A stretch of 64,000 nucleotides of DNA from positions 41,325 through 105,324 of the IMG/VR virus record IMGVR_UViG_3300033148_006239. One strand, given 5' to 3'. Positions within the stretch are counted from its first letter, which is position 1; each line of letters begins with the position of its first letter. Position numbers and translations under genes: made by a program. Of the stretch, positions 1 through 64,000 are shown piece by piece. The stretch comes from a virus. Below the pieces are notes generated by a model. It worked only from the letters and a program-made list of their open reading frames with translations. It had not been told where the DNA came from and did not search any database.

Positions 1-437
1 TTAGTTATACCATATAACGAAGGATGATTTTCAAATGGTTTAGCGTTATTGCAAAATCCACCAATAGAAGTATCAAATTCAAATGGATCAAATATAGTTG
101 TGCTACTAAAATTGATTAAAGGTAAATCGAACTCTCTACATATTTTAATAATATTCTGTGTCCCTAAAACGTTTGTTAAAATAGTTTCTTCTTCATTGTT
201 TATACATCTATGTGTTCCTACAACTGCGGCTATATGTATAATAGCATCAGGTTTCCAATCATTAATTGCATTTCTCATTTGAGTATAATCTTTAACATTA
301 AAATGAAATCTTTCTGTATCTAATCCGTCATTATAAGTTGGATAAATATCTGGCATAATATCATATTTATGACTTAATTGTTTATCTAAGCCACGTGCAA
401 TCATTCCATTATGACCTGTTAAAAATAATTTATACAT
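1..437 (-). CDS. NAD-dependent epimerase/dehydratase, partial (3' end outside window)
   Basis: Extended short-chain dehydrogenase/reductase, probably acting on a nucleotide sugar. The protein begins MYKLFLTGHNGMIARG; the TGxxGxI dinucleotide-binding turn is at residues 7-13. A typical HIAA stretch follows, then an NVLGTQNI helix. The last readable residues are YGIT followed by AA, so the family's catalytic YxxxK is probably split by the window edge (Y142, K146 inferred from AAx). About 145 residues are visible, roughly half of a normal 300-residue enzyme. The ATG at 437 has a GAGG Shine-Dalgarno and sits just after the kinase-like gene. The substrate cannot be read. A flavoprotein with UDP-galactopyranose-mutase-like features lies 2.3 kb upstream, so a phage sugar-modification pathway is possible. 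Confidence 0.85.
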   Translation of the reverse strand, partial: MYKLFLTGHNGMIARGLDKQLSHKYDIMPDIYPTYNDGLDTERFHFNVKDYTQMRNAINDWKPDAIIHIAAVVGTHRCINNEEETILTNVLGTQNIIKICREFDLPLINFSSTTIFDPFEFDTSIGGFCNNAKPFENHPSLYGIT

Positions 438-447
438 TTATTTTACC

Positions 448-951
448 TCAATCATCGTCGGGATATGCACCTCTAGAATACCAAGAATCATCATCAAGAT
501 CATTATTGATAACATCATTCATATCATCGCAAATCTCCATAAAATTTTGTAATTTATTAACACAAGCGTCAATATTATTTGCCGATGTATTTATTTCAAT
601 AAAATTCGCCTTTAGTTTATTGACAATATCAATGAAAATTGTTTGTTGATAAAATAGACTGCGTCTTGAAATAGTATGACACTTCATTTCATCAGTAGAT
701 TCAATTCTCTCAAGAAAATCATTCGCATTTACTATACATAAAACTATTACAGAATGTTTACAAATATCTTTACTTATTTTATATAAAATATCATTATCAT
801 GTTCTCTTTTATAAACTTTATTATATACTAATTGTGAAAGAATACTTCTGTCGTGACAAACATATTGATAATTATTTTGTAATTCAAAATTACGTCTCAA
901 TGTTGATTTACCTGACTTATCAATACCTTCAAAGAATATTAATTTACTCAT
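448..951 (-). CDS. P-loop deoxynucleoside monophosphate kinase-like (thymidylate kinase-like)
   Basis: Probable deoxynucleotide kinase. The N-terminus MSKLIFFEGIDKSGKST carries a Walker A loop of the dTMP-kinase type (FEGxDxSGKST), and a DR pair follows at about residues 34-35, where this family binds the base and phosphate. At 167 residues it is shorter than bacterial Tmk (about 205) and closer to compact phage enzymes. I chose the ATG at 951, with AGGT upstream, over an in-frame TTG one codon earlier. The C-terminus is acidic. It overlaps the acidic 72-residue gene upstream. With the neighbouring dUTPase-HAD and UDG-like genes it forms a dTTP/dUTP cluster. The exact substrate is uncertain. 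Confidence 0.75.
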   Translation of the reverse strand: MSKLIFFEGIDKSGKSTLRRNFELQNNYQYVCHDRSILSQLVYNKVYKREHDNDILYKISKDICKHSVIVLCIVNANDFLERIESTDEMKCHTISRRSLFYQQTIFIDIVNKLKANFIEINTSANNIDACVNKLQNFMEICDDMNDVINNDLDDDSWYSRGAYPDDD

Positions 952-1162
952 CAATACCTGCTTTTGTTACTGTAAAATCTAATTTAATTTTTTCAATTAT
1001 TTTTTTTGGTTTAATATAAATATCAACATAATTATCATTATAATTATCGTTATCGTTTAAATCAAATTCAAAATCATCAATAATATCTTCATCTTTTAAG
1101 TCTTGCAAAAGCAATAATATTTTAATTTGAAATATAAAAAAATCAATATTAAATTTACTCAT
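944..1162 (-). CDS. Hypothetical acidic small protein
   Basis: A 72-residue protein that I do not recognise. Its middle is very acidic and Asn/Asp-rich (residues 24-45), preceded by a short hydrophobic N-terminal stretch and followed by a Lys-rich tail. It overlaps the end of the UDG-like gene upstream and the start of the kinase-like gene downstream by 8 nt each, so it is translated as part of the same polycistron. An AAGG Shine-Dalgarno lies about 9 nt before the ATG. No function is proposed. Confidence 0.55.
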   Translation of the reverse strand: MSKFNIDFFIFQIKILLLLQDLKDEDIIDDFEFDLNDNDNYNDNYVDIYIKPKKIIEKIKLDFTVTKAGIDE

Positions 1163-1733
1163 TAGTGTATGCCTTATAAAGAGTATCTAATATATGTTTA
1201 TAATCATCTACACTCATTCCACCATAAGATAAAACATAATTAGGATGATTTATTGGAAAAACAATTGCTTCTCTATCATTATATTCAAATATAGATTCTT
1301 TATATAATTCTGCATCAAAAAATTTAGCAACTTGTTTACCTAAAGGAACGATTACTTTTGGTTTTAAAATCTGTATTTCTTTTAATAGAAATCTATTACC
1401 ACATTTATTAATTAATCTTTCATCAATCTTATTATTTTTTGTACTGCATTTAACAATATTTGTTATTGTACATTCATTTAAATAATTGATCATTCTTAAA
1501 AATTCTAATCCAAAACCTCCATCAAAAGCAAACGTACCATATATCCCTCTAACATTTGATGGATTCATACCAACAAATAAGAAATTATTTCCTATATGTA
1601 ATCCTTTTAATTTACCAAACCCATATCTTATATCTTCTGTATTAAATTCTTCATCGCATAAATTTTTACATCGTTTACATGTGCATAATCCGTAATAAAG
1701 TTTGTGAATCTTACTTTTCATATTTACTTTCAT
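1155..1733 (-). CDS. Uracil-DNA glycosylase superfamily protein (family 4/5-like)
   Basis: Probable base-excision or uracil-recognition protein. Landmarks are a Cys-rich N-terminus (C17, C19, C22, C26), FVGMNPS at 53-59 where family 4 enzymes have GEAPG, TNIVKC at 91-96, a further Cys at 111, and HPNYVLSYGG at about 163-172 matching the C-terminal HPS motif. The C19/C22 and C96/C111 pairs fit the 4Fe-4S cluster of family 4 UDGs. The motif 1 sequence is not canonical, so activity may be altered; uracil-sensing or a non-catalytic role is possible. The gene follows the dUTPase-HAD fusion by a 4-nt overlap, and both act on uracil-containing nucleotides. Length of 192 residues is normal for the family. 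Confidence 0.75.
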   Translation of the reverse strand: MKVNMKSKIHKLYYGLCTCKRCKNLCDEEFNTEDIRYGFGKLKGLHIGNNFLFVGMNPSNVRGIYGTFAFDGGFGLEFLRMINYLNECTITNIVKCSTKNNKIDERLINKCGNRFLLKEIQILKPKVIVPLGKQVAKFFDAELYKESIFEYNDREAIVFPINHPNYVLSYGGMSVDDYKHILDTLYKAYTNE

Positions 1734-2707
1734 AAATTACTCATTATAGTATCAAAAGTAAAAAATGGAATAATAGTATCAATCTTTTTAATTCTTTCAA
1801 TATACATATTGTTATAAGGTGTTATTTTCAAATAAACATCTACAGGCATTGATTTTGCAATCTTAATTGCATTATCTGCATCGTCTTCGACAACAAAAGA
1901 TACATTTTTTAAATCTTTAATTATTCTATGCTCTTTCTTTTCATCCCAAAAAATCATATCAATAGGTAAATTATTACTTGTTATCCATTTTAAAGTATCA
2001 GAATAGATTCTACTATATTTATGATATGGTCGTGCAGTTATTAATACAGTTATATAATCTTTTTTATATAAATATTGTAAAAATTCCTTTGCTCCAGGAA
2101 CAAAATCCATTTCGGCTTTAACACCTGATTGTCTATATCTATCTTTTAATATTAATTGTACTTCTAAATCAAGATTTAAAAAATCATTAAAATCAATTAT
2201 TTTTTCATTAATAGAAACATTATCTAACATACCATAATTAGACATAATATTCGAATATTCATTAATCCATTTAATAAAAAAATCAGGCCAATCAGCAATA
2301 ACTCCATCAATGTCAATAACTGCAATCTTTTTATTTGAATCGATATTGTTTATAAATTTTTCTTGATTATACCTTGCTTCAACAACAGTTGTTTTATTTA
2401 AAAAATTCTTATAAAAATCTTCATCATTAATTCCCCACAAATTACACAACCCAACAAGAAACTTAAATATATCAATCAATTCTTCAGAAATATTTGATCT
2501 AATTATATCGCCATCAAATTTTCTATGCATTTTAAATGGCATTTCATGTAATAATTCACCTATTTCAGAATAAAGATGTAAACAAAATTCCTTAGACCAA
2601 AAAACTAACTCTTCTTCAGTTAAATTATTTATATCAAATCCTTTATCTTTAAAAACTTGATTATTAAAGTCAAGTTGTTTTTCCCAAATTTCTTTTAATT
2701 TATTCAT
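1730..2707 (-). CDS. Fusion: all-alpha dUTPase/MazG-like domain plus HAD-type 5'-nucleotidase-like domain
   Basis: A two-domain nucleotide enzyme. Residues 1-115 look like a dimeric all-alpha dUTPase, with helices carrying E48/E51 (LYSEIGELLHEMPFK) and E75/E76/D79 (EELIDIFKFL), the usual metal-binding pattern. From about residue 128 an HAD phosphatase domain begins with DIDGVIADW (D132/D134 nucleophile pair), then GAKEFLQYLY and LITARP, as in phage 5'(3')-deoxyribonucleotidases. A plausible role is hydrolysis of dUTP to dUMP and control of nucleoside monophosphates. I start at 2707, after GGTGGGG; an ORF extension to 2740 would run deeper into the upstream gene. The next gene downstream is UDG-like, supporting a uracil-handling cluster. 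Confidence 0.8.
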   Translation of the reverse strand: MNKLKEIWEKQLDFNNQVFKDKGFDINNLTEEELVFWSKEFCLHLYSEIGELLHEMPFKMHRKFDGDIIRSNISEELIDIFKFLVGLCNLWGINDEDFYKNFLNKTTVVEARYNQEKFINNIDSNKKIAVIDIDGVIADWPDFFIKWINEYSNIMSNYGMLDNVSINEKIIDFNDFLNLDLEVQLILKDRYRQSGVKAEMDFVPGAKEFLQYLYKKDYITVLITARPYHKYSRIYSDTLKWITSNNLPIDMIFWDEKKEHRIIKDLKNVSFVVEDDADNAIKIAKSMPVDVYLKITPYNNMYIERIKKIDTIIPFFTFDTIMSNL

Positions 2708-3665
2708 TTCCCCACCCATAAGCCATAACGTGATCAACAAAATCTTTTAACTTATCACACAATGTGTGAAACTGTATAGAATGATCCCATGACGCATATC
2801 TACCAAAACATTTTATATCACCAATATGATCTAAACAATGATTCTCTAAAAAATAGCCATACTTTAACGTACCATATTGTAATATACCACTAGACATAAA
2901 AATCTTTTTAAGTATACAGACATTATCTCGATCAATTGATTCATACGTAATTGTTTTATCTTTATTATCTGTAACTCTTATAAAAGGAATATCTTTATCA
3001 GCATAATATATATAATCATAATCGTTAAACATCAAACCATTTATTTTAACAAAATATTTGCTTTTATATTCATATTTAAAATAAGGATTTACATCAAATA
3101 ATTTACAAAAATCAGGAGCAGGAATTGTATTAATAATATATTCATGACTAGTTCTAATTGAATAATTATTATCTAAATGAATTGCAACGTGATTGTTATC
3201 ATAATAGTCAACACGTTCAATTAAACTGTTATAATATGTAGTACCTTGAGACCACAAAAATCTACAAATTGTTTCAATAAATTCTTTCTGTGAAAAATCA
3301 AAATATTCAAAATTATTACCTCCCGACGCGGTACTATCATAGTGTTTTCCATCTCGTGTAATTCTTGAATACTCTAATAAAAATTCTTTTGTTGCATAAT
3401 CTTTAATTTCATCATTGTAACAGAAACCAATGTTTGTCTTTTTAACATTTTGCTTGATATTAAATTGTCTTAAAATCTTTTCTACTTCATCAGAAACATG
3501 TAAATATCTCGGACCAAAAGCGTTCTCATATTGACCATATAATTTTCCAATTATAGTTACATTACAATTGAGATATTGTTTTAAATAATAAGCCGTTAAT
3601 AGTGCTGCAGGACCAGCACCAATAATAATTATATCATTCATAATTAATTTCTTATCAATGGGCAT
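2700..3665 (-). CDS. FAD-dependent oxidoreductase, amine-oxidase/UDP-galactopyranose-mutase-like fold
   Basis: Flavoprotein with an N-terminal Rossmann fold: IIIIGAGPAALLTAYYL is a GxGxxA FAD-binding turn followed by its helix. Further in, AFGPRYLHVSDEVEKIL resembles the GPHIFHT segment of UDP-galactopyranose mutase, and FGRYASWDH near the C-terminus resembles the GRLxxYxY flavin-contacting segment of that enzyme. At 321 residues it is slightly short for a mutase (about 370). The substrate is unknown; sugar mutase and other amine-oxidase-fold activities are both possible. Start is at 3665 (11-nt overlap with the sigma-like gene) or at the second Met (3641), since neither has a strong SD. Confidence 0.7.
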   Translation of the reverse strand: MPIDKKLIMNDIIIIGAGPAALLTAYYLKQYLNCNVTIIGKLYGQYENAFGPRYLHVSDEVEKILRQFNIKQNVKKTNIGFCYNDEIKDYATKEFLLEYSRITRDGKHYDSTASGGNNFEYFDFSQKEFIETICRFLWSQGTTYYNSLIERVDYYDNNHVAIHLDNNYSIRTSHEYIINTIPAPDFCKLFDVNPYFKYEYKSKYFVKINGLMFNDYDYIYYADKDIPFIRVTDNKDKTITYESIDRDNVCILKKIFMSSGILQYGTLKYGYFLENHCLDHIGDIKCFGRYASWDHSIQFHTLCDKLKDFVDHVMAYGWGNE

Positions 3666-4212
3666 AATTAATTTGCCTCATTACGTTATTAGTTTTTACA
3701 AATAAACAAGGTTGTACATCATCATAATCAATAAAATAATTTCTTATACATTTCCTAACGTTTTCAAATTCATTAGTAATTGATGAAATACATTTACTTT
3801 TAATATTTGCAATTTCAGTAGCGCTAAATCCCTTTAAATAAAGTTCAATAATTTCTTTTGCCTTTACTCTATCTAAATTATTTAACATTCTTTCAAAATC
3901 AATTGTAACATCTGCATCAGGTTCATCATAAGCAATTTGATCTTGATAATTATCTAAATTGGCGTTCTTATATTTATAATTTCTATAAGCGTTGTCCATA
4001 ATTTTAAATGAACTAAAACTCAATGTTTGATTTATAAAACCAGATAAACTACCCTTTTCTTCATCAAAGTTATTGATATACTTTAATAATAATATTGATA
4101 ATTCCTGCTTCGCGTCGTCAAACTCAACTGGAGATTTATGTGAAACTTTATATGCATATTTACATATCAGTCTATCATAATCTCTAAATACTTGGTTAAT
4201 GTCAATAATCAT
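3655..4212 (-). CDS. Sigma-70-like RNA polymerase sigma factor (ECF-like size)
   Basis: A 185-residue protein with the layout of a small sigma factor. Residues 20-85 resemble region 2 (YAYKVSHKSPVEFDDAKQEL, then FDEEKGSLSGFINQTL), matching the helix where sigma factors contact core polymerase and the -10 element. Residues 115-165 resemble a region-4 helix-turn-helix (KAKEIIELYLKGFSATEIA, then a second helix). It probably redirects host RNA polymerase to phage promoters, for example late genes. A strong AGGAGA Shine-Dalgarno precedes the ATG. It is encoded just downstream of the tubulin-like gene, separated by a small hairpin. The assignment rests on overall pattern, not on one diagnostic motif. 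Confidence 0.65.
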   Translation of the reverse strand: MIIDINQVFRDYDRLICKYAYKVSHKSPVEFDDAKQELSILLLKYINNFDEEKGSLSGFINQTLSFSSFKIMDNAYRNYKYKNANLDNYQDQIAYDEPDADVTIDFERMLNNLDRVKAKEIIELYLKGFSATEIANIKSKCISSITNEFENVRKCIRNYFIDYDDVQPCLFVKTNNVMRQINYAH

Positions 4213-4229
4213 ACAATCTCCTAATAAAA

Positions 4230-4248
4230 TAGTAATTAGATATTACTA
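4230..4248 (-). terminator. Weak hairpin between tubulin-like and sigma-like genes
   Basis: Inverted repeat TAGTAAT / ATTACTA with a 5-nt loop, followed on the minus strand by TTTTATT. It may attenuate read-through from the tubulin-like gene into the sigma-like gene. The stem is A/T-only and a T-run also lies on the opposite side, so strength and direction are uncertain. Confidence 0.35.
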
Positions 4249-4283
4249 CTTTTTTTAAAGTTTGTAAAATCTTTTTAAAAAAA

Positions 4284-5420
4284 TTAAATATCAATACCAG
4301 TTTCAAGTTTCACAAATTCAACTTCTGATTTTTTTTCAAGTTTTTTATGATCTCTCTTAATTGAATTAACTAATTTAATCATTGCTTTACTCTTCTTTAA
4401 TCCTGCACAAATCATATACCCAGTAATTTTATCGACATTACTAGAATAGAAATAACTAACATACGAATTTGGAGTTCGAGTCATCACTTCAATTCTTTTA
4501 GAAATTAATTCTGCTTTTGTATTCATTGTATGTTTATCACTTCCCTTAGGTAAGACAATTGCCAATATATAATTCGTTGTTGTATTTATATCAAATGATC
4601 CATAATACATTGATTCTGTATTTAATTTACGTATAAACTCATCATCAATACCTTCATCCAATTGAAAATATCTGAAATCAACAAACCCAGAATTTTTATT
4701 ATAAAGTACCCTTTTTAAATCAGACATATCTATATTCGCATTATTACCACTTAAAAAGTCATAATTTGATTTAAATGTAAAATCATAAAACATTTTTAAA
4801 GGATTAATAATGTGATAATTAATTCTATCATAATGTGTTTTCTTCATTTTAAATCTATCATATAGTAATTGATTATCCGCAAGAATAACATTGACATAAT
4901 CAATATCTTTCAAAAAGATATTTTCAATAAACCAATTAATTAATTTTATTGTATTGTTTTTTCTCTTAATACCTTCATTCTTTTTTGGAGTTGAAATAAT
5001 TACTAATATTTTTTTATTTAATTCAACCAATAGCTCAACAATAACTCTTGTAATTCCATTTCCACTACCCCCACCACCTGATGTATAAATAATTATATAT
5101 TCATCATCATCAACAATTCTTGGACCGCATATTTCTCCATCGACATCTTCATATTTTTCAAATAAAAATTTATTTATTTTATCAATCTTATTTCTAGCTA
5201 TCATTTCACCTTTATCAGGATCATTTCCAGTTCCATCTACACCTAAAAGCATAACATCTTCAATACTAAATAATTTGATATTATCAACTGCAGTATTAGA
5301 TACAACAGTTTTTGTATTTTTAAAAAATTTACTATGTTGCTTTGCAAGCATAGTCCCACATTGACCATTACCAAATATTTTATCACTTATGGTTAAATCT
5401 AAAAACTGTTCCATTTCCAT
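4284..5420 (-). CDS. Tubulin/FtsZ superfamily GTPase (PhuZ/TubZ-like phage tubulin)
   Basis: A phage-encoded tubulin-like filament protein of 378 residues. The GTP-binding landmarks occur in the family's order: T1 loop FGNGQCG (16-22), T3 loop GVDGTGNDPDKGE (60-72), the tubulin signature GGGGSGNG (115-122), T5 STPKKNEG (143-150), a T6-like Asn in ADNQ (181-184), and the T7 catalytic loop GNNANIDMSD (225-234) with N229, D231 and D234 matching FtsZ/tubulin NxDxxD. Residues after about 340 form a charged helix and tail like the polymer-contacting C-terminus of PhuZ and TubZ. In other phages such filaments centre or segregate phage DNA or the phage nucleus. The gene follows the primase and a 101-residue ORF by 1 nt. 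Confidence 0.92.
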   Translation of the reverse strand: MEMEQFLDLTISDKIFGNGQCGTMLAKQHSKFFKNTKTVVSNTAVDNIKLFSIEDVMLLGVDGTGNDPDKGEMIARNKIDKINKFLFEKYEDVDGEICGPRIVDDDEYIIIYTSGGGGSGNGITRVIVELLVELNKKILVIISTPKKNEGIKRKNNTIKLINWFIENIFLKDIDYVNVILADNQLLYDRFKMKKTHYDRINYHIINPLKMFYDFTFKSNYDFLSGNNANIDMSDLKRVLYNKNSGFVDFRYFQLDEGIDDEFIRKLNTESMYYGSFDINTTTNYILAIVLPKGSDKHTMNTKAELISKRIEVMTRTPNSYVSYFYSSNVDKITGYMICAGLKKSKAMIKLVNSIKRDHKKLEKKSEVEFVKLETGIDI

Positions 5421-5421
5421 A

Positions 5422-5727
5422 TCAATTACCCATTTTTTGAATTTCTTTTAGCGATTCAAAGACACTTTTAAATCTTTCATCGTTTTCAATTAAAAGCTCA
5501 AACATTTCATCTTCATATTGAGTCATCAAGTCGTTAACACTCTTATAGACTTCATTAAAAGTTTTAATTCTTGATAGATATCTAATATCTTGAGATTTCA
5601 TTGGATCATTATTTTGACTAGGTTCAACATGACTTTTAAAATATAAAAAATCATTAATCATTGACAAATAATTAACTATATTTATTTTCAATATCAAATT
5701 TTGAGTATCCATAGTATTATCCAACAT
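5422..5727 (-). CDS. Hypothetical helical protein encoded just upstream of the tubulin gene
   Basis: A protein of up to 101 residues, predicted by eye to be mostly helical and acidic at its C-terminus; I do not recognise it. It sits 1 nt upstream of the tubulin-like gene and overlaps the primase gene end. TubZ systems carry small partner proteins (TubR, TubY) next to the GTPase gene, so a partner role is conceivable, but no DNA-binding helix-turn-helix is evident. The ATG at 5727 has AAAGG directly abutting it. The in-frame ATG at 5712 has GGA seven bases upstream and is the likelier start. Confidence 0.6.
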   Translation of the reverse strand: MLDNTMDTQNLILKINIVNYLSMINDFLYFKSHVEPSQNNDPMKSQDIRYLSRIKTFNEVYKSVNDLMTQYEDEMFELLIENDERFKSVFESLKEIQKMGN

Positions 5728-6652
5728 CCTTTAGTTTAATTTGTAAATCTTCATAACTTAATTCATCTGGATCACAATCTATTTTAATCTTCTTTACAAA
5801 GAAATAATTACTAAGTTTTGAATAAATTTGACACAAATTTTTATATTTAAACTCATCTTCATAAACATCACCATCAAACATTATATAAATATTATCAATA
5901 TCTAATTTAGTCAATTTATCAAATTGAATAGAAGACATAATTATACCTAATAATGCGATTGCATTATAACCATATTGTTGTAAATAAATAGCATCAAATT
6001 CACCTTCAACAATAACAATATAATCTGTTATCTCTTCTATATTGTTTAATCCAAATAACGCATGTTTAGAATCACTATCTTTTAATTTTATTGCTTTGGG
6101 TTTTCTACCGTAAATAGATCTAGCATCATATGATATTAATCTATTTTTTTCATCATAGATGGGAATAATTATTCTATTTGATAAAACACCTTTATCACAA
6201 CATTTAATATTAAAAATATCAATATACTCTTCGATTATTCCTCTATCGATTAAATAATCTTTATACTTATCATACGGTTCTTTAAATTTTTCTAAAATTA
6301 ATTCATCGTAAATCTTAACATATTCATAATTATTAAACTTTTTATTATATAAATCAATAATATCATCTAGCTTAATCTCATCAATATATTGAGATCTTAA
6401 TTTATCAAGTACTGTATAAATACTGCATTCATCTAAATAAGATAATAATTTTATTAAATTACCATTTTCACCACACGACCAGCATTGAAATAATCCTCTT
6501 TTATAAGAAAAATCAATTCTAATTCCAAATGAAGGATTTGATTCACCATGATATGGACAACAAATCATCAAATTCTGATTAGATACTTTTCCCTCATATC
6601 CTCGTTGTGAAAGTTCATTAATAATATCAATATTTCTTAAATCAATATTCAT
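5717..6652 (-). CDS. DNA primase, DnaG-like (CHC2 zinc finger plus TOPRIM)
   Basis: Synthesises RNA primers for phage replication. The N-terminal zinc-binding domain has C32-P-Y-H35 and C57-W-S-C60-G in the CHC2 pattern, with the conserved FQCWSCGENGN segment. The middle is a primase core. A TOPRIM domain follows (IVIVEGEFDAIYL with the catalytic Glu, then MFDGDVYEDEF with the DxD-type metal site). At about 311 residues it is compact and lacks a long C-terminal helicase-interaction domain. I start at the ATG at 6652; a TTG lies one codon upstream. Helicase, loader and exonuclease genes upstream complete the replication set. Confidence 0.92.
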   Translation of the reverse strand: MNIDLRNIDIINELSQRGYEGKVSNQNLMICCPYHGESNPSFGIRIDFSYKRGLFQCWSCGENGNLIKLLSYLDECSIYTVLDKLRSQYIDEIKLDDIIDLYNKKFNNYEYVKIYDELILEKFKEPYDKYKDYLIDRGIIEEYIDIFNIKCCDKGVLSNRIIIPIYDEKNRLISYDARSIYGRKPKAIKLKDSDSKHALFGLNNIEEITDYIVIVEGEFDAIYLQQYGYNAIALLGIIMSSIQFDKLTKLDIDNIYIMFDGDVYEDEFKYKNLCQIYSKLSNYFFVKKIKIDCDPDELSYEDLQIKLKDVG

Positions 6653-6658
6653 CAATAA

Positions 6659-6850
6659 TTATTTTTTAACTAATTCATTATTTATATTTTTTAAAATATT
6701 TGCTAAAAAGCCAGGATGAGATTGATCATATTCATGCAATATATTTAGTGTTCTATCAATTTCATAGCAACATTTAGCGCAAATATCTTTAGTTATATTA
6801 AACTGATGTTCAAACATATCACCACATCTTTTACATTTAATTTTATCCAT
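6659..6850 (-). CDS. Small CxxC zinc-finger protein
   Basis: A 63-residue protein with two CxxC pairs (KCKRCGDMF and ICAKCCYEI), forming a probable single zinc ribbon, followed by a helical tail. It lies between the Lar-like gene and the primase gene in the same direction. Function unknown. Confidence 0.65.
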   Translation of the reverse strand: MDKIKCKRCGDMFEHQFNITKDICAKCCYEIDRTLNILHEYDQSHPGFLANILKNINNELVKK

Positions 6851-6887
6851 ATTACTTATCTATAATATATCCTAATAATTATTCAAA

Positions 6888-7106
6888 CTAATCAATTGAA
6901 CGATTATTCCATTGTTCAACTAACTCACTTTTAGCTTCTTTATGAGTAGTCGCATTAATTGGATTATAAATTAACGTCGCGTTACAATCCAAACACTCAA
7001 TCCAATATTTATAATATAATTTATCACCACTATGCATCGCATTTCTTCTTATTTTTAAATTCATACTCTTACAAAGAATGTTTGGACATGGCTGTAATTC
7101 TTTCAT
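6888..7106 (-). CDS. Lar-like zinc-ribbon protein (restriction alleviation family pattern)
   Basis: A 72-residue protein with the layout of the Lar family: LQPCPNILCKS near the N-terminus, a second pair ECLDC, then a Thr/Glu-rich helix ending WNNR. In Rac prophage, Lar moderates type I restriction. Many phage members are uncharacterised, so the anti-restriction role is an inference from family resemblance. A strong AGAGGT Shine-Dalgarno precedes the ATG, and the gene sits directly downstream of the structured RNA candidate. Confidence 0.65.
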   Translation of the reverse strand: MKELQPCPNILCKSMNLKIRRNAMHSGDKLYYKYWIECLDCNATLIYNPINATTHKEAKSELVEQWNNRSID

Positions 7107-7133
7107 TCTATACCTCTATATAATTTTAATACC

Positions 7134-7288
7134 ATACACCCGCCAGGATTACATACCCAGACTACATCTCACGGTAAATGCAGACTGCCGCTCTTTTTTA
7201 AGCCTTATACCACTCCTCGGGGACCGTACCCCCATTGAAGAGACTGAAAACCGAAACTGCACATGCGTTACTTCCGCCACGGGTGCAT
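7134..7288 (-). ncRNA. GC-rich structured RNA candidate
   Basis: This intergenic stretch has roughly even base composition in a very AT-rich genome. Read on the minus strand, its ends pair: ATGCACCCG (7280-7288) with CGGGTGTAT (7134-7142), nine pairs including one G-U. Inside are a hairpin GGGG...CCCC nested in a CTCTTC/GAGGAG helix, a GCG/CGC hairpin near the 5' end, and a possible long-range TGCAG/CTGCA pairing. It lies between the membrane/coiled-coil gene and the Lar-like gene. A segment resembles a class II tRNA D-arm (GAGTGGTATAAGGC), but no proper T-arm or anticodon arm follows. Strand assignment follows the neighbours. A 43-codon GTG-initiated ORF also crosses it; I favour RNA because of the terminal helix. 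Confidence 0.55.
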
Positions 7289-7292
7289 TAAA

Positions 7293-7727
7293 TTATTCTT
7301 CTTGTTCAGGTAACATAATAAATATCTCATCTATCTCATTGATAATATCACCTTCATATGACATCCAATCTGCTACCTTTTTAACTAAAACACCTAATCT
7401 TTGAATATTTAATTCAAGATATTCTATTCTTGAATCAAGACCTTCAATCTGTTTATCTTGATCTTCAGCCGTAGTAAGTAAAAGTTCACTATCACCTAAT
7501 AGTGAATCATATCTTTTTTTTACTTTACTTAATTCTTTTTCATTTATAGCAATTTCATCTTTTAAAGTATTAATTAGTTTATTAGCATCATTTAATTCAA
7601 TGTTTAATTGTGCTAATTCTTCTTTACCAGAACATTGAGATGTAACACATATCAATACTCCTACAAAAAATAATATTACTATTAATAGTGTCATATCTAT
7701 AATTTTTTTTCTTGTCTTGTAATTCAT
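7293..7727 (-). CDS. Membrane-anchored coiled-coil protein, i-spanin-like
   Basis: A 144-residue protein with a basic N-terminus, one transmembrane segment (about residues 11-31) and a long heptad-rich coiled coil (about 35-115), ending in an acidic tail. The topology is that of Rz-type inner-membrane spanins or of membrane-tethered phage accessory proteins. It is far from the lysis cassette at 12.5-15 kb, which has its own candidate, so the role is open. A strong GGAGGG Shine-Dalgarno precedes the ATG at 7727, adjacent to the exonuclease stop. Confidence 0.6.
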   Translation of the reverse strand: MNYKTRKKIIDMTLLIVILFFVGVLICVTSQCSGKEELAQLNIELNDANKLINTLKDEIAINEKELSKVKKRYDSLLGDSELLLTTAEDQDKQIEGLDSRIEYLELNIQRLGVLVKKVADWMSYEGDIINEIDEIFIMLPEQEE

Positions 7728-8816
7728 TTATCCCTCCAAATGTTTGAAACTTCTAAGAAATTTTGTATATTGATCTTTTATTTTCTTTAATTCATAATAA
7801 TCTAATAACTCGAATGATCTTTTAGAATTTACATTTCTTTTAGTAACATTTACATCGACATATCTCATTTTCACGAGTTTATAATTTTTAATAATATGTT
7901 GTTTATTCTTTTTAATAATATCATCTTTACAATTGCGTATTAAATCTTTTACATTTTTATATTCTTTTGCATAATTCATAGATATTTTTTTATCAAACCC
8001 GTTAACTTTTTCTATTACATCTCCTTTTTGACCCATCAAAGAATTATAAATTAACCAACTATAATCATGTGGCTTTCTTAAAAATACATTATTATTATTC
8101 CCTTTCGGATGCATAACATGTATTTGTTTATTTACAATTTGATCAAAATCATCATCGTTGCTAATAACTAAAATTAATTCATCGTTACTTAATCTCTTAG
8201 ACAATTTCTTTGCAGCACTATAACATAAATCATCTGATTCATACCCATCTAATGCTATTGAAGTAATTCCAAAATAATTAAAATACTGATGAAGAGTTTC
8301 AATTTGAATAGACAATTGATCCTCATCAGTATATTTTGATCCATCTCTGTTAGATTTGTAATTCTTATCAATTTCCCTTCTGAAATTGAATCTAGAATCC
8401 CAACAAACAATTAAATGATCAACATTGTTTTTCATTGCTTGTGATAATATAGTATTTAAAGCTCCATGTATAATACCAGTTTTTTCACCTTTTGTTGTTT
8501 TCCATTGATTAAACGGTGGTCTTTTATATCTGAAGACTAAATTATTACCATCAAATATTATAGCCTTATATGTTTTTAATTGTTCTATATTCATATTAAA
8601 TTTCCTGCATATTTCTTTTCTAATTGATTTAACACTTTGACAACTTGTATGAGCTAAATAAATAATCTCATGTGTAATTTTATTATGTATTGCAATTGAA
8701 GGATACTTATAATGTTTAACAATTGCAATAAAATATTTTGAATCAAAATCTTCACACTTTCTAATTATATTAATTAAGCTAATACATCTTTTTGTTAAAG
8801 ACTTTTTTCTTTTCAT
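7728..8816 (-). CDS. 5'-3' exonuclease / flap endonuclease (FEN family) with N-terminal extension
   Basis: Structure-specific nuclease for primer removal or DNA turnover. The catalytic core starts at about residue 84 with AIIFDGNNLVFR (D89). It continues with VCWDSRFNFRRE, DGYESDDLC (acidic metal cluster), LVISNDDDFDQ, and GDVIEKVNGFDKK in place of the helix-hairpin-helix GDxSDNIPG. This is the motif order of T5 and T7 gp6-type exonucleases and of the DNA polymerase I 5' nuclease. About 80 residues before the core are extra, basic, and unrelated to anything I recognise. Total length is 362. It is encoded downstream of the helicase gene. Confidence 0.88.
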   Translation of the reverse strand: MKRKKSLTKRCISLINIIRKCEDFDSKYFIAIVKHYKYPSIAIHNKITHEIIYLAHTSCQSVKSIRKEICRKFNMNIEQLKTYKAIIFDGNNLVFRYKRPPFNQWKTTKGEKTGIIHGALNTILSQAMKNNVDHLIVCWDSRFNFRREIDKNYKSNRDGSKYTDEDQLSIQIETLHQYFNYFGITSIALDGYESDDLCYSAAKKLSKRLSNDELILVISNDDDFDQIVNKQIHVMHPKGNNNNVFLRKPHDYSWLIYNSLMGQKGDVIEKVNGFDKKISMNYAKEYKNVKDLIRNCKDDIIKKNKQHIIKNYKLVKMRYVDVNVTKRNVNSKRSFELLDYYELKKIKDQYTKFLRSFKHLEG

Positions 8817-8855
8817 AAAATAATAACAACTTAATTAATATTTTAACATTAAAAA

Positions 8856-10232
8856 TTATAAATCATCTAAACTTTCTATCTGAACTATTTCATCGTTAAT
8901 TAACATAATATCAAATTGTGGCCTAAGTAAAATTGGTTTAAATCTTTCTCCATCTCTTGTTTTAATCAATTGTAATTGCATTGTTCCTTCTAGTTTATTA
9001 TCTTTTGTTTGTTTTAGTCCATAAACAATAGAAGAATTTTCAACTGTCCCTCTTGAATATTTTATATGTTGTGTATCTAAAAACTCAACCTTTTTTGATT
9101 CATCGGTCAATTGACAAGGCGTTATTACAGGTATACCTTTCCCATTTAAATTACCAGATAACTTTCTTAATCCCCATGATATATCAGCTTGAGCCAATGC
9201 ATCTCTTGACGATGCTTTATTATCGTCACCTGCATACATTAAATTTAAATAGTCAACAATTATTTCGTCTGCTTCTTCGTTATATTCATCTTGTATTTCA
9301 TAAATTAAATTTTCAATATTATCTACGGTACAATCATTTGTTAAATGAACAATTTCTAACCAATTCTTTTGAGTCTCTTTTAATAATTTAATTGACTTTT
9401 TCCATTTATCAAAATCATTTTGTATAAAATCCCCTAGTCTAAACTTTGTATATTGTATACCTGTTAATCTTGATTCAATTCTAAATTGAACTTGATGTTT
9501 TCTCATTTCTAATGAAAATAGAATTACATTTTTACCAGCAAGATAAGCATTTGCTGCTAAATTTTCAACAAAAATACTTTTTCCTATATTTGTCTCACCT
9601 CCAATTAAAATTAATTCATCTGCCATAAATCCACCTGTAATATTGTCCAATTTAGTAATTCCAGATGGTATTCCAATACAACCTTCACCGGATTCATATT
9701 TTTCTTTTCTTTCTTTTACAACTGCAACTCTTTCTTTATAGTCTTTTAAAAACTCACCCCTTGAATTGTCTCTAGATTCTGATATATCAATTCTTGATGC
9801 TTCACTTAATATTTTTTTTGCATTATCATTATCAAAAGATCCATCTTCGTCTACTGAATTTATTACTAATTTAACTTTATTAAAAATTTCTCTTGATTCA
9901 CATAATTTTTTAAGAACATTAAGTAATTCATTTATTGAATTATCATCATGTTTTTCTAAATCTACATTATAAACTTTTTCAACAAACTTAGAATAATTTT
10001 TAAATTTATTTCCTACTTTATTCTTAACTAAAATAGTAAATGATTCTTTATCATAATGAATATTTTTCTTTTGTACTAAAGAGAGAAATGATCTAAAAGG
10101 TGATATTGTAAAATAATTCTTCTTTAAATGTTTCTTGAAAATATTATTTTTTCTCAAAACATAAGCGATTATTATTTTTTCAGCAGATATATTTCTAAAA
10201 TGTGATTCTTCGGCTTTTTCTTCTATATTCAT
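8856..10232 (-). CDS. Replicative DNA helicase, DnaB-like
   Basis: Hexameric replicative helicase. The N-terminal 150 residues match the DnaB N-domain in size. The RecA-like core begins at about 190 with GIPSGITKLDNITGGF. The Walker A is GGETNIGKS (211-219), followed by ILFSLEMRKHQVQFR (the DnaB motif 1a), a Walker B region ending IVDYLNLM, and the motif 4-type TPCQLT. The C-terminus carries KTRDGE, the typical DnaB arginine-finger region. At 458 residues it is full length. Its ATG overlaps the stop of the upstream 76-residue gene (TAATG). It presumably acts with the DnaC-like loader encoded 0.5 kb upstream. Confidence 0.93.
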   Translation of the reverse strand: MNIEEKAEESHFRNISAEKIIIAYVLRKNNIFKKHLKKNYFTISPFRSFLSLVQKKNIHYDKESFTILVKNKVGNKFKNYSKFVEKVYNVDLEKHDDNSINELLNVLKKLCESREIFNKVKLVINSVDEDGSFDNDNAKKILSEASRIDISESRDNSRGEFLKDYKERVAVVKERKEKYESGEGCIGIPSGITKLDNITGGFMADELILIGGETNIGKSIFVENLAANAYLAGKNVILFSLEMRKHQVQFRIESRLTGIQYTKFRLGDFIQNDFDKWKKSIKLLKETQKNWLEIVHLTNDCTVDNIENLIYEIQDEYNEEADEIIVDYLNLMYAGDDNKASSRDALAQADISWGLRKLSGNLNGKGIPVITPCQLTDESKKVEFLDTQHIKYSRGTVENSSIVYGLKQTKDNKLEGTMQLQLIKTRDGERFKPILLRPQFDIMLINDEIVQIESLDDL

Positions 10233-10462
10233 TAAAAATTTCTTTCATAATATTTTTTAGATTCTTCATCGCCAGGATAAAATTTTTCTTTAAAATATGA
10301 ATCACTACAAAATTCTATAAAACCATCACTATGGATAACAATCCAATCACCTAGTTCTTTAATTGAATATGTACCATCTTGCATAGTGCAAATAGTTGTA
10401 GGTTGTTTTATTATTTTAAAAGCATCGTAAATTTTTACATCTCTTTTTTTAAATTTAGCCAT
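10232..10462 (-). CDS. Small protein resembling the phage PGDYG-type domain
   Basis: A 76-residue protein with the pattern GTYSIKELGDWIV, then DGFIEFCSDSYFKEKF, which resembles a small domain found in many phages (GDW-V-x-PDG-CxD-F--TY). Function is unknown. An AGGAG Shine-Dalgarno precedes its ATG, and it is translationally coupled to the helicase gene through TAATG. Confidence 0.6.
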   Translation of the reverse strand: MAKFKKRDVKIYDAFKIIKQPTTICTMQDGTYSIKELGDWIVIHSDGFIEFCSDSYFKEKFYPGDEESKKYYERNF

Positions 10463-10482
10463 TGATTTCTCCTTATAACAAA

Positions 10483-10692
10483 CTATATACTTTGATAATC
10501 AGATTTTTGTATAGTTTTTATAGAAATTTCATAATTAATATTTAATACTACACCACAATGTATACAACAACAATCAAACCAACCATAAGGATTTTTTGTT
10601 TTATATTCACGAAAAATTATATCATAGTCAAAAATTTCATCTGCTTCTTTTAAATCAAATTCTTTATTGCATTCAAAACATTTAATTTTCAT
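10483..10692 (-). CDS. Small zinc-ribbon protein
   Basis: A 69-residue protein with KCFECNKEF at the N-terminus and CCCIHCG in the middle, a two-knuckle zinc ribbon. Context is the replication operon between loader and helicase genes. The ATG at 10692 follows AAAGGAT. No specific function can be read. Confidence 0.65.
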   Translation of the reverse strand: MKIKCFECNKEFDLKEADEIFDYDIIFREYKTKNPYGWFDCCCIHCGVVLNINYEISIKTIQKSDYQSI

Positions 10693-10703
10693 TATTTTAT
10701 CCT

Positions 10704-11477
10704 TTACTCATATAATGTTTGATAATATTTATGATATATTGAAGCATATTTTATTATATGATTACTTTTCATATAATCATCTATTTGAACTTCTTCATTC
10801 TTATGAGATAATGATTCATCACCATGATCAATCTCTTTCAAATTTCTATTCATAATAGATACAATTGAAAAATCACCAAATATATCTTCACCTGTTTGCA
10901 TATCACTATTAGAACATACAAATATAGGACAATTATTCATAAATTTATTTCTTAAAAATGTTTCAACTTCTCTTAAAACAAAATCACTACCTTTTTTAAT
11001 ATAAACTTTATCAAATTCATCTACTAATAATACGTCTGCATTTTTTATCATATATAAATACATAGCAGTACTATCATCTGGTTCATTAGACATTTCATTG
11101 TATAATGCATTTACATAATTACTCAATAAAAAATAAACTACCTTTTTACCTCTCGTCATAAATCTTTTGCCTATTTCACACAATGTAGTTGTTTTACCTA
11201 CCGAATAATCACCATAAATAAAAAATCCTCTGCCATTTATGTAATTCTCTTCAAAATTACTAAAATATTTCTTTATTTCATCTTTTAAAACTAAATCATA
11301 ATTTACATGCCAAAATTCTTTAGGTATCTTACTTTTATATAATTCTTTTAACCATCTAAACGCCTGCATACAATCACAATCATCTTTCTTATAAAATCCT
11401 AATCCTTTACATTGTTTATGATTATCTACTATTTTTGTCTTTAAAAACTTTAAATAATCAAGATCTTTTTTTGTCAT
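10704..11477 (-). CDS. DnaC/IstB-like AAA+ helicase loader
   Basis: ATPase that probably loads the DnaB-like helicase. Walker A is GDYSVGKTT (89-97) and Walker B is VLLVDEFD (149-156), followed by sensor-1 CSNSD. N-terminal cysteines (C23, C34, C36) resemble the zinc-binding region of DnaC/DnaI-type loaders. Length of 257 matches DnaC. It overlaps the upstream 69-residue zinc protein by 20 nt. It shares the operon with helicase, exonuclease and primase genes. An IstB-type transposition helper is the alternative for this fold, but no transposase is present. Confidence 0.85.
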   Translation of the reverse strand: MTKKDLDYLKFLKTKIVDNHKQCKGLGFYKKDDCDCMQAFRWLKELYKSKIPKEFWHVNYDLVLKDEIKKYFSNFEENYINGRGFFIYGDYSVGKTTTLCEIGKRFMTRGKKVVYFLLSNYVNALYNEMSNEPDDSTAMYLYMIKNADVLLVDEFDKVYIKKGSDFVLREVETFLRNKFMNNCPIFVCSNSDMQTGEDIFGDFSIVSIMNRNLKEIDHGDESLSHKNEEVQIDDYMKSNHIIKYASIYHKYYQTLYE

Positions 11478-11667
11478 CTAATTTTGCCTTCATATTATCT
11501 ATAATTTCTTTATCAAACATTGCAGCACAATTGACACATACATAACAGTTAAATATATTTTCTACTATTTCTTTGTGATACATATAAGGTCTTGTTATTG
11601 GTTTCTCTGTCAATTCCTTATATCCACAAATAGGACAAGGATAATTAAATTCATTTTCTTTTGTCAT
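11458..11667 (-). CDS. Small zinc-finger protein
   Basis: A 69-residue protein with PCPICGY near the start and CYVCVNC in the middle, a probable zinc ribbon, plus a Lys-rich tail. Its stop lies inside the start of the helicase-loader gene. Function unknown. Confidence 0.65.
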   Translation of the reverse strand: MTKENEFNYPCPICGYKELTEKPITRPYMYHKEIVENIFNCYVCVNCAAMFDKEIIDNMKAKLDDKKRS

Positions 11668-11877
11668 TTAAAACTCATTATCTACTATTTTCTGAATTTC
11701 ATTATTAATACGATCCCACCATTCATCAAATGTTTCGTTTAGTTTATAACTTAAAAAATCAAATGAATCTTGAACTATATCTTGTTCATTAAAAAACCAA
11801 TTTATAAGCTGTTTATCTACCATTTTAGCTCTTTGATATCTAACTCTTCTTTCACTTGAGCTTTCTTCTGAAATCAT
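11668..11877 (-). CDS. Small protein sharing the C-terminal motif of the tape-measure protein
   Basis: A 69-residue protein that I cannot assign to a family. Residues 8-26 (ERRVRYQRAKMVDKQLINW, starting at the E of SSERR) closely match the C-terminus of the tape-measure protein encoded at 30612-35264 (ERRTRIQRSKIVDKQFQNW): ERR-x-R-x-QR-x-K-x-VDKQ-x2-NW is shared. The rest is helical and acidic (FDEWWDRINNEIQKIV). The shared segment suggests binding to the same partner as the tape-measure end, for example a baseplate or tail-tip protein or a host membrane factor; this is inference. It lies directly upstream of a zinc-protein gene in the replication operon, far from tail genes. Confidence 0.65.
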   Translation of the reverse strand: MISEESSSERRVRYQRAKMVDKQLINWFFNEQDIVQDSFDFLSYKLNETFDEWWDRINNEIQKIVDNEF

Positions 11878-11898
11878 TCGTCTAAACCTTGTTTTGCA

Positions 11899-11997
11899 TC
11901 AAATCAAAATTACTGTCGTATAAAATACTGACCAAATAATAATTAACAATATTATAAGTATTTTAACACATTTATTTTTAATTCCATTACCATTCAT
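11899..11997 (-). CDS. Very small membrane peptide (32 aa)
   Basis: A 32-codon ORF starting ATG AAT GGT, with a strong GGAG Shine-Dalgarno six bases before the ATG and directly following the stop of the 110-residue gene. The peptide has a basic N-terminus (IKNKCVK) and then one uninterrupted hydrophobic segment to its end. Possible small membrane effector. No homologue is recognisable at this length. Confidence 0.5.
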   Translation of the reverse strand: MNGNGIKNKCVKILIILLIIIWSVFYTTVILI

Positions 11998-12330
11998 TTA
12001 CTTCTCCAATATATCTATTGCATAATCTAAATATTCTACAATAGATTTATCAACATTGATATCAATATCATATTTGAATGATTTCATGTGGCTTATACTA
12101 AGATGAAATTCTTTCAATTCATTTATTTTATAGATTAATTTTAATTTCTCTATATTAGAAATATTATCTACATTTAGTTTCTTAATCTCAAAAGTCCGTG
12201 CATGATTTTTAAAAATCTTTAAAGAGATTGCATCTGTATCTAAAGAAAGTTTAAGAATCTGCCAACTATTCTTTGTAATTCTTTTTGATTTGATACAATC
12301 TATTGTTTTAAGATAAAAATTTAGATTCAT
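11998..12330 (-). CDS. Hypothetical protein
   Basis: A 110-residue protein that I do not recognise; mixed strand and helix by eye, Lys/Ile/Asn-rich, with no cysteine motif or membrane segment. It has an excellent AAGGTAT Shine-Dalgarno. It is the first gene after a 129-base gap that follows the lysis cassette, so it may begin a new transcript. Confidence 0.6.
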   Translation of the reverse strand: MNLNFYLKTIDCIKSKRITKNSWQILKLSLDTDAISLKIFKNHARTFEIKKLNVDNISNIEKLKLIYKINELKEFHLSISHMKSFKYDIDINVDKSIVEYLDYAIDILEK

Positions 12331-12459
12331 TTTATACCTTAGTTTCTCAATTTCTTTTCATTTAAAGACGTAGTGAAACGTAATATTATATATTGATAAG
12401 ATTTTTTCTTGGACGGCTATTGAATATAACATCAAAGTTGACTTTTTAACATGCGTGTT

Positions 12460-12990
12460 TTAAAAAAGTGATAAATTTACTTTAATACCAAAAGAATATA
12501 TTACAGAATTAAATAACGCATATCCTAAATTTCCAAAGACACCAACTTTTAACCTTTTATATTGTATAGGCATCCAGCTCAATCCTGCTGATCCAAAGTA
12601 ATATTGATTGAACCCTATATGTGTAAATATATCAAAGTTCAAAAGTGGATTCTTCTTGCGACTTAAAACTTCAATTAAAACAATCATTGTTTCTATTTCA
12701 TTAACTAAGTCATCTATTGTATTAACTTTTTCTTCTAGCAATAAGATACTTTTACTGAATTCTGTAGCCATTAATTCATGTTTACTATTAAGTAATTCAA
12801 AATCATTTAATAAAATAGAATATGTACCATTTAAATTATCATATTTCTGTGCTAAATCAATGTATTCATTATATAACAGTGTATAACATTGTTTTAATTC
12901 TTCGTGATTTTCTAAATCAACTTCAGGGTACAGAAGGTCTGAAATCATTAATAACACTATTGATATAATCAATATTATTACTTGTTTCAT
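12460..12990 (-). CDS. Lysis-cassette protein: signal/anchor, coiled coil and beta-rich C-terminus (spanin-like candidate)
   Basis: A 176-residue protein with a hydrophobic N-terminus (residues 3-20), a coiled coil (about 28-105) and a Gly/aromatic-rich C-terminal part (about 115-176) ending in Phe. That end resembles a membrane-inserted beta segment. The gene starts inside the upstream TM/coiled-coil gene and overlaps it by 68 nt in another frame, with a clear AAGGA Shine-Dalgarno, an arrangement reminiscent of Rz/Rz1 spanin pairs. There is no lipobox Cys, so it is not a classical o-spanin. A role in outer-membrane disruption is inference. Confidence 0.6.
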   Translation of the reverse strand: MKQVIILIISIVLLMISDLLYPEVDLENHEELKQCYTLLYNEYIDLAQKYDNLNGTYSILLNDFELLNSKHELMATEFSKSILLLEEKVNTIDDLVNEIETMIVLIEVLSRKKNPLLNFDIFTHIGFNQYYFGSAGLSWMPIQYKRLKVGVFGNLGYALFNSVIYSFGIKVNLSLF

Positions 12991-13309
12991 GTAAAATTTC
13001 CTTATAATTTTTAATCTTTTCTAAATTTTCATAAGCGAATTGCAATTCGTTATTAATATACTTAACTGTATTTGCTATATATTCGATATCACATTTTTGT
13101 TTTTCTAAAATATTATTAATTTTTATATCAAGTCTATTTAGATTCGCATTGACATAATCATCGTTAGTAATATTTTTATCATCATATAAAGTAAAATTTC
13201 CTCTTATAAGCCATCCAATAAATAATAATACGATAATTCCTATTATAACTAATACAATTTTGAAATATTTTTTATTTGTTTTAAAATATGTTTCATCTAA
13301 ATTGATCAT
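12923..13309 (-). CDS. i-spanin-like membrane/coiled-coil protein
   Basis: A 128-residue type II membrane protein with a cytoplasmic N-terminus (about 16 residues), a transmembrane segment (about 17-37) and a periplasmic helical coiled coil (about 55-120). The topology and its place after endolysin, holin and XhlA-like genes fit an inner-membrane spanin subunit. Translation is coupled to the upstream gene at 13309 (1-nt overlap) with an AAAGGAAC Shine-Dalgarno. The last 68 nt also encode the start of the next gene. Confidence 0.65.
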   Translation of the reverse strand: MINLDETYFKTNKKYFKIVLVIIGIIVLLFIGWLIRGNFTLYDDKNITNDDYVNANLNRLDIKINNILEKQKCDIEYIANTVKYINNELQFAYENLEKIKNYKEILHETSNNIDYINSVINDFRPSVP

Positions 13310-13776
13310 TAACGTTCCTTTCTAATATCTTCTATTAAAAGCTCTATTAATTTATCAATTTTATCATCTTTATTATTTGTTTCTGGCGTATAAAAGATAG
13401 TAAAAAATGATATTATAAATGCAATTAAAACGCCACCAATGACAGAAGCCCAAATTCCCATTCTCCATTTTTGTTTTTTTTCTATATCTGTATCTTTTTG
13501 TTCTATTATTTTAACTCTATTTACTAAATCGTTTGTTTTACTTGTGAGTTCTTTATAGCCTTCACATGTTTCATAAGGTTGCTGAAACGCACCCGCTGTT
13601 AATTCATCTTTTAAGCTTTGTATTAATTTTCTTATTTCTTGAAATTCACTTGTTGCACTTTCTTTATTCTGAAGAAGAAAGTTTACATTTTCTTCTAATG
13701 CTGTTAATTTTTTATCTAAATCATTGATCTTACTAAAAATCTTGCCAATTGTATGGGTTGTTTCAGCATCTGTCAT
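13309..13776 (-). CDS. XhlA-like coiled-coil membrane protein (holin partner)
   Basis: A 155-residue protein with coiled coils (about 10-100), followed by KQKWRMGIWASVIGGVLIAF, a single transmembrane segment near residues 108-130, and an acidic C-terminal tail. This is the pattern of XhlA-type haemolysin-associated proteins (coiled coil, then KW-R, then TM), which help holins in PBSX-type phages. It lies between the putative holin and the spanin-like genes, sharing one nucleotide with each neighbour. Confidence 0.65.
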   Translation of the reverse strand: MTDAETTHTIGKIFSKINDLDKKLTALEENVNFLLQNKESATSEFQEIRKLIQSLKDELTAGAFQQPYETCEGYKELTSKTNDLVNRVKIIEQKDTDIEKKQKWRMGIWASVIGGVLIAFIISFFTIFYTPETNNKDDKIDKLIELLIEDIRKER

Positions 13777-14183
13777 TATTTTTTCCCTATGAACTTTTGT
13801 AAGAGATCAGTAATCGCTTTAGTATCTATTTTTTCTGTACTTTTTAATGCTTTAAGTAAGCCAGTAAGACCTACAAATGTACTTAGTGTCATCCACCACC
13901 ATTGATATTTATCAATAAATATTCCAAGAGTCTCTATAGCTTTTTTAAAATGTTCAGCACCAGTAATTAAATACAATATCATGCTTATTAAAAACACTAT
14001 AAAAATTAACAAAAACGTTATAATAGAAGTGAATTTACCAACCTTTTTAATTCTCATTGTTAAAATTTCAGAATCTTTTTTTAATTTATCTAAATCTGTT
14101 TCATCTATATCAATATCAACTTTTTTTATTTCTTTGTCTTTATCGTCTTTAAATGTTATATTCATTTTAGCAAATTTTTCCAT
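13776..14183 (-). CDS. Putative holin
   Basis: A 135-residue protein with a charged N-terminal region, a strong transmembrane segment at about 49-74 and a second hydrophobic segment near 93-112, ending in a Lys-rich tail. It directly follows the endolysin gene with a 22-nt overlap and precedes the XhlA-like gene, the typical holin position. Assignment is by topology and context only, since holins share little sequence. Confidence 0.6.
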   Translation of the reverse strand: MEKFAKMNITFKDDKDKEIKKVDIDIDETDLDKLKKDSEILTMRIKKVGKFTSIITFLLIFIVFLISMILYLITGAEHFKKAIETLGIFIDKYQWWWMTLSTFVGLTGLLKALKSTEKIDTKAITDLLQKFIGKK

Positions 14184-14947
14184 GTGTTTTTACCTACAAT
14201 ACCATCAGAAGTTAAATCATTGTTCTCCTGAAATTTTTTGACAGCCTTTGAAGTGTTTTTACCAAAAACCCCATCAAAATCTAAACCTAATAGCATTTGA
14301 ATATCCTTGACATTATTCTGGATCGTACCAAACCTTAATGTTGGGTTAAAATTACATTGATCATCTAAAAAATTTAAATAATCTTTGCCATGCCATACTG
14401 TAAATGGAAATTCATCTTCATAACTCATATCGGCATAATTCATTAAAGATTTCCAATAATTACCATTCCAGCCACCAAAGGGTCCTAAACATCCTGCACT
14501 ATTTTTACCAATATTTTCTCCTATACCCATTGCATGGCAATTGACACCTGTATTTCTAGCATATTCAAAAATATCACCATCATCTATTATATAGTTTCGA
14601 TTATAGTCTCTAACGATCCATATTTTTTCATCTTTTGCACGTAGTGCTTTGTATTTTCTATGATGTAACCCTTTAACAAATTTATGTTGTCCAAATGCTA
14701 CATGTGCTGTACCTTTTGAATTTAATGGATTTTCTGAATAATATAATCCGGGATCAACTGTTCCGGGCATTATTTCTATTATATCGTCTTTTAAACATAT
14801 AATTAAATCATTATATTTATCAATTTCATCATTATTAACAATAATTCTATCTCTATTACATGTAACACCTTTTAGACATAAAATATTTAATTGATTTCTT
14901 TCGATATATTCAAAAGACAATGCTTTAATAAATTCTGCAAAAAACAT
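14162..14947 (-). CDS. Endolysin: L,D-transpeptidase-like (YkuD-type) catalytic domain plus peptidoglycan-binding domain
   Basis: Cell-wall lytic enzyme. Residues about 60-165 contain VDPGLYYSENP, KGTAHVAFGQ, WIVRDYNRN and GVNCHAMGIGENIG, then SAGCLG. The H138...SAGC153 arrangement matches the HxG...SxGC catalytic Cys motif of YkuD-like and related phage peptidases. Residues about 200-261 form a PG_binding_1 domain (VKDIQMLLGLDFDGVFGKNT, KAVKKFQENN, DGIVGKNTW). The exact bond cut cannot be stated. An AGGAG Shine-Dalgarno precedes the ATG. It opens the lysis cassette, followed by holin, XhlA-like and spanin-like genes. Confidence 0.82.
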   Translation of the reverse strand: MFFAEFIKALSFEYIERNQLNILCLKGVTCNRDRIIVNNDEIDKYNDLIICLKDDIIEIMPGTVDPGLYYSENPLNSKGTAHVAFGQHKFVKGLHHRKYKALRAKDEKIWIVRDYNRNYIIDDGDIFEYARNTGVNCHAMGIGENIGKNSAGCLGPFGGWNGNYWKSLMNYADMSYEDEFPFTVWHGKDYLNFLDDQCNFNPTLRFGTIQNNVKDIQMLLGLDFDGVFGKNTSKAVKKFQENNDLTSDGIVGKNTWKNLLK

Positions 14948-14961
14948 TATTAGCTCCTAAA

Positions 14962-15201
14962 TTAAGCAGATTCTAATTCTGTAATATAAGTACTAAGTTC
15001 AGTATTTGTTCGATATGCTCCCATTTTTTCCCATGCAACATCGGCAACACCCTGAACTGTAGCCAGCGCTGTTGCTTCATCAATTGCATCAACCATAATT
15101 GAAGCTACCATAGTCATACGTTTTTCTTCGATAATATCTACCATCCATTTATCGGTATATATATCGGTTCTTAATTGGTATAGTTTTAATGTGAAAGTCA
15201 T
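14962..15201 (-). CDS. Hypothetical protein between fibre-like gene and endolysin
   Basis: A 79-residue protein beginning MTFTLKLYQLRT, rich in Ala/Thr/Val in its second half. I do not recognise it. It is coupled to the end of the 1227-residue fibre-like gene (1-nt overlap), so it could be a small virion or fibre accessory protein. No motif is visible. Confidence 0.6.
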   Translation of the reverse strand: MTFTLKLYQLRTDIYTDKWMVDIIEEKRMTMVASIMVDAIDEATALATVQGVADVAWEKMGAYRTNTELSTYITELESA

Positions 15202-18200
15202 TAATAATGGATCTCCTTTATAGTAAAGTTATAATTTGTCGTAGTTAATGGATTTAAATTGTTAAAAAATATACTATAAAATTCTGTAAAAGAAGTATAA
15301 TCTAACGGTGGATAATCTACTTTAACCCCTTCTAGTGATCCATTATCAACAACTTCAATAGCTGAAGATTTCCATTCTGCAGAACCCGTAGAATCCGCCT
15401 GAATGGGATAAACCCAATAAATTTCAGAACTACTATCACCCCTCATTTGTTTATGAAGAGAAACTATACCATTATTATTGTTTATAGTATACCAAACACT
15501 ACTTTGAGCATTAAATAATGTTTTCTTTGCAAAAAATCCTGAATATATAGGAAATAATAATTCATGTCTATTAACAGCAAAAGTAGTTCTTATAAAATTC
15601 CACTGTCCATGATTAAAAATAAAATTATTATCTTTAGATAAATCTGTAGTATAACCAGATCCAATTATTTTATTACTTCCTGCAGAATTAATAAATGAAA
15701 ACGGAAAACCAAAAAGAAAAACATAATTATCTGTAATATTTGTTTTACCTAAATCAGTATAAGTTCCAGGGATAACTCCTCCAGGACGATGTGCTAGCAA
15801 TATTTTACCTGTAGTATTAGTAAAATTTGTTCCTCCAAATGTGTTTCCTGATCCTGCTTCTGATAAAATATCTACAGTTATTGTTTGATCTGAAGAATGT
15901 GTCCCTCCAGAAATTGCTGTAATTTGTACAGTGTGCCAAATATTATTTTGATCGAAGGAAGACTCCGATTCAGCATTTTCTTGTATAATAGCTATATCTC
16001 CAATTTTCCATTGATATTTATTACTTCTTGCATGTGAGTTTAAAGTTATTGTTTCACTAGTATCTCCACCTTGACCTGTTCCCGTTAAAGCTACAATAGA
16101 TTCGGGACCACGATATACTCCCATACCTTTAAATTCATTTGTTGAAGAATCAAATAATGCGTAAACGGCCATATTAATTTCAGATTGTGTATATCCAGTA
16201 ATTGGCATATTATCTAATATTCCACCCGTATCAGTTAATAAATCAATAGTTGTTGTTTCAAAATCAAATGTCCATTTTGCTATATTAGTTATAAATACTA
16301 ATTCTTTTTGTGTATTAAAAACAAAACCACTTGATCCATTACCAAAATGATTTTTTAATAAATAAAACTTTGATTCATCTGCAAGATCATAATATCCACC
16401 TCCATGTACAACATTTTCTAACATACCATGAAATGGAAGATTTGTATTTGATATTTTACCATTTGCATCTAATTGTGGAATCCCGTTAGGTTGATTTATA
16501 TCAGTTATTTTAGCCGGAGTAACTACGTTATCTTTAATATGTCTTGTTTCAACTTGATCACTTGCTAATTCTGATAATCCTTCAAACCAATGAATATTTT
16601 TGGCAATCTTCATACTAGAAACGCCAACAACTAAACCATCATTTAAATTATCTTTTCTATATAAAATAATAGGTCTATTATATGCAGTAGTAATCGCCGT
16701 TAATGTTGAATTTGTAGCTGTTATTATTCTAATATTTAATCCTGTAGTTACATATTCACTTACATCAATATCTGCATAAAAGCAATCATTATTTTCTAAT
16801 GTTACAGAATCACCATCTTTACTTACAAAATGTATTCTTATGAATCTTTCTGGATTATTTTTAATATGTATTGTAATATATCCACCAACACCTTGTTGAA
16901 GATCAGTGTTGTTTATTGGACCTGCTTGATCATCTATTAAAAATAATCTTGTTTGTTTTATATTAAAAGGAAACGTTAAAGATTTTTCAAAACCAATAAA
17001 TTGATAATGCTCAGTTGCACCAGATTTCCAAAAACTATTTGAAAATATCTCATAATTACCCGATGTTGTAATTAATGTATCTGGGCCAGATACAGCACCT
17101 GTTGATATTTCTCTATAATGTAAATTACCTGTAGATTGATCATCAAAAACAATTGAAATATTATCAATTGTATCATTCCAAACACCACCTAAGGTACCTA
17201 ATACATTACTACCAGCATCAAACGACACTAACACTATCGCAGCGGCACTATTATCGGATATAACTCTTAATACATCGACTTGATTTGTTGACGTATTAAA
17301 CCCTGTAATAAGACAATAATCAGTTCCTGTATTATTATTACAAAATACCAAATTAGCCATAACAAAATTTGATGTTGATAATGTCCGTTCTGTTCCTAAT
17401 GCTAAAGCATCGTCAATTGTATTTGTTAAAAATGTAGTACTTGCATCACTATATGCTCCAAATAAAAACAATGACCCATTATAATCTATACTTACACCAT
17501 CATCTGGAACAACTGATGTAGATATCGTAGTCAATGTTCCTAATGTATCTGTTGTATTAACAATGGCTCTAAAAGCGAGTGAAGAGCTTTGTGCCCATAT
17601 AATACCAATTTTATCATTAGCAGTATCATAAGCTATATCATAGGCTTTTTTATATCCAGAATAATGAGGATTATCATTTAGTGTCGCAATAACATCTTGA
17701 ACTGGATATGTTCCAAATGCATTAATATTATCAATTGAATTAGTCAATGTCAGTGTTAAAACTCCACCTGAATCATCTAAAGATAATTTTCTTGATCTTA
17801 TTTCAATTTCTGCAGTTGATGACGTTTGATGCAAATAAAAAACTATATAATCTGTTCCAACAATAATTGTTTTAGGACTATGAACAATGCCCTCGTCGAC
17901 TATAAGTTCGTTACTATACGTATCTGTTGTTTTTTTATAGATTCTACAAATTATTTTATGATAATCAGGATCTATTTCACTTTGAATTGCGTAAAAATGA
18001 TATGTACCATCTGTGTTAATTGATGAATCTATCGGATTTAATATTTCTTTATTTGCACTATATAATTTATCATTATCTTTGTCAAAATATAAAGAAATAT
18101 TTTCAGATCCAAAACTATAATATCTACCATATAATTCACTTAAATTTGTATCAAAAGCTTCTACAGTTTCTAATCTTTCACCTGCTTCTTCTAAGGCTTC

Positions 18201-18884
18201 GTCTACATTATCAACTGATGGTGCGTAAAATGCTCCAGTATTATTAAATCCAATATTGGCGGCGTTACCAGATGTTATAGATTCTTTTCTATCTCTATAA
18301 ATATCTGCTTCTGCTATCTGAGTCATTCCATAATATTTTAAAATATCACCTAAATAAATCCAATTTGGTTCAGTAAAAGGTTTATCTTGTCTATAAACTT
18401 TCTTTTGTTCAAGAGTTAAAGCTGCTGGATCAAACTCTGCTCCTTTAAGTACTTTTATTACAAAACTATCTTCAACAATATGCCAAAATCTATCACCGCG
18501 TGCATCGATCTGTTGATCACTTAAATCAACATCATAAGCAATAAAAATAGTATTCCATGCTTCAAAATCTATAGTCGTAACATTTGTTGGATTTTCATCA
18601 ACATCTTGACTTATATCAATATCATTAGTTGATTCAACATTTATACTTTTTCCATTTAATGCTCTTGATGTACCAGGAAGTAAATCAAGTGTCATATCTG
18701 GTGATGGACTATTTTCTATTAATGCTAATTCTCTTTGATTTTCAGGCAATGAAACTGTTTCTAATATTCCATTTATTTGTGCATCAATAGCGATACTTTC
18801 AGCTGCTTTTTCAATTACATCAAATATTTGTTGTAAATCATCATTAGCAAATAAATATTTATATCCATATCGAAACCTATCCAT
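15201..18884 (-). CDS. Large tail-fibre / receptor-binding-type structural protein
   Basis: A 1227-residue protein encoded after the tail protein I-like gene, the usual site of tail-fibre genes. The N-terminus (about 1-90) is helical and may attach to the baseplate. Residues about 230-650 are rich in Thr/Asn/Asp/Ser beta strands and look like a repeated propeller or beta-sandwich region. A linker near 765-800 reads KDNVVTPAKITD...IPQLDANGKISNTNLP, a motif common in fibre proteins (DxNGKI-NLP). The C-terminal 400 residues are probably the receptor-binding part. Start has GAGGAG upstream. Host specificity cannot be read. Confidence 0.75.
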   Translation of the reverse strand: MDRFRYGYKYLFANDDLQQIFDVIEKAAESIAIDAQINGILETVSLPENQRELALIENSPSPDMTLDLLPGTSRALNGKSINVESTNDIDISQDVDENPTNVTTIDFEAWNTIFIAYDVDLSDQQIDARGDRFWHIVEDSFVIKVLKGAEFDPAALTLEQKKVYRQDKPFTEPNWIYLGDILKYYGMTQIAEADIYRDRKESITSGNAANIGFNNTGAFYAPSVDNVDEALEEAGERLETVEAFDTNLSELYGRYYSFGSENISLYFDKDNDKLYSANKEILNPIDSSINTDGTYHFYAIQSEIDPDYHKIICRIYKKTTDTYSNELIVDEGIVHSPKTIIVGTDYIVFYLHQTSSTAEIEIRSRKLSLDDSGGVLTLTLTNSIDNINAFGTYPVQDVIATLNDNPHYSGYKKAYDIAYDTANDKIGIIWAQSSSLAFRAIVNTTDTLGTLTTISTSVVPDDGVSIDYNGSLFLFGAYSDASTTFLTNTIDDALALGTERTLSTSNFVMANLVFCNNNTGTDYCLITGFNTSTNQVDVLRVISDNSAAAIVLVSFDAGSNVLGTLGGVWNDTIDNISIVFDDQSTGNLHYREISTGAVSGPDTLITTSGNYEIFSNSFWKSGATEHYQFIGFEKSLTFPFNIKQTRLFLIDDQAGPINNTDLQQGVGGYITIHIKNNPERFIRIHFVSKDGDSVTLENNDCFYADIDVSEYVTTGLNIRIITATNSTLTAITTAYNRPIILYRKDNLNDGLVVGVSSMKIAKNIHWFEGLSELASDQVETRHIKDNVVTPAKITDINQPNGIPQLDANGKISNTNLPFHGMLENVVHGGGYYDLADESKFYLLKNHFGNGSSGFVFNTQKELVFITNIAKWTFDFETTTIDLLTDTGGILDNMPITGYTQSEINMAVYALFDSSTNEFKGMGVYRGPESIVALTGTGQGGDTSETITLNSHARSNKYQWKIGDIAIIQENAESESSFDQNNIWHTVQITAISGGTHSSDQTITVDILSEAGSGNTFGGTNFTNTTGKILLAHRPGGVIPGTYTDLGKTNITDNYVFLFGFPFSFINSAGSNKIIGSGYTTDLSKDNNFIFNHGQWNFIRTTFAVNRHELLFPIYSGFFAKKTLFNAQSSVWYTINNNNGIVSLHKQMRGDSSSEIYWVYPIQADSTGSAEWKSSAIEVVDNGSLEGVKVDYPPLDYTSFTEFYSIFFNNLNPLTTTNYNFTIKEIHY

Positions 18885-18894
18885 AATAAACTCC

Positions 18895-19506
18895 TCAATT
18901 TAATCTTGATGTTTCTTCTAATTCTGAAAAACCTAATTGAAATCTATCGTCAATATCAATAAGATCTGATAATTCCCAACTAAAAACATATTCATGTGTT
19001 ATAGCTCTTAAATATGTAACAATTCTTTTAATATCTCTTTTTAATGCATCTGTTAAAACACCATCATATGATAACAATGTTTTAGAGATAAAAGTATGAA
19101 CATCTGATAGATATGTACTAAATCCTAATTCTGAAAAATCTAATAACCATAGTCCTTCTTCTTCTGCGGTTAATTCTTTAAATTCTAATTCAATATTATA
19201 AAGCAGTCTTACAACATTAATAATAACTTGAGTCGTTCCTCTTGTTTTATTTATAATAGGTAAAAACTGTAATAATTTTCTTTTTTGTATTTCTGTTAAA
19301 TCTAAATCTAATGTCCAACCTCTTTCTAAGATATAATTCCATAAATAAACTTCATCTCTTTCAAATAAATTTGATTGTTCTCTTAATCTTAAAAAATCAG
19401 TATATGCTTGACAAATAACTTCTTCTAAGATTTCTATATATAACTCAACATTAGTATCTGTTAAAAGAAATTCTGGAACATATTTTTTTAAATCAAATAT
19501 CGCCAT
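18895..19506 (-). CDS. Baseplate wedge / phage tail protein I-like
   Basis: A 203-residue protein similar in pattern to P2 gpI-type tail proteins: a helical N-terminus, YLWNYILERGW, then FLPIINKTRGTTQVIINVVRLLYN, the conserved segment in this family. It sits directly after the gpJ-like gene (1-nt overlap) and before the large fibre gene, the same order as J-I-H in P2-like phages. It probably links wedge and fibre. Confidence 0.8.
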   Translation of the reverse strand: MAIFDLKKYVPEFLLTDTNVELYIEILEEVICQAYTDFLRLREQSNLFERDEVYLWNYILERGWTLDLDLTEIQKRKLLQFLPIINKTRGTTQVIINVVRLLYNIELEFKELTAEEEGLWLLDFSELGFSTYLSDVHTFISKTLLSYDGVLTDALKRDIKRIVTYLRAITHEYVFSWELSDLIDIDDRFQLGFSELEETSRLN

Positions 19507-21173
19507 TATAGTGCCAATTGAGTTCCATCTTTATTAAATGCAGTCAAAGTAATATTAATCAATCTTGGAATTGATAATTGATCAATTGCTAAATCATCTA
19601 CAGGACCATCAAGTAAAACTTTAGTTACACCATAACCTCTAAAATTTTCTATTAAAGCTATTATTCTACTTCTTGGTATTTCTTCAAGTTCTGTACCCCA
19701 ATTTATTGAAAAACTTCCATCAATTTTTTTTGATGTAAAACCAAAAGATGTTTCAAGAGATCCTCTAATTAAGTTAATTGTTGATAACCACGGAGAATTA
19801 TTTTCAAAAAAAACTCTAGCGTCAATATCCCAATCTTGATAAATTGCTTCTGTTATAATTGTATTAGACGCGACATTACCAAATGTTGGTCTTTTTGATG
19901 CATCCGTATAAATATCAATAATACTATTCTTTAAAGTATCATCTACTGCTATTCCTATTCCAGGAACAACATAAATTAGAACTTGAAATTCATCTAAAGA
20001 GAGTGGAATATCTTTTTCTCTAGTATATGGATTGTCAATAACAAATGCTCTTTGTATATCTGCTAAAGCAACTGCGTTTATTTCAAATTCTTCTCTTGTA
20101 ATACTTCTATTTGATGACGCATTCCAAACTGATATATTTTTTCTTCCACTTTCAATTGTTTCTCTATTTTCTCCACCAGTCGGAGCAAATCTATTTGTTA
20201 CAGTTAAATCATTTACTGATTGTGCTTCAGAATCAAATATTGTACTTGTAATCTTATTTATTTGTCCAGTTTGAATACTATTAGCACCAATACCACCACC
20301 AAACGCGTATCTAACTAAGATTTGTTCTTCAGGAATTTTTCCATAATCGTCATTATTGCCAAATACAACAAACATATTTTCATCTTGAGTATATTCTAAT
20401 GCATAAAATTCTTCACCTGGTGGAGCAAGCAATATTGATTCTATTAAGGTCCATAATTTATTACCAACTGTGACTACGACTGTATCATTTATAACTCCTA
20501 TATTATTTAAAGGATATCTTTGATCTTTAATTCCAATTTGACCATTAAATAAATTACTTGTACTAATATGATTTCTAGCATTAACAGTAATAGATCTTGA
20601 TCCTGCTAAAATTACTGCATATTGTAATGTTTCAAATTTACGTAAACCATCAGCAGATGACACAACAGTTTTTTCTGGAATAACAACATCAAAACTATGT
20701 ACTGTATCTAATTTAAATAACAAATTTACAATTGCAGACTTTCTTCCTTTTAAAGCATATAAATATTCTTGTGCTTTCCAAATTAAAGACTCATAATTAT
20801 TTAGTGTAGGTAATGTATTATTAGTAAATATTTGATCACCTAAATAAAATAATTTATCTAATTGAGCAGACATTATCTCTAAAATAAGTGTTCCGACTTC
20901 TCTTTTATTAAAATTAGTCCACTCAGGAAATCTTTTACTTGCGGCGTCTATAGATTCAAGCATAATACCATAAAATTCTTTTTCAAAGAATGATGTTTTA
21001 ATAGGTTCAATACTATCTAAACTCGTTGATAAATCTCTAACTGAACTAATAACATTAAATACTAATTGCTTATCGTCTTCTGTAACAATATCTTCAGGAG
21101 AATTAATATGATTAATATCATTAATTTTTAGAATTGATTCTAATGAATTTTTAACTATTTCACCTGGTTTCAT
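19506..21173 (-). CDS. Baseplate J-like wedge protein (gpJ/gp6 family)
   Basis: A 555-residue wedge component. Recognisable features are the N-terminal FPEWTNFNKREVGTLILEIMSAQLDKLFYLGDQIFTN region (Baseplate_J proteins have WT-----DPG-xLLE--A---D-L--Y-D), a central beta region starting at KGRKSAIVNL, and a C-terminal WDIDARVFF plus RLINITL. It lies between the gp25-like and gpI-like genes as in Mu, P2 and PBSX. It forms part of the baseplate periphery with these proteins. Confidence 0.85.
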   Translation of the reverse strand: MKPGEIVKNSLESILKINDINHINSPEDIVTEDDKQLVFNVISSVRDLSTSLDSIEPIKTSFFEKEFYGIMLESIDAASKRFPEWTNFNKREVGTLILEIMSAQLDKLFYLGDQIFTNNTLPTLNNYESLIWKAQEYLYALKGRKSAIVNLLFKLDTVHSFDVVIPEKTVVSSADGLRKFETLQYAVILAGSRSITVNARNHISTSNLFNGQIGIKDQRYPLNNIGVINDTVVVTVGNKLWTLIESILLAPPGEEFYALEYTQDENMFVVFGNNDDYGKIPEEQILVRYAFGGGIGANSIQTGQINKITSTIFDSEAQSVNDLTVTNRFAPTGGENRETIESGRKNISVWNASSNRSITREEFEINAVALADIQRAFVIDNPYTREKDIPLSLDEFQVLIYVVPGIGIAVDDTLKNSIIDIYTDASKRPTFGNVASNTIITEAIYQDWDIDARVFFENNSPWLSTINLIRGSLETSFGFTSKKIDGSFSINWGTELEEIPRSRIIALIENFRGYGVTKVLLDGPVDDLAIDQLSIPRLINITLTAFNKDGTQLAL

Positions 21174-21574
21174 TAAGCTACCCTCTTTAGTTCAAATCCA
21201 CCATCTGTTCTTGTAATCGTCAATGTATTTACAATTTCAGGATTTTGTATATCTTTCCATTTTATATCAACAAATAAATCTTCTTTTTGATAATCAGTTA
21301 TTACGTCAATTAATTCAATTTCAGGAACAAATTCAAGTAAAGGTTCTTGAATCCATTGAAATAATAAATTATCCATCAAAGCAGGATCAGAATTATGATA
21401 AGGTACTAAATGTAATTTGCTTCCAAATTCAGGAAACATTTCTCTACTTCCAATTGGTGTTAATAATGTTACAGCAATAGCAGATTCTAATTCATCTAAT
21501 CGTGTTATATCAGAAAAGCTACCACTATTGAAATTAAATGGATATGTAATTGTAACAGTAGCATTACCTGACAT
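21173..21574 (-). CDS. gp25-like baseplate wedge protein (GPW/gp25 family)
   Basis: A 133-residue protein with the hallmarks of the gp25/gpW family: LDELESAIAVTLLTPIGSREMFPEFGSKL, then a segment ending WIQEPLLEFVPEIEL. The ExxI--L-T--GER-M-PEFGS pattern is conserved among contractile tail baseplates. Position is just upstream of the gpJ-like gene (1-nt overlap). Length is typical. Confidence 0.92.
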   Translation of the reverse strand: MSGNATVTITYPFNFNSGSFSDITRLDELESAIAVTLLTPIGSREMFPEFGSKLHLVPYHNSDPALMDNLLFQWIQEPLLEFVPEIELIDVITDYQKEDLFVDIKWKDIQNPEIVNTLTITRTDGGFELKRVA

Positions 21575-21575
21575 A

Positions 21576-23345
21576 TTAACCCTTTACTATATCAACAAAT
21601 TCTGAATCTAATCCATCTAAATCGAACGAATTTAAAGAATTAAGTACTTGAGTAACTTCTTTAAACTCTGAAATTGCTTGTTTTGTTTGCTCTTTATCTT
21701 CATCTTCTTTTATAAATAATTCAATAAAATTTATTAAAGAAGTTATATTTGCAGGATCTAAACCACCAGCAACTAAAAAAATTCCTCCAATATAATTAGA
21801 ATCTCTTTTTTGTTTATTACTAATTCCATTTGTATTTGCGATATCACTAATAAATTTATTTATTCCACCAAGTTGTGGTTGAATTGTTTTTATAACTAAA
21901 AATTCGCCATTAATAGACAATGTTAATTTATCCAATAAAATTAATATTCTATTTCTTATTGAATCAACTACGTTTGTTACAGTTTCTATTTTTTCTGATA
22001 GTGAATTTGAAATTGCATCAAGAAGATTTTCTTTTCTACCTATTTGTTCATATAGACTATCAATAAAAAATTTTATTTCATTTTTTAATGTTTCTATTTC
22101 AGGAATTAACCATTGTAAAGTTGTTCCAAACCAATCACCATCACCAAAATTTCCAAAAAATCTTTTCTTTAAGAAATCGACACCATCAGTTCTTTGTAAT
22201 GGAACAATTTGGCTTGTTTCATTTGTATTAATTATTTGTGTTGCATCAAAATTACCAAAAGTTGTTCTATCGATATGTCTTCCGAGTAAATCAGTAAATA
22301 CTAATGTTTCAATTAACGATAAAGATTCTCGCAATTTAGCTGCAACTTGTGGAGCTGTATAAAGTTCTATTGCTGCTGTATATTCATGACCATATAAAAT
22401 AGGTATATCATCAATACGATTAATATCTAGTTCTTTTTCACCAATATTTTTATATATACCATCTTCGGGTAAATTAAGATCAACTAATATATCTGTAACT
22501 TTATTTGATTCAATATCTCTAGCTTTTATTGATGTAACTTTAATCCAATGTGGAAAACTCAATTTATCCCATTCTAATGATAATGAATTTTTATTAAAAA
22601 TACTTGTAAATCTGAATTTTAAATTCGCATCAATTTCTTTTTGTACTTGTATATTTGAAAATGTTATAAAATTTATATCAAATAATCTCAAAAATTCTTT
22701 TAATTGTGCAGTTACTTCATCGATACCTGGTGCCATTGCTAAAATAGCAATTCCACCAACATATTCATTAGAATTAAAACTAGGAATGTAATCTCTTTCA
22801 AATTCATTATCTGTATTAAATGATTCTCTAAATCTGTTCCAAAACGAATCAAATTTTGTAGAAGAATCAATTTCTTTATTATCGTCTGTCATAGCACGTG
22901 TAATTCTACCTGTTTCATCTCTTGAAACACTTATTGTATCTTCTGCTTGAATATTTATATCAATTGGTGATTTATACATTATATGCATTCCACCAGAACC
23001 ACCAATTTTATCAATAGTATTATTTATAATAGTTCTTGAAGTATCAATTAGTTTTTCTGCGGGATCAATTACTTTTCCACCAATAAATGTTTCTATTTTA
23101 TTAATTATTTCAACACCAACTCTAGTTGGTTCGTATATTATTTCAATTAATCCTTTTGCTGCGTTAATAACTTCTTCTAATTCATTTAAAAAGCTCAAAT
23201 CTGGTGCAATTATCTTTTTCCAATTTTTATCTTGATCTGCCTTTGAATTATTTTTATTATCTTCTAAAAATTTCTCAGCATTTTCATTTGTATATAGTTC
23301 TTGTTTAAAATTGACATGTGTTAAAGTTTCAAATTCTTTAAGCAT
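21576..23345 (-). CDS. Uncharacterised baseplate-region structural protein with an internal repeat
   Basis: A 589-residue protein in the baseplate cluster that I do not recognise. Two segments resemble each other: NEYVGGIAILAMAPGID followed by a helix, and SNYIGGIFLVAGGLDPAN followed by a helix, each introducing a short amphipathic stretch. This suggests a duplicated domain. Long helical stretches flank them (for example around ETLKNEIKFFIDSLYEQIG). It is tightly packed between the 645-residue protein and the gp25-like gene, so a virion role is likely. Confidence 0.6.
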   Translation of the reverse strand: MLKEFETLTHVNFKQELYTNENAEKFLEDNKNNSKADQDKNWKKIIAPDLSFLNELEEVINAAKGLIEIIYEPTRVGVEIINKIETFIGGKVIDPAEKLIDTSRTIINNTIDKIGGSGGMHIMYKSPIDINIQAEDTISVSRDETGRITRAMTDDNKEIDSSTKFDSFWNRFRESFNTDNEFERDYIPSFNSNEYVGGIAILAMAPGIDEVTAQLKEFLRLFDINFITFSNIQVQKEIDANLKFRFTSIFNKNSLSLEWDKLSFPHWIKVTSIKARDIESNKVTDILVDLNLPEDGIYKNIGEKELDINRIDDIPILYGHEYTAAIELYTAPQVAAKLRESLSLIETLVFTDLLGRHIDRTTFGNFDATQIINTNETSQIVPLQRTDGVDFLKKRFFGNFGDGDWFGTTLQWLIPEIETLKNEIKFFIDSLYEQIGRKENLLDAISNSLSEKIETVTNVVDSIRNRILILLDKLTLSINGEFLVIKTIQPQLGGINKFISDIANTNGISNKQKRDSNYIGGIFLVAGGLDPANITSLINFIELFIKEDEDKEQTKQAISEFKEVTQVLNSLNSFDLDGLDSEFVDIVKG

Positions 23346-25275
23346 AATCTAAAATTGTTTGTATATCATCAGAGAAATTCTTTTCTAACGTAACAAACTC
23401 GTCATCATTATATGTAATCTCTTGTGATAATTGCCAAGAATTATCACCATTGTTATATTCATAATATAATACTCTAGTGATTAAATTGGATTCATTATTT
23501 TTATAAAAGTATTCATATTTATTTACTTGATTTTTATTTTCATATTCGATTAATGAAATTAACTTATAATTACTATTAATAAATGAATAAATTTTTTCAT
23601 TAATAATAGTTCTATTTGTATCATAAAAAATAATTTTTTCAATAATATTATTTGATAATATTATTTCTTTTGTTCCTATATGTAGATTACTTAAATAAAC
23701 ATCATAATTTATCATTTGATTAATTATAGTATCATAAAAAATAACATATTTTAAATCATCATTATCCCAAATATAACATTCAATATAAACAACTTTACCA
23801 TTTTCATAATGATCAATTTGTAATGGAGTTTCTTTATTATCATCTTTATATTTATATATCAATCCTTTAGAAACTCCATCGGTTATATGTGATGTAATTA
23901 TATAATTAATTCTGCCATCACTTAAAGCGTTTGTTTCTGTTGTAACATCTCCACCTGTTTCATATAATATAAAACTTTCAAGTTTACCTTTGATTGTATA
24001 ATATCTTTCTCTTGTACGAATATCATTTTGAAAATCTTCATCAAATTTATCAACACTTTTATTAGGATTAAAAAGTAAATCATATAATATACTAATATCA
24101 TCTGATGATTCTTCATAGGCAGTCTCTGCGGTTTCGTCAAGAAAGAAAAATCTACCATCGTCTTTCATAGCCTCTAAAGAATTTTCAGGATTTTTGATTA
24201 AAATTTCAATATAAACATTAATTAATGCATTATCTATTACTTCATTGAAAAAATTTTGTAAATCTTCATTTTCAAAAAAGTTAAAAATATTATATGTTTC
24301 ACCTTTATCATCGTTTAAAATTTGTTCTGGATCTAAATCCCAATATTCAACAAAATAATTAACATATTCAATTTCATTATGTGGAATTGATACAAATTTC
24401 TTTGATCTGATTTTATATTTTTGTGACGGATGTCCTAGTGTTTTAGGTGCAAATAATTCTTCAATCGAAATACTATTAGCTCTATTAAAAAATTCAACCG
24501 TATTGTTTGGAAAATTACCAATAACATTATTAATTTCACTAACTTCGTATTCAGTATACGAAATTATACGTTCATTAACTAATTCATTTGAATCGTCAAA
24601 AATTAATCGCCAATTTTCTTCTTTTTTAATAGTAAACTGTGTTTCATTACCCGATTCAATTTCATCATAAATGAATTTTTTATAACCAAATAACTCATTA
24701 CCTGCGTAATTATCTATTCTATATAATAAAAGATCTTCAACATCAACAACTTCATGTATATTTTTAACAAAATCAACTGCAAATTCTACTTCGTCAAATA
24801 ATATATTTCCTTCAGAATCTTCACCTGTAAAATTCCATAAATGAATTTCTTGTATTCCCATATAAAAATAATGAGAAGCATTTTGAATATTTCCTTCAGA
24901 ATCAACAGCTATAAATGATTTACCAACATATTTTCCATTTTCATCAATATTTTTTACTATAATAAAATTTTCATCTGATAAATAATCAATTTCAAACTTT
25001 GGTCTACCTAATTCATCATATACTCTTTCGTTTGAAATTCTATATGAGATTTGTTGATTATCGTCATCTGCAACAATTTCAAAAAATCTATCTGCTATTT
25101 TTATTCCATCATCATTAAATAATGTTTCTCTATTGTTTAATGAAATTATTTCATCTTCTGAAACAGGTTCTTCTTCAGAAAAAGTATAATTTTCAACTAA
25201 ATACTCTTCTAATAGTTTAAAATCAGTAATTGTTTTAATTGTTTTTTTATTTAAAAAATCAACTTTCGTTGCCAT
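23338..25275 (-). CDS. Uncharacterised beta-rich structural protein
   Basis: A 645-residue, acidic, Tyr/Asn/Asp-rich protein that I do not recognise. Repeated short strand-turn units in its second half (for example LIYKYKDDNKET, YENGKVVYIECYI, KIIFYDTNRTI, NKYEYFYKNNE) resemble strand repeats of the RHS/MORN kind, suggesting an elongated beta structure. It overlaps the downstream 589-residue gene by 8 nt. Location within the baseplate genes suggests a tail accessory or side spike. Confidence 0.55.
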   Translation of the reverse strand: MATKVDFLNKKTIKTITDFKLLEEYLVENYTFSEEEPVSEDEIISLNNRETLFNDDGIKIADRFFEIVADDDNQQISYRISNERVYDELGRPKFEIDYLSDENFIIVKNIDENGKYVGKSFIAVDSEGNIQNASHYFYMGIQEIHLWNFTGEDSEGNILFDEVEFAVDFVKNIHEVVDVEDLLLYRIDNYAGNELFGYKKFIYDEIESGNETQFTIKKEENWRLIFDDSNELVNERIISYTEYEVSEINNVIGNFPNNTVEFFNRANSISIEELFAPKTLGHPSQKYKIRSKKFVSIPHNEIEYVNYFVEYWDLDPEQILNDDKGETYNIFNFFENEDLQNFFNEVIDNALINVYIEILIKNPENSLEAMKDDGRFFFLDETAETAYEESSDDISILYDLLFNPNKSVDKFDEDFQNDIRTRERYYTIKGKLESFILYETGGDVTTETNALSDGRINYIITSHITDGVSKGLIYKYKDDNKETPLQIDHYENGKVVYIECYIWDNDDLKYVIFYDTIINQMINYDVYLSNLHIGTKEIILSNNIIEKIIFYDTNRTIINEKIYSFINSNYKLISLIEYENKNQVNKYEYFYKNNESNLITRVLYYEYNNGDNSWQLSQEITYNDDEFVTLEKNFSDDIQTILDYA

Positions 25276-25396
25276 TGTCTAGCTTCTTTAAATTTTTTAT
25301 TTTTTCAAATTTCTTTTTATTTTGTTCAAAATAAAATTTTTCAATTTTTGTTATTTCTATTAATATCTTTGTTAATTCGTTTTGTATTTTTGTCAT
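25259..25396 (-). CDS. Small Lys/Ile-rich coiled-coil protein (45 aa)
   Basis: A 45-codon ORF whose ATG overlaps the spike gene stop (ATGA) and whose stop lies inside the next gene's start, filling the gap between spike and the 645-residue gene. The product is a single amphipathic helix (TKIQNELTKILIEITKIEKF). The position and coupling support translation, but the SD is weak. Confidence 0.4.
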   Translation of the reverse strand: MTKIQNELTKILIEITKIEKFYFEQNKKKFEKIKNLKKLDNGNES

Positions 25397-26394
25397 TCTG
25401 TAAAATTCTTCTTTGATATTGTTGTTACTAAATCTGCTATTTTGCCAGGAGTTTGTGCGATTAATTCTACACTAGGAGTAGCAGGTCCTGCAGGTGTCGG
25501 ATGCGTATGTGCTACTAACATTTGTAATATTCCTGTAAAAAAAGTAATAAATTCTGTTCCTAAAACAAGGGGTTGAATACTTGTTTTACTACCTATTTTA
25601 TTTATTCCATCTAAAACGTTAGTGATTGCTTCTATTGTATTTGTCGCTGAAGCTTTCATTTCATTATTTGCCGCTTCAATTAAATTTTTTATAGGATGCG
25701 TTAATTCATTAGACGTTGCATCAGATGCAAATCCACTTTCATCCGCTGGTGTTAAACCTCTCTTTATTTCAATTTCTTCAGAAACTCTTGCTTGAAATAA
25801 TTCAGAAGCTTTCATTATAATTGATTCAATTGCTACAATTTCAGTAGTCTTACCTGATCCCATTGACACATTATTAGGAGAAACAAAATTATAATTACCT
25901 TTACAATTTATATTGATAGATTCTGCATTTAACGTTATAGTACCTTTTGAACTTACTGTTAGGTTTTTATTTGAATTAATTTCAATTCCTGTATTTTCTT
26001 CAGGTGAAAGTCTAATAAATGATCTATTATCTTCATCTTTAAGTTCTAGAAAGCTATCATTCATAATAACTTTCATATTTTTCCATTTAATTAATTTTAT
26101 TCCAGGATCATCGTTCGTCGGTGGATTTTGTTTTATTTCAACATCTTCTGCATCTTTTATAACCCAACCATGTTCCCAAACAGGAAGACCAGGCTTTCCA
26201 TCTTGAAATGATACCCAAACAGGATCACCTAAATTTGGCATTTCCCAATTATTTTTCATTCCACCTTTGGGTAATGCCCATTTTTTAATACCCAATGCTG
26301 GTACATGAATAAATACTTTACCGGGTAAATCAGGTGTTTGTATATTTATTACAGTCCCTTTATAAGGACCAATAACTTCTTTAGCGCAACCCAT
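25393..26394 (-). CDS. Baseplate central spike protein (gp5/gpV-like, OB-fold and beta-helix)
   Basis: A 333-residue spike. Residues 10-100 are an OB-fold of the gp5/VgrG/gpV type (GKVFIHVPALG, MPNLGDPVWVSFQDG, PVWEHGWV). Residues about 135-190 are short beta-strand repeats (GIEINSNKNLTVSSKGTITL and similar), the trimeric beta-helix needle. The C-terminal region contains AHTHPTPAGPATPS, a His/Pro/Gly-rich tip segment seen at the ends of phage spikes and PAAR-associated proteins. It is encoded directly after the hub gene (1-nt overlap), as in P2 (D then V). Confidence 0.85.
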   Translation of the reverse strand: MGCAKEVIGPYKGTVINIQTPDLPGKVFIHVPALGIKKWALPKGGMKNNWEMPNLGDPVWVSFQDGKPGLPVWEHGWVIKDAEDVEIKQNPPTNDDPGIKLIKWKNMKVIMNDSFLELKDEDNRSFIRLSPEENTGIEINSNKNLTVSSKGTITLNAESININCKGNYNFVSPNNVSMGSGKTTEIVAIESIIMKASELFQARVSEEIEIKRGLTPADESGFASDATSNELTHPIKNLIEAANNEMKASATNTIEAITNVLDGINKIGSKTSIQPLVLGTEFITFFTGILQMLVAHTHPTPAGPATPSVELIAQTPGKIADLVTTISKKNFTE

Positions 26395-29300
26395 TAATGA
26401 GATTCTCCTCCATCAACACTTCTAATTACAATGTCACGAATTCTATTTCCAGATAAGTTACCAGCAACAACATCTTCCGCTAATAAACGTTCATATTCAA
26501 GTGCAATATTTCTTTCGTTTCCTCTTTTTAGAACATTAACAAAAATTTTATCAAATGTTTCTTGATCACTTTGAATTTTTATTACATCATCATTAGGAAA
26601 AAAATCAGTAAATTTAAAAGCTATTCCTTTATCAGCATTATAAACTTGTCTAAAATATTCTTTAGCAGCTCCAAAATTCATAGATGCGGTAGTTTCACGT
26701 TGACTTTGTCCAAGTTGAGTAACACCAGTAGGAGCATTACCAGCAGATTGTCCACACGCAACAATATGTTGTGCAAAAAAATTAATACTTGAAAATGGAC
26801 CACGTGTGAGAGAATCGGCTTTATTGTTGTGTTTACCTCTTGTTGCCAATACTAAGCCTGTTATATAACACGAAACATATCTTTTAATATCATTGTCTGT
26901 TAAATTATCAACACCTATTACTTCTAAATTTCTATCTTCTACTATTAAATGATTATGAACATGTGCTTCTAAAGTATCTTTAAATATTTGAAAAAATGCA
27001 TCTTGAGCATTTTGAGTAATACCGGCTCTACGAGTAATATGCGCAGTTCTATCTCTAGCTTCTGGCTCGAGCCATCCTATTCCGTTTGCTAATTCAGTCG
27101 CTGTAGGTGCTCCTCCGATCCATATTTGTCTATTCCAATCATATTGTCCTTTTATATAATCTTCTTGAGTAGCCTGAGCTAAAGATTCTTCAAATATTTT
27201 ACCACAATCAAATTGATGATCTTCGACTTGAGATGATGCTTGAGTATCGCCTGGTTGCTTTACTACATGACTATAAGATGTTGTTCTAAAATCATTACAA
27301 AAAAGATCTTCATAAAAAATTTTTTTAATTGTAGCTACTGATGTGGTATTATATTCATAAAGTTCTTTATATGTTTCTACAGGAAAATCATTTGCTATTA
27401 AATTTAATTCTTCTTCAGTAAATTCACTTTCTACAGATGCACAAGGTAAAATTATCTTTAGATGATAACGTTCACCGCATTGTCTATTAAATCTTGCAAT
27501 AATATCAAAATACTCTTGTCTTTTTTCCAAAAGTAATTCTTTTATTCTACGAAATTCTTGTGCTCCGGCAACTGAAAATTCAGCTTTATTTACTGTAGAA
27601 AGATGTTCAATATAAAGCCAAAGCCCTTCAGCTTTTTTAATAAATGATTCTCTAGCTGTTTTACAATCTGTCACTATTTGATCTTCTACGTCAAATTCAT
27701 CACTTACTTTTTTCCATTCTTTTATTTTTTTAATTAATCCCGCTGTAATTAATCCCGCTGGATGCGCTTCTGGTCTTAGATTTTTACCATCAAATAATGT
27801 TGAATTTGATATACATAAAATCTCTGTTTCATATCCATTATTGTCAATATTATGATTTGCTTCTATAATATACCATTTTGTATCATAAGCACCAGTACCA
27901 ATCAATTCACAAACTTGTCTAGATTTTATTTGAGGATTACCAACAACCGTAAATCTTAAAGACATTGTAGAACTTAATTCTCTAAATCTTTTTCCAAAAA
28001 GTCTTCCCCACAATTCTTTACCATTATCTGTTATTATTCTATCACTTTTTTCAGATGTTTCAGTAAGAAAATCAATATGTGCACTTTTTTCTAAAAGATA
28101 AGCTTGTTGTCTAAAACTAGCAGCTTTTAATCTTAAACTTTTTTGAAAATCGCCTAAAAATTGCCACTCTTTATCATAAACATCTTCATCTAAATCTGAT
28201 ATTTGAGCAATTAAATCTACTTGATGTGTTTTACCTATTGTATCAAGCTCACGCTCTGTTGGAAAACGTATCGAACTAACAACTTGTACAAAAGCATCTG
28301 AAAATCTAAAAAGTTTATTTACTTCTTGTTGAGTTTTTTCATCTAATCTTCCAAGGGGTATTGAATTACCTTCATCTGATTTTCGTTCATAATAAACGAA
28401 ATTTAAGTCAATAAATGCTTCTCCTAATGAACCTTTATTACCTGCCCCATGTATATCTTGTAAATGCCTTATCATAAACGATTCTTCACCAGTTTGTGTA
28501 TAATACGGATCTGAATATCTGAATCTTGTTGTTACAACTTTGCCTGTTACAGGATCTATTTCTTCTGCTTTTGTATAAATTAATTTATCTCTAGTATCAC
28601 TAGAAGGAGCATCTGATTTTAATATAGGTCCACCATAAACAACATCTACACTTGATCCGTCTAATGCGGCAAACTTAGATCTTACTGCTTGTTCTGGATC
28701 AATATCTACTTCATAATTAAATTTCCATGTTGATTGACGTAAGAAATCTCTTGGCTTAAAATATAAAATATAATGCTGATTATCTGTTACACTTTCATCT
28801 TCTAACCAGACTTGATAACCATAATTATCAGCAAGATTCTGCAAAAAACATAAAACAGTCATTTGTGAATCATAATCAAGAGTTATTGGTCTAACAGGTT
28901 GGCCATCTAATTCAACTAATTCTTCGATATCAATATGATCATCTAAAAAATCATCATTATAAGATCCATCATTTCTAGGTGAACTTATTCTAAAAATATG
29001 TCTTGCTACTTCTGTAACAATTTCTTTTAAAGACATAGAAGCAAATTCCGCTTGTCTTTCACTAAAAGAAACTGGCATTCCAACTTTTACAAATTTTGAT
29101 GGTGCTAATTCGTATGCATTTATTATAGCTTCTCTTAAACCATCAAAATTTAATACTTTAAAATGTTGCCAATTTGATAATAAATCATCATACCCAATTT
29201 TAGCTCTAAAAACGGTTCCATGCATAACAATATCTTGAAAATCTTTAAAATCTGGAGCTTTAAACATTGCTAAATCTGAATTATCAAACATCAATGTTAA

Positions 29301-29624
29301 TTTATCCATTTTTTCATTATCTGATAATTTAACAGATCTTAATCTTTCAAGTATATTATCAGGAAGAGATTTATAAGCAGACATTCTATATTGAGGTAAA
29401 TTTTCTTTAAAGCTTCTTCGCATAATTTGAAGATCAGTTCCAAGCTCTCCTCTTAATGCTTCAAAGCTTACTTCACTGGCTATGTTACCCCAAGCTTCTT
29501 CCCACTCTTTTATTCTTGCCGCTGCTTCAGGATCTAATTCAGGAATAGAATATTCAATTACATATCCACCCTTTGAATCGTAATCGATAAATTCATAAAT
29601 ACTTTTAGGTTTAAATCGGCTCAT
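26394..29624 (-). CDS. Baseplate hub protein (gp27/gpD-like) with long C-terminal extension
   Basis: A 1076-residue protein. The N-terminal 600 residues show hub-type features: NEKMDKLTLMFDNSD near residue 105, GYDDLLSNWQHFKVLNFDG, a domain with VLCFLQNLADNYGYQVW and LYFKPRD (the XkdQ/gpD pattern), and TEILCISNSTL at the end of the barrel. The remaining roughly 450 residues are extra, largely helical at first (coiled segments near 650-720) and unknown. Hubs of this kind are normally 350-450 residues, so this is a large fusion. It lies between the LysM gene and the spike gene. Confidence 0.75.
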   Translation of the reverse strand: MSRFKPKSIYEFIDYDSKGGYVIEYSIPELDPEAAARIKEWEEAWGNIASEVSFEALRGELGTDLQIMRRSFKENLPQYRMSAYKSLPDNILERLRSVKLSDNEKMDKLTLMFDNSDLAMFKAPDFKDFQDIVMHGTVFRAKIGYDDLLSNWQHFKVLNFDGLREAIINAYELAPSKFVKVGMPVSFSERQAEFASMSLKEIVTEVARHIFRISSPRNDGSYNDDFLDDHIDIEELVELDGQPVRPITLDYDSQMTVLCFLQNLADNYGYQVWLEDESVTDNQHYILYFKPRDFLRQSTWKFNYEVDIDPEQAVRSKFAALDGSSVDVVYGGPILKSDAPSSDTRDKLIYTKAEEIDPVTGKVVTTRFRYSDPYYTQTGEESFMIRHLQDIHGAGNKGSLGEAFIDLNFVYYERKSDEGNSIPLGRLDEKTQQEVNKLFRFSDAFVQVVSSIRFPTERELDTIGKTHQVDLIAQISDLDEDVYDKEWQFLGDFQKSLRLKAASFRQQAYLLEKSAHIDFLTETSEKSDRIITDNGKELWGRLFGKRFRELSSTMSLRFTVVGNPQIKSRQVCELIGTGAYDTKWYIIEANHNIDNNGYETEILCISNSTLFDGKNLRPEAHPAGLITAGLIKKIKEWKKVSDEFDVEDQIVTDCKTARESFIKKAEGLWLYIEHLSTVNKAEFSVAGAQEFRRIKELLLEKRQEYFDIIARFNRQCGERYHLKIILPCASVESEFTEEELNLIANDFPVETYKELYEYNTTSVATIKKIFYEDLFCNDFRTTSYSHVVKQPGDTQASSQVEDHQFDCGKIFEESLAQATQEDYIKGQYDWNRQIWIGGAPTATELANGIGWLEPEARDRTAHITRRAGITQNAQDAFFQIFKDTLEAHVHNHLIVEDRNLEVIGVDNLTDNDIKRYVSCYITGLVLATRGKHNNKADSLTRGPFSSINFFAQHIVACGQSAGNAPTGVTQLGQSQRETTASMNFGAAKEYFRQVYNADKGIAFKFTDFFPNDDVIKIQSDQETFDKIFVNVLKRGNERNIALEYERLLAEDVVAGNLSGNRIRDIVIRSVDGGESH

Positions 29625-29899
29625 TATTTGTTAATTTCATCTAAAATCGCTTTTTTAGGAATTGCTAATTTTTGACCTACTTCTAGTTCTAAAAATGGAT
29701 CTAATATTTGATTACATGCTAAAATAACCCAATATTTTGATGTATCATTAAGATATCTTTCAGATAATGCTTCAATTTTATCACCCTGCTTACATACGTG
29801 TACTCTATAACCTGTTAATTTTAGTAATTCTATAAAATTATAATTTCTAAGTTGTGTGGCTTTTATAAATTTTACATATCTTGAATTTTCTTGTATCAT
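29624..29899 (-). CDS. LysM-domain baseplate protein (gpX/gp53-like)
   Basis: A 91-residue protein whose residues 32-85 form a LysM fold: YRVHVCKQGDKIEALSERYL, WVILACNQI and LEVGQKLAIPKK. Small LysM proteins of this type (P2 gpX, PBSX XkdP-like, T4 gp53) help assemble the baseplate hub. It overlaps neighbours by 1-4 nt, between the adaptor and hub genes, exactly as in PBSX-like phages. Confidence 0.85.
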   Translation of the reverse strand: MIQENSRYVKFIKATQLRNYNFIELLKLTGYRVHVCKQGDKIEALSERYLNDTSKYWVILACNQILDPFLELEVGQKLAIPKKAILDEINK

Positions 29900-30612
29900 C
29901 TATTGACATATTCTCCTTTAGGTATAAGCTTATCTTTTTCTCTACCTGTAGGTATGGGTGTTATCAAATCATTAGAATTATAAGGAAATTGTGAAAATCT
30001 ACGACTAAATTTAGGATTCCATCTAATCATTCTTAATGATATTTCAGCTAATTCTAATTGTAATTTTGGTGTAAACCAACCTTTTGTTGCTCTAAACTCT
30101 AAAACTTGTCCTTTAAAAGTAGAATCACCAAATAAAAATGTTACATTTGGAGGACTTTTAAGAAATCCTTCTCTTTTTGCAGCTCTAGGTTGTGTTAATT
30201 TTCTTATTTGTTCTAAATATAATCCTGGACTATTTGGCATATAAATATTTAATTCATTTAAATCATCTTCTGACAATGTAACACCTGCAAATGCACCAAA
30301 CGATATTGAATTAACAATACTCGGTTGATCTAAAAGAATGTTGTCTTGTAATAATTCATCAATTCTGAATTTCTCTACTATTATTGAAAAACTTAAATAA
30401 AAACCACTACCAGATATATATTGTACCCATGGATCAGCATATCCAGGAATAGGCTTTATTGAATAATTTGGATTATCTTCTTCTTCTATTGTCAATGGAT
30501 TAAATATAAATGGGATAAAAACAAATCCCCTCCCAGTCTCTCCTATTTCATCAATCAATAAACCACCCTTTGTTAATTGATAATCACCTGAATATACATC
30601 TTGGAAACCCAT
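29896..30612 (-). CDS. Baseplate-tube junction protein (contractile-injection-system tube/gp54-like)
   Basis: A 238-residue protein with FVFIPFIFNPLTI near the N-terminus, which resembles the F-NP-xI entry strand of contractile-injection tube and gp48/gp54 proteins, and APWVQYISG-like beta segments. Located between tape measure and LysM protein, where the tube initiator is expected. Length is typical. The exact T4 equivalent cannot be fixed by eye. Confidence 0.65.
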   Translation of the reverse strand: MGFQDVYSGDYQLTKGGLLIDEIGETGRGFVFIPFIFNPLTIEEEDNPNYSIKPIPGYADPWVQYISGSGFYLSFSIIVEKFRIDELLQDNILLDQPSIVNSISFGAFAGVTLSEDDLNELNIYMPNSPGLYLEQIRKLTQPRAAKREGFLKSPPNVTFLFGDSTFKGQVLEFRATKGWFTPKLQLELAEISLRMIRWNPKFSRRFSQFPYNSNDLITPIPTGREKDKLIPKGEYVNR

Positions 30613-33600
30613 TATGATGTTCCTTGATCCATTGCATCAACTTCACAGTACCAATTTTGAAATTGTTTATCGACTATTTTAGATCTTTGTATTCTTGTTC
30701 TTCTTTCTCCGCATTCTTCATCTTTTATACTTAAATTGAGATTAAATTGCTGTTTAGCTTGAGGTGCTTGGCGTTCTCTTCTTACTCTTTCTCTTGTGGC
30801 TCTTTCAATAGTTTCATCAACAGATTTCTTTTCTTTTTCATCTTCTACTTCTTTCTTTTCTGTTAATTGTGTTATTGAGCTTTCGTCTAATTTTACATCA
30901 GGTGTTTCTACTGCTGCCGTCGCTAAGACCTCTGCTAATCTTTCAGTACCAAGTACATTTGTTCTTGTAAATGCCTCAGGACTACCAAAAAATTTACTTA
31001 ATCCACCAAAAATTCCACTTTCTGTTGTTTCTTCGACTGAACCTGGTACACCAAGTAATTTACCCATATTAAAGGCGCCTTCAGTCATACCTCGGTCACC
31101 TATAGGTAATCCATCAGGACCAAGTTTAGGTCCAGCAGGACCACCTATATTTTCAAGATCACTCATGAAATTTTCTAAACCTGATAAAAAATCACCTTGT
31201 ACATCACTAGTACCTTCACCACGTACTTTACGCCGTTTGTCAAGATCAATAATTGTATCAGTAAGGATTTTTAAAGGCTCTGTACCACTAACTGCACCCG
31301 CAAGTGATCCTGCTTCTTTTGCTCCTTCTCTAGGATCTTTTCCTGGCATTATGTTAAAAAATGATGCAGCATCCATTAATGGTTTTATTGCACCTTTAAT
31401 AAATGCAAAAATTACTTTTACAACAGTTGTTGCAACCTTAAGGCCTTGTACAATCTTAAGAAAAACCCATTTTATTCCTTCTCCTATTTTTCCAATCATA
31501 TCCATTGTACTCATACCTTTTCCACCAAGATCACCAAATATTTCCGACGCCAATTCGGCAAAAAAGTTAACAGTTTCAGTAATTATCGTAATAACAATTT
31601 TTACCATTTCTATAATTACTGATATAACTCCACTAACAATAGGAACAACAACTTTTATTATTCCTGATACAAATTTCATAATACCAGACAAAATAGGTTT
31701 TATCGTATTAAAAATTGATGCCGCAAACGATCCAATAGTTTGAATTAGTCCAAATATAACGGGAACTAACTCATAAATTAAATTACCAACAACTGTAAAA
31801 ATTTCTTTTAAAAAATTAAAAATATCTTCAAGAATAGGCCATAAAGTATCAATTAAAGTACCTATAATACCTGTAATTATAGGTATTAACTTTTCAAACG
31901 TGGCAATTATTTTTTGAATAACAGGTACTATAATTTCCACTATCTTAGATATTATTGAAAATGAAAAAGCTAATACTTTTAATATGGTACTTTTTATTCC
32001 TTCAGCTATACTTTTAACAACACTACCAATTTGAATAACCAATGGCCTAAGCTTAATAAAAACAGAATTTATAAGTTTAGTTATACCAAACACAATTGTT
32101 TCAAATATTTGAATAATTGGTTTAATTATATCATACAAACCTGCTATACCACCAGCAACACCAGCACCAAAAGCTTTACCTTGTGATATACCTGCTTCTA
32201 CTGCTCCAGTATTTCCGGCTAATCCTGCAAAAGCTCCTGAAATTACTTCTACGATTCTTTGAAAACCACCAAATATTAACTTAAAAAACCCTTTAATTCC
32301 TTCCCATGCTCGTTTTGCTTCGGGAGATTCAGTAAAACCTTTCCAAAAATCTACTACTAATGTTTTTATATCTCTTATTTTAGTTTTTACTTTAGTAATA
32401 AAATTAAATAACGGAGCTTCATTTATTTGTGGTTGTATTGTTCGTAATGCTGCAACATCACCAGTTTTCATATAATGTTGTTGCAATTTATATAATTCAA
32501 CAGCGTCACGCATATTAGCAACAAAATTTCTTGTATAATCAATGCCATCTTTTGTTTCAGCTTTATATACTGCAAATGCTCTTTCCCAATTACCTATTTC
32601 TTCTCCTTGATCGGCTAAACCTCTATGAAATTGCATTCTTTCTTCTTCTGGTATCTTTAAAAAATCTCTAAACTCAACAGCGCTTTGCTCAACAGAATTA
32701 CTCATAGCGCCCCAATAATCAACTTTAATAGGTTTAAATACTGACGCTAATCTATCTTGAAATCGATTTGCCTTTCCAATAACTTTGTCAGTAAATGAAT
32801 CTGTCTCATCTATTACTTTTCCATATTGATCTTTGACTTCACCAAAAATAAATTTAAATGAATCACCAATTGTTTTTTTAATTGAAACGAATGCGTTTCC
32901 TAATGATAAGAATGCACTTAATACAGGCTTTAATGATTCAATCGTATTTACACCTAATATTTTTACATTTGTTTTAAATTGATTTAATTGAAAATCAAAA
33001 CCTGTTCTCATTTTTTCAAATGCATCATTGGTAACTGTACCAATTTCAGATCCCATACCCATTATAGGATGATACATTTGTTTAATCATTGAAGCAGCAG
33101 CAGTACCAACATCTTCAACACTTTCGGCCATTTCAGCGGTTGTACCTGACCACATTGATCTAATTTTTTCTTCAGAAACACCCCAATCTTGAACTAAATT
33201 ATTTAATGTTTCTTCATTACCTTTTCCTACGTCTTTTAATGCATTATATACTTGACCCAAACCTCTTCTTGCGAATTGATCAATTTCATCTTCACCAACT
33301 CCCATTTGTGTTCCAATATTTTTCATCCAAACATTAAATGCTTTATCTGACTCAAGTTTTTTAGCAAATTTATCTGAATCTAATCCCAATTGTCTAAAAC
33401 CAGCTGAGAATGTACCAAATGCTCTCATAGCATTTTTCTGTTGAAAAATTTGTTCAGGTGATAAACCTTTCATTCTCATAGCTTTTTCAGCATTTAATAA
33501 AGAAGGTATTAATCCACCTTGTACTTCAAATGCAGTCATCCCTGTTGAAATACCAATTTCTTCCATTTTCTTTTTATATGTAGATGCTGGTTTTATAAAT

Positions 33601-35264
33601 GACATTAACATTGCATTAGCTTCCATAAAAGCCATTCTTGTCGAACGACCTTCAGACGTTAAACCAGCAACAGATCCCATCATTTCTTCCATTGATAGTC
33701 CTGCCATTTTTGCAGTAGGAGCTAATTTAAATACATTTTTCGATAATGCTTCAACAGAAGTAACACCAAAATTAAATGTTGCAAATAAAGTATCAGATAT
33801 TTTTTTCATTGCTTCAACATCTGTATACGCAACACCATAAGTATTGGCTAAAGTAATAATACCTTCAGCAGCTTTTTCTGTAGTAGTTCCACTAGCTGAT
33901 GCTAATTTCGCAGCTAATCCAACAGTATCTTCTAATGCAGCAGCAGAAACACCAGCACCTAGCGCTTTTGTAAACGCATTGGCAGTTTGAACTAGTTCTT
34001 GACCATATTCAGAAGCAACATTTTGAATGCTTGCTTTTACTCCATCTAATCCACCCAATAACTCAGCTTTATGTTCATTTAATAATGTCATTGCTTCTCT
34101 AGCGGCTTTATCAAATTCTCTATATGCTTCCATTGAACCTTGTAAACCTGCTATAAGTGCACCACCAACACCACCCATAAGCATTGTAAGGCCACCAATT
34201 TGACCTCTAAAATAAGTAAAGAAACCTGAACTTTTCTTTCTCATTCTTGTAAAATCTGGCATAAATCCACCACGTCCACTACGAGCCGTTGATCGATTTA
34301 CTTGGTCTAAAGAGCGTGATACTCCAGGACCTATTTTTTCAATTTTTTCAAAGTATTCTATTAACTTTTTAAGTTGATCTAAAGAATGTTTCTTAATTTT
34401 AATTTTTGCTAATTTTTGTACTGCTTTTGCTATTTTACGTATTCCCTTCGGATCAATTTTTGCTTGAGTAAACTTAGTTATACTATTCATAAATCTAATG
34501 ATAGATTTAATATTACCTATATGCTTTTTACTAACTCTTATTTTTGCTAAAGTTTTGACAGCTTTTTTTAATTTTTTGATATTGCTCATATCAGGAACTT
34601 TTATATTAGCTATTTTAACTATATTATGTATATAGAGTCCAATAGTTTCAAGGCTTTTAGCTCTTTTTTTCGATACTTTTAATTTGATTAATTTTTTTAA
34701 TGCTTTAATAATACCATCTATATCTGGCATTCTAAGAAGATGCATATACCTAAATTTTTCAAGTAAATGTATCGCAGATTGAAATTTTCTATGTAAATTA
34801 CTTGGAATTTTTAATCTTGTCAATTCATTTAGTGAGTTTACAGCATTTTTTATCTGTATTGAAGTGTCTTTGACACGAACACCAGATAATCTCATTAATG
34901 AATCAGCAAATGCCGTAATTCTAGGGGCGTGGGTTTTTGGAAATTCATTTTGTGATAATTTTTCAATTGCTTTTGAAAAATCTTGTAAATTTTTAATTGA
35001 TTTAGACTTAAATTGAAATTGTTCATTTAAATGCGTTATAATTTTTCCAATATATTCAATTTTTCTATTAAGCCCAGATCCTTTAATTGTCAACGCAAAT
35101 TTATTAAACGCATCACTTAAATAATATATATCTTTTGATAAATCTTTATCTAATTTAATACTAGAAAGTCTAGTCAAACTATTATTTATTTTATCAAGAT
35201 CTTGTACTAATTTAGTCGCACCTTGGCTTTTGAAATCAAAGCCAAAGTTCATCATATTCAACAT
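30612..35264 (-). CDS. Tail tape-measure protein
   Basis: A 1550-residue protein that sets tail length and probably aids DNA ejection. The first 330 residues are Lys-rich helical repeats (units such as LTRLKIPSNLHRKFQSAIHLLEKF). Then comes a Gly/Ala-rich membrane-active stretch (FRGQIGGLTMLMGGVGGALIAG), then a phage-tail-MP region with ALSKNVFKLAPTAKMAGLSMEEMMGSVAGL. Hydrophobic segments of about 20 residues recur at roughly 1050-1230. The C-terminal motif (ERRTRIQRSKIVDKQFQNW) recurs in the 69-residue protein at 11668. Start 35264 has AAAGGAT upstream. A tape measure of this length implies a long tail. Confidence 0.92.
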   Translation of the reverse strand: MLNMMNFGFDFKSQGATKLVQDLDKINNSLTRLSSIKLDKDLSKDIYYLSDAFNKFALTIKGSGLNRKIEYIGKIITHLNEQFQFKSKSIKNLQDFSKAIEKLSQNEFPKTHAPRITAFADSLMRLSGVRVKDTSIQIKNAVNSLNELTRLKIPSNLHRKFQSAIHLLEKFRYMHLLRMPDIDGIIKALKKLIKLKVSKKRAKSLETIGLYIHNIVKIANIKVPDMSNIKKLKKAVKTLAKIRVSKKHIGNIKSIIRFMNSITKFTQAKIDPKGIRKIAKAVQKLAKIKIKKHSLDQLKKLIEYFEKIEKIGPGVSRSLDQVNRSTARSGRGGFMPDFTRMRKKSSGFFTYFRGQIGGLTMLMGGVGGALIAGLQGSMEAYREFDKAAREAMTLLNEHKAELLGGLDGVKASIQNVASEYGQELVQTANAFTKALGAGVSAAALEDTVGLAAKLASASGTTTEKAAEGIITLANTYGVAYTDVEAMKKISDTLFATFNFGVTSVEALSKNVFKLAPTAKMAGLSMEEMMGSVAGLTSEGRSTRMAFMEANAMLMSFIKPASTYKKKMEEIGISTGMTAFEVQGGLIPSLLNAEKAMRMKGLSPEQIFQQKNAMRAFGTFSAGFRQLGLDSDKFAKKLESDKAFNVWMKNIGTQMGVGEDEIDQFARRGLGQVYNALKDVGKGNEETLNNLVQDWGVSEEKIRSMWSGTTAEMAESVEDVGTAAASMIKQMYHPIMGMGSEIGTVTNDAFEKMRTGFDFQLNQFKTNVKILGVNTIESLKPVLSAFLSLGNAFVSIKKTIGDSFKFIFGEVKDQYGKVIDETDSFTDKVIGKANRFQDRLASVFKPIKVDYWGAMSNSVEQSAVEFRDFLKIPEEERMQFHRGLADQGEEIGNWERAFAVYKAETKDGIDYTRNFVANMRDAVELYKLQQHYMKTGDVAALRTIQPQINEAPLFNFITKVKTKIRDIKTLVVDFWKGFTESPEAKRAWEGIKGFFKLIFGGFQRIVEVISGAFAGLAGNTGAVEAGISQGKAFGAGVAGGIAGLYDIIKPIIQIFETIVFGITKLINSVFIKLRPLVIQIGSVVKSIAEGIKSTILKVLAFSFSIISKIVEIIVPVIQKIIATFEKLIPIITGIIGTLIDTLWPILEDIFNFLKEIFTVVGNLIYELVPVIFGLIQTIGSFAASIFNTIKPILSGIMKFVSGIIKVVVPIVSGVISVIIEMVKIVITIITETVNFFAELASEIFGDLGGKGMSTMDMIGKIGEGIKWVFLKIVQGLKVATTVVKVIFAFIKGAIKPLMDAASFFNIMPGKDPREGAKEAGSLAGAVSGTEPLKILTDTIIDLDKRRKVRGEGTSDVQGDFLSGLENFMSDLENIGGPAGPKLGPDGLPIGDRGMTEGAFNMGKLLGVPGSVEETTESGIFGGLSKFFGSPEAFTRTNVLGTERLAEVLATAAVETPDVKLDESSITQLTEKKEVEDEKEKKSVDETIERATRERVRRERQAPQAKQQFNLNLSIKDEECGERRTRIQRSKIVDKQFQNWYCEVDAMDQGTS

Positions 35265-35269
35265 ATCAA

Positions 35270-35467
35270 TTATCCTTTAGGATTGGAACTTTCAATTTCT
35301 CTGTTAATAGATTCAACATGTTTGTTATAGCAATCGCAATAAAATAAAAATAAATCTAAAGGCATGTTCAAAACTTTCTCCCAACTAAATCCATAACCAG
35401 AACTATTTCGTATAAAACATAAATGGTCCATATAATGCATTATGTAGTCAGTCGAGAGCCCCGGGAG
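35270..35467 (-). CDS. -1 frame extension (GT) of the tail assembly chaperone
   Basis: The -1 frame continues from the slippery site at 35467 for 65 codons to TAA at 35270, with no in-frame stop. It reads LPGLSTDYIMHYMDHL and then GYGFSWEKVLNMPLDLFLFY, a Trp- and hydrophobic-rich end typical of the T part of G/GT chaperones. The fusion would be 293 + 65 = 358 residues. It fills the otherwise empty space before the tape-measure gene, as in lambda G/GT and many myoviruses. Confidence 0.8.
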   Translation of the reverse strand, partial: LPGLSTDYIMHYMDHLCFIRNSSGYGFSWEKVLNMPLDLFLFYCDCYNKHVESINREIESSNPKG

Positions 35468-36345
35468 AAAAAAGATTTACTCATGAATGGAATTGTTGTA
35501 CTTTCAGTTTCTTTAGAAAACATTTTTGAATTACATAATGGACAATTTTCATCAATGTCTGTTTCAATTCCACCATCTATATGCTGATGAATTTCTATAA
35601 TATCTTGCATATCTGCAAACGACATTTTAATAAAAAATTCATCATCTGGTTTTTTATATTTTGCTTTTCTCCAATCTTTCACTTTATCTTTTTCTTTTCC
35701 AATAATACCTACTGTTCTTATTTTTATCATTTCTGATAATTTTTTATTTGCTTTTTCAGGATATTTTTGAACTTTTTGTAGTTCTTCTGAATCTGTTCCT
35801 CTTAGTAATCGTAATACGATAGTTTCTTTTTCGTCAAGTAAATCAACTATATATCTACCCGATGCTTTATCAACTGCAAATGCTTTCTTACCATCACATT
35901 TCAAACCTTTTTTTTCAAAAACTATCGTTTTTAATGCTTGAGGGTTTGGTATTGGATCACCATTTTCATTTTTGATTGTGTTTTCACCTAAAATTACAGT
36001 ATGAGATATTCCTTTCCCTAAAGGATTCTCTTCACTTCGTTTACCGTAATCACACTTTCTAGATGAGCATTCTTTTTCAAAATGAAATTGCTTTCCAAAT
36101 GTAATAATTCGTTTGCTAACCATACTGGCAAAATTATCACAATCAAATTGTTTTCTCCACTTATACTCTAACTTAGAATCTTCACCTACTTTAAAATGAA
36201 TACCAGAATTTAACATATTATATAGTTGTGTTTCTGGTGAATCTTCATCTGAAAATATTTCATTAGCATCACCAACATCCATACTTTCAACAATGACTTC
36301 GTCATCTGAAGGTAAAATAAAAGTTGAACTGTTTTTCTCAGCCAT
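35440..36345 (-). CDS. Tail assembly chaperone (G product; source of the G-GT fusion)
   Basis: A 301-residue protein encoded between tail tube and tape-measure genes, the place of tail assembly chaperones. It has two CxxC-like clusters, one near residues 92-98 and ENCPLCNSKM near 276-285, suggesting zinc binding. Near its end, codons 291-293 contain the in-frame slippery heptamer T TTT TTC (35467-35473). Frameshifting there yields the GT form. It presumably binds the tape measure and helps tube polymerisation. Family identity rests on position and frameshift architecture more than on sequence. Confidence 0.75.
   Translation of the reverse strand: MAEKNSSTFILPSDDEVIVESMDVGDANEIFSDEDSPETQLYNMLNSGIHFKVGEDSKLEYKWRKQFDCDNFASMVSKRIITFGKQFHFEKECSSRKCDYGKRSEENPLGKGISHTVILGENTIKNENGDPIPNPQALKTIVFEKKGLKCDGKKAFAVDKASGRYIVDLLDEKETIVLRLLRGTDSEELQKVQKYPEKANKKLSEMIKIRTVGIIGKEKDKVKDWRKAKYKKPDDEFFIKMSFADMQDIIEIHQHIDGGIETDIDENCPLCNSKMFSKETESTTIPFMSKSFFSRGSRLTT
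35467..35473 (-). promoter_or_regulatory. Programmed -1 ribosomal frameshift heptamer (T TTT TTC)
   Basis: On the minus strand the bases TTTTTTC fall in the X XXY YYZ register of the chaperone reading frame (TCT TTT TTC). A GC-rich CTCCCGGGGCTCTC follows directly and could fold or pair downstream. The -1 frame stays open for 65 codons. This is the classical G/GT signal of tailed phages. Confidence 0.8.
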
Positions 36346-36379
36346 AATTTGCTCCTAAAATTTTTTATATTTTTATAAT

Positions 36380-36408
36380 CCAAGAGTACCCATAATGGGT
36401 ACTCTTGG
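36380..36408. terminator. 13-bp perfect hairpin between tail tube and chaperone genes
   Basis: Perfect inverted repeat CCAAGAGTACCCA / TGGGTACTCTTGG with a 3-nt loop in the 85-base gap. Neither side carries a clear U-run (the minus-strand flank is ATTATAAAAATAT), so it is not a standard intrinsic terminator. It may act as an RNA-processing or stability hairpin that keeps tube expression high and chaperone expression low. Confidence 0.55.
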
Positions 36409-36430
36409 TATTAATTAAAGACAAAATTAA

Positions 36431-36952
36431 TTAAACAACAGCAGCCGCTGCTTGAACTGGTACTGATTTATACCGTTCACATGCAAGTTCAAGTTCTTGA
36501 ATTTGAATTTCACCTGCATCTGCTTTACCTTCCCAAGGTTTAAATCTAACAGGTGTAGCACCAGTAACTCGATAAGCTTTTAATGGATTTCTATCATCAC
36601 CTGTTCCCTCTTGATCATTGAAAATATCAATCATTATATTGATCTTAGTTCCAGATTCATACCAATTTTCAAGACTATCAAGAGTAGCTTGAGTACTAGG
36701 AGTATAAGCAAAACCACGTCTTAAAGTAATATTATTATATTTTCTTTTATCACCTCTAATATGTGGTTCAGACGAGCCAGATTCCCAATATTCAGTTACA
36801 TCACGAGTAAATTCAATTCCTGTTAATTCACAGAATGTTATTCTTCCAATAAAATCATTAAAATTAATATCAACAGGATAAACAGTAAAATACTGCCCTG
36901 TTAAAAAAGCATAATTACCATTATTAATTGGTTTAGGTAATGTATAACTCAT
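36431..36952 (-). CDS. Tail tube protein (gp19/XkdM-like)
   Basis: A 173-residue protein with the beta-rich pattern of contractile tail tubes: FCELTGIEFTRDVTEYWESG, then NNITLRRGFAYT, LDSLENWYESG, and a C-terminal EIQIQELELACERY. The V-GL-x-EYxEGG--------LKRG layout is conserved from T4 gp19 to Hcp-like tubes. It follows the sheath gene and has an AGGA-type SD in the 10-nt spacer. It would polymerise inside the sheath around the tape measure. Confidence 0.88.
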   Translation of the reverse strand: MSYTLPKPINNGNYAFLTGQYFTVYPVDINFNDFIGRITFCELTGIEFTRDVTEYWESGSSEPHIRGDKRKYNNITLRRGFAYTPSTQATLDSLENWYESGTKINIMIDIFNDQEGTGDDRNPLKAYRVTGATPVRFKPWEGKADAGEIQIQELELACERYKSVPVQAAAAVV

Positions 36953-36962
36953 CTTATCCTCC

Positions 36963-38759
36963 TTATTGACCTATACTTTTTTGTACTCTGTAATGAGCTC
37001 TTAAAATTGGTGTTTGTACAGACAAATATATGTCAACAAACAATTCTTCGGGATCTTTAATAAATCCATCTTCAGTTCTTGGATTATTTGCAGGACCACA
37101 TACGACATTTCTTCTTTGTGCTGGACTTTCACCAAATAACGCACCACCAGGTAGAGTATCAATAAATGTTTCAACAAGATCTCTTACTTGTCTTTCAATG
37201 GTATTATCATGATTTAACATATTAACCCATTGCAAAGAAAAATCTACAGATGCGCCAACATATTGAAATGTTCGTATTTGATTTATATGTGGAAATTGGA
37301 GATTTCTTCCTTTGGCTCTTGTAAAAGCACTTTCAATAAGAAAAGCTCCATTCTTTTCATAAATTGAATTAATTTTTGCTATTTTCAATTTAGTACGAAT
37401 ATCTGGATTTTGAGTTAGAACTTTAAGTTCTCCATTTTTAAGAACAGGTTCAAGCGCAAAAACAGCAGGAAGAGTACCATAAGTGACATTTGCACTGTTA
37501 TTCCAAGGTCCTGAATCTGTTCCTTTATCAGTAATTCCCCACCGACCAATAACAAATAAAGAATTTTTCAAAGTCAGAAAAATACCTTCATTTTCAGGAT
37601 CTTCAAGAATTAAATTAGGATATTGATAACTTGACCATTCAGAATTAACTTTAACAGTTAAATCAAGCCAATCAATAATATCATCATCGTCAGATTCAAG
37701 TGAAAAATCACCAACAAAATTATGAATAATTTTATCTTCAGCATATGCTATAGCAGCAACCTGTACTGCACCATCAATTAATTCAGGTACACAGATATTA
37801 ACAGGAAGTTTTCCATGACCATAAAGATCTAAAGCAAAGAATCCTGTTTTTGCTGTAACATCACCGATATAATCACCCGCAACAACAGCATCACCTTCTA
37901 ATCCTCCTACTAAAGAACGGGTTCCATCTGTAGGGGTTCGAAGTTCAAGATCAGCAGCTCCTGTAGGTAGTGGTAAAACATTATACAAATGATTAGAATC
38001 TCTTGGTATAATATTAGCAATAAAATCAAAAATATTTTCAGGTTCTAAAGAAAGATTTTCATATTTTCGATCTTGTAAAGCATCTTGAAAGAAAACTTCT
38101 AAATCAAAATTAAGTGTTTTAACTACCTGTCCTATCGCAATAGGACCAGCAAATCCTGTAACAGCAGGTGTAAAAGTTAATGTATCTCCAATTTTTTTTG
38201 TCACTTTTGCATAATGATTTTCTGTAGTATCTGTCATGTGAATAATTTCACCCACATTGATTTGATCAGAAACTTCAACTGTTACAGTTGTAGCTGCATT
38301 ATCAATAGCTGTAGTATTTGATGTTACAAGTTTATTTACTTTTGTCGTTTTATAAGAGATATCATTGCCTGGAGTACCATGATATCTACCTTCTACAGTA
38401 AGTACATTAGTAGCCACACCATTATCAACAGTATGTGATGCTTTTTCAGATGTTATTGTTGCCTTATCGGTAGGATCAGTATAGTGAATTACACGATTTA
38501 CTACTACTTGTTCAAGCCCAAATCTTCTAAAAAGAATCAAAATTGATTTCCAAGCTTCTGTTCCACCTTTAAAAATTTCTGCAAAATCTGATTCAGTTGT
38601 TACTTTTGTGGGTTCATTTACAGGACCCCAATCAAATTGTGCAAAACAACCTGGAACAGATAAATCTAATGCACCAATAGAAAATATTTTATTTTTTATA
38701 AATTGTAATTCACTCCCAACATCTGTTGGATTAGTAAATTTTGATACTTCATTACCCAT
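36963..38759 (-). CDS. Tail sheath protein
   Basis: A 598-residue contractile sheath subunit. The N-terminal part includes VPGCFAQFDWGPVNEPTKVTT, TEAWKSILILFRRFGLEQVVVNRV and GRYHGTPGNDISY, as in gpFI/XkdK sheaths. The region around NSEWSSYQYPNLI through WGITDKGTDSG and the C-terminal YLSVQTPILRAHYRV match sheath core folds. An inserted domain lies between about 125 and 230. It is encoded immediately upstream of the tube gene. Confidence 0.88.
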   Translation of the reverse strand: MGNEVSKFTNPTDVGSELQFIKNKIFSIGALDLSVPGCFAQFDWGPVNEPTKVTTESDFAEIFKGGTEAWKSILILFRRFGLEQVVVNRVIHYTDPTDKATITSEKASHTVDNGVATNVLTVEGRYHGTPGNDISYKTTKVNKLVTSNTTAIDNAATTVTVEVSDQINVGEIIHMTDTTENHYAKVTKKIGDTLTFTPAVTGFAGPIAIGQVVKTLNFDLEVFFQDALQDRKYENLSLEPENIFDFIANIIPRDSNHLYNVLPLPTGAADLELRTPTDGTRSLVGGLEGDAVVAGDYIGDVTAKTGFFALDLYGHGKLPVNICVPELIDGAVQVAAIAYAEDKIIHNFVGDFSLESDDDDIIDWLDLTVKVNSEWSSYQYPNLILEDPENEGIFLTLKNSLFVIGRWGITDKGTDSGPWNNSANVTYGTLPAVFALEPVLKNGELKVLTQNPDIRTKLKIAKINSIYEKNGAFLIESAFTRAKGRNLQFPHINQIRTFQYVGASVDFSLQWVNMLNHDNTIERQVRDLVETFIDTLPGGALFGESPAQRRNVVCGPANNPRTEDGFIKDPEELFVDIYLSVQTPILRAHYRVQKSIGQ

Positions 38760-38788
38760 TTTATCCTCCTATAAAGTTAATGAGTTCT

Positions 38789-39049
38789 TCATTGCTTTTT
38801 TGATTTCTTTTTTCCAGTATCTTCAGAGTTATCAGTATTGTTAGTATCACTGTCTTTGCTCTTTTTAGTTTTAACTACTTCAATGATTTTTTTATTATTG
38901 ATACATTTTTTAACTTTCTTATCATTTGTAATTGAATCTGGTAAATTATCAATAAAACCCAATGGTGTAAAATGTAAAATTGACATTCCATTAGCTTCTT
39001 TCTGAAGTGGAATGTCAATTTTCTTAGTTGTTTTATTAACTAATTTCAT
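38789..39049 (-). CDS. Small Lys-rich protein between neck and sheath genes
   Basis: An 86-residue protein with a short folded N-terminal part (KTTKKIDIPLQKEANGMSILHFTPLGFID) and a charged, disordered, Lys/Asp/Asn/Thr-rich tail ending KKKSKKQ. AAGGAG precedes the ATG, which overlaps the upstream stop by 4 nt. Possible minor virion or assembly factor. Not recognised. Confidence 0.6.
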   Translation of the reverse strand: MKLVNKTTKKIDIPLQKEANGMSILHFTPLGFIDNLPDSITNDKKVKKCINNKKIIEVVKTKKSKDSDTNNTDNSEDTGKKKSKKQ

Positions 39050-39654
39050 TCTAATACTCCTTTCGTATGTGTTGTAGGATTAAAATTATAAATTCTTTTA
39101 GATTCAAATGACATATTATCATTTAATGTAAATACACGTTCAACAACAAATGAACCTCTTGCCGTTATCGTTTCTGAAAAATTTCTAATATTTTCAGGTG
39201 AAAGATCAGAGATTTTTTTAAGCCGAAACGTATGCTCAACGGGTTCAAAATATAATTGCTCGCTTTCTTTTAAAAAATCAATATATTGTTTTTGAATTCT
39301 CAGTAAATCATAAAGATTTTCAGCAAGATAAACTAAATCATAAGTTAGATCAAATGATCCAATCTTATTATATGTTTTTGTTTTAATTTGACCTGCTTCA
39401 TCGGCTCCTATATTAAAAGTTAAATGATCATAAGTACGCCAAGCTTCTGTAATATAAGGACCTAAAGCAATTATATGACCCGAATGTATATCTTGACTTA
39501 ACTCAATTGCATCAGCAGTTATATATGAAAATATTTGTGTATCAAATCTCGTAGCAATCTTTTGAAGTAAAAAATTGTGGATATTTACAAAAATATCATC
39601 AATAAACTCTTTGGTAATTTCCTTAGTAATGAGATCCGTATCTATATCAGACAT
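39046..39654 (-). CDS. Tail terminator / completion protein candidate
   Basis: A 202-residue protein in the position of tail-completion proteins, between the gp10-like neck protein and the sheath. A segment reading KTYNKIGSFDLTYDLVYLAENLYDLLRIQKQYIDFL is compatible with tail-terminator folds (beta strand with an adjacent helix). Assignment is mainly by synteny. Confidence 0.55.
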   Translation of the reverse strand: MSDIDTDLITKEITKEFIDDIFVNIHNFLLQKIATRFDTQIFSYITADAIELSQDIHSGHIIALGPYITEAWRTYDHLTFNIGADEAGQIKTKTYNKIGSFDLTYDLVYLAENLYDLLRIQKQYIDFLKESEQLYFEPVEHTFRLKKISDLSPENIRNFSETITARGSFVVERVFTLNDNMSFESKRIYNFNPTTHTKGVLE

Positions 39655-40135
39655 ATTTATTAAAAAGTGGCATCCTTTTTTTAATCATTTCTGCAATTGC
39701 TTCTTTAACTCTTATATCTATAGCAATATCAGTAAATAATCTACCTGCAGGAATCAAAACACCAAAATCACCTCTTGGTATAAAAGCTCCATGCTCTAAA
39801 ATTTTAGCAATACTTGCTTTTTCACCTACGACTCCAACAAACCAATCTTCTTTTGTAAGATGTTCAACTTTAACACTTCTTTGTAATTCACCAGTTTCGT
39901 AATAACGCTGATCAAATCCTTTATTTTTTATTGTACGATCTGCATTTGGTAAAAAAGTAACATTTATAAAATATTCACCCCATGTTTCAATTCTTTGTTG
40001 AACTATCTTTTTCATGAAATTACATATCTCAAGCATGAACTCATGTTTTTTTAATTCTTCAACTGTTTCTCTGGAATGTTTTAAAAATTCTTTCATTCCT
40101 GAAGATTGTCTTTTTATTGCAATTTCAAATTTCAT
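39647..40135 (-). CDS. Neck/tail-completion protein, HK97 gp10-like
   Basis: A 162-residue protein with LKKHEFMLEICNFMKKIVQQRI at the N-terminus and FVGVVGEKASIAKILEHGAFIPRGDF, the GxxG--a-ilEfG---I-PRpF signature of gp10-family head-tail joining proteins. Located between two other neck genes. Overlaps neighbours by 4-8 nt. Confidence 0.75.
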   Translation of the reverse strand: MKFEIAIKRQSSGMKEFLKHSRETVEELKKHEFMLEICNFMKKIVQQRIETWGEYFINVTFLPNADRTIKNKGFDQRYYETGELQRSVKVEHLTKEDWFVGVVGEKASIAKILEHGAFIPRGDFGVLIPAGRLFTDIAIDIRVKEAIAEMIKKRMPLFNKYV

Positions 40136-40620
40136 GGGCTAAACGTTGGTACAGTGTTATTAACTCTTTTTGGTTTTGTCTTTAAAGATGAACCATCTTC
40201 GTCTTTTGGAACTGATGTTTCAGCATCATCCATTACTAATTTTGTCCAATAAGGAGAATTATATACTGCACATGGCTGTAATTGCTTTATATAAGCATTA
40301 ATTGGAAAAGTATGATACTTACCAAGTAATTCTGAGATAAAATCTCCTATATTGACTAATCTATTACCTTCATCATCATAAATATCACTAGTATAAACCA
40401 TAAAATGTCCTGAAGTATCTTTAATAAAGTTCTGATTATACATAGCAATAGATTCAAATTTTTTACTTTTATATTGTGCTCTTAAAATAAGAGGTGCAAT
40501 TTTATATACTTTTTTAACTAAAGCATGTGTTGTACCATGATATTTTGTTTTCTCAGTATCTATTACAAATATCTTAACGTGTGTAGTAAATACTAATTTT
40601 GGTTTTCTTTTAGGACTCAT
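40132..40620 (-). CDS. Head-tail connector-region protein
   Basis: A 162-residue protein encoded between the adaptor-like and gp10-like genes. Basic N-terminus, beta-rich middle, and a hydrophilic Lys/Thr/Pro tail. I do not recognise a domain; the position suggests a stopper or head-closure protein. One-nucleotide overlap with the upstream gene. Confidence 0.55.
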   Translation of the reverse strand: MSPKRKPKLVFTTHVKIFVIDTEKTKYHGTTHALVKKVYKIAPLILRAQYKSKKFESIAMYNQNFIKDTSGHFMVYTSDIYDDEGNRLVNIGDFISELLGKYHTFPINAYIKQLQPCAVYNSPYWTKLVMDDAETSVPKDEDGSSLKTKPKRVNNTVPTFSP

Positions 40621-41237
40621 TATACTAACTCAACATCAAGTGATCTATTTGACATCCTTGAATATTGTCTAATAATATTATCAAGCTCAACGTCACCTAA
40701 AATGTCATCTCTAGAGCTAACAAGGTCGTACATTATTTGATGATCATCTGCTCTTTCCATTGTAACACCACGACCTATATGCAATCCTGAATCATCAGGA
40801 TCTAAATAATGGTGTGCTAATCTAGCAGTAAGATATTTTATAGGAGCAGGAGTCTCATCTTCAGAATCAAGATAACCAGTTGTTCCTTCAAATAATATCT
40901 CATCAGATAATTTTGATATATCGCTTTTAAATTTAACAGCAAAACAATCAACAGAAGATACAGGAAATCTATTATCAATAATTATATAATCACTATTTAG
41001 TATTGTAGTTAAATCACTAACTACAATACTATTGACTGTGATTATGGGATTATTAAAATTATATTGTAATAATCCACCTCTTTTAAATATTGAAAATAGT
41101 CTTGATTCAAAAACTCTTCCTGTTAATACTTCAACACTGTTTTGAGCTAAGGCGATTTTGCTTTGAATTAATTCATCGTCAAAATCGCCTTGCTCAACCA
41201 AACCAGCGTCAATAATATCTTGTACTTCTATATACAT
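40620..41237 (-). CDS. Head-tail adaptor protein (gp6-like connector)
   Basis: A 205-residue protein with the helical adaptor pattern: YIEVQDIIDAGLVEQGDFDDELIQSKIALAQNSVEVLTGR at the N-terminus, then strands, then helices with PAPIKYLTARLAHHYLDPDD. HK97 gp6/SPP1 gp15-type adaptors bind the portal and look like this. Located directly after the capsid-associated gene. One-nucleotide overlap on both sides. Confidence 0.7.
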   Translation of the reverse strand: MYIEVQDIIDAGLVEQGDFDDELIQSKIALAQNSVEVLTGRVFESRLFSIFKRGGLLQYNFNNPIITVNSIVVSDLTTILNSDYIIIDNRFPVSSVDCFAVKFKSDISKLSDEILFEGTTGYLDSEDETPAPIKYLTARLAHHYLDPDDSGLHIGRGVTMERADDHQIMYDLVSSRDDILGDVELDNIIRQYSRMSNRSLDVELV

Positions 41238-41614
41238 TAATTATCTTCTTTTTTCTTCTTTTTCTTCTTGTCAGAAGATTTATTCTCACTAGTAGATTTA
41301 CTTCCACTAGAAGATTCTATTAATTGTTTAACACGTTTTTTATCATTAATATGTTCTATAAAAAAATCTTTTGCAGATTTTTCATAAAACTTTTCTAATT
41401 CTTGTAAACTAACTTTTTGAGGTTTATTAAACAATGGCACATTTTTAGTTTTATAAAATTCACCAAAGTCTAATATGTATTTAACTCCTCGATTAAATCT
41501 GCCTGCAGGAGCATTTGGATTTGTCAAAGAATTAACTCTCAAAGTAACTATTACAAATTTTTCAAATTTAGGCAGTTTATTACCTAATATAACTGGCATA
41601 CATTTACCTAACAT
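41237..41614 (-). CDS. Small capsid-cluster protein with basic tail
   Basis: A 125-residue protein with a folded N-terminal 95 residues (LPKFEKFVIVTLRVNS, YILDFGEFYKT) and a disordered Ser/Lys-rich tail ending in about ten lysines. Encoded 12 nt after the major capsid gene. Possibly a head decoration or completion protein. Not recognised. Confidence 0.55.
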   Translation of the reverse strand: MLGKCMPVILGNKLPKFEKFVIVTLRVNSLTNPNAPAGRFNRGVKYILDFGEFYKTKNVPLFNKPQKVSLQELEKFYEKSAKDFFIEHINDKKRVKQLIESSSGSKSTSENKSSDKKKKKKKEDN

Positions 41615-41626
41615 GTTAACTCCTAA

Positions 41627-42952
41627 TTAACTTAAGTTATTGATCACAACTGCAAAGTCTTTTCTTTCAACTTCACAATCAAATCTTGCACGAATATTAT
41701 AGAATCTTCGGTTTGTTAATATAGCAGTTTTACCAACGTTGGTATTTCTGATTTGAATCTGCATCCAAAAACCAGCCATTAGATTCTGTGGTGCAGTCAA
41801 CAAGATTTTATCTTCTGGAAATTTTGTTGACGTAAGAACTGAAATATTTTCAGGTTCCCACCAGAGTCCTTGTAGTACATTATCAGCAAGAGGACCACCT
41901 GAAACTCTCGTTGCAATTCTTTGTTGCATATCGATAAATTTCTTTTCGTTCATGATCCATCTCAGTTGCGCTCGTGGAAATTGATCAAGATACTTATTAG
42001 GCATTTCTTTCAATGCGGCAAAGAAATGATCTTCGGAAATTGATCCACCATTAATAGTCGCACCATCAACAAAATTAGCACCAGGTTCAGAACCAGGATT
42101 TTCAATTTTGTAAAGCCAACCATCAATTCCACCAAACAAATGATGTTTGTACCAAGCAACAACTTCACCACCTGAATATGTACTTCCAGTTCCAACTGGA
42201 CTACCTGTTACACCTACAACGCCCGTATCTCTATTAATTGCATTTCGTGTAACACCAGTAAAAGCATTTACAGTTAACGTTGTATATGTCATATATTCAA
42301 CAACACCAGCACCCGTAGTGGCAGTCAAATAGCCTGGAAATGCAGCAGCTCCTGGATCTGAAAGTGCAGGAAAACCAGATGCATCAGCAACATCAACAGT
42401 TGTAACAGTTGTATTATGTGCTCCATCAAGAGTCGTTGCTAGTGGAGATCCAGGATTTCTATCAACAACGTTACCATTAAGCATAACTGCTTCTGAATCT
42501 ATACCATAAAGCTTTGCAAAATATTTAGCGATTGTCGAAGCAAAACCTTGACCTTCAATATTGTCTTGAAGCATATTTTCAGACAACGCATAAGCCAAAC
42601 TAAATTCTTTTGCATTCATTCCAATTTCATAAGAAGTGTGCCCTCTTAAAAAATTACCTTGATCTTCTTCATCTCTTTGACCTTGTGATAGTGTATTATT
42701 GATTCCAACAGCACGTGTTAATTCTTCAGCAACTATCAGACCTGGAAAAGTTTCAGATGGCGACTTCATTCTTTCAATACGAACGGCGCTCAATAAAGGC
42801 GTCGATTCTTGAATAAATGAAATAAATCTATCGGCTTGTCTTGTTGACAACAGACCTCCGCCAGAAAGATTATCAACATTGATTCCAGGATTTTTTGTAA
42901 CTAAATCAAATGCTTCTTTAAGCGAACTTACTTTATTCAATAACTTAGACAT
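41627..42952 (-). CDS. Major capsid protein (HK97-like fold)
   Basis: A 441-residue protein immediately after the protease/scaffold gene. The N-terminal region is helical (SLKEAFDLVTKN), followed by LLSTRQADRFISFIQESTPLLSAVRIERM, typical of phage capsid N-arms. The middle has a Thr/Gly/Ala-rich strand section (about 165-245) that looks like an inserted surface domain. The end reads TAPQNLMAGFWMQIQIRNTNVGKTAILTNRRFYNIRARFDCEVERKDFAVVI-like beta strands. Strong SD (AAGGAGG) and isolated spacing fit high expression. Assigned by size, position and pattern. Confidence 0.85.
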   Translation of the reverse strand: MSKLLNKVSSLKEAFDLVTKNPGINVDNLSGGGLLSTRQADRFISFIQESTPLLSAVRIERMKSPSETFPGLIVAEELTRAVGINNTLSQGQRDEEDQGNFLRGHTSYEIGMNAKEFSLAYALSENMLQDNIEGQGFASTIAKYFAKLYGIDSEAVMLNGNVVDRNPGSPLATTLDGAHNTTVTTVDVADASGFPALSDPGAAAFPGYLTATTGAGVVEYMTYTTLTVNAFTGVTRNAINRDTGVVGVTGSPVGTGSTYSGGEVVAWYKHHLFGGIDGWLYKIENPGSEPGANFVDGATINGGSISEDHFFAALKEMPNKYLDQFPRAQLRWIMNEKKFIDMQQRIATRVSGGPLADNVLQGLWWEPENISVLTSTKFPEDKILLTAPQNLMAGFWMQIQIRNTNVGKTAILTNRRFYNIRARFDCEVERKDFAVVINNLS

Positions 42953-42982
42953 TTAATTCCTCCTTAAATTCCTTTTTAGTTA

Positions 42983-43525
42983 TTAATTAAACGTGCCTTC
43001 AAAAAGTTCATCATCTTCTGGATTACTTTTTTGTGCAGGTTTACTATTTTGAGTGTTTGAATTACCATTTGGTGCACTTGCAATTTTTTCAACAACATTG
43101 GCAAGTTCACTAATCTGTTCAGTTACTTTTTCAATTTCAGATTTTTCAGTTGGTTCACCACCTTCTGTAATATCTGATTCTTCTTTGTAACCGACTAAAG
43201 AGTTAAATGCTAGTTTATATTCTGTTAAAGATTCGTCTACTTTAGTGACACTTTCTTTTAATTCGTCAATAGATTTAAGCTTTTCATTGACATCACCTAA
43301 GACAGTTACCTTTTCACTCAAAGCAGTGATTTCTTCTGAATTCGCCTTTAGGCTATCAATTGATTCAGTTAAACCTTCTAAATTTTTAGAAACTTCATCA
43401 AATGAATCAGCTTTTTGTGAAATAACATCGACAGATTCTTTGATTACTGTAAATTTTTGATCAACTTCTTCCTTAACAGTTGCTAAAGAATTATCAATCA
43501 TTTCTTGGATTTCTTTCTTATCCAT
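42983..43525 (-). CDS. Nested in-frame scaffold protein within the protease gene
   Basis: An internal ATG (residue 279 of the protease fusion, MDKKEIQEMIDN) is preceded by AAAAAGGAG eight bases upstream, a near-perfect Shine-Dalgarno. It would yield a separate 180-residue scaffold identical to the C-terminal coiled-coil part. Lambda C/Nu3 uses this same nested design. Confidence 0.7.
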   Translation of the reverse strand: MDKKEIQEMIDNSLATVKEEVDQKFTVIKESVDVISQKADSFDEVSKNLEGLTESIDSLKANSEEITALSEKVTVLGDVNEKLKSIDELKESVTKVDESLTEYKLAFNSLVGYKEESDITEGGEPTEKSEIEKVTEQISELANVVEKIASAPNGNSNTQNSKPAQKSNPEDDELFEGTFN

Positions 43526-44359
43526 TGTACAAACTCCTTTTTGATTAAAAATATTGTTAAAGTCTAAATTTAATGAATCAAATGATTTACTAACACTTTT
43601 AGATTTCAATTCATCTTTAAAATTGTTTAATTTAAACTGTTCCCAATTACCTGATTTTGTTTTTATAAGTGGAAATCTTGGTTCTAAATTAGCACCTTCA
43701 TCAACAATTGAAACAGCTAATAATCTTACATTGATTAATTCATAAACAGTGAGTATCCATGCCATTTTATCAGTATCAAAATGAACAAGCCATGGAAAAT
43801 ACTTTTCTAAATCTTCTTTGTCGATTTCTATTTCTAGAATCTTACCAATATCGACTCTTCCGGCAAAGCTAAACGCGTTCATTTCTTTTTTTAATATCTT
43901 TTTCCATAAGAAATCGTCTAACACTTTAACACCGATCGCCCAAGCACCGATATAATGTTCTTCTGAAAATAACTCATCATCTTTTTGAATTATCCATGAT
44001 TCAACAATTTCACCTGCACCAGGTATAAAATCATGTTGATTATCTATGAACGATTGATTTTTTTCATATAAACGCATAAATCGTTTAGACATTTGTTCTA
44101 TTTCAGCGACGTTCATAAAATCGCCATGAGCATCAATAGACTCAGGCTTATAAACTACGCCATAAACGATTCTTTTAGTTTGACTATCTTGTTTAAATCT
44201 TAATTCATGTCCACCAAAACCTTTAATATTTAAATCTTTTATTGAAGCTTTACTTTTTTCAGATTCTATCGGTTTATGTAAATTTTTAACTAAAATATTT
44301 GCTACGTCTGTAAGTTTTTTTGTTATATCAAAAAGTGATGGAATAATAGGTACACTCAT
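42983..44359 (-). CDS. Prohead protease (XkdF-like) fused to scaffold
   Basis: A 458-residue fusion. Residues about 50-240 resemble the XkdF-type prohead serine protease: RIVYGVVYKPESIDAHGDFM, then IDNQHDFIPGAGEIVESWII (with the His likely catalytic) and YIGAWAIGVKVLDDFLWKKI, and MNAFSFAGRVDIG. Residues about 279-458 are a coiled-coil scaffold region (VKEEVDQKFTVIKESVDVISQ and similar repeats) with an acidic disordered tail. It precedes the capsid gene. Such fusions process the scaffold during capsid maturation. Confidence 0.8.
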   Translation of the reverse strand: MSVPIIPSLFDITKKLTDVANILVKNLHKPIESEKSKASIKDLNIKGFGGHELRFKQDSQTKRIVYGVVYKPESIDAHGDFMNVAEIEQMSKRFMRLYEKNQSFIDNQHDFIPGAGEIVESWIIQKDDELFSEEHYIGAWAIGVKVLDDFLWKKILKKEMNAFSFAGRVDIGKILEIEIDKEDLEKYFPWLVHFDTDKMAWILTVYELINVRLLAVSIVDEGANLEPRFPLIKTKSGNWEQFKLNNFKDELKSKSVSKSFDSLNLDFNNIFNQKGVCTMDKKEIQEMIDNSLATVKEEVDQKFTVIKESVDVISQKADSFDEVSKNLEGLTESIDSLKANSEEITALSEKVTVLGDVNEKLKSIDELKESVTKVDESLTEYKLAFNSLVGYKEESDITEGGEPTEKSEIEKVTEQISELANVVEKIASAPNGNSNTQNSKPAQKSNPEDDELFEGTFN

Positions 44360-44368
44360 ATAAAATCC

Positions 44369-44704
44369 TTAACTATTCATTAATGCTTCAGCATCTGCTA
44401 ATAAAGTAGCTATTTCATCTTCTAGATCTAATATTTGATCTTGTAAAGTACTTATTAAAGTTGAATTATAATCTGAGTTTAATCCATCAAATTCAGGTTC
44501 TTTTAAAACAATAAATGATACAATATCAGGATTTTCAGGATTTTCAGAATCAATAACTGTTCTTGTCAATTTTATTGAATCTAAATTTCCAGTACCTACT
44601 TGTAGAGCAGTAATCCATGTTTGTAAAGACTCAACATCGGATTGTTTTGATTTAGCTTCTTTAACTTTCTCATTGGCTAGTGCTAATTGTTCAGAAGTTG
44701 CCAT
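44369..44704 (-). CDS. Small coiled-coil protein
   Basis: A 111-residue protein with helical termini (ATSEQLALANEKVKEAKSKQ; LISTLQDQILDLEDEIATLLADAEAL) around a short beta region. Encoded just before the protease/scaffold gene. Function unknown; a head assembly role is plausible from position. Confidence 0.55.
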   Translation of the reverse strand: MATSEQLALANEKVKEAKSKQSDVESLQTWITALQVGTGNLDSIKLTRTVIDSENPENPDIVSFIVLKEPEFDGLNSDYNSTLISTLQDQILDLEDEIATLLADAEALMNS

Positions 44705-44714
44705 ATTTCACCTC

Positions 44715-45446
44715 TTATACGTATGCTAAAACATCTGTTAAAGCAGCATAAATCAATTCATAAGTATTCATACATTTCTCAGAATCTATGATCGACATAA
44801 AATTTTCTGCTTCATTTGTTCTAGTAGCATTAGTTAGATCAAATGTAATTGCATATTTTGTAGGTGAACCAGACGGAACTAAAGCATGTGTAATCCAGGT
44901 AACATAATCACCTTGTAATATATCTGTTCCAGTAATTAATTCAATACAACTACCAACAATATTTTTATGATCTGTTTCAGTAAGTGCACCAATCAAATCG
45001 AAATTCATAGTAAATTGTCCATCATTATCTTCAAATTTAGCACCTGAAGTTGCAAGAACTAATTTATCTGCAATTATATCACGATTATCATGTAATGTTT
45101 CTAATAGTCGTGTATCATCAACATCACCATGAGCAATTAACTGAAACAATCTTAGTAAGGAAAGTATTTTTTCTTGTGAATTTAACTTAAAATATTGTGC
45201 TGTAAATTGTGATCCTGATTGATCATATACAAGAATAGGATACTCTGTCGTACCTATATTAAAAAATCCAGCAGCTAATGATAATTCATCTGTCAATATA
45301 GATTTATATCTATCTTTAACGGTAGTTTCACCTAACAAATAAATTTCATGTTTAAATTTTATCGAATCTAAAGTCTTTTCGACGCAATCACCAATGACAG
45401 GGGTCACTGGATCTGTTTTTAACGGTAAAATTCCACCAAAACCCAT
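44715..45446 (-). CDS. Uncharacterised virion-cluster protein
   Basis: A 243-residue protein with beta-rich composition (YLLGETTVKDRYKSILTDEL, FNIGTTEYPILVYDQSGSQF). I do not recognise a family. It lies between the NlpC-like gene and the small coiled-coil gene. A strong AGAGGT Shine-Dalgarno precedes it. Confidence 0.55.
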   Translation of the reverse strand: MGFGGILPLKTDPVTPVIGDCVEKTLDSIKFKHEIYLLGETTVKDRYKSILTDELSLAAGFFNIGTTEYPILVYDQSGSQFTAQYFKLNSQEKILSLLRLFQLIAHGDVDDTRLLETLHDNRDIIADKLVLATSGAKFEDNDGQFTMNFDLIGALTETDHKNIVGSCIELITGTDILQGDYVTWITHALVPSGSPTKYAITFDLTNATRTNEAENFMSIIDSEKCMNTYELIYAALTDVLAYV

Positions 45447-45506
45447 TTTTCTACCTCTCTAACGTTTCATTATAAAATATAATATTGAATCATAAAAAAT
45501 GAAAAA

Positions 45507-46004
45507 TTATTTAACTTTTTCTAAATATTTTACATAATCTTCTGTAGATACAGCAGCGGGATTTTCAATGTTCCCAAATTTAAAACCTTGTTTCATCACT
45601 GCTTCTGCAATTAATTCTGTACAGATTACACCATCATCAACATCTTTAAATTTTTTCCAAAAAAACTTTTCTAATTTTGGAAAAATTCTAATTATAATAG
45701 ATAAAAGTATATTATAAGCAAATTGTAAATACCCATATCTAGTACCTAATTTAGACATACAATCTTTGACTAGTTGTTCTTTGTCTATTTTAAATCTTTC
45801 AGGAAATTTATAAACGAAATATCCTTTTTTTGGATATTTATGTATAGTTTGCATTATAACTTCGGGCATTGTTGATTCAATAATTAAATCATTACCAATA
45901 TATAATGCAACATGTGTTATATCTGATAAAATTATTTTCTCGATCACATCATAAAGTAAACTATCTCTAAAGACGCATATTACGTCACCTTTTTTTATTG
46001 TCAT
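45507..46004 (-). CDS. NlpC/P60-superfamily (YiiX/LRAT-like) papain-fold protein
   Basis: A 165-residue papain-like protein. Landmarks are KKGDVICVFRDSLLYDVIEKIILSDITHVALYIGN (the DIxxxxxxS--HVALYIG segment with the catalytic His in permuted NlpC/P60 proteins), IIESTMPEVIM, YGYLQ, and DDGVICTELIAEAV with the likely catalytic Cys. In this circularly permuted group the HVALYIG precedes the C-x-E-L Cys. It could be a peptidoglycan or lipid hydrolase. I start at 46004, after GGAGG, giving a 2-nt gap after the upstream stop. It lies among head/fibre genes, not in the lysis cassette, so a virion entry role is possible. Confidence 0.75.
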   Translation of the reverse strand: MTIKKGDVICVFRDSLLYDVIEKIILSDITHVALYIGNDLIIESTMPEVIMQTIHKYPKKGYFVYKFPERFKIDKEQLVKDCMSKLGTRYGYLQFAYNILLSIIIRIFPKLEKFFWKKFKDVDDGVICTELIAEAVMKQGFKFGNIENPAAVSTEDYVKYLEKVK

Positions 46005-46005
46005 G

Positions 46006-46500
46006 TTATCCTCCAACAAGTCCAAAAGTATATAATTCAAATTCAAAACGTGTAGTTACACCAACTTGATGTGTCAATGATAATAATATTTCTGTCGTTG
46101 ATGGACTAGGTGATGTATATTTCATATCAAAAGGCATATCTTTGGGAACACTAAATAGACTAACTATATCATTATTATTGCTCAATTTCTTATTAGAAAC
46201 AACTTTAATCGATCCACCAACTTCTTCAGGAATATTAGGTAATAACATTGCAGCACAATTTATTTCAGATGCTGAATCTTCAATACATTTTATCATCGCA
46301 TGATGTATTTGAAAATTCTTTAAAGGATCAAAAGAGATTTCTGTTCTTATACAATCTGTATAATCTTCATCACTTATTTCACCTACTGCATCATAATATT
46401 TTATTAAAAAATAATCATCTAATTGTTCGTCTTGTGCTGTACCTTTACTTGTTTTGAAATAAGAATGAAATATTCTTGGATAACCTTTTCTTAAACTCAT
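46006..46500 (-). CDS. Hypothetical structural-region protein
   Basis: A 164-residue protein with a beta-rich appearance (IKVVSNKKLSNNN, TTRFEFELYTFGLVGG) in the fibre/decoration cluster. Overlaps the upstream gene by 4 nt. Not recognised. Confidence 0.55.
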   Translation of the reverse strand: MSLRKGYPRIFHSYFKTSKGTAQDEQLDDYFLIKYYDAVGEISDEDYTDCIRTEISFDPLKNFQIHHAMIKCIEDSASEINCAAMLLPNIPEEVGGSIKVVSNKKLSNNNDIVSLFSVPKDMPFDMKYTSPSPSTTEILLSLTHQVGVTTRFEFELYTFGLVGG

Positions 46501-46907
46501 TGTGATTCGTATCCTTTTAATTTGACATAAATTTTTCCATCGCCAGGACCATTTCTAATAACGCGTAATAATATTTTATTAGTATTATCTCCTTTTACAG
46601 AAGATTTCCAATTTAATTGTTGATCAATAGTATTACCATTAACCATTAATACATCAATTAATGTAATTTCTGTATTATCTCCATTAGGAGCGTAATATAT
46701 TTCAATCGTAGTTCCACCTGTTAAATTAGGAGCACCACTAACAAGCAATTGAAGAGTTAAATATTTATTTAATGCTATAGGATAAAAATCGTTTTCTGAA
46801 TTATTACCATCAACTTCATCATAATAAATATATTCCCAATTAGTTGTATTATCAGGTGTTACAATTTCATTAAAAATATGCTTTCTACGTATATAAGACT
46901 TACTCAT
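46497..46907 (-). CDS. Hypothetical beta-rich protein (decoration or fibre accessory candidate)
   Basis: A 136-residue protein with Thr/Asn/Gly-rich strands (TTIEIYYAPNGDNTEITLIDV, IYVKLKGYES). It looks like a small beta-sandwich. Placed in the fibre-like cluster between portal and capsid protease genes. Not recognised. Confidence 0.55.
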   Translation of the reverse strand: MSKSYIRRKHIFNEIVTPDNTTNWEYIYYDEVDGNNSENDFYPIALNKYLTLQLLVSGAPNLTGGTTIEIYYAPNGDNTEITLIDVLMVNGNTIDQQLNWKSSVKGDNTNKILLRVIRNGPGDGKIYVKLKGYESQ

Positions 46908-46916
46908 ATTAATTCC

Positions 46917-47123
46917 TTAAGGTTGAGCTACTTCTACCCAAGAAGATCCATTCCAACGATGCATCATAGTTTCTAAATCATTTCCTCTAATTTTACCCGG
47001 AAAAGGTACATCAGTTCTTTGTGTCTCGTTTTCTGAATCGAAACTTCCATCATTTTCAAAATCACAATATCCGCATCTTAATAAATCTCCTGTAGCATTT
47101 TCATATACACCGTTATGTGTCAT
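46917..47123 (-). CDS. Small fibre-cluster protein with MHRWNGSSW motif
   Basis: A 68-residue protein with LRCGYCDFENDGSF and, at its end, MMHRWNGSSWVEV. Short xRWNGSSWxxx segments are common in phage fibre proteins. Possibly a decoration subunit. Overlaps the upstream fibre gene by 4 nt. Confidence 0.5.
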   Translation of the reverse strand: MTHNGVYENATGDLLRCGYCDFENDGSFDSENETQRTDVPFPGKIRGNDLETMMHRWNGSSWVEVAQP

Positions 47124-47863
47124 AAAGAACTCCTATTTAAACTATACGCAGCTACATATATGCCTAAAGAAGGTGAAGCTCCAAACTTACTTATTAAGTA
47201 ATATATATATCTTGATGAACCATTATTATCTATTCCTGCCATTAAAGACATAGTAGTCTGAGCATAAGTTGGAACCGCTACAGCTCTTTGACCCCATAAT
47301 TCATGAGCGCTATCACCGCTTGCATTAATTCTAAACCAATCTCTTTGATTATCTGGAGCAAATGCTATAGTTAATATAGCGCTATAAGAATCTACTGGAA
47401 CGTGATTAACTACACCTACTGATGTAATTGTTGTTGCTGTTCCGCCACTCAAAACATTTTGAGCCGATAAAGTAGTTTGATAATATATCCAAAACCCATC
47501 ATCAACAAATTCTTTAAAATCTGAAACAAGAGATTTTAAACAACATATTTTTCTTCTATGAGTATACCCAGCTGGATAAGACGGTACAGAATCATCTATT
47601 GATGCTATAACCGAAGTTGTTTTATTTGGACCACCTATTAAATAAAAAAAATACCAAGTATTCCCTGCGAAACTTCCTGTGTCTAATCCTGTATCTCCAC
47701 TTGAAGCTAAATCTACATTAGTATCGCTCGAAAGTATTAAGTTTACTTCATCTGCAATGTCTCGAGCTGCACACGATTTAACTTTGATAACTTTTGTAGA
47801 TACGTATTCTAAACGTGCTCCTGCTGAATAACCCTTTGGATATGGAAACCATTTACTAGACAT
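47120..47863 (-). CDS. Fibre-like structural protein
   Basis: A 247-residue protein with fibre-protein features: WYFFYLIGGPNKTTSVIASID, YPAGYTHRRKICCL, TTLSAQNVLSGGTATTI. Comparable segments recur in phage tail-fibre and neck-decoration proteins. It lies right after the 542-residue fibre-like gene, with a perfect hairpin between them and AAGAGG as SD. Confidence 0.6.
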   Translation of the reverse strand: MSSKWFPYPKGYSAGARLEYVSTKVIKVKSCAARDIADEVNLILSSDTNVDLASSGDTGLDTGSFAGNTWYFFYLIGGPNKTTSVIASIDDSVPSYPAGYTHRRKICCLKSLVSDFKEFVDDGFWIYYQTTLSAQNVLSGGTATTITSVGVVNHVPVDSYSAILTIAFAPDNQRDWFRINASGDSAHELWGQRAVAVPTYAQTTMSLMAGIDNNGSSRYIYYLISKFGASPSLGIYVAAYSLNRSSL

Positions 47864-47874
47864 TCGATCCTCTT

Positions 47875-47902
47875 ATAGTGGGAAGTTTATACTTCCCACT
47901 AT
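47875..47902. terminator. 12-bp perfect hairpin between two fibre-like genes
   Basis: Inverted repeat ATAGTGGGAAGT / ACTTCCCACTAT with a TTAT loop, placed just upstream of the RBS of the gene at 47120-47863. No U-run follows on either strand. As with the hairpin at 36380-36408, it may be a processing or stability element rather than a true terminator. Confidence 0.5.
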
Positions 47903-47917
47903 ATTAATGATTAGAAA

Positions 47918-49546
47918 TTATGTGTCATAACGAACTTTAAAATCATCTCCAGATTCAGCTATATCATCTATTCCTGTACTAGGAGGGGTAGCTTCAGTTC
48001 CATCTGTAGACGATACATCCCAAGTACCATCGTTTCCTGATACAGAATCAGTTGCTATAAGAATATAATATTTAGCTTCTGTTAATCCAGTAGACCCTGC
48101 TGCAGTTAAATATCCTACTGTATAATCAACTCCATGTTCTTGATCTGGTCCTTTTGGATCTATAGGTGTTAATTCTACCTCGTCTCCTAATAACTCTGGA
48201 GTAGAAGCTAAAGGTCCTATTACTAAGTTTGTCACTTGAGCACCAGAATATGTTATAGTTTCTACTAATTTTGTTCCAGTAGCTATTGACCCTAAACCAT
48301 TATCTATACCTAAAATAATAGCTGCTAAATCTTTTACATCAGCACCTAATCCACCTGTATCGGGTGTAATATTTGTTAAAGATTCATCAATACTAAGCAA
48401 GTCGGCATTAATACTTAAACCATTAGCATGGACTACAACTGCTGCACCATCTGCTACGTTAGTAGTAACATCTTTTTCAATATCAATATCTGAACCGTTA
48501 CCACCTGTTAAACCATCACCTGCTACATCTGAACCGAGCTTAGCTGCCGTAACTGATGTGGCAGCTAATTCAGTAGCAGAAATTGCAGCAGCCGCAATAG
48601 AAAGTGTTGTTTGAACACCACCACCATCACCGTTATGATCAAAATGTGACGTATTTATTGATTGAAGTAAACTACCTGATGTAGTTACATCCATATTACT
48701 TACTTTACCAGAAGTCGTATCTGAAGAATCTGGATCTACATCAATATCATCTGCGTCTACATTAATACCATTACCAGCACCAATATTAAGTGTAACAGCA
48801 CCACCAGTTCCACCACCTGTCAAACCACTTCCTGCTGTAACACTCGTAATATCACCTGCAACAATATCAATAAATGTTCCAGGAACATTTACAAACGAAC
48901 TACTTGGTAAATTTGCAAATTGAAATATTTCAGCAAATTTTAAATCAATCGATGTCGCAGAAAAACCAGAATACGCAGTTTGCACTGCACTTACATCAGA
49001 CCAAAACTGAATATAAAATTTTGAATCATCAGTATCATAATATAAAACACCATAAACTTCATTTCCTGCACCATCATCAACTGGATCACTTGTACTAGCA
49101 TCTCTAATAACAACTGTTCCGGGTTTACCCATTTGAGTAACCTGAGCAGGACTTGCAGGTAATGAACCACCACCAACACCATAAGCACCACTTGCATCAA
49201 CAAATATACCTTCATCTGTTGTAAAGTCTGTTTGTGCAACATCAGTAGTTGCTACTGCAGTAATTGCCGTATTGATATCATCATCTGCTCCTGACGCAGA
49301 AAAACTATCAATTTGAATCCAATCTGCCATAAGTTTATCAACATATAATTGATTAGATCCATTCTCTTTAACTGTGTCATTATCAATTTTAACAGCGACT
49401 CCATTACTTGATACATTAATAGCTTCGGCTAAATTAGCACCACCTGTAACATCTGCTTTGACATTCATTGCGGTTTTAACACCTGTTTTTTCTAATCCAT
49501 TACCTGCCAAATTCGAATCAATCCAATTTTTATCCAATTGTCCCAT
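47918..49546 (-). CDS. Fibre-like structural protein with repeat-rich beta region
   Basis: A 542-residue Asp/Gly/Thr/Ala-rich protein. The segment ITSVTAGSGLTGGGTGGAVTL, followed by NIGAGNGINVDADDIDV, is a widespread phage fibre/collagen-like motif (VTAGSGLTGGG-GxVTLN-GAG-GI-V-ADDI). The section VLYYDTDDSKFYIQFWSDVSAV matches tail-fibre needle or baseplate short-fibre units. Located between portal and capsid gene clusters rather than after the baseplate, so it may be a head or neck fibre. Confidence 0.65.
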   Translation of the reverse strand: MGQLDKNWIDSNLAGNGLEKTGVKTAMNVKADVTGGANLAEAINVSSNGVAVKIDNDTVKENGSNQLYVDKLMADWIQIDSFSASGADDDINTAITAVATTDVAQTDFTTDEGIFVDASGAYGVGGGSLPASPAQVTQMGKPGTVVIRDASTSDPVDDGAGNEVYGVLYYDTDDSKFYIQFWSDVSAVQTAYSGFSATSIDLKFAEIFQFANLPSSSFVNVPGTFIDIVAGDITSVTAGSGLTGGGTGGAVTLNIGAGNGINVDADDIDVDPDSSDTTSGKVSNMDVTTSGSLLQSINTSHFDHNGDGGGVQTTLSIAAAAISATELAATSVTAAKLGSDVAGDGLTGGNGSDIDIEKDVTTNVADGAAVVVHANGLSINADLLSIDESLTNITPDTGGLGADVKDLAAIILGIDNGLGSIATGTKLVETITYSGAQVTNLVIGPLASTPELLGDEVELTPIDPKGPDQEHGVDYTVGYLTAAGSTGLTEAKYYILIATDSVSGNDGTWDVSSTDGTEATPPSTGIDDIAESGDDFKVRYDT

Positions 49547-49548
49547 CT

Positions 49549-49845
49549 TTATACCTCCTTTTGATATATGACAGTAACCTTGTTATCAATTTCTAAAATT
49601 CCATCAAGCCCTAAACTGGACCATGAAACTACATTATCTAAAACAATAAAATCGTCACCTAGAAACTGTCCAGGAGCACCTTTAATTTGTAAAGTTAGTA
49701 AATTATTGTTTATAACATTATTAGCTAAAACAATTTGTTTATTTGTTATATCGTCACTATCAAGAATGAATGTTTCAATAATCGTGTTATCATTTACAAT
49801 ACCACCTTCACCCGTACCTCTTCTGTGTATAAAACCAACACTCAT
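49549..49845 (-). CDS. Hypothetical structural-region protein
   Basis: A 98-residue beta-rich protein (IETFILDSDDITNKQIVLANNV, GILEIDNKVTVIYQKEV). Between the small portal-side gene and the fibre-like gene. Not recognised. Confidence 0.55.
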   Translation of the reverse strand: MSVGFIHRRGTGEGGIVNDNTIIETFILDSDDITNKQIVLANNVINNNLLTLQIKGAPGQFLGDDFIVLDNVVSWSSLGLDGILEIDNKVTVIYQKEV

Positions 49846-49853
49846 AATATTAC

Positions 49854-50216
49854 CTATTGTGAAAAGAGCGTGATATATATATCACCTGCACCACCTAAAT
49901 ATACTCTTAAAGTATCATAATTACCAACTTCAAAAAAAGCACCATCGTTGGGTAATAATATTTGTACTTGATCAACAGCAGAAGGAGATGCAACAATTTT
50001 ATCACTCACAGAGAAATAACAATTAAATGTTGATACATTATTTATAAAAATACCATTAAAAAACTGATTAACGTCTAATATAGTAAGATCTTCAGGATGT
50101 ATTGTTGTTAATTTATCATCACTTTCAGGTTCTTTTGTTTTAAAAATCTTTTCTCCTGCTCCCACAAAACTAAGTTTTTTAACAACTCTTGTAAAATATG
50201 TCTCAGAAACAGCCAT
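49854..50216 (-). CDS. Hypothetical structural-region protein
   Basis: A 120-residue beta-rich protein (NNVSTFNCYFSVSDKIV, YDTLRVYLGGAGDIYITLF) resembling small phage head or neck decoration domains in composition. Directly follows the portal gene. Not recognised. Confidence 0.55.
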   Translation of the reverse strand: MAVSETYFTRVVKKLSFVGAGEKIFKTKEPESDDKLTTIHPEDLTILDVNQFFNGIFINNVSTFNCYFSVSDKIVASPSAVDQVQILLPNDGAFFEVGNYDTLRVYLGGAGDIYITLFSQ

Positions 50217-50223
50217 AATTACC

Positions 50224-52047
50224 TCACAGATTTATTATGTTCATTATTTTCTCTTCTGCAGCATTTGAATCATTGTTTTCATCATCTTCCTCATCTTCAT
50301 TGTCGCTATCGTCTTGATCTTGATCAGAATTAGAATTAGGATTTTGTCGATTTGCTGCTTCTTCTAATCCAGGAAAGATAAATGCACCTGCTTTAATTAA
50401 ATCTTTAATAATTACTATTGGTACATCTAACCATTCAGAATCTTCCTTACCAAAAATTTGTTCTAAGTCTTCTAATTCTATATTAAATACTCTTTCAATT
50501 AATGTTCTACCGTCTCTAATTGTTAATCCTGATTGTTGTAATTTAAATATAGCATCAGTCATTGTAACAATACTGTCTTTTGTAGAAGGTTTTGATTCAT
50601 ATACATGATATTTAAACCCTTTTAAAGCAAAAATTATATTATTTACAATGAAATCAAACAAATTTCTAGTTGGTTTAAAAACATTATCTTCAGTAACTTC
50701 TTGAGCAACTTCAGCGGTAGCTCTATTAAAGTCTTGATTTTTTCCAATATGTAAATCAGATATTCTAAAAGATGATTGTACTGCTCTATCGTTCTTTTCA
50801 CCATACTGTATAAAATTTGCTTCTCTTCTTTGACCAAGTTCTTGCAATGTAATTTTAGCTTGTTGTTCTTTAGTTAAACCTGGAATCCTTGTTTGTTGTT
50901 CGGGTATTAATACAAGAGCTTTTCTAGCATTTTCAAGTTTTGCACTCTGTGCAACATATTGCTTGAGATAGTCAATTGAAGCTTTATCTAAAGGAGCATC
51001 TGACATGATCGCAAGATCAGCTTTGCTTCCATTACTGAACCACTTTAGATCACACTCTGATTTAAAAATTGAACCTAATATTGCATACAGTGCACCAATA
51101 TACCTTGGTGCACCATACGGCGAACCGGGGAAGTAATATTTAAAATGTATAATTTCTGTCGCAGGTTTGAAATTCTTTTTTTCTTTTTTAGACATTTCTG
51201 CCCACATTTCTCTTGTAACTACTTCACCCCCCAAAGAATTTATTACTCTTGGATCACCAAATTCTTTAAAAAAAACACTATTTTCACCATTTGAAGAAGC
51301 ACTATTACCTAATTCATCGTCTATTTGAACAAAAAACTTAAATCTTTTAATTGTTTTTCTCTTTATCCATTCGTTTTTATTTTTCTTAAAGATAAATCTA
51401 TCATAAGGTATAAACTGCTTAGACATTGACGCAATTCTCATACTAACAGATTCAAGTAATTGAACTGCATATATTTCACCAAGATTGATACTATAATCAT
51501 CATTTACTTTATATTTGTCTCTAACAATTTCCCAATAAGAATTACCTGTTACCTCAATATTCTTACCATGCTTCTTCTTAAACTCAACATGAGGATCACC
51601 ATCAATATCTAAATATGTTAAAAAGTCATCAATTTCATCTTTTTCTTCTCTAATTAATTTATCAAGAGTCTCATCTTTCATTCTTTCGGACTTTGTAATT
51701 CTTGAAATTAATTTATAATCTTTAGTATAAACACCGTCAACCGTAGCATCGATATTTTGATTTAGAGTCTCAGAAAGAGGTAATAATTGCATTAATACAT
51801 CTGGATCTATAACTGGGCTTATTACATCAACACCCCCTTTTTGTTCAATAAAATCATCGCCTGTCTCATCACCCTGTGGTTGTGTATCTTCAAGACCTTT
51901 TGTAAATCCTTTATTTCTAGTACTTACAATACCCTTAATATACCGATTAAGTCCTTTTTTAGAAATTTCATTCTCTTCAATATCTTCATTAATTTTGTTA
52001 TTTACATTTTCTCTATTAATTTTATTGTTTAAATCTATCCAGTTCAT
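50224..52047 (-). CDS. Portal protein
   Basis: A 607-residue portal. After an Asn/Asp/Lys-rich N-terminal arm come LLPLSETLNQNIDATVDGVY, HVEFKKKHGKNIEVTGNSYWEIVRDK, and PYGAPRYIGALYAILGSIFKSECDLKWFSNGSKADLAIMSDAPL, in keeping with PBSX/XkdE-type portals (GxSxxxA helix and stem). The C-terminus is a highly acidic Asp/Asn/Glu tail (about 570-600). Located two genes after the large terminase with a 46-residue ORF between. It forms the dodecameric DNA gate. Confidence 0.88.
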   Translation of the reverse strand: MNWIDLNNKINRENVNNKINEDIEENEISKKGLNRYIKGIVSTRNKGFTKGLEDTQPQGDETGDDFIEQKGGVDVISPVIDPDVLMQLLPLSETLNQNIDATVDGVYTKDYKLISRITKSERMKDETLDKLIREEKDEIDDFLTYLDIDGDPHVEFKKKHGKNIEVTGNSYWEIVRDKYKVNDDYSINLGEIYAVQLLESVSMRIASMSKQFIPYDRFIFKKNKNEWIKRKTIKRFKFFVQIDDELGNSASSNGENSVFFKEFGDPRVINSLGGEVVTREMWAEMSKKEKKNFKPATEIIHFKYYFPGSPYGAPRYIGALYAILGSIFKSECDLKWFSNGSKADLAIMSDAPLDKASIDYLKQYVAQSAKLENARKALVLIPEQQTRIPGLTKEQQAKITLQELGQRREANFIQYGEKNDRAVQSSFRISDLHIGKNQDFNRATAEVAQEVTEDNVFKPTRNLFDFIVNNIIFALKGFKYHVYESKPSTKDSIVTMTDAIFKLQQSGLTIRDGRTLIERVFNIELEDLEQIFGKEDSEWLDVPIVIIKDLIKAGAFIFPGLEEAANRQNPNSNSDQDQDDSDNEDEEDDENNDSNAAEEKIMNIINL

Positions 52048-52048
52048 T

Positions 52049-52189
52049 TTATTCCTTTATAATAAATACACTATTTCCTTGTTTTCCTGATTTCATATGA
52101 CTTTTTGATGGATCACCTGATTTAAATCTCTTCCTCTTCTTCAATAGTTCATCTCTTTCTTCGTCTTTAATCTCTTTCAATATTTTCAT
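52049..52189 (-). CDS. Small basic protein between terminase and portal (46 aa)
   Basis: A 46-residue protein (MKILKEIKDEERDELLKKR...) with a Lys/Arg-rich helix and a Ser/Lys-rich middle. I take the ATG at 52189 with GGAGGG upstream rather than the longer ORF to 52231, which would run into the terminase gene. Function unknown. Confidence 0.55.
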   Translation of the reverse strand: MKILKEIKDEERDELLKKRKRFKSGDPSKSHMKSGKQGNSVFIIKE

Positions 52190-52190
52190 A

Positions 52191-53771
52191 TTACCCTCCA
52201 ATAAGCTGAACTGAACTTGTTTTACTTTCATTTTTTCTCATTTCATAAGCTCTTAATTCAGCACATATATATCTCAATGAATCAACGGCGTGATCATCAC
52301 ATGAAGGATCAGGAAACTCTGAATTAGCAATAGAATTAGAACCTTCAAGATCTTGACATTCTCTAATTGTATTTGTGCAATGTTCTAAAACAATTAAATT
52401 TGGTATATCTAATCCAGGATTCATCTCTAAAAATTGTCTCACTGAATCATATCCAAATTCTCTATCGTTTATTGCACCAACAAGATTTATAGAATCATCT
52501 CTGTCTTTTATTTCTTTCATATATGTAGGACCAGATGGATCACCAACAACAACATCAAATCTATCATTTCTCCAATTATGCCTGTCTTCTTCTTGTAAAT
52601 ATTCAAATTTACCAAGGAACGATTTAGCGATATCTGATGCCTTTAAATATTTTCTATAAAATTCTCTATATATAACCAATGTTCCTTGTGGAGATAATGC
52701 ACCACCTAAAAATACAGCAGGATCTCTATATCCAAAGTCTAATCCACTAATCTTTAACCAATCACTTGGTATTAATTCAGTCAAAAGATCGTTTAAAGGT
52801 TTATTTGCGTCATATAATATTCCATGAAACTCTGCAAATTTCTCTATTGACCATATATGACAATCTTTAAATTCTAAGAATTGACCCTCAGAGATAGGTG
52901 TCTTACATTCCCATTGATTATCCCATGTCTTCTGATCTAATATTGCAGCTTTTTCAATTAAATCATCGATGCTATAATACCCATCACACCCTTTAGCTCT
53001 TCCTTGACATTTCTCAATCAATGGACATACTTCACATTTTCTACCAACACACTTTTCTAAGACTTCGAAAATTCCCCATTTATAAACTTTAATTCCAAGA
53101 CGTTTTGCTTCTTTATAGACTGTGTTTACTACTCCATTACTTTTCTTTCGTGTAGATAGTAATCTATCTTGTGCTTTATATCTATTATCGGACTTTGTCA
53201 TTGAAAAAGCTTCTTGAAGTAATTCCCAAGACATTAACTCAATCTCATCTGCATTGTTTTTATGAGGATGAGGACCATTATATCCTTCAGGAGATGCAGT
53301 AATAATTCTAATAGATGCACCATTTTTCATTTTTACAAGATACGGAACTCTTCTTGAAAATTCTATTTGCTCATTTATCAGTTTTATCTTTTTAAATTGT
53401 TCTAAATACTTGAACATTAAATTTGCTTGTTCAACAACTGCTCCGCTACTTGTTATTTCTATTTCAGGCTTAAAAAGTAAATCTAAAATATTAACAATTG
53501 ACAAATTTCTTGTTTTACCACCATTTCTATTAGCAATTGCTAAGCACTTAGAATACCTTTGAAAGAATGAATCAGAAACAAAATCAAATGGTACATCGTG
53601 ACCATCTATAATAACTTTATTTGGAACTTTAAAATTTAAAAAGATTCTTATAAAGTCAGCTAAGTCTTCATCAGTAGTTATACCATTAGTAATATAATAC
53701 TGAAATAGATCTTTTCTATTATCTTCAAGTGAAGACAATACTGTATTTGCAGTTGTTTTATCAATTTCCAT
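52191..53771 (-). CDS. Terminase large subunit
   Basis: DNA-packaging motor of 526 residues. ATPase: LAIANRNGGKTRNL (Walker A, 77-90; NxGKT), ADEIELM as Walker B (DE). Nuclease: SGLDFGYRDPAVFLGG (metal Asp in LDxGxxDP), VVGDPSGPTYMKEI and CDDHAVDSLRYI (RNase H-like final acid). A Cys cluster at about 248-268 (CVGRKCEVCPLIEKC-x5-C) probably binds a metal. The family relates to P22/T4-type large terminases. Precedes the portal gene. Confidence 0.92.
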   Translation of the reverse strand: MEIDKTTANTVLSSLEDNRKDLFQYYITNGITTDEDLADFIRIFLNFKVPNKVIIDGHDVPFDFVSDSFFQRYSKCLAIANRNGGKTRNLSIVNILDLLFKPEIEITSSGAVVEQANLMFKYLEQFKKIKLINEQIEFSRRVPYLVKMKNGASIRIITASPEGYNGPHPHKNNADEIELMSWELLQEAFSMTKSDNRYKAQDRLLSTRKKSNGVVNTVYKEAKRLGIKVYKWGIFEVLEKCVGRKCEVCPLIEKCQGRAKGCDGYYSIDDLIEKAAILDQKTWDNQWECKTPISEGQFLEFKDCHIWSIEKFAEFHGILYDANKPLNDLLTELIPSDWLKISGLDFGYRDPAVFLGGALSPQGTLVIYREFYRKYLKASDIAKSFLGKFEYLQEEDRHNWRNDRFDVVVGDPSGPTYMKEIKDRDDSINLVGAINDREFGYDSVRQFLEMNPGLDIPNLIVLEHCTNTIRECQDLEGSNSIANSEFPDPSCDDHAVDSLRYICAELRAYEMRKNESKTSSVQLIGG

Positions 53772-54268
53772 TATTCTGTTTTAAAAGTTGATTCAAAGTT
53801 TCTAGCCATTGTGTGACCATCATTAAATTTAACTATACCATAAGATTCTGAACTCTTATCAATTAATAATATATATTCATCGTCGGCAGTCAAATTTGAA
53901 AATGTAAATGTAAGTGTCTTATCATTATTTGACCAAGTCAATGCACCGCTAACTGCACCTGAACTAGTACCAGTTAATGAAAAAGCAGCTTCTGTTGTAG
54001 TTGTATCCATTTTATGACTAAAACTGACATATACAAACGTAATCGCAGGATCAATTTTTGTTGCACTATCGTGAGGATTGACATATACAACTTTAGGAAT
54101 TTTCAATCCTCTTTTTAAAACTTCTTCTAATTGTTTTTTTCGACCGTATGCAAAATTCAAATCTAGTTTTTTTAAATCTACATCTTCTTGTTTTCTTTCT
54201 TCTATAAGAGCATCAACTGCTTTGACTGATTTTGCACTCAATACTTTTAATTGAAAAGATAATGCCAT
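53771..54268 (-). CDS. Ig-like (SbsA/Big_5-type) domain protein, paralogue 1
   Basis: A 165-residue protein: an N-terminal helical part (about 1-62) and a C-terminal Ig-like domain beginning PKVVYVNPHD and running through AITFVYVSFSHKM, AAFSLTGTSSGAVSGALTW, KTLTFTFSNLTADDEYIL and FESTFKTE, the SbsA/Big_5 pattern. It is paralogous to the next gene, with nearly identical C-terminal halves. Likely a virion surface decoration or attachment protein. Located between small and large terminase genes. Confidence 0.75.
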   Translation of the reverse strand: MALSFQLKVLSAKSVKAVDALIEERKQEDVDLKKLDLNFAYGRKKQLEEVLKRGLKIPKVVYVNPHDSATKIDPAITFVYVSFSHKMDTTTTEAAFSLTGTSSGAVSGALTWSNNDKTLTFTFSNLTADDEYILLIDKSSESYGIVKFNDGHTMARNFESTFKTE

Positions 54269-54307
54269 TTTTAAGTTCCTTGTAACTATTTTATAGCTTA
54301 TTAATCA

Positions 54308-54787
54308 CTATGCTGTTTTAAATGTTGATTCAAAGCTTCTAGCCATTGTATGACCACTTGATGATTCAGCAGTTTCTGCAATAATAAGTGTATATTCATC
54401 GTCGGCAGTCAAATTTGAAAATGTAAATGTAAGTGTTTTATCACTGTTTGACCACGTTAAAGCACCACTGACTGCACCAGAGCTAGCTCCCGTTAATGAA
54501 AAAGCAGCTTCTGCCGTAGTCTGATCCATTATTTGATTAAAACTGACATATATAAATGTAATTGCTGGATCAATTTTTGTTTTATCATCATAAGGATCAA
54601 CATATGCAACTTCAGGTATTAAAAACTTTTTTGTAATTAAATTTACTAATTCTTTTCTTTTATCAAATGCAACATTTAATTGAGTACTTGTATCAAATTC
54701 AGATAATTTTCTAAATTCTAATATAAGTTCATCAAGCTGTTTCACACTTGTAGTAGCAGCAACTGCAATTTCAAAAGCACTAGCCAT
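54308..54787 (-). CDS. Ig-like (SbsA/Big_5-type) domain protein, paralogue 2
   Basis: A 159-residue tandem paralogue of the preceding gene. Both share DPAITF-YVSF, AAFSLTG-SSGAVSGALTWSN-DKTLTFTFSNLTADDEY and HTMAR-FESTFKT. The N-terminal helical part is more divergent. Duplicated Ig-like genes like this usually encode capsid or tail decoration. It sits 39 nt upstream of paralogue 1. Confidence 0.75.
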   Translation of the reverse strand: MASAFEIAVAATTSVKQLDELILEFRKLSEFDTSTQLNVAFDKRKELVNLITKKFLIPEVAYVDPYDDKTKIDPAITFIYVSFNQIMDQTTAEAAFSLTGASSGAVSGALTWSNSDKTLTFTFSNLTADDEYTLIIAETAESSSGHTMARSFESTFKTA

Positions 54788-54789
54788 TT

Positions 54790-55275
54790 CTAAGCTCCTT
54801 GTAAGCTATTTTGTAAATCTGATTGCATTTCAATAATATTTTTCAATTTTTCTTTTGTTTCGACAGTCAAATTATTAATTTGTAAATTAGTAGTATTATG
54901 TTCGTGTTTTTCTTGAACAACATTTAAACCATTTAATTGCATTTGTAATTCATAAACTTTTAAAATTGTTTTTACAACATTGACTTTATCTAAAGGCCTG
55001 AACGCATCTTTATAATCGTCCCATAATTCTTTTTCACATTTATGTGTTTTAACTAAGAGCTCACTTCTTGCAGTATCTTTTTGTTTCTGATTAGCAAACA
55101 GCGACCATCTATAATAAATTTCATTCATCAATGCTTTAATTTTAGTCGTATTTATACGTAAATTATTAACATCTTTAATAAAATTAGGGTCAACTATACC
55201 TTCAGCCATTGACTCTTCAATTTGGCAAAGAATTTTTAACTTAGCTTTTTTTGTAAGTTTATTATTCTTTTTCAT
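54790..55275 (-). CDS. Terminase small-subunit candidate
   Basis: A 161-residue protein with an N-terminal basic, helical part (KKNNKLTKKAKLKILCQIEE), a helical centre and a C-terminal coiled coil (NLTVETKEKLKNIIEMQSDLQ). The helical composition and the position two genes before the large terminase suit a small terminase, but no clear motif proves it. I use the ATG at 55275; an in-frame GTG at 55299 is the alternative, and neither has a strong SD. Confidence 0.45.
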   Translation of the reverse strand: MKKNNKLTKKAKLKILCQIEESMAEGIVDPNFIKDVNNLRINTTKIKALMNEIYYRWSLFANQKQKDTARSELLVKTHKCEKELWDDYKDAFRPLDKVNVVKTILKVYELQMQLNGLNVVQEKHEHNTTNLQINNLTVETKEKLKNIIEMQSDLQNSLQGA

Positions 55276-55354
55276 ATTAAAAATATAACAACAAATCACA
55301 AAAAAAGATAAAAATTTGATTATTATTAATTATTAAGGTGTGAAATTAAAACTA

Positions 55355-55651
55355 TTACGGGTTTCTTTTCTTATATTCTTTTAAATTTATTTGAAGAGTA
55401 ATAAATGTTTGTCTTAAATACCATTTAAAATACTTTTCATCTTTCTTATATTCTTTTAAATCATCAGTTAGACTATTGATTATCTCTTTATAACCAACAT
55501 TTTCTTTTATATATTTCTTTGATAGTTTAATAACTTTATCACCGAAATCAGATCTCTTTGATCTTTTTGATATATTTCCAAAATCATTTTTAACTTCTTT
55601 TGATTTTATATTGTATTTATTAAGTATTTTTTCTGCAGATTTAGCTAGCAT
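55355..55651 (-). CDS. Hypothetical basic helical protein
   Basis: A 98-residue, Lys-rich, largely helical protein (EKILNKYNIKSKEVKNDF, LTDDLKEYKKDEKYFKWYL). Overlaps the upstream 60-residue gene by 1 nt. Could be nucleic-acid binding judging by charge. Not recognised. Confidence 0.6.
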   Translation of the reverse strand: MLAKSAEKILNKYNIKSKEVKNDFGNISKRSKRSDFGDKVIKLSKKYIKENVGYKEIINSLTDDLKEYKKDEKYFKWYLRQTFITLQINLKEYKKRNP

Positions 55652-55833
55652 TAATTTTTACCTTCCCAGTAATTAATAATATGTAATATTTGTTCAATAT
55701 ATATTTGTTGATGATTCAAGTATTCTAATAATTCCATTGCAGTTATTACTTGTCTAATAGATAAATTAGATTTTAAACATTTTTCTATATCATATCTTTG
55801 ACAATATCTTGTATATGTACTTTTACCTTTCAT
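55651..55833 (-). CDS. Hypothetical small protein
   Basis: A 60-residue protein (MKGKSTYTRYCQRYDIEKCL...) with a GAGGTAAG Shine-Dalgarno. Mixed charged and aromatic residues and a helical second half. Not recognised. Confidence 0.55.
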   Translation of the reverse strand: MKGKSTYTRYCQRYDIEKCLKSNLSIRQVITAMELLEYLNHQQIYIEQILHIINYWEGKN

Positions 55834-55844
55834 CTTACCTCGCT

Positions 55845-56021
55845 TTATTTATCTAATAATTTAATTAATTTTTCAATTATATTAAAAAAAATAGGACATT
55901 CAATATTATCTGCTAGTAATTGATTTATACCATCACATTTAACATCAATAATATCATCCGATTGTTCTGAAAAATATTGTACAAAACTAGAAAACACACA
56001 CTTATCACAAACAATATTCAT
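55845..56021 (-). CDS. Small Cys-rich protein (58 aa)
   Basis: A 58-codon ORF with an excellent AAGGAG eight bases upstream of its ATG. It begins MNIVCDKCVF (CxxC), with further Cys at about 29 and 42 (VKCDG, IECPI), suggesting a compact metal-binding domain, and ends in a Leu/Lys helix. It lies between the lipoprotein nuclease gene and the 60-residue gene. Confidence 0.6.
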   Translation of the reverse strand: MNIVCDKCVFSSFVQYFSEQSDDIIDVKCDGINQLLADNIECPIFFNIIEKLIKLLDK

Positions 56022-56033
56022 TATGCTTTCTCC

Positions 56034-56708
56034 TTATTGATCACAAAATTCTAACATAAAATTTAATTCTTCTATTTCACATTCATCCATTTCAAGACTC
56101 CATTCTTTCTTAATTTCAATCCAAGCCATTGCATACTCACACCAAAAAGACTCATCGTCTGGTTTCCAATTACAAGGATCTCTATAGCCTTTTGATCTAT
56201 TTGCTCCTTTATAGACAGCAAGAAGATGATTAGGATTAACTAAATAATTTGCATATAATTTTTTATTAATTTTTGTCCATTCATGTGCTCCAGATAACCA
56301 AGCTTCTTTTAATGGAACAACATGATCAATATCTAAATCACCAGGATCTGTAAAAAGATCTCCCGTATAAGGGCATTTCCATAAACCAAAATTAATTTTA
56401 CAATTATTAACTGATACAGCTATAATTGTATCACGTTGTAAAACTTCTTGTCTCGTATCCATACAATTATGATCTTCATCTGTCCAATGTCTCCAATTAG
56501 ATCTATTATAACTATTAACAGCGAATATTCTAAGTTGAATTTCAATTTCATTTGCTAGTTCTTCTGCTTCTTTAAATTTTTCTTCTGCTTCGTCAAGTTT
56601 TTCTTCTATAGCGGACAACGACATTTCTTCTACTTGTTCTTGTTTTGTTTGTTTTTGTTCTGTACAATACAACACTAAAAGTATTGATGCTAAAATTATA
56701 AATCTCAT
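56034..56708 (-). CDS. Secreted lipoprotein HNH-type nuclease (DUF1524/GmrSD C-terminal family)
   Basis: A 224-residue probable envelope nuclease. A signal peptide with LVLYC at its end puts the lipidation Cys at position 15, followed by a charged coiled coil (28-60). The catalytic region contains DLDIDHVVPLKEAWLSGAHEW (HNH His129), LYANYLVNPNHLLAV (N158/N160), and NRSKGYRDPCNWKP, then CEYAMAWIEIKKEWSL, closely following the DUF1524 consensus. The predicted location is the periplasmic face of a membrane, where it could cut incoming DNA. AAGGAAAT precedes the ATG. Confidence 0.85.
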   Translation of the reverse strand: MRFIILASILLVLYCTEQKQTKQEQVEEMSLSAIEEKLDEAEEKFKEAEELANEIEIQLRIFAVNSYNRSNWRHWTDEDHNCMDTRQEVLQRDTIIAVSVNNCKINFGLWKCPYTGDLFTDPGDLDIDHVVPLKEAWLSGAHEWTKINKKLYANYLVNPNHLLAVYKGANRSKGYRDPCNWKPDDESFWCEYAMAWIEIKKEWSLEMDECEIEELNFMLEFCDQ

Positions 56709-56710
56709 AG

Positions 56711-57007
56711 TTATTTCCTTTGTCTGTCAAGTTCACGAAAAATTTCTTGAAGTGCATCTAAAATATGTTTTTTGATTTGTTCTAAAGAGACTTTTGATTT
56801 AAGTTTTTTTATATCATCATCTGTAATATTTTTTCCTATTTCTTTATAAAATGGTATATGTTCTTCTGCAGTACTAATTATAATTTTAAGAATATCTTGT
56901 GGGAAATTATTTTCAAGATACTCAACGATATTTTCCCACAATTTAGTAGATATCTCTGAACCAAATTTATGACCATCATCTGAATAATATTCAACTACTT
57001 TCTTCAT
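56711..57007 (-). CDS. Small protein paralogous to the one at 60435
   Basis: A 98-residue protein starting MKKVVEYYSDDGHKF after AAAGGAG. A longer ORF to 57124 exists, but the extra 39 codons run through a hairpin and lack an SD. The pattern SDDGHKFGSEISTKLWENIVEYLENNFPQDILKII resembles SDGKEFENNNLATRWNEILNYIDNEVPEQIMKI of the protein at 60435-60707. Function unknown. Confidence 0.65.
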   Translation of the reverse strand: MKKVVEYYSDDGHKFGSEISTKLWENIVEYLENNFPQDILKIIISTAEEHIPFYKEIGKNITDDDIKKLKSKVSLEQIKKHILDALQEIFRELDRQRK

Positions 57008-57020
57008 ATTAACTCCTTTA

Positions 57021-57095
57021 ATAAAAAGTGGCGGGACCAAACCACTTAGCGTAACTTGTAAAGCTTTGTTTGTAAATCCCACTGGTCCCACACTT
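57021..57095 (-). terminator. Terminator-like hairpin upstream of the 98-residue gene
   Basis: On the minus strand AAGTG-T-GGGACCA pairs with TGGTCCC-GC-CACTT across a 43-nt loop, followed by TTTTTATT. GC content is higher than its surroundings. It may terminate the upstream transcript or form a small structured leader for the gene starting at 57007. Confidence 0.5.
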
Positions 57096-57113
57096 GAAAA
57101 TATAACATATTTA

Positions 57114-57458
57114 TCAAGCCTCATAATCTAATTCTTTTTTAAGTTGTTTAATATTATTCATAATTCCATCTAAATCTTCTTTATTTAAAAAAGCAACAGA
57201 ATCACAAATGCGTGTCTCTAATTCATTGACTAATAATTTTACATCATAAAACATGTTATTATACATTTGCTTTCTCATAATTTTATTCATTATTTCTTCA
57301 TCTTCTTCTTTTTCAAATAAACTATCACTTGCTCTATACCAAAGATTTAATTCAGTTTTCATATGATAGTGTCTTTTTTCTCCGTCAAATCCAGTAAGTG
57401 ATGCATCTGAAAGCTTTAATACTTCTTTGAAATTAAATTTATAATTATCATTGTTCAT
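57114..57458 (-). CDS. Hypothetical protein
   Basis: A 114-residue helical protein (MNKIMRKQMYNNMFYDVKLLVNELETRI; MNNIKQLKKELDYEA). A GGAGATTAC Shine-Dalgarno precedes its ATG. It overlaps the next upstream gene by 11 nt. Not recognised. Confidence 0.6.
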   Translation of the reverse strand: MNNDNYKFNFKEVLKLSDASLTGFDGEKRHYHMKTELNLWYRASDSLFEKEEDEEIMNKIMRKQMYNNMFYDVKLLVNELETRICDSVAFLNKEDLDGIMNNIKQLKKELDYEA

Positions 57459-57690
57459 TGTAATCTCCTACATATCCTATTTGTTTTAATTTTCCATCTC
57501 TATAATCTCTAACATATAATATCTTAAACATATTGTCAACAAACATCTTACCTAAAGGTTTCGCACAAATAGAACATTTTAATAATAACTGATTTGTTGG
57601 ATCATCGATCATTTTCTTTAATTGACCTTTAATCATATTTTCATCATAATGATTTTTAGTTTCACAATCACAAATTAATGTCAATATCAT
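57448..57690 (-). CDS. Small zinc-ribbon protein
   Basis: An 80-residue protein with CDCETKNHYDENMIKGQ at the start and KCSICAKPLG in the middle, a probable zinc ribbon. It overlaps the upstream gene by 23 nt. Not recognised. Confidence 0.6.
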   Translation of the reverse strand: MILTLICDCETKNHYDENMIKGQLKKMIDDPTNQLLLKCSICAKPLGKMFVDNMFKILYVRDYRDGKLKQIGYVGDYNEQ

Positions 57691-57871
57691 CTAAGTCTTC
57701 TTTTAAATAAGATATGAATTTAATTTCTTCAGAAATAATACATTCATATTCTTTATCACATTTTAGACACTCATTTGTTTTTTTCTCTTTTATTCTTCTA
57801 TAAGAGAATATCCAATCTTTATCTTCGTAATTACAAAATGGACATGTTGGAGTATTTTTAATTATTATCAT
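57668..57871 (-). CDS. Small zinc-ribbon protein
   Basis: A 67-residue protein with CPFCNYEDKDWIFSYRR and NECLKCDKEYEC, a clean two-knuckle zinc ribbon, and an acidic C-terminus (EDLDDIDINL). Part of a run of zinc proteins in this block. Function unknown. Confidence 0.65.
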   Translation of the reverse strand: MIIIKNTPTCPFCNYEDKDWIFSYRRIKEKKTNECLKCDKEYECIISEEIKFISYLKEDLDDIDINL

Positions 57872-58203
57872 TTATTAATTCGCTCAGATAATTTCTTTTC
57901 TGCTTCTTTATGTTTTTTAATTTCATCGTCTGAAGCATGATGTAAATGATATCCACCTTCATCGCATTTTTTACAACCTCTTATTTTCATACCACCACCA
58001 ATCAAATCTTTTCTTATATCAAGAAACCATTTAAGATTTTCTTCGCCTCTCTTGTTAAGTTCTTGTGTTTCATCAACATCTTTATATCCATCAAAAAATC
58101 CATAACTACTTCCGCAATCGATACAATAATATTCTGCTCCCGAATATATAAACGTTGAAATAAGTGGATTACCGCATGTACAACATCTAATTTGTTTACT
58201 CAT
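57868..58203 (-). CDS. Zinc-ribbon protein with three CxxC pairs
   Basis: A 111-residue protein with CCTCGNPLI, YYCIDCG and GCKKCDEGG. Two pairs likely bind one zinc and the third pair lies near GYHLHHASDDE (possible Cys/His site). Not recognised as a specific family. Confidence 0.65.
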   Translation of the reverse strand: MSKQIRCCTCGNPLISTFIYSGAEYYCIDCGSSYGFFDGYKDVDETQELNKRGEENLKWFLDIRKDLIGGGMKIRGCKKCDEGGYHLHHASDDEIKKHKEAEKKLSERINK

Positions 58204-58219
58204 TATTTAACTCCTTAAA

Positions 58220-58783
58220 TTATTTAAATGAATCATCAAATTCTTCAGATTCTATAAACTTTTCAGTATTTTTTAAAATCTCATCTTTATAATATACTGC
58301 ATTATTCATTTTATTCCATTCTTTAATTGCTTCTTGCTCAGTGCTATGGACTTTGGTTCTTATTCTACATTGATTACATATTATATAAGCAATTTCGCTA
58401 TCTGTAAAATAAACAGATTTATGAACTTCAGGAAAATTACCGCATTTCTGACAACTAATAGGTCTAGGATATTTTAATTTTATTTTTTCTTTTTTATATT
58501 TTAGTACTTCTTTTTTAAATTCTTCAAATTCTAAATCTTTTATTTTTTCTTTATCTTTATGAATTGTATTATTTATAATATACTTTGCGGCATCTAATAT
58601 ATGATAATGACAATTTTCTTCTTCACATAAATTTTTTATATCAGATCCAAATTCAGGAAAATCAGATACACTTTTAATTGATAAAGTTCCATCTTCTTCT
58701 TTTAATCTAAAATGTCCTAATTCAGTTTCTATTTCAAAATTATCTGATACTAAAAATAAACCATCCCCAGTTTTAATTTTCAT
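58220..58783 (-). CDS. Protein with C-terminal Lar-like zinc ribbon
   Basis: A 187-residue protein. The N-terminal ~105 residues are unfamiliar (GDGLFLVSDNFEIETELGHFRL). The C-terminal region has ISCQKCGNFPEVHKSV, IICNQCRIRTKVHSTEQEAIKEW, resembling the Lar-type ribbon (CxxC...CxxC...T-ea--WN). Possibly an antirestriction-related or regulatory zinc protein; uncertain. Confidence 0.55.
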   Translation of the reverse strand: MKIKTGDGLFLVSDNFEIETELGHFRLKEEDGTLSIKSVSDFPEFGSDIKNLCEEENCHYHILDAAKYIINNTIHKDKEKIKDLEFEEFKKEVLKYKKEKIKLKYPRPISCQKCGNFPEVHKSVYFTDSEIAYIICNQCRIRTKVHSTEQEAIKEWNKMNNAVYYKDEILKNTEKFIESEEFDDSFK

Positions 58784-58791
58784 TATTTACC

Positions 58792-58995
58792 TCATTTTAA
58801 TAGCTCTTCGTAAAAATTAATTCTTTTCTTAAAAAATCCTTCTACTTGTATAAACGTTTTATAAGGTATACTAATATTTTTGTTAGATTTATATTCTTGT
58901 TTGTATTCAAATAATTCATCTTTTAATATTTTTACAATAAATCTAATTAAATCTTCTTCACTTTTTGATAATGGTTTCGTATATTTCTTTTTCAT
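58792..58995 (-). CDS. Small helical protein (67 aa)
   Basis: A 67-residue Lys-rich helical protein starting MKKKYTKPLSKSEEDLIRF. Its ATG overlaps the upstream zinc-protein stop (ATGA). The longer ORF reaching 59034 would lie inside the zinc-protein gene, so I prefer 58995. Not recognised. Confidence 0.6.
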   Translation of the reverse strand: MKKKYTKPLSKSEEDLIRFIVKILKDELFEYKQEYKSNKNISIPYKTFIQVEGFFKKRINFYEELLK

Positions 58996-59147
58996 ATGCT
59001 TCCATAAACTATATGATTTGCACATCCTGGACAATAATCAAGTTCTCCATCATCTTCTGTACATTCATCACAAATCTTTGCACCACACACACAACATTCT
59101 CTTAATTTAGCTTCTGATCCACAATTACTGCATTCACGATCATCCAT
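58992..59147 (-). CDS. Small Cys-rich zinc protein (51 aa)
   Basis: A 51-codon ORF with MDDRECSNCGSEAKLRECCVCG, then KICDEC and DYCPGC: four Cys pairs that could bind two zinc ions (RING/B-box-like layout). It has GAGGT as SD, overlaps the upstream gene by 8 nt and ends in an ATGA coupling to the next. Coding is well supported by this coupling. Confidence 0.65.
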   Translation of the reverse strand: MDDRECSNCGSEAKLRECCVCGAKICDECTEDDGELDYCPGCANHIVYGSI

Positions 59148-59433
59148 AATTTACCTCATTAAAAGTTGTAATTATTGTTTCTGTATGCATATAAATCTTT
59201 ACACATGTTATATCAGTTATTGCAATTGCAATTTGTTGTTTTGTCTTCTTACTCCAAATGATATAAATACTGTCAAACTCACTTACTATGCATGATACAA
59301 TATTTATTTCTTCTCTAAAATATTCTTTTATTAGTTTTCTAGCTTCTATATTTCTATTTTCTATTTTTCTAATTTTATGTTCTTTATAAGCCTTTTCAGA
59401 ATCAGATATTCTTTTCTTAAAAAATTTAAACAT
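59140..59433 (-). CDS. Hypothetical protein
   Basis: A 97-residue protein with a basic helical N-terminus (KFFKKRISDSEKAYKEHKIRKI) and a beta-rich second half (SIYIIWSKKTKQQIAIAITDI). Coupled to the upstream gene by a 1-nt overlap. Not recognised. Confidence 0.6.
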   Translation of the reverse strand: MFKFFKKRISDSEKAYKEHKIRKIENRNIEARKLIKEYFREEINIVSCIVSEFDSIYIIWSKKTKQQIAIAITDITCVKIYMHTETIITTFNEVNYG

Positions 59434-59648
59434 TATTTCTTTTTTAACCTCGCCACATTTTTTTTATCAATAAATAATAATGATCTATCTGTTGGTTTCC
59501 TTATTCCAGATTCAAACATTAATTCTAAAGAATCATCTTTCTTAATTTCTTTTAAACCTTTCAAATGATATGTATTTATTCCATCAGAAATTGTTAAATC
59601 TTCACTTCTCATCGACAATATTTTAATTAAATCAATAACCGATTTCAT
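59433..59648 (-). CDS. Hypothetical protein
   Basis: A 71-residue protein (MKSVIDLIKILSMRSEDLTI...) with mixed strand and helix and a Lys-rich tail. Overlaps the upstream membrane-protein gene by 17 nt. Not recognised. Confidence 0.55.
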   Translation of the reverse strand: MKSVIDLIKILSMRSEDLTISDGINTYHLKGLKEIKKDDSLELMFESGIRKPTDRSLLFIDKKNVARLKKK

Positions 59649-59931
59649 ATTTCTTTATCCTATCACAATTATAAGGTAATCTAAAAATACACCTGTGATA
59701 TAAATCAAATGCATGCTCTTCTAATTCTTTAATCGAACAACCGATATCGTCATGACAATGTATTCCCGCTTCCTTAACTAACTGATTACATTCAGTAGCA
59801 TGTTCTAAAGTGACATTATTGTTTTCTCTTAATTTGATTTGACATAATGTAAATAATCCGATAATAATTATCAACGTCACACAGAATATTAATAAACTTA
59901 TATTTGCATTTATGTTTTTTTTATTTTCCAT
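59632..59931 (-). CDS. Membrane-anchored Cys-rich protein
   Basis: A 99-residue protein with a basic N-terminus, one transmembrane segment (about 11-30, SLLIFCVTLIIIIGLFTLC) and an exported domain with six Cys/His-rich positions (ECNQLVKEAGIHCHDDIGC, HRCIFRLPYNC), which could form disulfides in the periplasm. An AAGAT-type SD region precedes the ATG. Possible superinfection-exclusion or envelope protein; inference only. Confidence 0.55.
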   Translation of the reverse strand: MENKKNINANISLLIFCVTLIIIIGLFTLCQIKLRENNNVTLEHATECNQLVKEAGIHCHDDIGCSIKELEEHAFDLYHRCIFRLPYNCDRIKKYEIGY

Positions 59932-60040
59932 AATCTTTCCTCAATAATAATGTAACATCTTTTGATGTTTTTTAACATAATTTTTTACCATATATTATCA
60001 AAAACTTTATTATATTCTTATTAAATAATTTTTGTCTAAG

Positions 60041-60085
60041 ATCTTGGTTTTGGTAACCACATTCACCAAAACCAAGATTTTTATT
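60041..60085 (+). terminator. 14-bp terminator-like hairpin
   Basis: Stem ATCTTGGTTTTGGT (60041-60054) / ACCAAAACCAAGAT (60065-60078), 10-nt loop, then TTTTATT on the plus strand. The orientation is opposite to the genes, and no plus-strand gene precedes it. Confidence 0.5.
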
Positions 60086-60114
60086 ATATTCTTATCACGT
60101 TGATTTTGTCGTCC

Positions 60115-60162
60115 ATCCCAACTTTTTAAGCTACCTCGGTTTACATAAAGTTGGGATTTTAT
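60115..60162 (+). terminator. 11-bp terminator-like hairpin
   Basis: Stem ATCCCAACTTT (60115-60125) / AAAGTTGGGAT (60147-60157), followed by TTTTATTATA on the plus strand. The 21-nt loop contains a GC-rich core (GCTACCTCGG). Confidence 0.45.
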
Positions 60163-60244
60163 TATAATCTAATTACATGGTGATAGACCTCACCAATAAA
60201 ATCATACTAAATCTCCAAGCCCCTATAGTCCTGGGGCCTTTTAT

Positions 60245-60409
60245 TTAGTTCCCGCATTCACTATTCTTACAAACTAATCGTTTCTTAAATCCCGCGGCAT
60301 AATAAATCACACCAGGAATCAAACCACAACATAGTAAGATCACTAAAATGATGATACTTCCTCTTTCCTTAATCTTCTTCATACTTGTTCCACATTTTGG
60401 ACATTTCAT
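60245..60409 (-). CDS. Small LITAF-like zinc/membrane protein (54 aa)
   Basis: A 54-codon ORF with AAAAGGAG six bases before its ATG. It begins MKCPKCGTSMKKIKE (CxxC), then a hydrophobic hairpin (SIIILVILLCCGLIPGVIYYAAG), then RLVCKNSECGN (second Cys pair). A zinc ribbon split by a membrane-associated loop is the layout of LITAF-like domains. It would sit on the inner face of the membrane. Function unknown. Confidence 0.6.
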   Translation of the reverse strand: MKCPKCGTSMKKIKERGSIIILVILLCCGLIPGVIYYAAGFKKRLVCKNSECGN

Positions 60410-60434
60410 AATTCACTCCTTTTTAAATCTTTTA

Positions 60435-60707
60435 TTATGCTTCATCTCTATTAAGAGGTAAACATTCCCAAATAGTATTCTTATACGAGGTTGAGTTGAC
60501 TTTATTTTTAAAGACTCTAACGTCATCATCTGTAGATCCAATATCTGCGTCATACTTATCTGATATTTTCATAATCTGCTCTGGAACTTCGTTATCAATA
60601 TAATTCAGAATTTCATTCCATCTAGTTGCTAGATTATTATTTTCAAATTCTTTTCCATCACTGGTTCTAAAGATAGTGACTGTTTCAATTTTGCTTTCGA
60701 TTTTCAT
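60435..60707 (-). CDS. Small protein paralogous to the one at 56711
   Basis: A 90-residue protein containing RTSDGKEFENNNLATRWNEI and NEVPEQIMKI, matching the pattern of the gene at 56711-57007. The two probably arose by duplication. Function unknown. Confidence 0.6.
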   Translation of the reverse strand: MKIESKIETVTIFRTSDGKEFENNNLATRWNEILNYIDNEVPEQIMKISDKYDADIGSTDDDVRVFKNKVNSTSYKNTIWECLPLNRDEA

Positions 60708-60710
60708 AAT

Positions 60711-60914
60711 TTAATCCTTTCTAGATGGACAATTCTTTAAAATCTTTCTTTCACTAAAAATAGAACTTCCACCTGGTGATGATCTTTTCGGAGGCTTTAT
60801 ACTTGGTATACTACCTAATCTACATTCTCCATCTTCGTTTTCAAAATCTTGTTCCATCTTATTAGAACAAGATTCACAATCCCACTTCTCCATTAATTTT
60901 TTACTTATTCTCAT
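60711..60914 (-). CDS. Small Cys-containing protein
   Basis: A 67-residue protein with WDCESCSNKM near the start, ECRLGSI in the middle and NCPSRKD at the end; possible zinc site with a Pro/Ser-rich segment between (KPPKRSSPGGSS). Not recognised. Confidence 0.6.
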   Translation of the reverse strand: MRISKKLMEKWDCESCSNKMEQDFENEDGECRLGSIPSIKPPKRSSPGGSSIFSERKILKNCPSRKD

Positions 60915-60926
60915 AGCTTCTCCTTT

Positions 60927-61241
60927 TTATTTATTTCTAATAGCGTTCCACAGTCGTTTTAATAGATTTTGATATGGTTGCCTTAATTTTTCATCATTTA
61001 TTATTATGTGTTTTCTGTTTGTGACCGTTATTTGTATAGTTATTAATGCATATAGTTTTAACTCATCTTTAATCATACAAATGGCTTCTGTACTTAATCC
61101 TGGAATTACTATTAACAATTCTCCTGGTTTAGTATGATTTTCAATTATCACTGGAAAATCATACTTAAACTTCTTTTTAAAAAATTCAATATAATCTTGA
61201 ATCGTGATCAATCTTGATCTTAAAGTTAGTTCTTCAATCAT
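60927..61241 (-). CDS. Hypothetical protein (104 aa)
   Basis: A 104-residue protein starting MIEELTLRSRLITIQDY after GGAAGAG. The longer ORF to 61292 uses a TTG start and overlaps the upstream gene further. Contains PGELLIVIPGLSTEAI and a C-terminal NDEKLRQPYQNLLKRLWN. Not recognised. Confidence 0.6.
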   Translation of the reverse strand: MIEELTLRSRLITIQDYIEFFKKKFKYDFPVIIENHTKPGELLIVIPGLSTEAICMIKDELKLYALITIQITVTNRKHIIINDEKLRQPYQNLLKRLWNAIRNK

Positions 61242-61251
61242 TTCTCTTCCT

Positions 61252-61437
61252 TTATAATCCATCATTTTTAGCTTCATAGCCATAATTACCAAATTCGCAT
61301 CTTGAACAATTTCCTAAATATATCTGCTCTTCCGCTGTCATGAGACTTTCGCAATATGGACATATACGTAGGTTTAATTTCTTCATCTCTCGAATTGTTT
61401 TCAATAACGCTATTAATGCTTTTAGTATACTATCCAT
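61252..61437 (-). CDS. Small zinc-finger protein
   Basis: A 61-residue protein with an amphipathic N-terminal helix and ICPYCESLMTAEEQIYLGNCSRCEFGN-type CxxC...CxxC ribbon. Coupled to the upstream gene through TAATG. Confidence 0.6.
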   Translation of the reverse strand: MDSILKALIALLKTIREMKKLNLRICPYCESLMTAEEQIYLGNCSRCEFGNYGYEAKNDGL

Positions 61438-61700
61438 TATATTCTATCAAATTCTGCTTGAAATGCACTTCGCATATTTTCTATTTTCTTATATATCAAA
61501 TCAATAGCGTCATCTAATCCGATATCAAATTCTGTTTCATATTTTAAACAAATTACTTCCGTCCTTTTATCTCTCCAATAAACATTTATAGTCTCAATAG
61601 GAAGTTTTGAATGTGCTTCTGTAAATTCGTTTAATATTTTATCACATCTATTAATCTGATGTATTAAATGATTACCTCGATTCAATTGCTCCGTTGTCAT
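61437..61700 (-). CDS. Hypothetical protein, first gene left of the origin-like region
   Basis: An 87-residue helical protein (TTEQLNRGNHLIHQINRCDKILNE). GGAGTAAATT provides the SD. It is the first minus-strand gene after the 61701-63276 gap, so a promoter for the leftward operon should lie in the adjacent 100 bases; I see only weak candidates there (TTGATT and TACAAT at poor spacing). Confidence 0.6.
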   Translation of the reverse strand: MTTEQLNRGNHLIHQINRCDKILNEFTEAHSKLPIETINVYWRDKRTEVICLKYETEFDIGLDDAIDLIYKKIENMRSAFQAEFDRI

Positions 61701-61820
61701 AATTTACTCCATGTTTTTGATGTAAATTGTATTTAAATATAACAAAACTCAATCAAAATTAACACGTTTTTATTTGCACTTCTCAATTTTTTATAATTTT
61801 ACATATTATAAAGGAAGAAA

Positions 61821-61958
61821 ATGTTTTCATTTTGTCGAGTACTACTCGATATTTCAACAATTTTAAAAATGAACGGGAGGTTCGGTTGTCTTGATTATGT
61901 TAAGATTTTCAAATGTGTCATACTTAATATTTCAACAATTTTAAAAATGAACGTGTGA
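61821..61958 (+). CDS. Possible plus-strand small ORF spanning two repeat copies
   Basis: A 45-codon ORF on the plus strand with AAGGA five bases before its ATG. Repeats 1 and 2 both encode ISTILKMN within it. Coding on this strand would be exceptional here, and the third repeat is out of frame, so the repeats may be DNA sites rather than protein. Confidence 0.25.
   Translation: MFSFCRVLLDISTILKMNGRFGCLDYVKIFKCVILNISTILKMNV
61835..61849. repeat. Perfect 15-bp palindrome next to the direct repeats
   Basis: TCGAGTA-C-TACTCGA, an odd-length perfect inverted repeat, abuts the first 27-bp repeat. It could be a protein-binding site (initiator or repressor) or a short cruciform. Confidence 0.5.
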
Positions 61959-61991
61959 AACTTAATATTTCAGCAATTTTAAAAATGAACG
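61849..61991. repeat. Three 27-bp direct repeats (iteron-like)
   Basis: Repeats at 61849-61875, 61927-61953 and 61965-61991 share ATATTTCARCAATTTTAAAAATGAACG; the third has G in place of A once. Spacings are 78 and 38 bases (about 2 x 39 and 1 x 38). They stand directly beside the A/T-only tract, resembling iterons next to a DNA-unwinding element. Confidence 0.6.
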
Positions 61992-62055
61992 TGATATGGG
62001 GGAAGAGGGGTGGGTAAGTAATTATATAAATATATATATAACCACCATATAGGGG

Positions 62056-62700
62056 TTTTTTAAATTAAAATTTTTTAATTATATATATATTAATAATTTA
62101 TATAATATTAATTATTTAATTATTTAATTATATATATAATAATAATTTATATAAATATATAATATTATTATAATTATATTAATAATTTATAATATTAATT
62201 AAATTAATAATTTAAAATTATTTAATTATTATATATTTATATAATAATTAAATAATATAAATATAATTATATATATAATATATATTTATATAATAAATAA
62301 TTTTAAATTAATTAAATATATAATATATAATAACTTATATAATAATTAAATAATATAAATATAATTATATATATAATATATAATATATAAAAATAATTTT
62401 TATAAATATATATATATTAATAATTAAATAATAATAATATAATTTATTATATATTATATATTTATAAAAATTATTAAATATATTTATATAAATTATTAAA
62501 TAATAATAAATAATAAATAATATAATATATATTAATATAATTAATAATATAATATATATTTATATAATAATAAATATTAAATAATATAAATTATTATATA
62601 TATATAATTTATAAATATAATTAATTATATATATATAAATTATTAATAATATTATAATTATAAAATAAAAAATTATTTATTATATAATTATAATAAAAAT
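62056..62700. other. A/T-only tract (about 645 bp)
   Basis: From the last G at 62055 to 62700 the sequence consists of A and T only, apart from one C at about 62334. It is built of TATATA, AATAATT and TTAATTA blocks. No ORF or SD is present. Such a tract melts easily and fits a DNA-unwinding element. A polymorphic or misassembled low-complexity region is also possible. Confidence 0.7.
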
Positions 62701-62812
62701 TCCCCACAAAAAATAATTTTTAACCAACTTAATTTATATCAAACCAATAACTACTCTCAAACCTTTTTTATACCATCATCTCACAACTATTATATATTAT
62801 CTTATAATCTTA

Positions 62813-63205
62813 AAAAAAAATTTTTTTCATCTCTCTCTCTACATATCTTACTTATATACTCCCCATATAAAATTAATATCTACACTCTAAACATTAACAC
62901 CCCTTATATCATCTCAAACACCTCTACAATCAATCTTTCTCTACTCCCTATACTTTACCCCTACCCTATAATTAACTACTCTTAAAATCAATCCTCATCC
63001 AATCTCAAACATATTAACATATTAACAACTCTTCATATATCATCTCTATTTAAAAAAAATTTTTTTCATTTTTTATCAAAAAAATAAAATATAATATTTC
63101 TTTAATCTACACACCAACTTCTCTTATATACTCCCTATAAAAAATTAATATCTACACACCATTAACTATATCAAAACATTTAAAAACATTAATCTACACA
63201 CCAAC
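62813..63205. repeat. Imperfect direct repeats with ATCTACAC motifs in the G-less region
   Basis: Related blocks occur near 62813-62900 and 63051-63165: a poly-A/poly-T junction (A8-9 T7) followed by CTTATATACTCCCnATA and AATTAATATCTACAC. ATCTACAC itself occurs at 62878, 63105, 63150, 63192, 63426 and 63596. TTAATCTACACACCAAC is identical at 63103 and 63190. They may be binding sites or remnants of duplication. The stretch 62701-63276 has no other clear gene. Confidence 0.5.
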
Positions 63206-63276
63206 AATTTTAAACAAAAAAAAATATATATCATATTTCTACAATATATATTTTATCCTTCTCCCACCATCCTAAT

Positions 63277-63402
63277 CTAAAATATATTTATCTTTATTTC
63301 CTCATCTCCCATTATACACTTACTTATCACAATCACTATATTTTCAAATCTTAACACTATCACTTCACACATCTCTACTTCATCAAAATAATTTTCTATC
63401 AT
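63277..63402 (-). CDS. Small C-free gene (41 aa)
   Basis: A 41-codon ORF in the G-less region with GGAGGT four bases before its ATG and TAG at its end. The product starts MIENYFDEVEMCEV and is hydrophobic in the middle (IVIVIS). No C occurs in the coding strand, so only A/G/T codons are used. Homology cannot be judged at this length. Confidence 0.5.
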   Translation of the reverse strand: MIENYFDEVEMCEVIVLRFENIVIVISKCIMGDEEIKINIF

Positions 63403-63472
63403 ATTTACCTCCAATAAATATTTTAATCTACACAAACATTACTTTATTTTTCCCACCAACCCACCCCATAAA

Positions 63473-63898
63473 TTATTTATCACCTTCCTTTTCATTCATA
63501 TTTTTTAACTCTTCTTTCATCCTTACAATCTCTTTCTCTAATCTTTCTTTCCTTAACTCTCCACTTACTCCCCCCAACTCTCTTAAATAACTATTATCTA
63601 CACCTTTTTCAATATTATTTATATAATATAAATAATAATTACTACTTCTATAAACATTCCATTCTTCATTAAACAAACTTTCACACAATTCTTTCTTATC
63701 CTTCCCATCTTTCAACCCTTTAATTAAATATTCATACACATATTTAATCTTCACTTTATCCAACTTATCTTTACTCCCACTCACTCCCTTATCCTTCACA
63801 ATCACTTTTTCTTTCAATTCTTTTACTTCTTTCTCTAATTCTTTCACTACTACACTCTTTTCTAAATCACTTTTTAAAACCTTATCATTCTTTTTCAT
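63473..63898 (-). CDS. C-free gene encoding a coiled-coil/helical protein (141 aa)
   Basis: The coding strand contains no C. The protein accordingly lacks Ala, His, Pro, Gln and Thr entirely, uses AGT for Ser and AGA/AGG for Arg. Start is the ATG at 63898 with GGAGG upstream; a TTG lies four codons earlier. The N-terminal ~50 residues are Lys/Glu coiled coil. The middle (YEYLIKGLKDGKDKKELCESL, then NEEWNVYRSSNYYLYY) resembles a compact helix-turn-helix. The C-terminus is again coiled coil. Possible DNA-binding or assembly protein; not recognised. Confidence 0.65.
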   Translation of the reverse strand: MKKNDKVLKSDLEKSVVVKELEKEVKELKEKVIVKDKGVSGSKDKLDKVKIKYVYEYLIKGLKDGKDKKELCESLFNEEWNVYRSSNYYLYYINNIEKGVDNSYLRELGGVSGELRKERLEKEIVRMKEELKNMNEKEGDK

Positions 63899-64000
63899 AT
63901 TTTCCTCCAAAACATTTTAAATCCTCACTTTATCCCATCACACCCACAATCAAATCCTTTTTTTAACCTCCATCCATAAACATAATAAAACATATTAAAA

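Follow-up and report, generated by a model that had tools for sequence, protein, structure and literature searches.

A 2.3-kb stretch of a tailed phage genome that lacks cytosine on its gene-carrying strand and probably marks a replication start or a C-free message

In the mitochondrial D-loop one strand is exposed for long periods, and C-to-T together with A-to-G changes are found there, in the neighbourhood of the origin. Mitochondrial strands are biased in composition, but we know of none that goes without a base over kilobases, and the minimal origin of phage T4, of about 100 bp, is to our knowledge not depleted of any base. Rho acts against R-loops. The T4 origins oriF and oriG combine a promoter with an A+T-rich unwinding element, at which the RNA persists in an R-loop and the non-template strand stays open, and regions of transcriptional divergence in T4 coincide with shifts in skew (PMC3016281). 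RNA without C is in turn a deficient substrate for Rho (PMC9908020). Here we describe a stretch of 2.3 kb in a phage genome in which one strand lacks C altogether, and which probably marks either a replication start or a message that is selected to be C-free.

The window, a stretch of 64,000 nucleotides, comprises positions 41,325-105,324 of a virus record of 105,324 bases (IMGVR_UViG_3300033148_006239), and its right end is the end of the contig. The preliminary description placed the last G of the plus strand at 62055 with none up to 64000, and base counts bear this out: the 1,945 b from 62056 to 64000 contain 793 A, 337 C, 815 T and no G. The same description was right to name C as the base that is absent from the gene-carrying, non-template strand, and C on the plus strand, which it called common after 62700, is common only from 62702 onward. 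The first 114 b of the contig are identical to its last 114 b, so the contig closes into a circle, and the G-free run passes the circular join. Its far end, which had been left to be sought, was found at contig base 485, making the run larger than was claimed, namely 2,316 b (945 A, 937 T, 434 C and no G). It consists of two parts, 646 bp of A and T with a single C, and a further 1,670 bp (window 62702-64000 plus contig 115-485) whose minus strand is 38% A, 26% G and 36% T with no C. The probability of such a run is about 10^-111 at the G frequency of the window, and the chance that all 434 G/C positions are C, given the window's own skew, is about 10^-88. Elsewhere in the genome G-free runs reach at most 90 b, and 950 kb of DNA from other phages, with two loci chosen for such runs set aside, has no C- or G-free run longer than 76 b.

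Table 1. Features of the C-free stretch and its left flank (window positions unless marked as contig).
Feature	Position	Strand	Remark
C-free minus-strand stretch, part within the window	62056..64000	-	base counts and circular overlap
C-free strand that contains G	62702..64000	-	base composition
ORF A, 141 aa plus stop, C-free codons throughout	63473..63898	- (leftward)	
Ribosome-binding site of ORF A, GGAGG, GGAGGAAAATATG	63904..63908	-	perfect site
ORF B (probable gene), 41 aa plus stop, C-free	63277..63402	- (leftward)	
Ribosome-binding site of ORF B, GGAGG, GGAGGTAAATATG	63408..63412	-	perfect site
A/T-only element, 646 bp, one C at 62334; candidate DNA-unwinding element	62056..62701	.	sequence
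Three 38-nt direct repeats, core TTTCARCAATTTTAAAAATGAACG, iteron-like	61834, 61912, 61950 (61834..61987)	+	just outside the run
G clusters, GGGGGAAGAGGGGTGGGTAAG, just left of the A/T-only element	61998..62018	+ (opposite strand)	
35-nt repeat, copy 1, GTGTAGATATTAATTTTATATGGGGAGTATATAAG (minus-strand reading)	62851..62885	-	
35-nt repeat, copy 2, GTGTAGATATTAATTTTTTATAGGGAGTATATAAG	63123..63157	-	
17-nt repeat GTTGGTGTGTAGATTAA, two identical copies	63102..63118 and 63189-63205	-	
A7-8T7-8 palindromes, three in the genome, all within the G-free run	62813..62830, 63052, contig 234	.	

Read from left to right, the locus presents minus-strand genes up to 61700, the 38-nt repeats, the G clusters, the A/T-only element and the C-free zone (Table 1). 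The A/T-only element holds imperfect repeats of about 49, 98 and 138 bp. The 35-nt repeats, the 17-nt repeats and the A7-8T7-8 palindromes are all restricted to the region, the 17-nt sequence being absent from the rest of the phage beyond its two copies, and a search of Rfam gave no match. The right edge of the run coincides exactly with the 3' foot of a hairpin (contig 503-485) that resembles a terminator of leftward transcription; its stem includes G-U pairs and is not strong. Past the hairpin there are 1.5 kb without a convincing gene, and then rightward genes from contig position 1980. It was also considered that the A/T-only part is the overlap of two converging C-free zones, which was rejected, as the C-poor zone of the plus strand begins only at 62047.

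ORF A is well supported as a genuine gene. It exceeds every ORF in 3,000 composition-matched simulations, and ORF A and ORF B each begin at one of the only two GGAGG-N(4-9)-ATG sites in the run. Its protein lacks Ala, Pro, Thr, His and Gln—the product, if the stretch is real, of a gene written in an alphabet without C—and is rich in lysine and glutamate; it is predicted with low confidence to be helical (structure model with pLDDT 55). A paralogue with ordinary C content is encoded in the same phage on the plus strand (contig 5615-6052; phmmer E = 6e-6 among 150-odd phage proteins, blastp 37% over 52 residues). This paralogue is rich in Gln and Thr, and abrupt C-to-T conversion would put stops into a gene of this kind, which argues that ORF A evolved within the C-free state, or adapted to it, over time. 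Together with the length of ORF A relative to the simulated ORFs, the paralogue also indicates that the C-free state is old. ORF B is probably a second gene, its ribosome-binding site being the sole support for this. It has no significant homologue, its paralogy to genes of the plus arm is not significant, and family and fold searches gave nothing for either ORF.

Outside the run the sense strand of the minus-strand genes is 40% A, 10% C, 17% G and 32% T. The GC content is 26% inside the run against 28% outside, and inside it is present entirely as G. The preliminary description read the direction of the bias as loss of C from the non-template strand, and simple loss by C-to-T change is not supported: for the non-coding part neither pure C-to-T change (chi2 about 46) nor simple exclusion of C (chi2 41) gives a good fit, and since GC is kept, all of it as G, with an intact reading frame, pure C-to-T decay is rejected. 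Of the five simple models for the non-coding part, much better fits come from C-to-T with 20% A-to-G (chi2 6.6), the best, and from C-to-G (chi2 10.7); the former is the pattern left when the two amino bases of a single exposed strand deaminate. At the four-fold sites of ORF A, in a small sample, G is favoured and T is not (10 G, 9 A and 4 T, versus 5-9% G elsewhere in the phage). Hypermutation by a deaminase would give an excess of C-to-T with the other bases unchanged, and stops from Gln and Arg codons; G is raised here and the ORF of 141 aa is intact. By our estimate, mutation alone would need a loss of C about 2,000-fold over its gain to arrive at zero, and selection of about 1e-4 per C would suffice; a mixture of the two is plausible. 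Enzymes typical of a T-even-like phage that replaces its cytosine were also looked for, and the thymidylate-synthase fold/hydroxymethylase family PF00303 and the C5-methylase family PF00145 are both absent from the phage. A converted donor copy was sought by aligning the C-free strand, bisulfite-style, to the C-to-T converted genome, and no copy was found.

The phage itself is a 105-kb, contractile-tailed phage that encodes a UvsX-like recombinase, an XPB-like SF2 helicase, a 5'-3' exonuclease, DnaB and, beside it, a DnaA-domain ATPase that resembles a helicase loader. Several further genes are of note in their own right. A uracil-DNA glycosylase of the thermophile family-4 type (window 1155-1733, minus strand; PF03167; best solved relative Thermus UDG, 1ui0) adjoins a gene with dUTPase_2 and deoxynucleotidase-like domains and a thymidylate-kinase-like gene, and a GTPase of the Tubulin/FtsZ family (PF00091) is encoded at window 4284-5420 on the minus strand. 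An ORF of 1,499 aa (contig 20715-25214, minus strand), judged by eye, reads as a ribonucleotide reductase split by two intein-like insertions that carry HNH-like parts. Tandem duplicate genes on the minus strand (window 53771-54268 and 54308-54787), 84% identical in DNA over about 240 b, adjoin the large terminase and by eye contain an Ig-like repeat domain. A plus-strand gene at contig 6781-7659 carries a short DSVRDSVWNSV-like repeat that gives rise to a G-rich patch.

The reading that we favour, tentatively and at less than an even chance, is an origin of the R-loop or D-loop type, in which deamination and selection together have removed C from the displaced, RNA-like strand. The locus would be a natural module of a tailed phage whose map is circular (the genome being circular or circularly permuted), set in the origin-like region where the gene arms diverge. 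The leftward transcription unit, with ORF A and probably ORF B, would enter the A/T-only element beside the iteron-like repeats, and the leftward RNA or the nascent leading strand would form an R-loop or D-loop by remaining paired with the plus strand, which is free of G. The A/T-only element would act as an unwinding element that opens easily, like that of the T4 R-loop origins, and a C-free transcript, which forms no G-C self-pairs and would escape Rho, may thereby stay available for hybridising. The displaced minus strand would repeatedly become single-stranded, its cytosines and in part its adenines would deaminate, and any C that reappeared would be selected against, so that long evolution could lead to zero C and to genes adapted to C-free codons. 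If the stretch is real, the phage offers a natural experiment at an origin on strand exposure, deamination or selection against C in RNA.

An origin had been suggested before, and the suggestion stands in so far as it accords with the divergent arms, the cumulative GC-skew minimum, the direct repeats and the A/T-only element, though simple loss of C by C-to-T change is not supported. The region lies between the minus-strand and the plus-strand genes, at the minimum of the cumulative GC skew. The strand skew of the genome tracks gene direction and the skew at four-fold sites is weak outside the run, which makes the minimum poor evidence for an origin; the transcriptional divergence and switch of skew seen at T4-type origins are likewise present, though the skew mostly tracks gene direction. 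At iteron-type origins an initiator protein binds several direct repeats; here there are three iteron-like repeats of 38 nt, and no initiator was identified. Promoter-like sites are no more frequent in the region than in shuffled sequences. The best fit of the non-coding composition, to changes of both amino bases on one exposed strand, speaks for the origin, as do the sharp C-free zone found once in the genome, the A/T-only element with the repeats beside it, and the recombination and replication genes named above. Against it, spontaneous deamination alone would by our estimate require C-to-T to be raised several hundred fold to leave 0 C in 2,316 positions, and by itself it does not predict the depletion of T and the excess of G at the four-fold sites of ORF A. 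Selection based on RNA structure or on Rho tolerates an occasional C, and alone it therefore does not explain a count of exactly zero.

It is possible, if rather doubtful, that a promoter, the genes and the A/T-only end form a long-maintained unit selected for wholly C-free RNA or exposed DNA. If this is true, the unit would function at times during infection when any nucleic acid with C in it is cut, terminated or impossible to make, and a natural C-free cassette of this kind could reveal a step of defence or host takeover that targets C.

Somewhat unlikely is selection for a C-free transcript as such, in which each C in the RNA would be costly during infection through depletion of CTP, its replacement by a chain terminator, a C-specific ribonuclease or Rho, while the unit would still be expressed and would supply, in ORF A and ORF B, genes that the phage requires in that situation. 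This would account for an entire unit without C in which G is kept or raised, for an upstream border exactly at the 3' side of the terminator-like hairpin, and for an intact ORF A with a perfect GGAGG, ORF B having a GGAGG too. The small coefficient per C estimated above would be enough, and RNA without C is known to escape Rho (PMC9908020). However, C is also missing from about 45 nt ahead of the likely start and from the long A/T-only part, both of which are perhaps not transcribed, and only a single unit in the genome shows the absence of C.

We consider it unlikely that a strand-directed enzyme, such as a cytidine deaminase of host or phage, acts on the exposed strand at a very high rate so that local genes survive only with C-free codons. 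Such an enzyme would explain exactly zero C in coding and non-coding sequence alike, with sharp edges, and the importance of uracil for this phage is shown by its family-4-type uracil-DNA glycosylase and its protein with a dUTPase_2 domain. However, the cytidine-deaminase families PF00383 and PF14437 are absent from the phage, in a search that novel kinds would escape, pure C-to-T predicts the wrong composition, and the high G is unexplained unless A-to-G is added. An unconverted sister sequence, sought in IMG/VR with a pattern that reads T as Y, gave no match.

Selection on single-stranded DNA is very improbable. T4 endonuclease IV is a C-specific single-strand endonuclease, and a comparable nuclease of phage or host that cuts C exposed at the origin would penalise C on a single strand, whether the sequence is coding or not, and leave G free to rise, but that nuclease is purely conjectural here.

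It is more improbable still that bisulfite-converted, synthetic or mis-assembled DNA has been fused to a genuine phage contig. The base make-up does match that of a converted strand, and the interior of the run and its right junction are supported by a single assembly. A second, separately assembled contig (IMGVR 3300033143_007280) departs from this one at 2 SNPs and a 15-b indel; it matches exactly through the left junction and into the run for 241 b, ending there within the A/T-only part. These are the only three differences between the two contigs of the phage over 54 kb, and the indel, of five codons, lies at window 27731-27745 in a tail protein of 1,076 aa. The left junction is thus common to a distinct strain, the C-free sequence runs seamlessly over the circular join, the GC content is retained as G, and conversion of a Gln-containing gene would not leave an intact ORF with a ribosome-binding site and a paralogue. 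From the shared junction, the unbroken join and the long ORF with its GGAGG sites an artefact is judged unlikely.

Least credible of all is that C is missing by chance from an ordinary intergenic tract, low in complexity or rich in AT, of the kind that many origins have: an AT-rich viral contig does have 323 b without C and with 12 G, and Belliella and its relatives have G/A/T-rich C-free tracts of about 190-200 b, but these are repetitive or nearly A/T-only and extend over tens to hundreds of bases, while the stretch described here has 434 G and a significant ORF in 2,316 b, at a chance of about 1e-88.

Searches with TerL, capsid, ligase and DNA polymerase found no near relative of the phage, the best matches having about 30-34% identity, and the phage, plasmid and IMG/VR collections contained no close relative at the sensitivity used. 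Pattern scans for C-free genes in IMG/VR and 85k genomes, with patterns that cover part of the possible sequence space, returned only A/T-rich or simple-repeat matches, and in 60 genomes of the Belliella family the matches were confined to repeats or to G/A/T-rich tracts about 200 b long. In two viral contigs an AT-rich stretch, with the 323 b that lack C, contains three A8T7 palindromes with flanking repeats and is possibly an origin. The open papers searched describe no natural, gene-bearing sequence on the kilobase scale in which one strand lacks a base. Relative to these collections and the open literature, the feature is new in kind as a sequence phenomenon.

Among known sequences, the tracts of Belliella aquatica and its relatives, which are rich in AAGGATGA-like words, are likewise C-free on one strand over about 200 b, G-rich and intergenic, and may be a minor, repetitive analogue; they are however repetitive, have no recognised gene and are ten times shorter than the phage run. 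The C-less and G-less cassettes of the laboratory also yield a transcript that lacks one base, and C-less RNA is poorly released by Rho (PMC9908020), but these cassettes are artificial and of about 0.1 kb, whereas the phage stretch is natural, 2.3 kb long and protein-coding. With the mitochondrial D-loop the locus would share a long-exposed strand with C-to-T and A-to-G changes near an origin, as is proposed for the phage. With oriF and oriG of T4 the proposed origin would share divergent transcription and an A+T-rich unwinding element, and a UvsX-like recombinase is encoded here too; in this phage the RNA, the R-loop and the origin activity are putative. If the origin reading is right, the locus would carry a known kind of origin to an extreme.
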